Shown piece by piece: positions 1 to 18,320 of a DNA stretch of 18,320 nt; the stretch's first letter is position 1, and every line of letters starts with the position of its first letter. The notes beneath the pieces are model-generated. The model saw only the letters and a list, made by a program, of their open reading frames with translations, did no database searches and was not told the DNA's origin. The DNA is from Oscillospiraceae bacterium (GTDB lineage: Bacteria; Bacillota; Clostridia; Oscillospirales; Ruminococcaceae), in contig JAFQND010000286.1 of assembly GCA_017396055.1 (NCBI GenBank), positions 1 to 18,320 on the forward strand, given 5' to 3'. The translations under genes and the position numbers were made by a program.

Positions 1-169
1 CCAGGTCAAAACAGACAACGCTGAGCATGACGCCGCCCGCAAAGCTTAAAAGCAGACTGACCGTCCGGCTGGAGTCTTTCTGAAGCAGTGAGCCGATAAG
101 ACCGCCCAGACCGGTGCCGACTACGCCGGCAAGGAAGGTTGTGATGACAAGAGTTTCGATGATACCCGT
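1..169 (-). CDS. ZIP-family metal transporter, N-terminal part (partial, no canonical start codon)
   Basis: The minus strand from about 169 to the window edge encodes a hydrophobic N-terminus with GTGLGGLIGSLL and then LLLSFAGGVMLSVVCFDL. The second piece resembles the second membrane helix of ZIP transporters, which carry Zn or related divalent metals across the cytoplasmic membrane. The reading frame is open for 56 codons and runs off the window. No ATG, GTG or TTG lies in frame between the in-frame TAG near 220 and this conserved region. A good ribosome binding site (GGAGGG, 181-176) is followed after 6 nt by ACG GGT ATC, so ACG at 169-167 sits where an ATG is expected. This could be a start mutation, a rare non-canonical start, or a sequencing error. 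Family assignment rests on about 56 residues only. Confidence 0.6.
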
Positions 170-221
170 AAGGATCCCTCCGTAAAAATAATGTCGAAAA
201 AGATGGGTTAGTCGTGACTAT

Positions 222-250
222 ATCATAGCACAGAGGAAATCGAAATTCAA
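222..250 (-). promoter_or_regulatory. Sigma-A-type promoter for the ZIP transporter gene
   Basis: On the minus strand TTGAAT (250-245) and TATGAT (227-222) are separated by 17 nt. This is close to consensus and correctly placed to transcribe the transporter gene, with a leader of roughly 45 nt before its ribosome binding site. Seen directly; use is inferred. Confidence 0.65.
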
Positions 251-261
251 TGGATTTTTGA

Positions 262-298
262 AGAAATAAAAGAAAAAACTCCGGTCAAAAAACCGGAG
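262..298 (-). terminator. Rho-independent terminator of tRNA-Leu
   Basis: The minus strand folds into a perfect 7-bp stem, CTCCGGT (298-292) with ACCGGAG (285-279), closed by a 6-nt loop and followed by a T-rich tract running to about 262. It lies 8 nt past the tRNA CCA end. Confidence 0.9.
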
Positions 299-305
299 CC
301 TTCTC

Positions 306-392
306 TGGTGCCGCTAACCGGGATCGAACCGGTACGGTGTTTCCACCGAGGGATTTTAAGTCCCTTGCGTCTGCCTGTTCCGCCACAGCGGC
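306..392 (-). tRNA. tRNA-Leu (anticodon UAA)
   Basis: The minus strand folds as a class II tRNA. The acceptor GCCGCTG (392-386) pairs with TAGCGGC (316-310), with one G-U pair. The anticodon stem AGGGA/TCCCT closes the loop CTTAAAA, with anticodon TAA at 358-356. A long variable arm (GGTG GAAA CACC) and a T arm with loop TTCGATC follow. The discriminator A (309) is followed by an encoded CCA (308-306). The long variable arm and UAA anticodon make this leucine tRNA reading UUA/UUG. It is flanked by its own promoter and terminator, so it is a single-gene transcription unit. Confidence 0.97.
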
Positions 393-405
393 AGCTAACT
401 CTGTA

Positions 406-434
406 ATTATAAAGCAGTTTTGCGGATTTGTCAA
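406..434 (-). promoter_or_regulatory. Consensus promoter of tRNA-Leu
   Basis: Minus-strand TTGACA (434-429) and TATAAT (411-406), both perfect consensus hexamers, are separated by 17 nt. Transcription would begin about 7-8 nt before the mature tRNA 5' end at 392, as expected for a strongly expressed stable RNA gene. Confidence 0.92.
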
Positions 435-439
435 GTTGT

Positions 440-660
440 TTATAGGACTGATGATATGACCGGTACCCGGAAAGAACACACAGTTCGATCCCGGGGAGCG
501 AGGTGAGCGCCGCCTGCGGCGGAAAAAGCGAAGCGAGCGAGTGGCAGCGGTCGGCAGAAAGCGAGCCTGCATCGTCAGGCGAAGCTTGAGCCGGGCACCG
601 CAACAGGGCAGCGGCACCACAGGAAGGTCATATTTGTCTACGGACAGGTATGGCCTTTTT
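440..660 (+). ncRNA. Candidate small structured RNA ending in an orphan terminator
   Basis: This stretch holds no convincing protein gene, yet a plus-strand terminator (626-660) closes it. The genes to its left (tRNA and ZIP transporter) are transcribed leftwards, so something on the plus strand should start inside this region. The DNA is GC-rich and foldable. It contains CGCCGC/GCGGCG around 510-522. A nested stem pairs CGGC (552-555) with GCCG (590-593) and GCCTG (565-569) with CAGGC (576-580). It also has repeated GAGCGAG and GGCAGCGG words. It shows no resemblance that I recognise to SRP RNA, RNase P RNA or tmRNA. Possible -35/-10 boxes (TTGTCA at 428-433, TGATAT at 452-457) are weak. It could instead be a degenerate intergenic repeat. 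Confidence 0.3.
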
Positions 661-672
661 GCATGTTTTTTC
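626..672 (+). terminator. Plus-strand intrinsic terminator upstream of yicC
   Basis: GGTCATA (626-632) pairs with TATGGCC (649-655), including one G-U. An inner TGTC/GACA stem closes on a TACG tetraloop. TTTTT follows directly, and a second T run lies at 665-671. It insulates the yicC operon from upstream transcription and is oriented for plus-strand termination only. Confidence 0.75.
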
Positions 673-752
673 CTGTAAGACCGGCAGAAAGCCGCGTGTC
701 GAAATCCATTTGTAAATTATTTGTGAACGATATGAACGCAAAGAAAACAAAA

Positions 753-782
753 TCGTCTGCGGGACAGGAAATCTGCTACAAT
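753..782 (+). promoter_or_regulatory. Possible promoter of the yicC-remA-gmk operon
   Basis: A TACAAT box at 777-782 would start transcription near 789. The best -35 with usable spacing (TCGTCT at 753-758, 18-nt spacer) is poor. An upstream AT-rich stretch (709-745) may contain an alternative. The leader then holds a perfect 6-bp hairpin, TACCGC/GCGGTA (796-812), just before the ribosome binding site. The first operon gene needs a promoter in this interval, but the exact site is uncertain. Confidence 0.3.
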
Positions 783-831
783 AATAAGGATTAAATACCG
801 CTTATGGCGGTACAGAAAAGAGGGACTTGCC

Positions 832-1710
832 ATGATCAAAAGTATGACCGGTTACGGCCGCGGTCAGGCTGTTGTCGACCTTTGGGATATCACCGTTGAG
901 GTCCGCGCGGTCAACCATCGCTTTTTTGAATTTTCTTCCCGGCTTCCCAAGACCTGTCTGTTTTTGGAAGATAAACTGAAAAATCTGGTCCAGTCCGGCT
1001 GTTCAAGAGGTAAGGTAGAGCTTTACTGTACGGTCCAGTCGGTGGGTCAGCGCGACACTGAGGTTCAGGTCAACGAAGACGTGGCCCAGAGCTATATTGC
1101 CGCCCTGCGTGCCGCAGCACCCGGTCTGGGGCTGGAGGATGATCTGAAGCTGACCGACCTGTTCCGTCTGCCCGAGATCTTTACCCTTCGCCGTGCCGAG
1201 GTGGACGAAAACCGCCTGTGGGCCGCTGTTGAGTCGGTCGCAAAGACCGCCATGGCTGCTTTTGTTTCGATGCGCGAGGTGGAAGGTGAACGTCTCAGAG
1301 CCGATGTTTCCGGACGTCTTGATACCATTGCTTCGCTGCTTGCCGAAGTGGAAGAGCGCGCGCCCCTGCTCCGTCAGGAATATTATGACCGCCTCTATCT
1401 GAAGATCAAAGAGATCCTTGCCGACAAGACCGTCGATGAAGGCCGTCTGATCACTGAGGCTGCTGTTTTTGCCGACCGTGTCGCCATCGACGAAGAGACC
1501 GTCCGCCTGCACAGCCATCTGGCACAGTTCCACACTCTGCTGGAGTCGGAGGAACCCGTCGGCCGCAAACTGGACTTCCTGGTACAGGAGGTCAACCGCG
1601 AGACCAACACCATTGGTTCCAAGTGTCAGGATATCTCCATCGCCCGCAAGGTCGTCGACATCAAGGCCGAGATCGAAAAAATCAGAGAACAGATCCAGAA
1701 CATGGAATAA
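832..1710 (+). CDS. yicC: YicC/YloC family endoribonuclease
   Basis: This 292-residue protein opens with the family hallmark MTGYGRG and keeps the EVRAVNHRFFE segment of the N-terminal domain. The C-terminal DUF1732-type region includes QEVNRETNTIGSKCQD and ends in a charged helix. The length is typical. YicC proteins have been described as RNA endonucleases; the B. subtilis homologue YloC heads the same cluster. The start ATG is preceded by AGAGGG at a reasonable distance. It is the first gene of the operon and is followed by remA after 61 nt, as in many Firmicutes. The family is certain from sequence; the physiological RNA target is unknown. Confidence 0.95.
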   Translation: MIKSMTGYGRGQAVVDLWDITVEVRAVNHRFFEFSSRLPKTCLFLEDKLKNLVQSGCSRGKVELYCTVQSVGQRDTEVQVNEDVAQSYIAALRAAAPGLGLEDDLKLTDLFRLPEIFTLRRAEVDENRLWAAVESVAKTAMAAFVSMREVEGERLRADVSGRLDTIASLLAEVEERAPLLRQEYYDRLYLKIKEILADKTVDEGRLITEAAVFADRVAIDEETVRLHSHLAQFHTLLESEEPVGRKLDFLVQEVNRETNTIGSKCQDISIARKVVDIKAEIEKIREQIQNME

Positions 1711-1771
1711 GCCCGGCCTGCCATTATTCCGCGAATCCATTCCCACATAAAATCAACAAAGGAGAAGTAAG

Positions 1772-2044
1772 ATGAAACTGATCAATATCGGATTCGGCAA
1801 CATGGTATCCGCCAGCCGGCTCATCACCATTGTCAGTCCGGAATCAGCCCCCATCAAACGCATTATCCAGGATGCCCGCGACAACGGCGTTCTGATCGAC
1901 GCCACCTATGGCCGCCGCACCCGTGCCGTCATCGTCATGGATTCGGGTCATGTGGTCCTTTCGTCCATTCAGCCTGAAACGGTCGCCAACCGCTTCATCC
2001 AGACCGATGAGGTACAGGAAGACGAGGAGGATGAGGATGAGTAA
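1772..2044 (+). CDS. remA: RemA-family DNA-binding regulator (DUF370)
   Basis: This 90-residue protein has the conserved RemA N-terminus ([15 protein letters not shown]) and the basic [13 protein letters not shown] segment, whose arginines (48, 49, 51) match the family's DNA-contacting region. In B. subtilis RemA assembles into rings, binds DNA, and activates biofilm matrix and osmoprotection genes. Here the target genes are unknown. The body is followed by a very acidic tail of about ten Asp/Glu-rich residues. The codons of this tail (GAG GAG GAT GAG GAT GAG) supply the Shine-Dalgarno sequence of gmk, and the two genes overlap by 8 nt, suggesting translational coupling. Its own ribosome binding site AAAGGAGAAG precedes the ATG. 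Confidence 0.93.
2025..2039 (+). promoter_or_regulatory. Ribosome binding site of gmk inside the remA coding end
   Basis: AGGAGG (2025-2030) lies 6 nt before ATG 2037, within the codons for the RemA acidic tail. It decides the gmk start at 2037. An in-frame ATG at 2031 directly abuts the Shine-Dalgarno sequence, and more upstream ones would add residues not found in guanylate kinases. Confidence 0.8.
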
Positions 2045-2672
2045 AAAAGTTCTTCTGGTCCTGACCGGCCCTTCCGGCAGCGGCAAGGGCACCGTTCTGG
2101 GTGAATACCGCCGTGACCATGATGTCTATTATTCCGTTTCCAACACCACCCGCGCTCCCCGTCCCGGCGAGATCGACGGTGTACACTACCATTTCATCAC
2201 CCGCGAGGAGTTTGAAGAAAAGATCCGTCAGGGCTCGATGCTGGAGTATGCACAGTTCTGTGATAACTACTACGGCTCTCCCCGCGACAAGGCCGAAGAA
2301 GAGATGGCCGCCGGCCGCAGCGTCATCCTCGAGATCGAGGTACAGGGCGCCATGCAGGTCAAGAAAAACTATCCCGAATCTGTCAAGGTCTTTATCGTTC
2401 CCCCTTCCATGAAGACCCTCCGCGAACGTCTTATCGGCCGCGGCACCGAGGATATGGCCACCGTTGAAAAGCGTCTTTCTGCCGCTCTGGAAGAGATCGG
2501 CCTTGTGGACGAATTTGACTATGTTGTCGTCAACGATGACCTGAATGACGCCGTTCATTCCTTTGCTGAGATCGTCGATGCCTGTGAGCAGGAAGACGAA
2601 GAACACATCGCCCGACTGAAGGAAAAGGCTGCCGCACTGAAAAAACAGATCCGCGGCGAATTCCTTCGCTGA
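2037..2672 (+). CDS. gmk: Guanylate kinase
   Basis: This cytoplasmic enzyme phosphorylates GMP to GDP with ATP and is essential for guanine nucleotide supply. The 211 residues show the P-loop GPSGSGKG (residues 10-17). The GMP-binding region follows with [16 protein letters not shown] and [13 protein letters not shown]. Then come [13 protein letters not shown] and the lid RLIGRGTED. Length and order match the family, with a charged helical C-terminus. The start at 2037 is set by the AGGAGG inside remA; the gene overlaps the remA stop by 8 nt, so its expression is probably coupled to remA. rpoZ follows after 54 nt. Confidence 0.97.
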
Positions 2673-2726
2673 ACCGAAAAAACCGGCATAAAGCCGTGAC
2701 CCACATATAAAAGGAGATATATCGCT

Positions 2727-3026
2727 ATGATGCACAGACCTTCCGTTCCCGAACTGATCAAACCCGGCCAGAGCTACTATTCTCTGGTTGTTGCTGTTGC
2801 AAAGCGCGCCCGTGAGATCGCACAGGACGCCGACGAAAACAAGACCATCCTTCTGGAAAAGCCCGTTCAGCTGGCCGTCGAAGACTTCGCAAAGGGCCGT
2901 TATAAACTGATCGAAAGCGACGACATCGGCGTTATCCATGACCGCCGCATCTCTTCTCTCGACGTTGCCGACCTGTCCGACAGCGATTCCGACGCCGACG
3001 CTGAAGCTGATATCGACGAAGACTGA
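2727..3026 (+). CDS. rpoZ: DNA-directed RNA polymerase omega subunit
   Basis: This 99-residue protein matches omega: MHRPSVPELIKPGQSYYSLV, then VVAVAKRAREI, and KPVQLAVEDFAKGRY. Omega binds the beta' subunit and helps RNA polymerase assembly; it also follows gmk in many Firmicutes. The C-terminus carries an unusually long Asp/Ser/Ala-rich acidic tail (about residues 80-99). The ribosome binding site AAGGAGAT precedes a double ATG (2727 and 2730); either could be used. A hairpin, GATCTCC/GGGGATC, starts around the stop codon but has no T-tract next to it, so transcription probably continues into priA. Confidence 0.93.
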   Translation: MMHRPSVPELIKPGQSYYSLVVAVAKRAREIAQDADENKTILLEKPVQLAVEDFAKGRYKLIESDDIGVIHDRRISSLDVADLSDSDSDADAEADIDED

Positions 3027-3094
3027 TCTCCCTTTCGGGGATCACCGCGCCTTTTTACTCTGTGAAAAGGCAGCACCCACGGGGAGGTGACCGC

Positions 3095-5542
3095 ATGAAG
3101 ATCCTGACAGCCGCCGTTGCGGTGGAAAAGACCGCTTTTCATTTTGACCGGCTGTTTTCCTATGCGGTGCCGGAAGAACTGGCCTCCTCGGTGTGCAGAG
3201 GCGTGCGGGTGCTCGTTCCCTTCGGACGGGGCAACCGTCTCAGTCAGGGTATGGTTTTCTCGGTGGCCGAGGAGGAAGCAAAGCCCGGCCTCAAAGAGAT
3301 CATCACCGTTCTTGACGAAGGGCCCATCCTGGACGAAGAGGGCTTCCGCATCGTCGAATACATGGCCGATACCGCCTTCTCCAGCCGCTATGAAGCGGTG
3401 AAATGCCTGATCCCCGCCGGCCTTTCGGTGGAAGCAAAGATCAGCTATTCTTTCGTCAAGGGGTTTGAAAAAGAGATGCTGCCGAACCTCGAAAAAGAGG
3501 AGCAGCTGCTCATCCGGCTGATGCTCTCGGCCGATACCCCCAAAGAGCTGGAACTGCTTTTTGCAGGCGAAGGTGCCGCCGGACGGAGAAAAACCGCCGG
3601 GATCCTCTGTGAAAAAGGAATTCTCAAAGAAGAACAGACCCTGACCCGTAAGGTGGGCGACAAGACCGCCCGGATGGTGCGCCTCGCAGAAGGAGTCGAC
3701 TCCGAGACAGCCGGCGTCACCCCCAAACAGCGGGAGGTCCTTCGTATTCTTGAAGCGGTGGGCGCTGCCGCCGAGCGGGAAGCTGCCTATCATGCCGGTG
3801 TCACCGAAGCGGTGGTCAGGACCCTTGTCAAAAAGGGTCTGTGTGAATATTTTGAACAGATCGTCTATCGTACCCCCCAGATGCCGGAAGGACATACCGA
3901 CCCCGGCGAACTGAACCTTTCCCAAAAACAGCAGGAAGTCTATGAGAGCCTTCTCTCGTTATACCGGAAGGATGAAGCCGCCGCGGCGCTTTTGTTCGGC
4001 GTCACCGGCTCGGGCAAGACCCAGATCTTCATCCGGCTGATCAGCGACTGCCTTGTCGAAGGCAAACAGGCCATCCTCATGGTGCCCGAGATCGCCCTGA
4101 CGCCCCAGATGCTGAGAAAGTTCCGGGGCTTTTTCGGAAGAGATGTGGCTGTTCTCCATTCGAGTCTTTCTCTGGGCGAGCGTCTGGACGAATACCGGCG
4201 TATCAAATCAGGGGAAGCGCGGGTCGTCATCGGCACCCGGAGCAGTGTTTTTGCCCCCTGCAGCCGTCTCGGACTGATTATCATGGACGAGGAAGGGGAA
4301 CACTCCTATAAATCCGACACCACCCCCCGCTATCACGCGAGGGATATCGCAAAGCTGCGCTGTGTTCATCACCGGGCACTGCTTCTGCTGGCTTCGGCCA
4401 CCCCCAGCGTCGAGAGCTATTATGCCGCAAAGACCGGCAGATATCATCTTTATACTCTGAGAGAGCGTTACGGCAAAGCCGCCCTTCCCTCGGTGGAGAT
4501 GATCGACATGCTGGGAGAGGAACAGAACGGCAACTACAGCCCTTTGAGCGACTCGCTCGCCGAAGAGCTTTTACACGCCTATGAACGGGGCGAGCAGTCC
4601 ATCGTGCTGCTCAATCGCCGCGGTTATGCCACCTTCGGCATCTGTACCGACTGCGGCGAAGCGGTGAAATGCCCCAACTGCAGTATCTCGCTGACCTATC
4701 ACAAGGCCAACGGTTATCTGATGTGCCACTACTGCGGCTTTACAAGAAGACCGCAGGATCCCTGTCCCTCCTGCGGGTCGAAGCACCTGCGGCTGATGGG
4801 CACCGGCACCCAGAAGGTGGAGGATCTGATCGCAAAGCAGATCCCTTCTGCCCGTGTCCTCAGAATGGACACCGACACCACCTACTCCCGCTATGCCTAT
4901 GAGGAGAAATTCTCAAAATTCGAGGCAGGCGAATATGACATCATGATCGGCACCCAGATGGTCGCCAAGGGACTCAATTTTCCCGGCGTGACGCTGGTAG
5001 GCGTGCTGGGCGCAGATCAGTATCTTTATTCCGGCGATTTTCGCTGCGGCGAGAAGACCTTCTCGCTGATCACCCAGGTGGTCGGACGCAGCGGTCGATA
5101 TGAAAAACCCGGTCTGGCCTGTATCCAGACCGTTTCTCCCGATCATCCGGTGATCCGCTATGCGGCGGCACAGGATTATGAGGGATTTTATGCAGACGAG
5201 ATCCAGATCCGCAAGGCGGCGCTGCAGCCCCCCTTCTGCGACCTGATGGTGGTGGGATTTTCCGGGGCGGACGAAGAGAAGGTACGCATCTGTGCCGAAC
5301 GGTTCCACGGGATCCTCAGAAAAAAGCTTCTTGCCGCCGAGGGCATCCCAGCGGTGCTTTTAGGGGTCTCTCAGGCCAATGTCTATCGCGTCAGCGGCAA
5401 ATACCGGCTGAGGATCGTGGTCAAATGCAAAAACAACCGGCGCTTCCGCGACCTTGTCAGACAGGCTGTGGCCGAGGCTGACGGGGAGAAACTGTTCAGA
5501 GGCGTCAGCGTCTATCTGGATATGAATGGCGACATCGCTTAA
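3095..5542 (+). CDS. priA: Primosomal protein N' (PriA replication-restart helicase)
   Basis: PriA is a 3'-to-5' DNA helicase that recognises stalled or collapsed forks and reloads the replicative helicase. The 815 residues comprise an N-terminal 3'-DNA-binding domain (from VAVEKTAFHFDRLFSY) and a helicase core with Walker A GVTGSGKT (302-309) and DEEGEH (398-403). The PriA-specific zinc region has four CxxC-type pairs between about 517 and 560. Motifs MIGTQMVAKGLNFP and QVVGRSGR follow. ATG 3095 is preferred because GGGGAGGTGA lies just upstream; an in-frame GTG at 3062 lacks one. In B. subtilis coaBC lies between rpoZ and priA; here it is absent. The stop codon lies inside the left arm of a hairpin that begins a structured repeat. 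Confidence 0.96.
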   Translation: MKILTAAVAVEKTAFHFDRLFSYAVPEELASSVCRGVRVLVPFGRGNRLSQGMVFSVAEEEAKPGLKEIITVLDEGPILDEEGFRIVEYMADTAFSSRYEAVKCLIPAGLSVEAKISYSFVKGFEKEMLPNLEKEEQLLIRLMLSADTPKELELLFAGEGAAGRRKTAGILCEKGILKEEQTLTRKVGDKTARMVRLAEGVDSETAGVTPKQREVLRILEAVGAAAEREAAYHAGVTEAVVRTLVKKGLCEYFEQIVYRTPQMPEGHTDPGELNLSQKQQEVYESLLSLYRKDEAAAALLFGVTGSGKTQIFIRLISDCLVEGKQAILMVPEIALTPQMLRKFRGFFGRDVAVLHSSLSLGERLDEYRRIKSGEARVVIGTRSSVFAPCSRLGLIIMDEEGEHSYKSDTTPRYHARDIAKLRCVHHRALLLLASATPSVESYYAAKTGRYHLYTLRERYGKAALPSVEMIDMLGEEQNGNYSPLSDSLAEELLHAYERGEQSIVLLNRRGYATFGICTDCGEAVKCPNCSISLTYHKANGYLMCHYCGFTRRPQDPCPSCGSKHLRLMGTGTQKVEDLIAKQIPSARVLRMDTDTTYSRYAYEEKFSKFEAGEYDIMIGTQMVAKGLNFPGVTLVGVLGADQYLYSGDFRCGEKTFSLITQVVGRSGRYEKPGLACIQTVSPDHPVIRYAAAQDYEGFYADEIQIRKAALQPPFCDLMVVGFSGADEEKVRICAERFHGILRKKLLAAEGIPAVLLGVSQANVYRVSGKYRLRIVVKCKNNRRFRDLVRQAVAEADGEKLFRGVSVYLDMNGDIA

Positions 5543-5565
5543 CCGCAAAGCGGTTAAGCTGCAAG
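5535..5565 (+). repeat. 31-bp direct repeat, left copy (hairpin over the priA stop codon)
   Basis: This segment matches 5654-5684 at 29 of 31 positions. It contains a perfect 10-bp inverted repeat, GCTTAACCGC (5537-5546) with GCGGTTAAGC (5550-5559), and an AAA loop. The priA TAA is at 5540-5542 in the left arm. Both copies continue into CTGCA. The pair flanks the structured element. Confidence 0.85.
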
Positions 5566-5641
5566 AAACCTTCCGGTCTTACGGGACCATAAAACTGCTT
5601 TGCAGTTTTGGATGTCGGTTTCTTGCGCGTGGTACCTCTGT
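5537..5641 (+). repeat. Structured RNA-like repeat element, copy 1 (3' of priA)
   Basis: After the stop-codon hairpin comes GCTGCAAGAA and a long helix, GCAAGAAACC (5561-5570) with GGTTTCTTGC (5617-5626). It encloses a weak hairpin around 5572-5588 and a stronger one with AAAACTGC (5591-5598) pairing GCAGTTTT (5602-5609), extended by CC/GG with a bulged AT. The tail GCGCGTGGTACCTCTGT (5625-5641) is identical in copy 2 at 15744-15760. Helix sequences differ between the copies while pairing is kept. No T-tract follows, so it is not a simple terminator. I do not recognise the family. Confidence 0.7.
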
Positions 5642-5653
5642 GTAAACGGAGCG

Positions 5654-5684
5654 TCGCTTAACCGCAAAACGGTTAAGCTGCAGG
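5654..5684 (+). repeat. 31-bp direct repeat, right copy
   Basis: Nearly identical to 5535-5565, with 2 differences. It forms a 9-bp hairpin, GCTTAACCG (5656-5664) with CGGTTAAGC (5670-5678). Here the TAA is not the end of a gene, so the hairpin exists independently of the priA stop codon. It joins directly to the MITE-like element at 5690. Confidence 0.85.
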
Positions 5685-5689
5685 TATGA

Positions 5690-5770
5690 TTGTAGGGGAC
5701 GGGTTTCCCGTCCCGCAGCTTTCAGCAGCGTTATGGTATATCAGCGGGCGGGGATACCCCACCCCTACAA
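5690..5770. mobile_element. MITE-like element with TTGTAGGGG terminal inverted repeats
   Basis: TTGTAGGGG (5690-5698) is repeated inverted as CCCCTACAA (5762-5770). Just inside each end is a local hairpin: GGGACGGG/CCCGTCCC with a TTT loop (5696-5714) and GGGCGGGG/CCCCACCC with an ATA loop (5746-5764). The 81-bp element encodes nothing. CAGGT occurs shortly outside both ends (5681-5685 and 5771-5775) and might be a target duplication. Similar G-run/C-run intergenic repeats are common in gut Clostridia genomes (general knowledge). No transposase is present, so it would be non-autonomous. Confidence 0.55.
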
Positions 5771-5797
5771 CAGGTTTCAACCAGGAAGGAAAAAATT

Positions 5798-6301
5798 ATG
5801 GCAATTCGGCAAATGGTATATGAGGGAGATGAGCTCCTTCGCAAGAAATCCCGTGAGGTGACCGTCTTTGACGAAAAGCTGGGCACCCTGCTGGACGACA
5901 TGGCCCAGACCATGGAAAAGGCAAACGGCGTCGGCCTTGCCGGCGTACAGGTCGGTATCCTGCGCAGAGTCGTGGTCATCGATATCGGCGAAGGCCGCAT
6001 CGAACTGATCAACCCCGTTATCATCGGCACTTCCGGCACTCAGAACGGCAGCGAAGGCTGTCTCTCTTTCCCCGGTCAGTACGGCATGGTCGAGCGCCCC
6101 AATGAGGTCACCGTCCGCGCCCAGGACCGCCACGGCGAGTTTTATGAGATGACCGGTGTCGGCCTTCTGGCCCGTGCCTTCTGCCATGAGATAGACCATC
6201 TGGACGGCATCGTCTTCAAAGATCACGCATCCGAGATGCTCGAGCCCGAAAAACCCCGCAAAAAACTCTCTGTCCGCCTTAAACGCAAGGAAAGAGACTG
6301 A
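5798..6301 (+). CDS. def: Peptide deformylase
   Basis: This enzyme removes the formyl group from the N-terminal formylmethionine of new proteins, using a metal (usually Fe2+). The 167 residues carry all three family motifs: GVGLAGVQVG (residues 44-53, with Gly where the second Ala of the classic GLAAPQ usually sits), EGCLS (87-91, metal-ligand Cys88) and HEIDH (130-134, two His ligands and the catalytic Glu). The C-terminus is a short basic tail. AGGAAGGA precedes the ATG, downstream of the MITE-like insertion. The TGA stop overlaps the AGGAGG of fmt, the gene that makes the formyl-Met-tRNA whose product Def later processes. Confidence 0.97.
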   Translation: MAIRQMVYEGDELLRKKSREVTVFDEKLGTLLDDMAQTMEKANGVGLAGVQVGILRRVVVIDIGEGRIELINPVIIGTSGTQNGSEGCLSFPGQYGMVERPNEVTVRAQDRHGEFYEMTGVGLLARAFCHEIDHLDGIVFKDHASEMLEPEKPRKKLSVRLKRKERD

Positions 6302-6313
6302 GGAGGAAACCAT

Positions 6314-7234
6314 ATGAAGATCGTTTTCATGGGCACTCCCGATTTTGCCGTGCCCTGTCTTGCCGCCCTTGTGGAGGCAGGCTATCCCGTTGCCGCCGCT
6401 TATACCCAGCCCGACAAACCCAAGGGCCGCGGTCATAAGATGCAGGCTCCCCCTGTCAAGGAATATGCCCTTGAGCATGATATCCCCGTCTATCAGCCCG
6501 TCACCCTCCGCAAAGAAGAGGTTCAGGAAGAGCTTGCCGCCCTTGCCCCCGATTTGATCGTCGTCGTCGCCTACGGCAAGATCCTGCCCAAAGCGGTCCT
6601 CGACATGCCGAAATACGGCTGTATCAACGTACACGGTTCGCTGCTGCCCAAATACCGCGGCGCCGGCCCCATTCAGTGGAGCGTCTTGAACGGTGAGACC
6701 GAGACCGGCGTCACCACCATGTTCATGGGCGAAGGCGTTGACACCGGCGATATGCTGGAAAAAATGTCCACCCCCATCGGCGAGAACGAGACTGCCGACC
6801 AGCTCTATGACCGGCTGCGCTTTATGGGCGCCGAGCTGCTCATCTCCACCCTGAAAAAGCTGGAGGCAGGCGAGCTTCACCCCGAAAAGCAGGACGATTC
6901 TCTCGCCACCCACGCGCCCATGCTCTCGAAAGAGATGTCTGAGATCGATTTTACCAAGGACGCAAAGTCGGTTCACAATCTCATCCGCGGTCTTTCCAGC
7001 TGGCCTGCAGCCCAGACCACCTATAAGGGCAAGCGGCTGAAAGTCTATGAGAGCCGTCTGGCCTCCGGCCACGGCGAGCCCGGTACTCTTCTGGATCCCA
7101 AAAACTTCGTTGTCGCCTGTGGTGAAGGTGCTGTTCAGCTGGTAAGCGTTCAGTATGAGGGCAGCAAACGGATGCCCGCCGCCGATTTCCTGAGAGGCAA
7201 ACCCGGCGAGAAAGGCGAAAAGCTGGGCGAATGA
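6314..7234 (+). CDS. fmt: Methionyl-tRNA formyltransferase
   Basis: This enzyme transfers a formyl group from 10-formyltetrahydrofolate to initiator Met-tRNA. The 306-residue protein begins MKIVFMGTPDFAVP, typical of the family. It contains the hydrolase-like catalytic residues Asn105, His107 (in CINVHGSLLPKYRGAGP) and Asp143 (GEGVDTGDM). A smaller C-terminal tRNA-binding domain follows the linker near residue 205. AGGAGGAAAC precedes the ATG and overlaps the def stop codon. def-fmt is a widespread pair. Confidence 0.97.
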   Translation: MKIVFMGTPDFAVPCLAALVEAGYPVAAAYTQPDKPKGRGHKMQAPPVKEYALEHDIPVYQPVTLRKEEVQEELAALAPDLIVVVAYGKILPKAVLDMPKYGCINVHGSLLPKYRGAGPIQWSVLNGETETGVTTMFMGEGVDTGDMLEKMSTPIGENETADQLYDRLRFMGAELLISTLKKLEAGELHPEKQDDSLATHAPMLSKEMSEIDFTKDAKSVHNLIRGLSSWPAAQTTYKGKRLKVYESRLASGHGEPGTLLDPKNFVVACGEGAVQLVSVQYEGSKRMPAADFLRGKPGEKGEKLGE

Positions 7235-7259
7235 TCTTTTCCAATAAGGAGAATCTGAT

Positions 7260-7940
7260 TTGAACTATTCCTCTTATCTGATTTATGTTGTGCCCGCGCT
7301 GCTCATCTCCATGTGGGCTTCGTGGAATGTCAAGACGACCTTTGCAAAATACAATAAAGTCGGCAACCGCCGCGGCTATACCGCCGCACAGATCGCCCGC
7401 CGCATCCTCGACATGAACGGCCTTTCGCATATCCGCCTTGAGCGGGTGAGCGGCGATCTGACCGACCATTTTGATCCCTCCGCCGGTGTGGTGCGTCTCT
7501 CCGACAGTACCTATAACTCCACCTCGGTGGGCGCTTTGGGCGTTGCTGCCCACGAATGCGGCCATGCCGTTCAGTACGACAAGGGATATTTTCCCATGAA
7601 GGTCCGCGCGGCCATCATCCCCATGACCCAGATCGGTTCTTCGGCGGCCATGCCGCTGGCTCTTCTGGGCGTGGCACTGGGCCTGCCCTTCCTGGTGGAG
7701 ATCGGTATCCTTCTGTTCTGTGCCGTGGTGGCATTTCAGCTGGTGACCCTCCCTGTGGAGTTCAATGCCAGCCGCCGCGCCATGCAGACTCTGGAGGAAG
7801 ACCGCATCCTCGAAGATGACGAGCTCAAAGGCTCCCGCAAGGTGCTGACCGCCGCCGCCCTGACCTATGTGGCTGCCCTTCTGGTCGCTCTGGGAAACCT
7901 TCTGCGGCTGATGTCCATGAGAAACAACAGGAGACGCTGA
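7260..7940 (+). CDS. Membrane zinc metallopeptidase, YugP type
   Basis: This 226-residue protein has an N-terminal membrane segment (about residues 7-22), then the gluzincin-like HECGH (98-102) with the likely third zinc ligand Glu167 in LPVEFNASRRA. Hydrophobic segments lie around 130-165 and 196-217. This layout fits the YugP family of membrane-bound neutral zinc peptidases (Pfam Zn_peptidase_2). The substrate is unknown. The start is TTG at 7260, supported by AAGGAG at 7246-7251; no ATG fits. It stands 25 nt after fmt and 1 nt before rsmB, so it is co-transcribed with translation genes. B. subtilis keeps yugP elsewhere. Confidence 0.88.
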   Translation: MNYSSYLIYVVPALLISMWASWNVKTTFAKYNKVGNRRGYTAAQIARRILDMNGLSHIRLERVSGDLTDHFDPSAGVVRLSDSTYNSTSVGALGVAAHECGHAVQYDKGYFPMKVRAAIIPMTQIGSSAAMPLALLGVALGLPFLVEIGILLFCAVVAFQLVTLPVEFNASRRAMQTLEEDRILEDDELKGSRKVLTAAALTYVAALLVALGNLLRLMSMRNNRRR

Positions 7941-7941
7941 G

Positions 7942-9282
7942 ATGCCTGTCGAGAAAAAGCTTACCGGCCGTGATGCGGCTTTTGATGCGCTGGTGCGGAT
8001 GGAGAAGGACAAAGCCTATTCCAACCTGACACTGGACAGCGTTTTAAGATCCATGACCGACAACCGCGAGCGGCAGTTTGCCTCGGCGCTGTTTTACGGT
8101 GTGCTGGAGCGGAAGGTCACCCTCGACCGGGTCATCGCGGAATATGTGAAAAAAAGCTCTTCCTCGCTGGATGCCGAGGTGCTTGTCGCCCTCGAGCTGG
8201 GAATTTATCAGCTGCTTTATATGGACAGCATTCCCGACCGCGCCGCCGTGGGCGAGAGCGTCGAGCTGATCAAGCGCTCCCGCAAAAAGAGCGCTTCCGG
8301 CCTTGTCAACGGTGTGCTGAGAGCATTTCTGCGGGATAATAAAAAGCTGCCCGCACCGAAAAATGAGCTGGATGCCCTGTCGATCGAGACGGCCATGCCT
8401 CTCTGGATCTTGAAGATGTGGAGCGATCAATACGGCTCCGACACCGCCGAAGCGCTGGCCTTTTCCTGCCTGGGAAGACCGCCCATGCAGCTGAGAGTCA
8501 ACACGGTGCGCATCTCTGGAAAAGAGGCGGAAGAGAAGCTTACAGCTCTCGGTGTTCAGGTCAGGGCACATGGATTGCTGCCCGATTGTCTGACGGTCAG
8601 AGAGCTCGGCTCGGTGGGAGAAAATCCCCTCATCCGCCAAGGCCTTCTTTATGTGCAGGATACCGCCTCACAGCTCTGTGCGCAGGCTATCGGCCCGAAG
8701 CCCGGCGAAAGGGTCTTTGACCTCTGTTCGGCTCCCGGCTCCAAGAGCTTTACCATGGCTCAGCTGATGGAAAACAAGGGCGAGATCCTTGCCTTTGACC
8801 TGCATAAAAACCGTGTGAAACTGATCACCGACGGCGCTGCCCGTCTTGGCCTTACGGTCATCAGAGGCGCTGTCGGCGACGCGACCAAATATAACGAAAG
8901 CTTAGGCCTTGCCGATCGGGTGCTCTGTGACGTGCCCTGTGCGGGACTGGGCGTCATCCGCCGCAAACCGGAGATCCGCCTCAAATCGGAGAAAGAGCTG
9001 CGCGCCCTGCCCGGGATCCAGAAAAAGATCCTTCTGAACGCCGCAGACTATGTAAAACCGGACGGCATACTGGTCTATTCGACCTGTTCTCTCAACAGAG
9101 AAGAAAACGATCGGGTCATCGAGGCATTTCTCGCCGAACGTCCCGATTTTGTCCCCGACCCTCTGCCGGAGATCTTTAACGGTCTCACCGACGAGGGATA
9201 CAAGGCGACCCTCATGCCCCACAGGGGAGATCATGACGGGTTCTTTATCGCCCGGCTAAGAAAATCCGTTTCGCGGTCTTAG
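7942..9282 (+). CDS. rsmB: 16S rRNA (cytosine-967-C5)-methyltransferase RsmB
   Basis: This SAM-dependent enzyme makes m5C967 (E. coli numbering) in 16S rRNA. The 446 residues have a NusB-like RNA-binding domain (about 8-135) followed by the methyltransferase fold. That fold shows the SAM motif LCSAPGSKSFTMAQLM, then CDVPCAGLGVIRRKPEI with Cys333 of motif IV, and YSTCSLNREEN with the nucleophile Cys382 of motif VI. The C-terminal HRGDHDGFFIARL motif is intact. It starts 1 nt after the peptidase stop, with CAGGAG upstream. The stop codon sits in a hairpin followed by CTGCA, like priA and mtnN. Confidence 0.96.
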   Translation: MPVEKKLTGRDAAFDALVRMEKDKAYSNLTLDSVLRSMTDNRERQFASALFYGVLERKVTLDRVIAEYVKKSSSSLDAEVLVALELGIYQLLYMDSIPDRAAVGESVELIKRSRKKSASGLVNGVLRAFLRDNKKLPAPKNELDALSIETAMPLWILKMWSDQYGSDTAEALAFSCLGRPPMQLRVNTVRISGKEAEEKLTALGVQVRAHGLLPDCLTVRELGSVGENPLIRQGLLYVQDTASQLCAQAIGPKPGERVFDLCSAPGSKSFTMAQLMENKGEILAFDLHKNRVKLITDGAARLGLTVIRGAVGDATKYNESLGLADRVLCDVPCAGLGVIRRKPEIRLKSEKELRALPGIQKKILLNAADYVKPDGILVYSTCSLNREENDRVIEAFLAERPDFVPDPLPEIFNGLTDEGYKATLMPHRGDHDGFFIARLRKSVSRS

Positions 9283-9283
9283 C
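9255..9283 (+). repeat. Hairpin spanning the rsmB stop codon
   Basis: GCTAAGA (9255-9261) pairs with TCTTAGC (9277-9283), with an inner CCG/CGG. The TAG stop is at 9280-9282. It is followed immediately by TGCAGCAA, resembling the TGCAAGAA that follows the hairpins after priA and mtnN. No T-tract follows directly, and the rest of the structured element is missing. Confidence 0.55.
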
Positions 9284-9329
9284 TGCAGCAATTCTTTATG
9301 GTTATCCGTTTTATATCATATGACAGAAG

Positions 9330-10367
9330 GTGGATCACATCAGCATCGATATCAAGTCCATGACCATTCCGGAGCTGGAAGGATATTTGAAAAATCTCGG
9401 CCAGCCGAAATTCCGGGCAAAACAGATCTTTTCCTGGCTCCATGACAAGCGGGTGCTCTCTTTTGACGAGATGACAAATCTGCCGGCTGCCCTCAGGGAA
9501 GGGTTGAAAAACGACTGTGAGATCACGGCGTTCACGACCGAGCGAAAGCTCTGCTCTGCCCTTGACGGCACCATCAAATATCTCTATCGTCTTTCCGACG
9601 GCGAGTATGTCGAGAGCGTTCTGATGCGCTATGAGCACGGAAACAGCCTTTGCATCTCCACCCAGGTGGGCTGTCGGATGGGCTGCAGCTTCTGCGCCTC
9701 CACCAAGGCGGGCTTTGTCCGTCATCTGACTCCTTCCGAGATCCTCGAGCAGGTTTATTCCGCCGCAAGAGATACCGGTGAGCGGGTCGGCAGCATCGTG
9801 CTGATGGGTATCGGCGAACCGCTGGACAATTTTGATAATGTGATGCGTTTTCTTGAGCTGGTGGCCTCTCCCGAGGGCCTGAACCTCAGCCACCGCCATA
9901 TCTCGCTTTCCACCTGCGGTCTGGTCGACCGTATCTATGAGCTTGCCGACATGGACCTTCAGATCACCCTTTCCATCTCGCTGCACGCCACCACCGACGA
10001 AACAAGAGACCAGATCATGCCCGTTAACCGGAAATGGAAGATCGGAGAGCTGCTGACGGCCTGCCGGTATTATACCGACAAGACCCACCGGCGCATCTCC
10101 TATGAATATTCACTGATCAGCGGCGTCAACGACAGCCAGGAACAGGCCGCCGAACTGGCCGCACTGCTGAAAGGGACCCTCTGCCACGTCAACCTCATCC
10201 CCATCAACTATGTGGAAGAGGCGGGCTATGAAAAGAGCTCCCGCCAGCGGATCTATGCATTTCAGAAAACCCTCTGCGACAGGGGAGTCAATGCCACTGT
10301 ACGGCGCACTCTCGGCGCAGATATCGATGCCGCCTGCGGACAGCTGAGACGGCAGGCTCTTCGCTGA
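9330..10367 (+). CDS. rlmN: Dual-specificity 23S rRNA/tRNA adenine-C2 methyltransferase RlmN
   Basis: RlmN is a radical-SAM enzyme that makes m2A2503 in 23S rRNA and m2A37 in some tRNAs. The 345 residues contain the cluster motif CxxxCxxC (Cys115, 119, 122). Cys108 and Cys336 match the two catalytic cysteines that carry the methyl group and resolve the adduct. Other family signatures are LMGIGEPLDN, HISLSTCGLV and SLHATTDETRDQIMPVNRK. The start is GTG at 9330, the first possible codon after an in-frame TGA at 9321. The upstream Shine-Dalgarno (AGAAG, very close) is weak. ATG 9360 also lacks one and would trim conserved N-terminal residues. Confidence 0.95.
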   Translation: MDHISIDIKSMTIPELEGYLKNLGQPKFRAKQIFSWLHDKRVLSFDEMTNLPAALREGLKNDCEITAFTTERKLCSALDGTIKYLYRLSDGEYVESVLMRYEHGNSLCISTQVGCRMGCSFCASTKAGFVRHLTPSEILEQVYSAARDTGERVGSIVLMGIGEPLDNFDNVMRFLELVASPEGLNLSHRHISLSTCGLVDRIYELADMDLQITLSISLHATTDETRDQIMPVNRKWKIGELLTACRYYTDKTHRRISYEYSLISGVNDSQEQAAELAALLKGTLCHVNLIPINYVEEAGYEKSSRQRIYAFQKTLCDRGVNATVRRTLGADIDAACGQLRRQALR

Positions 10368-10402
10368 GGAAGAGCAAAACGGACCCCGAAAGGAGGAACA
10401 GC

Positions 10403-11131
10403 ATGAAACTTGCCGGAAAAACCGATATCGGCATGGTAAGATCAACAAATCAGGATACCTTTCGTATAGAAGCTCTGGACGGCGAACTGGGATTTGCACT
10501 GGTCTGCGACGGTATGGGCGGTGTACAGGGAGGCGATAAGGCAAGCGCCATCGCCAGACGCACGATCACAAGTGTGATCCGGGGCGGCTGTACCGTTCCC
10601 GTCACCGACAGCAGCGCCCACGACCTTCTGCTGAGGGCGGTTTATGAAGCAAACCGTTCCATCTGGCTGGCCGCACAGGCCGATCAGGAGCTGCAGGGCA
10701 TGGGCACCACCGTCATCGCGGTGCTGCTGACCCCCGATATGGCTTATATTGCACATGTGGGCGACTCGAGGCTGTATCAGCTCAGAGGCGAGCAGTTCTT
10801 CCAGGTGACACATGACCATTCCCGCGTACAGCAGCTGGTCGACGAGGGCGTTATCACCCCCGAAGAGGCCCGCAGTCACCCCGATCGCAATATCATCACC
10901 CGCGCCGTAGGCGTTGACCGCGACGTGGATGTGGATCTTCTGGATCTGCCGCTGGAGCCCGGCGACAAGCTGCTCATCTGTACCGATGGATTGTCGGGCG
11001 TCTGTGAGGAGTCGGTCATCGCCGAAGCAGTTTACGGACTGCCGGCGGAGGAAAGCGTCGAGCATCTGGTACAGCTTGCAAACATGGGCGGCGGCTATGA
11101 CAATATCACCGTCGTCATCGTGGAAATGTAA
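10403..11131 (+). CDS. prpC: PP2C-family Ser/Thr protein phosphatase (PrpC/Stp type)
   Basis: This cytoplasmic metal-dependent phosphatase reverses phosphorylation by the neighbouring PASTA kinase. The 242 residues show the ordered PPM motifs: RSTNQD (13-18), VCDGMGG (34-40, metal-binding Asp36), GMGTTV, AHVGDSRLY, THDHS, NIITRAVG, CTDGLSG and YDNITVVIV. The length is typical of the bacterial stand-alone form. AAAGGAGGAACAGC gives a strong ribosome binding site. The kinase gene starts 25 nt after its stop. The symbol follows the B. subtilis name by synteny. Confidence 0.96.
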   Translation: MKLAGKTDIGMVRSTNQDTFRIEALDGELGFALVCDGMGGVQGGDKASAIARRTITSVIRGGCTVPVTDSSAHDLLLRAVYEANRSIWLAAQADQELQGMGTTVIAVLLTPDMAYIAHVGDSRLYQLRGEQFFQVTHDHSRVQQLVDEGVITPEEARSHPDRNIITRAVGVDRDVDVDLLDLPLEPGDKLLICTDGLSGVCEESVIAEAVYGLPAEESVEHLVQLANMGGGYDNITVVIVEM

Positions 11132-11156
11132 CGCGGCTCTGAAAGGAGGAGACCCA

Positions 11157-13214
11157 ATGGAATATATCGGACGTACCCTGAACGGCCGCTATGAACTGAA
11201 AAAACTCATCGGCAGCGGCGGCATGGCCAATGTCTTTGAAGCAGCAGACCTTTCGGAAGGGACCACTGTTGCCATCAAACTGCTCAAGCAGGAATATCTG
11301 TCCAACGACGAGTTCGTCAGACGCTTCCGCAATGAATCAAAGGTCATCGCGGTGCTGGACCATCCCAATATCGTCAAGGTCTACGACGTGAACTTTACCG
11401 GTGCCGATCAGTATATCGTCATGGAACATATCGACGGCATCACCCTGAATCAGTATATCCGCCATCAGAACCAGCTCAGATGGAAAGATACGGTGCATTT
11501 TGCCACTCAGATCCTCAAGGCGCTGCAGCATGCCCATGAACACGGTGTCATCCACCGGGATATCAAGTCCCAGAATATCATGCTGCTCAGAGACGGCACC
11601 ATCAAGGTCATGGATTTCGGCATCGCCCGTTTTGCCCGCGAGGACATCCGCGGCGGCCAGAACCGCACCATCGGCTCGGTCCATTATATCAGCCCCGAAC
11701 AGGCCTGCGGCGAAGAATCCGATGCCAAGAGCGACATCTATTCGGTGGGCGTACTGCTTTATGAGATGCTGGCAGGCGCTGTTCCCTTTGACGGAGAATC
11801 TCCCGAAGAGGTGGCCATGAAGCATCTGCACAACCAGCCCGTACCTCTTCAGGAGGTCAATCCCGCCGTGCCCATGGGTCTTTGTGAGATCATCGGCAAG
11901 GCCATGCAGAAAAACAAGGATCTGCGCTACCGCTCGGCACGCGAGATGCTGGCTGCCATTTCGGAATTCAAACAGAATCCCTCCATCGTTTTCGAGTACA
12001 AGTACATGCGGGAAGAGACCAAGCCCGAAGAGTACGGCGAATCGGTCAAATCTATCCGCCACGAGGAGGAAGAAGAGGACGACGAGGAGATCGTCATCAT
12101 CAAGCGCAGCCCTACCATCCTCATTCTCACCGGTATCGCGGCAGCCTGCTGCATCACCGCACTGATGGTGCTTCTGGGCTTCTTCTACTGGGGCAGAGAT
12201 GAAAAAGTCCCCGAGATCCTCATGCCCGACCTGGTTGGTCAGGATTACGAAGAGATCCGCACCCATGATGACTATGATCAGTTCAACTTTGTCATCGAAG
12301 AGCGCGCGCTGACCGACGATTATCCCGCCGGACAGATCTATTATCAGAGCATTCAGCCCGGTACCAGCGTCAAGATCGACCGCACCGTCACCATCAAGGT
12401 CAGCGACGGCATCATCACGCTGGTGGTGCCCGAACTGGTGGGCAAGGATATCAGCGAAGCAGAACAGGCTCTTTATGATATGGGCCTTGACTATACCATC
12501 CGCACCCAGGTCGCCGAAGGCGTTCCCGCCGACCAGGTGCTGCAGACCGACCCGCCCATGGGCACTCAGGTCGAAAAGACCACCCAGGTCGTTTTGTATG
12601 TCAGCCGCGGTGAAGCGACGGTCGCTTCCAAGGTGCCCAATGTTGTCGGACGCGAGGTGGAGGATGCCACCGCCCGTATGGTAGCGGTAGGTCTTCAGGT
12701 CGAGGTCGTCGAAGTGGACAGCGACGAGCCGGAAGGCATCGTTGTCGAACAGAGCCTTGAACCCAATGACTATGTCGTCAGCGGCGACACGGTCGAGCTT
12801 TCGGTCAGCAACGGCCTCGGACATTATATGCCGGCCCTGATCCAGGTGGACTTCCCTGTGGGCGCTGTGGCGAAGGATTATACCCTGACCGTTTATATCG
12901 ACTCGCTGGATGCGGGCAGCATCACCGTCAATCCCGGCACCTCTCCCTCTGTTCCTCTGGACATGGAGGGCAAGGGCATCCAGACAGTCATGGTCGCCCT
13001 CGACGGCAAGAAATATGCCACCTTTATCGTCGACTTTGAGACCGGAGAATATCTGCTGACGGAAGGCTATTACGAGTCTGCCGTTGAGCTGGAGGAAGGC
13101 ATCGAGCCCAACGATCCCTCCGGCGACGGTCCCGGTTTCAGCTGGCCCGATTTCAACTGGCCGTGGGAGAATGATGAGTCCGACGGTCCCGAAGGTGCCC
13201 CCGAATTTGAATGA
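11157..13214 (+). CDS. prkC: PASTA-domain membrane Ser/Thr kinase (PrkC/PknB/Stk1 type)
   Basis: This 685-residue protein has a cytoplasmic kinase domain (about 12-270) with GSGGMANV, Lys41, HRDIKSQN (Asp135) and DFGIAR (Asp153). An acidic EEEEEDDEE juxtamembrane stretch precedes one membrane helix (about 318-343). Three extracellular PASTA repeats follow (about 350-418, 419-486, 487-553). In relatives PASTA repeats sense muropeptides or lipid II and the kinase controls spore germination, dormancy exit and cell-wall growth. Beyond the PASTA repeats is an extra region of about 130 residues: a beta-rich stretch and an acidic, Gly/Pro/Trp-rich tail (SWPDFNWPWENDE). GGAGGAGAC precedes the ATG. 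The kinase acts with the PP2C upstream; RsgA downstream is a known kind of substrate in B. subtilis. Confidence 0.96.
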   Translation: MEYIGRTLNGRYELKKLIGSGGMANVFEAADLSEGTTVAIKLLKQEYLSNDEFVRRFRNESKVIAVLDHPNIVKVYDVNFTGADQYIVMEHIDGITLNQYIRHQNQLRWKDTVHFATQILKALQHAHEHGVIHRDIKSQNIMLLRDGTIKVMDFGIARFAREDIRGGQNRTIGSVHYISPEQACGEESDAKSDIYSVGVLLYEMLAGAVPFDGESPEEVAMKHLHNQPVPLQEVNPAVPMGLCEIIGKAMQKNKDLRYRSAREMLAAISEFKQNPSIVFEYKYMREETKPEEYGESVKSIRHEEEEEDDEEIVIIKRSPTILILTGIAAACCITALMVLLGFFYWGRDEKVPEILMPDLVGQDYEEIRTHDDYDQFNFVIEERALTDDYPAGQIYYQSIQPGTSVKIDRTVTIKVSDGIITLVVPELVGKDISEAEQALYDMGLDYTIRTQVAEGVPADQVLQTDPPMGTQVEKTTQVVLYVSRGEATVASKVPNVVGREVEDATARMVAVGLQVEVVEVDSDEPEGIVVEQSLEPNDYVVSGDTVELSVSNGLGHYMPALIQVDFPVGAVAKDYTLTVYIDSLDAGSITVNPGTSPSVPLDMEGKGIQTVMVALDGKKYATFIVDFETGEYLLTEGYYESAVELEEGIEPNDPSGDGPGFSWPDFNWPWENDESDGPEGAPEFE

Positions 13215-13224
13215 TAAACAGTAT

Positions 13225-13261
13225 AAAGCGGCCCGGTGCCCCTGAGGCATGGGCCGCTTTT
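13225..13261 (+). terminator. Hairpin between kinase gene and rsgA (weak terminator or attenuator)
   Basis: AAAGCGGCCC (13225-13234) pairs perfectly with GGGCCGCTTT (13251-13260), with an inner GTGCC/GGCAT. It is followed by only TTTT then GG. The stem is strong but the U-tract short, so partial termination that lowers rsgA-thiN expression is plausible. The in-frame ATG at 13249 lies inside this hairpin, which argues against its use as the rsgA start. Confidence 0.5.
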
Positions 13262-13284
13262 GGAAAGACAGGAGGGAAAAGATC

Positions 13285-14169
13285 TTGACTCAGGGTCTGA
13301 TCACCAAGGCCATCAGCGGCTTTTATTATGTGGTTCCCGACGGGGAGCCGGATACTCTTTTGGAATGCAGGGCGAAGGGCGTTTTCCGCAAAATGAAGAT
13401 CTCTCCGCTGGTAGGTGACCGGGTCGTCGTCGAAGACGGCGTGGTCTCAGAGATCCTGCCCCGCAAGAATGAGATCCTCCGGCCGCCGGCTGCCAATATC
13501 GATCTGGCGCTGATGACGGTCTCCTCCACAAAACCCGCGCCCAACGCACTGGTGCTGGACAAGCTGATCGCCGTCTGTGAATACAAAGGCATCGAGCCGG
13601 TCATCATCATCACCAAGACCGATCTGAAAAGCGGCGAAGAGTTCGCGGATATCTATCGCAAAGCCGGTTTCACCGTTCTGTTCAGCGGCGAGGAAGAACC
13701 GGGCACCGAAGAGATCCTTTCGTTGATGAAAGGAAAGAGCTGTATCTTTATCGGCAACTCGGGTGTCGGAAAGTCGACCCTTCTCAACCGTCTTTTCCCC
13801 GACCTCGAGCTGCGCACCGCCCAGATCAGCGACAAGCTGGGCCGCGGCCGGCACACCACCCGCCATGTGGAGCTTTTCGCCATTCCGGGCGGCGGCTATG
13901 TGGCCGATACCCCCGGTTTTTCGACCGTAGAGCTGGAAAAATATGAGCCCATCCGCAAGGAGGAACTGGCCAGATGCTTCCGCGAATTTGCAAAGTATGA
14001 GGGAAAATGTCAGTTTGCCGACTGTGCTCATCTGAAAGAGAAGGGATGCGCTGTGCTGGAAGCCATCAGAGCGGGGGAGATCCCTGTGAGCCGGCACGAG
14101 AGCTATCTTGCCCTTTATGAGGATGCCAGAAAGATCCCCGACTGGGAGAGAGAGGACCGGGAGAGATGA
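13285..14169 (+). CDS. rsgA: Ribosome small-subunit-dependent GTPase RsgA (CpgA)
   Basis: This circularly permuted GTPase assists late 30S assembly. The 294 residues comprise an OB-fold (about 1-65) and the GTPase with the permuted order G4 TKTDL (110-114), G1 GNSGVGKS (157-164), G3 DTPGF (208-212). A zinc knuckle follows with Cys242, Cys247, His249 and Cys255. TTG at 13285 is chosen because AGGAGGG (13270-13276) lies just upstream and the protein then begins MTQGLITKAISGFYYV, matching the family N-terminus. The earlier ATG at 13249 would add 12 residues and lies in a hairpin. It overlaps thiN by 4 nt (ATGA). In B. subtilis rpe lies between these two; it is absent here. Confidence 0.95.
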   Translation: MTQGLITKAISGFYYVVPDGEPDTLLECRAKGVFRKMKISPLVGDRVVVEDGVVSEILPRKNEILRPPAANIDLALMTVSSTKPAPNALVLDKLIAVCEYKGIEPVIIITKTDLKSGEEFADIYRKAGFTVLFSGEEEPGTEEILSLMKGKSCIFIGNSGVGKSTLLNRLFPDLELRTAQISDKLGRGRHTTRHVELFAIPGGGYVADTPGFSTVELEKYEPIRKEELARCFREFAKYEGKCQFADCAHLKEKGCAVLEAIRAGEIPVSRHESYLALYEDARKIPDWEREDRER

Positions 14170-14798
14170 AGCGCTGTGTGATCGTTGCCGCCGGCCCCGT
14201 TGAAGCACCCGAGCGGCTGATGGAAATGTGGAGCCCTGAAAAGGATGATCTTATCATTGCCGCCGATGGAGGCGTCCGTAATGCGGCGCTTCTGGGGATC
14301 AGCCCCCATATCGTGCTGGGCGACATGGATTCGCTGGACGGCATGGCCGTTCCCGAGGGAGCAAAGGTCTATCCCGTCCGTAAGGATGACACCGATACGA
14401 TGCTCGCCGTCAAGACCGGCCTGGAAAAGGGCTGTGACGAGTTTCTCATCTTCGGCGCCCTGGGCGGAAGGCTGGACCACACCTATGCCAATATCCAGAC
14501 GCTTGCCTATCTTCTCGACCATGACTGTTCCGGTACCCTTCTGGACGGCAGCCATCTTTGCACCATGATCAGAGACGGCTCGATCGCCCTTGACACCGAG
14601 TTTAAGTATCTTTCGGTCTTTTCCTATTCGGACAGATGCGAAGGGGTCAGCGAGTCGGGCGTGGGTTATACCCTTGACGGTGCCGAACTGACAAGCGGTT
14701 TCCCCCTCGGCGTCAGCAATTATCAGCTGAGAGACGAGCGGGCAGTCATCACGGTGGATAAGGGCACATTGCTTCTGATCCTTTCGGAACATTTGTAA
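14166..14798 (+). CDS. thiN: Thiamine pyrophosphokinase
   Basis: This enzyme converts thiamine plus ATP to thiamine pyrophosphate. The 210 residues contain the catalytic-domain motifs AADGGVRNA (32-40), LGDMDSLD (51-58), DDTDTMLAVK (74-83) and GALGGRLDHTYANI (97-110). A C-terminal beta-rich thiamine-binding domain follows with SNYQLRDERAVI. Length is normal. Its ATG overlaps the rsgA TGA by 4 nt, so it is translationally coupled and its own ribosome binding site (GGGAGAG) lies in rsgA. It matches B. subtilis yloS/thiN in position, just before spoVM. Confidence 0.95.
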   Translation: MKRCVIVAAGPVEAPERLMEMWSPEKDDLIIAADGGVRNAALLGISPHIVLGDMDSLDGMAVPEGAKVYPVRKDDTDTMLAVKTGLEKGCDEFLIFGALGGRLDHTYANIQTLAYLLDHDCSGTLLDGSHLCTMIRDGSIALDTEFKYLSVFSYSDRCEGVSESGVGYTLDGAELTSGFPLGVSNYQLRDERAVITVDKGTLLLILSEHL

Positions 14799-14868
14799 TC
14801 ACCGATTTTCTGCGGATTGCGTATTATATCCCGAAGGCGGTATTCTGCCGCGGAAAGGAGAGCACCCT

Positions 14869-14961
14869 ATGAAAGTCGTTGTCATCAGAAGTCCGAAGGC
14901 TGTCGCAGGACTTTTGCGGCTGTTTTTCGGCATCAGAAAAGAACATCAGCCGGAGGGATGA
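14869..14961 (+). CDS. spoVM: Stage V sporulation protein SpoVM (small amphipathic peptide)
   Basis: This 30-residue peptide begins MKVVVIRSPKAVAGLLRLFF. It follows the SpoVM pattern MKxxxIKxPKxxGGxxRxxxGxxRK: start Met-Lys, Pro9-Lys10, Gly14, Arg17, then Gly-Ile-Arg-Lys. In B. subtilis this amphipathic helix recognises the convex forespore membrane and anchors SpoIVA to start coat assembly; Pro9 matters for that. The position right after thiN matches B. subtilis. AAAGGAG lies 8 nt before the ATG. The C-terminus (EHQPEG) is a little longer than the 26-residue B. subtilis form. A 70-nt upstream gap could hold a sporulation promoter, but I see no clear SigE or SigK match. It marks the organism as spore-forming, or descended from spore formers. 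Confidence 0.88.
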   Translation: MKVVVIRSPKAVAGLLRLFFGIRKEHQPEG

Positions 14962-14971
14962 CCCCCTTCGG
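14950..14971 (+). promoter_or_regulatory. Hairpin over the spoVM stop codon
   Basis: CCGGAGGG (14950-14957) pairs with CCCTTCGG (14964-14971), with one G-U; the spoVM TGA lies in the loop. No T-tract follows, so it is not a clear terminator. It may separate or stabilise the spoVM message ahead of the mtnN ribosome binding site. Confidence 0.4.
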
Positions 14972-14990
14972 AACATAAGGAGAATGACGT

Positions 14991-15665
14991 ATGAAAAAGA
15001 TCGGCATTATCGGAGCCATGGGCTCTGAGATCGAACTGCTGCGCGCCCGCATGGAAAATGTCACCGAGACTATCCGCGCCGGCCGTACCTTCTACAGCGG
15101 CAAACTGGGCGGCACCGAGACCGTACTGGTCTGCTCCGGAATCGGCAAGGTCAACTCTGCCATGACCGCTCAGATGCTCATTGACCTCTTTGAGACCGAC
15201 GCCATCATCAATACCGGTGTTGCCGGCGGCGCAGGCGCTGCAAAAGTCCGCGACGTGGTGGTTTCCACCGAGCTTACCTATCATGACATGGACCAGGATA
15301 TTCTGGCTCAGGGCTGGCCCAACGTAAAATACTTCACCGCCGACGAAAAACTCAGAGCACTGGCTGTCAAGGCCTGTGAGGGAAGAGTGACCTGTCACGA
15401 AGGTCTGATCGCCACCGGCGACCAGTTCATCGGCAGCGCCGATGTCAAGGCCGACATCGTTGCCCGCCTTTCTCCTCTCGCTGTCGAGATGGAGGGCGGT
15501 TCCATCGCCCATGTCTGTGCCGGCAACGGTATTCCCTTTGTGGTCATCCGCTGTATCTCTGACAACGCCGACGACGGCGCTGAGATGAGCTTTGAGACCT
15601 TTGTCAAGCTCGCTGCCGACGATGCAGCCGAGATCGTCACCTCGATGCTCGCCTCTGCGTGCTGA
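14991..15665 (+). CDS. mtnN: 5'-methylthioadenosine/S-adenosylhomocysteine nucleosidase
   Basis: This enzyme hydrolyses methylthioadenosine and S-adenosylhomocysteine, freeing adenine and recycling methyl-cycle by-products. The 224 residues show the family start IGIIGAMGSE (catalytic Glu13), SGIGKVNSAM, NTGVAGG, the ribose-binding VEMEGGSIAHV (Glu166/Glu168) and IRCISDNAD with the catalytic Asp191. AAGGAG lies upstream of the ATG, 29 nt after spoVM. Its substrates are by-products of SAM enzymes such as RsmB and RlmN upstream, though the gene may have its own promoter. The stop codon is in the loop of a long hairpin that begins copy 2 of the structured element. Confidence 0.95.
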   Translation: MKKIGIIGAMGSEIELLRARMENVTETIRAGRTFYSGKLGGTETVLVCSGIGKVNSAMTAQMLIDLFETDAIINTGVAGGAGAAKVRDVVVSTELTYHDMDQDILAQGWPNVKYFTADEKLRALAVKACEGRVTCHEGLIATGDQFIGSADVKADIVARLSPLAVEMEGGSIAHVCAGNGIPFVVIRCISDNADDGAEMSFETFVKLAADDAAEIVTSMLASAC

Positions 15666-15760
15666 GGCGAGCATGCTGCAAGAATAATTCGAAGTCTTCC
15701 GACTTCGCCATAACCGCTTCGCGGTTGGATGGACATTATTCTCGCGCGTGGTACCTCTGT
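15645..15760 (+). repeat. Structured RNA-like repeat element, copy 2 (3' of mtnN)
   Basis: A perfect 11-bp hairpin, ATGCTCGCCTC (15645-15655) with GAGGCGAGCAT (15664-15674), surrounds the mtnN TGA. Then come GCTGCAAGAA and a helix, GCAAGAATAAT (15678-15688) with ATTATTCTCGC (15735-15745), with one A-C mismatch. Inside are hairpins CGAAGTC/GACTTCG (15690-15707, loop TTCC) and AACCGC/GCGGTT (15712-15726, loop TTC), the latter extended by CC/GG with a bulged AT. The 3' tail GCGCGTGGTACCTCTGT (15744-15760) is identical to copy 1. A real terminator follows 23 nt later. Confidence 0.7.
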
Positions 15761-15782
15761 CTGAAAATTTGTTCCAGCAAAG

Positions 15783-15815
15783 GCTCTGCCCGAAAGGGCA
15801 GGGCTTTTTGTTTTT
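15783..15815 (+). terminator. Rho-independent terminator after mtnN
   Basis: GCTCTGCCC (15783-15791) pairs with GGGCAGGGC (15796-15804), with one G-U, on a GAAA tetraloop. TTTTTGTTTTT follows. This ends the long plus-strand cluster. Confidence 0.93.
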
Positions 15816-15828
15816 GAGTGAGATACAG

Positions 15829-15857
15829 TTGCAATCCTCCGGCTTTTATGTTATAGT
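15829..15857 (+). promoter_or_regulatory. Promoter of the URO-D-family gene
   Basis: TTGCAA (15829-15834) and TATAGT (15852-15857) are separated by 17 nt. The site lies just after the terminator at 15783-15815 and points at the gene starting at 15979, leaving a leader of about 115 nt. Confidence 0.75.
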
Positions 15858-15891
15858 GATGGTGCAAAGTCAAATTCCAGAAAGTTTCGCT

Positions 15892-15961
15892 CAAGCCTTT
15901 TCAAAGGCTTGCAGGGGCATGGGGACAGCGTCCTCATAAAAACAGGGACAGCATCCCCATA
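15892..15961 (+). promoter_or_regulatory. Leader with hairpin and two tandem repeats before the URO-D-family gene
   Basis: A perfect 9-bp hairpin, CAAGCCTTT/AAAGGCTTG (15892-15911), is followed by two copies of GGGACAGC(G/A)TCC(T/C)CATA (15922-15938 and 15945-15961) on a 23-nt period. Each repeat is itself partly self-complementary (GGGGAC/GTCCTC; GGGA/TCCC). AAGGAGG follows at 15965-15971. It could be a regulatory leader, an operator pair or a remnant of an intergenic repeat. It does not match a riboswitch I know. Confidence 0.45.
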
Positions 15962-15978
15962 TACAAGGAGGTCATCTT

Positions 15979-16938
15979 ATGAACAAGATCGAACGGATGA
16001 AAGCATTGTTTGCCGGAGAGGCTGTGGACTATGTCCCCGCCGGTTTCTGGTTCCATTATCCCGAGGAATATACCGCCGAGGAATGTGCTGCGGCTCATCT
16101 GAAACTCTACCGCGAGCTGGACAATGACATCATCAAGATCATGGATGACTGCTTCGGCTATTCTATCGTCAAAGATGTCAGCATCAAAAAATCCACCGAC
16201 TGGCTGGAGGTCACCCTTCCCGGAAGAGAATCGAAACAGTATCAGAAGATGGAAAAGGTCATTCGCATCCTCGCTGAAGAAGTGGGGGAGGAAGTCATGA
16301 TCTTCCCGACCATGTGGAGCCCCTTCAAGCTGATGAGCTGGGCTTATATCTTCAACGGCAGCGACGAAGAGACCTTCATGCGTCACTGTGCCGAAGACCC
16401 CGCATCCATTGCCGCCGGTGCCAAAAAGATCGCCGACGTTCTCTGTGACTGGGCCGGGGGTTATCTGAAAGCCGGCGCCGCCGGTATGTATTATTCCTGT
16501 CAGTTCAGCGAGCCCCAGCGGTTCACTGATGAAAAATGGGCAGAGGTGGTCAGACCCTCCGACCTGCAGATGCTGAACAGAATGAAGGAGCTGGGCGGCT
16601 ACAGCGTCGTGCATATCTGCGGCGAAGCCGTCTTCGGCCATCGCTCCAGCCCCGCGCGCTATGCCGATTATCCCGGCGACCTGTTCAACTGGGATACCCA
16701 CCGCTCCGGCACCACCCTCGAAGAGGGCAGAGACATCTTCAAGCGCCCCATCCTCGGCGGCCTGGATAACCACGGTCTGCTGGCTGAGGGCAGCCTCGAA
16801 GAGATCGCCGCCGAAACTACCCGTCTGATCGGAACCTTCGGCAAGAAGGGATATATGATCGGTGCAGACTGCACCGTTCCCTCGAACATCGATATCGCAA
16901 GGCTGAAAGCCGCCGTCGATGCCGCAAAGAACGCATGA
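15979..16938 (+). CDS. Uroporphyrinogen decarboxylase (URO-D) family protein, probable corrinoid-type methyltransferase
   Basis: This 319-residue protein has the URO-D TIM-barrel features: an N-terminal MKALFAGEAVDYVPAGFWFH (the usual R-P-P segment of HemE is replaced by VDYVPAGF), GGLDNHGLL, and a final ADCTVPSNI. Two features point away from haem synthesis: no haem genes are nearby, and it has His212-x-Cys214 (VVHICGEAV) with Cys298. This is the H-x-C...C zinc-site pattern of MtaA/MtbA methylcobamide methyltransferases of the same superfamily. The likely role is methyl transfer or demethylation; the substrate is unknown. AAGGAGG precedes the ATG. The gene has its own promoter and a terminator shared with the convergent serpin gene. 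It is monocistronic, without a visible corrinoid-protein partner in the window. Confidence 0.8.
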   Translation: MNKIERMKALFAGEAVDYVPAGFWFHYPEEYTAEECAAAHLKLYRELDNDIIKIMDDCFGYSIVKDVSIKKSTDWLEVTLPGRESKQYQKMEKVIRILAEEVGEEVMIFPTMWSPFKLMSWAYIFNGSDEETFMRHCAEDPASIAAGAKKIADVLCDWAGGYLKAGAAGMYYSCQFSEPQRFTDEKWAEVVRPSDLQMLNRMKELGGYSVVHICGEAVFGHRSSPARYADYPGDLFNWDTHRSGTTLEEGRDIFKRPILGGLDNHGLLAEGSLEEIAAETTRLIGTFGKKGYMIGADCTVPSNIDIARLKAAVDAAKNA

Positions 16939-16949
16939 GTAAAGGAAAA

Positions 16950-16972
16950 GCCCTCCAAAACGGAGGGCTTTT
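16950..16972. terminator. Bidirectional terminator between the URO-D gene and serpin
   Basis: GCCCTCC (16950-16956) and GGAGGGC (16962-16968) form a 7-bp stem, extended by flanking A and T runs. On the plus strand TTTT follows; on the minus strand TTTTCCTTT follows. The two convergent genes end 12 and 6 nt away from it. Confidence 0.85.
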
Positions 16973-16973
16973 G

Positions 16974-18320
16974 TTATTGTTGGGGCTGATTGACGATGCC
17001 GACAAAGAGCGGCAGAAAGTCATAACTGGTAATTGCAAACAGGAAGGGGCGGTCAGCAATAAAATCAACTTCTTCAGTCGGCGGCATTGCACCGCCTGCT
17101 GCGACCATGACCGTATAAGCGGCGGCGGTGCAGCCCTCTTCGTCAATAACCACTCTGACATCGTGCTGTGCCTTTGAAAGGATGATCTCTTCCATTGATG
17201 TCATCGGAGAGAAGTCGGAAACGGTGCTGTCGAACACATCCGTGATGCCCAGCGCTTTCAGACCGTCACAGAGATCGGTCTGGGAAGTAACGTCAAACTT
17301 GGGAATAGCCATGTTGATGAGCAGGGACTTGTAGTTTTTCCACCCGCTGTTGTCAAACAGGAGGTCCATCACCTGCGGGTCGGCCAGCAGCTCTTCCGGT
17401 GTTGTATCCTCGTCCGGCAGGATAAACCACATTTTTTCAAAAGTTCTGCTGTCAAAGGGCAGGTATACTGCTGTAAACCGGTCACCCCAATAGTAGGTGC
17501 CGCTGGCTTTCTTTTTATTCATGAAATCACAGAGAATATCTCCGTCGGGGGCGTGGAAGGTCATCTTTTCTGTGTTTTCTTCCTTGAATCTGCGCTGCCA
17601 CTTTGCGCTGAAATAAACGGTCGAAGCCAGCGTCATCACTGTATCGGGCTCCATTTTGATCTGTGATGCCTGTTCTTCCAGAAAACCGCCCGTCTGGTCG
17701 TTCAGCCAGTTTTGCAGTTCTTCGTCGAATCCGGCCGCTCCCATCTCGCCCCGATAGGAGGAGGCGTAGTAATAGTCCGCCAGAATGTCCATTACGGGCT
17801 GGTTGAAAGGAATATCCTCATTCAGCCACAACGAGCTTCCAAGGATGGCTGCCGTCGCTCCGTCATCGTTGTAATTTGCTTTCCAGATCGCCGAAGTCTG
17901 TGTCCTTACCTCCTTGATATTGCTGCTTCCCAGAAGGTCAAGGATCTGCCGGCGGCTGTTTCCGTCGGTCAGCTCGGCCAGCATTCCCAGCGCCATATAG
18001 ACATTCAGCGGGGAGTATGCGGGATTTGCCGAGTCGTTTTCCAAAAGAAACTGCGGAATGCTGCTTTCGAAAAAGCCGGCCAGCTGAATCGTATCGATAT
18101 TCTTGTACTCCGACCATCGGGATCGCCGAGCGTTCTCCCATATACCATAGGCATCTGAGAAGTTGCTTGCTTTTTCGTCGGGATAAGGTATTGTTTCAGG
18201 ATATTCTGCCTGCGCGATCAGGTATTCGGACGGCGGGGAAGACATTTCACCTTTTTCCTCTTTCGTACAGCCGGCAACAGAGGAAAGCATCAGCACTGCC
18301 AGAAACAGGGACAAAAATCG
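16974..18320 (-). CDS. Lipoprotein serpin (serine protease inhibitor family), 5' end outside window
   Basis: The readable frame (about 448 residues) begins in a signal peptide, RFLSLFLAVLMLSSVAGC. Its lipobox VAGC predicts lipid anchoring outside the membrane. A TTG at 18314 could be read as a start, but it falls inside the signal peptide; the true start is probably beyond the edge. After a linker of about 60 residues comes a full serpin fold: YSPLNVYMALGML, TLASTVYFSAKW, and FLFAITSYDFLPLFVGIV near the end. The reactive loop begins DEEGCTAAAYTVM, keeping the hinge Gly at P15 and Ala at P12-P10, so it should insert and inhibit. P14 is Cys rather than Thr/Ser. Counting 17 residues from the hinge Glu places P1-P1' near Gly-Gly-Ala-Met, suggesting elastase- or subtilisin-like targets. 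Serpins are uncommon in bacteria; gut Clostridia members inhibit host neutrophil proteases. Confidence 0.92.
   Translation of the reverse strand, partial: RFLSLFLAVLMLSSVAGCTKEEKGEMSSPPSEYLIAQAEYPETIPYPDEKASNFSDAYGIWENARRSRWSEYKNIDTIQLAGFFESSIPQFLLENDSANPAYSPLNVYMALGMLAELTDGNSRRQILDLLGSSNIKEVRTQTSAIWKANYNDDGATAAILGSSLWLNEDIPFNQPVMDILADYYYASSYRGEMGAAGFDEELQNWLNDQTGGFLEEQASQIKMEPDTVMTLASTVYFSAKWQRRFKEENTEKMTFHAPDGDILCDFMNKKKASGTYYWGDRFTAVYLPFDSRTFEKMWFILPDEDTTPEELLADPQVMDLLFDNSGWKNYKSLLINMAIPKFDVTSQTDLCDGLKALGITDVFDSTVSDFSPMTSMEEIILSKAQHDVRVVIDEEGCTAAAYTVMVAAGGAMPPTEEVDFIADRPFLFAITSYDFLPLFVGIVNQPQQ

Follow-up and report, generated by a model that had tools for sequence, protein, structure and literature searches.

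The window, by which we mean the whole stretch of 18,320 nucleotides analysed here, carries two copies of a small folded element, each at the 3' end of a gene that was matched in all 14 genomes of the genus. The preliminary description of this DNA had reported that the copies share GCTGCAAGAA at the start and GCGCGTGGTACCTCTGT at the end, and we found both motifs where it placed them. The common fold that it proposed, a closing helix (P1) around two hairpins (P2 and P3), also holds in both copies: folded alone, copy 1 reaches -33.1 kcal/mol (z -4.65, equalled by 0 of 200 dinucleotide shuffles) and copy 2 -28.7 kcal/mol (z -2.97, equalled by 1 of 200). The borders drawn at that time were too narrow, because a further hairpin, H0, which overlaps the stop codon, lies directly upstream of both copies. 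The features of the window are as follows.

3062-5542, forward strand: host gene of copy 1, named priA in the preliminary description
5537-5559, forward strand: H0 hairpin of copy 1, arms GCTTAACCGC and GCGGTTAAGC, loop AAA
5558-5641, forward strand: copy 1, a member of the model training set (covariance model E 3.6e-17)
5561-5570 and 5617-5626: closing helix of copy 1, with P2 at about 5575-5588, P3 at 5591-5609 and the tail GCGCGTGGTACCTCTGT
about 5656-5684, forward strand: repeat of copy 1's H0 with CTGCAGG, 3' of copy 1
14991-15665, forward strand: host gene of copy 2, named as mtnN-like in the preliminary description
15645-15674, forward strand: H0 hairpin of copy 2, arms ATGCTCGCCTC and GAGGCGAGCAT
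15675-15760, forward strand: copy 2, a member of the model training set (covariance model E 1.0e-24)
15678-15688 and 15735-15745: closing helix of copy 2, with P2 at 15690-15707, P3 at 15708-15732 and the tail at 15744-15760

The stop codon of priA (TAA, 5540-5542) falls inside the 5' arm of the first H0, and the 5' arm of the second is made of the final codons of the mtnN-like gene (stop TGA, 15663-15665). The closing helix is present in both copies as originally described, save that the one in copy 2 contains an A·C mismatch, ATTATTCTCGC against GCAAGAATAAT, that had been missed. The repeat of H0 and CTGCAGG at 5656-5684 resembles what is left of a tandem unit, and in a fold of 5538-5680 this second H0 pairs with the first.

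The genome that holds the window (G000) is a draft of 1.90 Mb in 351 contigs that is 67.7% complete. The 17-nt end motif, with up to three mismatches, occurs 12 times in this draft against one occurrence for a reversed control, although a few of these, L010 among them, look unrelated. A covariance model built from eight G000 copies (R1) gave 41 listed matches in G000, 33 of them at E <= 0.01 with the eight training copies included. The element is a multi-copy repeat, as the search for further copies envisaged in the preliminary description was meant to reveal, and the resemblance between the two window copies is not due to chance.

Across the 14 genus genomes, R1 found matches at E <= 1 in four. 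A second model (R2), made from 87 R1 matches that already included rows from G150, G030 and G153, found matches at E <= 0.1 in eight of the 14: 64 in G150, a number that counts both strands of single palindromic copies, 35 in G000, 12 in G153, 6 in G030, 4 in G156, 2 each in G149 and G154, and a weak one in G141. Under strict filters, and with the own genome counted, 6 of 396 genomes in a sample of the family and 8 of 394 in a sample of the order contained R2 matches; G227, which belongs to another genus of the same family, contains 15 matches at E <= 0.05. Viewed by eye, copies from G227, G010, G153, G156, G149, G714, G735, G752 and G526 have the two-hairpin fold, with a third hairpin in G526 and in some G227 copies. 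Relatives of the element are found in some members of the genus, at high copy number in one other genus, and sparsely in other families of the order. Matches in G374, G482 and G681 were dropped as lacking the two-hairpin fold on viewing, as were the second match in G010 (C6) and the C41 match in G153, which look unrelated. Scans with an exact pattern returned 29 matches, 27 from a collection of genome contigs in which records near the window's genome may be left out, one from viral contigs and one in G100, another genome of the family sample; none has a P1 round two hairpins by eye, and by our own estimate about 30 chance matches were to be expected in the contig collection, so all were discarded.

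The order of the element is H0, TGCAAGAA, P1 enclosing P2 and P3, TTCTTGCGCGTG, and a tail. As part of an overall explanation to which we give an even chance, we regard it as a dispersed, non-autonomous repeat, about 110-150 nt long, with a three-way junction and a CGTG motif in its tail. P3 can be long (G150), and P2 and P3 are both missing in L068, L109, L115 and others. Tandem units occur on C150 (103 bp apart), on C328 (64 bp, three units) and in G227 (up to four units). H0 is nearly constant in G150 (CGCTTTCC..GGAAAGC), and in other genera the architecture recurs with different sequences; a P2 like GGTC-RGAGC-GACC was recognised by eye in three of four distant fold-bearing genomes (G714, G735 and G752, not G526). 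At L087, L094, L095, L099 and L109 of G150, a long P3 carries a recurring insert at its tip (GCCGCCAGCGCA ... CGCATGGCGGAC or close variants).

The regions after priA and mtnN in the 13 other genus genomes, viewed by eye over up to 260-300 nt, are without the element (two of the mtnN sequences are short owing to contig ends), and R2 has no match on the relatives' contigs that hold the two orthologues. Copies 1 and 2 are therefore insertions in this lineage. The borders of the element are not sharp, and a target duplication is therefore not definable. Gene ends are a frequent location: a same-strand ORF of at least 80 codons ends within 90 nt upstream in 20 of 24 G000 copies, and within 25 nt in 13, the other four having no same-strand gene end within 90 nt. 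The remaining nine of the 33 copies (C52, two on C150, C256, three on C328, C2, and the second on C172) were left out of this test because of contig edges, truncation or tandem repeats. As for orientation, a rough table of scored gene calls for 78 copies, tandem and near-identical ones included, places the upstream gene on the element's strand in 39 cases and on the opposite strand in 18, with no upstream call in 16 and a position inside an ORF in five. A mirror test on raw ORFs (16 of 19 against 8 of 19 in G000; 13 of 18 against 7 of 18 in G150) is weak because spurious antisense ORFs are also counted, and we relied more on the gene calls, rough as they too are.

Many copies, empty orthologous sites, a frequent stop-codon position, changes on both sides of 26 of 28 pairs and the lack of an Rfam family at threshold bear out the suggestion of a mobile structured repeat made in the preliminary description, and the element is MITE- or BOX-like in being a short, non-coding, multi-copy unit with empty orthologous sites. 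A position after stop codons would equally suit ordinary intrinsic terminators that resemble one another by chance. This we consider highly improbable: the copies have conserved flanking motifs, a three-way junction, tandem units and dozens of homologues, copy 2 is followed on its 3' side by a separate terminator-like hairpin with a T run at about 15783-15815, and chance resemblance is already contradicted by the copy search and the pairing analysis.

Compensating base changes are standard evidence for functional RNA structure, and those between the two window copies had been read as a sign of selection on RNA or of a mobile structured repeat. In an alignment of 81 distinct sequences (A3), both sides have changed in 26 of 28 pairs. 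Paired cells make up 92.2%, compared with 71.9% after shuffling (a level reached in 0 of 500 shuffles) and 36-44% with slid partners, and the weak one of five measures, further pair types, is matched by 16 of 500 shuffles; these shuffle counts overstate significance because the copies are related. The alignment was fitted to the structure; some of its rows represent a single copy on both strands or at overlapping loci, and at least one (L125) is a likely chance match. The covariation in A3 demonstrates pairing, not what causes the pairing.

Selection on RNA tolerates G·U more than A·C, while maintenance at the DNA level has no reason to do so. The 20 variable pairs comprise 1174 cells, of which 1060 are Watson-Crick, 14 G·T and 25 A·C, and the 1727 cells that lie outside the outermost pair include 25 G·T and 42 A·C. 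When 78 copies were folded with Watson-Crick pairs only, the 1x1 mismatches comprised 23 A·C against 8 G·T (7 and 2 in G000, 8 and 1 in G150, 8 and 5 in G227, and none of either in G153 and G010). By comparison, G·U accounts for 13 of 174 pairs (7.5%) in eight distinct tRNAs taken from the same sequences, a control confined to G·U since the program draws standard pairs and A·C is not countable. That G·U is no commoner than A·C therefore argues against an RNA of this strand having undergone ordinary compensation; an A·C here is a G·U on the other strand (25 of 1174, 2.1%), so the test leaves room for an opposite-strand RNA. The compensating changes proposed earlier are confirmed, but selection on RNA is not established as their cause, given the wobble test and the coding-matched H0 arms described below.

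Two close copies were also compared. Copy 2 (L051) and L053 are identical over about 45 nt of the P2-P3 region and differ in P1 at three bases in the 5' arm and three in the 3' arm, so that three P1 pairs of L051 (AAT/ATT) correspond to one pair and two mismatches in L053; the A·C in P1 of L051 is A-T in L053. Clustered changes in two arms beside an unchanged interior fit copying of one arm from the other, but a single comparison proves little.

The H0 hairpin provides a second line of evidence. The 5' arm of H0 is coding and the 3' arm its reverse complement at 11 of 20 element-bearing gene ends in G000, compared with 1 of 44 other gene ends (Fisher p 2e-6, at a 9-bp cut chosen after the data were seen). 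A case was scored when an inverted repeat of at least 9 bp, with one mismatch allowed, had at least 6 nt of its 5' arm within the gene. The ORF minimum was 80 codons for element-bearing gene ends and 100 codons for the others, and in a common ORF pool the difference is 8 of 15 against 1 of 44. The other 9 of the 20 gene ends are without the pattern, which is frequent only in G000 (1 of 15 gene ends in G150). The one element-free gene end among the 44 with a long coding inverted repeat is L065 (CCCGAATCGATGTAACGG), which also has a further hairpin copy (CCTGAATCGATC); it is perhaps a case of template switching without the element, or a decayed copy.

Comparison of twelve gene ends with three relatives yielded orthologues for nine. 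The amino acids encoded by the H0 arm are conserved in element-free relatives at L056, L067 and L072, and mostly so at L073. The arm is partly native at L063, where some amino acids are kept, and at L059, where it lies two codons beyond the relative's end; at L055, L074 and L119, H0 follows the stop codon. The gene at L069, which we take to be SDR-like, has the final codons CAGCGGCTG in G000 and CAGAGACTG in G150, and the gene-adjacent arms differ to match, being AGCCGCTGAA in G000 and, in G150, AGTCTCTGAA, also given as AGTCTCTGAATGTGG. Further along in G150, the first element has AGTCTCTGAATTTT and the second AGCCGCTGAATTTT, which can also pair locally (GCGG/CCGC). In G000 (contig C172, about 8650-9020), a direct duplication of approximately 125 bp of this gene's 3' end flanks the first element, and the second gene end bears its own element.

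Template switching would explain H0 arms that match coding sequence, and the pattern suggests that hairpin arms may be rewritten by copying and are not kept solely by selection on RNA. Such switching has been put forward as a process that generates and preserves hairpins in RNA genes (PMC8794818). The element resembles those hairpins in its perfect stems, for which copying of one arm from the other is the proposed origin and means of upkeep, and differs in that those were seen in alignments of RNA genes, whereas here a dispersed bacterial repeat has an arm that matches the end of a protein gene. We propose, tentatively and with some doubt, that the mobile repeat writes the reverse complement of its host's last codons into its own first arm, on or after insertion, and so acquires a custom hairpin that spans the stop codon. 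If true, fold-back copying would link translation termination in every host gene to a selfish element.

Our preferred explanation, which we think has an equal chance of being right or wrong, is a mobile structured repeat like a MITE or BOX element, in which DNA template switching is largely what keeps the arms complementary. Insertion would take place close to gene ends, in many cases at the stop codon, and mostly in the same orientation as the gene, and the folded shape of the element would be what persists. During replication the nascent strand may fold back as a hairpin and copy one arm into the other, a quasipalindrome correction that would keep the arms in G000 near-perfect Watson-Crick partners. 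The same copying could re-template H0 on the host gene, making its 3' arm the reverse complement of the last codons. Transcribed with the gene, the element would fold at the 3' end, and a terminating ribosome would have to open its first hairpin, with a possible influence on the stability of the mRNA or on expression downstream. Copying alone would not preserve an architecture that recurs with different sequences, so there must also be selection on shape; as the shape is kept across genera, it is presumably under selection of some kind, either by a mobilising protein or through a role as RNA.

BOX elements of Streptococcus pneumoniae are a close parallel: they too are small, folded and dispersed repeats, with hairpins as modules and modules in tandem (PMC3049150). 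The likeness is one of architecture, and we claim no sequence relation; BOX has an A-B-C modular build (PMC3049150). BOX encodes the stop codon, at the extreme 3' end, in 36 of 58 overlapping annotated genes (PMC3049150); copying of host codons into a hairpin arm is absent from the available part of that account. IS1272 is also a mobile element, and its targets can be inverted repeats; it replaces a pre-existing inverted repeat (PMC5678879), whereas the element-free orthologues that we viewed by eye have no such repeat over the gene end.

The principal alternative is a structured RNA family under ordinary RNA selection, acting as a 3' UTR element here and as a 5' leader or small RNA in G227, in which compensatory mutations would have become fixed owing to the importance of the RNA fold. 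Directly before H0 in nine G227 arrays lie -10 and -35 hexamers, 16-17 nt apart, the pair ending 2-5 nt before the H0 start that was searched. Matches to the consensus average 9.8 of 12, against 6.7 in shuffled sequence; one array near a contig end and inner tandem copies were left out of this comparison, in which only the -35, which varies and is poor in L204, is independent, since the -10 belongs to the repeat and is common by descent. A called same-strand ORF lies downstream in 12 of 13 G227 rows, and the neighbouring genes, by eye, have no common function. Judged from these sequence patterns, the element in G227 looks like a transcribed leader or RNA.

Selection on RNA keeps its place in the discussion because of these promoter-like sites and because the architecture occurs in other genera, where P1, P2 and P3, with H0 in most, recur across several genera and families and P2 itself is similar in G714, G735 and G752. 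The excess of upstream genes on the element's strand in the gene-call table, duplicates included, points the same way. Against it stand the frequency of G·U, which is no commoner than A·C while tRNAs of the same sequences have 7.5% of it, the H0 arms that match coding sequence, the lack of a shared function among the G227 neighbours and the lack of an Rfam match at threshold at the window copies. On balance we think an RNA family of this kind unlikely.

At the gathering threshold, Rfam recognised only a tRNA at 309-392 in the whole window and no family at the two copies, in keeping with the earlier remark that no named family with this consensus was known. In permissive Rfam scans covering 5500-5800 and 16 relative loci, families overlapped the element only at chance level, namely Mico1 (10.8 bits, E 6.4) and TD-2 (L118, 479-553, minus strand; 30.5 bits against a threshold of 48.7, E 0.36), and no group II intron was listed there. 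The motif GTGGTACC prompted us to consider a T-box leader (RF00230), which gave no match at the element in these scans. A sub-threshold T-box match was seen outside the element at L080 (1210-1448, minus strand; 49.9 bits against 93).

The near Watson-Crick-only helices without an excess of G·U would also fit DNA hairpins, and insertion at two sites is likewise consistent with a DNA element that is recognised as a folded single strand, of REP/REPIN, IS200/IS605-like or attC-like kind, in which a recombinase that binds the hairpin would conserve the arms. REP/REPIN sequences, with RAYT/TnpA-REP, share with our element a palindromic, intergenic and many-copied character and are thought to be non-autonomous (PMC2817692, PMC8266576). 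In the available parts of these accounts they consist of one fixed palindrome, unlike the three-way junction and variable arms seen here. A search for Y1 transposase (PF01797, the sole transposase family searched) found no match in the main carriers G000 and G150, a weak absence because these drafts are 68% and 86% complete, and yielded no mobilising enzyme. The family was found in one of the 14 genus genomes, G158, which is without the element. We judge a single-strand DNA element of this kind improbable, and continue to favour a mobile repeat whose arms are copied.

The literature searches brought up no description of the element, which may be among the 3161 candidate structured RNAs from human microbiomes in PMC8040213, a paper that was searched by text words. 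The element has compensating changes in nearly every pair, yet its signature, including the coding-matched arm, fits DNA copying. If copying is indeed the cause, such repeats could mislead RNA discovery that is based on covariation, and the element would be a natural setting for reading hairpin correction through template switching, with many independent targets available in a single genome.

Two further kinds of repeat were encountered. L081, L084, L086, L088 and L090 of G030 are composite non-coding repeats of about 250-500 bp with several hairpins each, which are gained or absent between copies. In the window itself, 5690-5770 holds an inverted pair, TTGTAGGGGACGGGTTTCCCGTCCCGC and GCGGGCGGGGATACCCCACCCCTACAA, which probably represents a second dispersed repeat family, because its first arm is also found upstream of a copy in L017.
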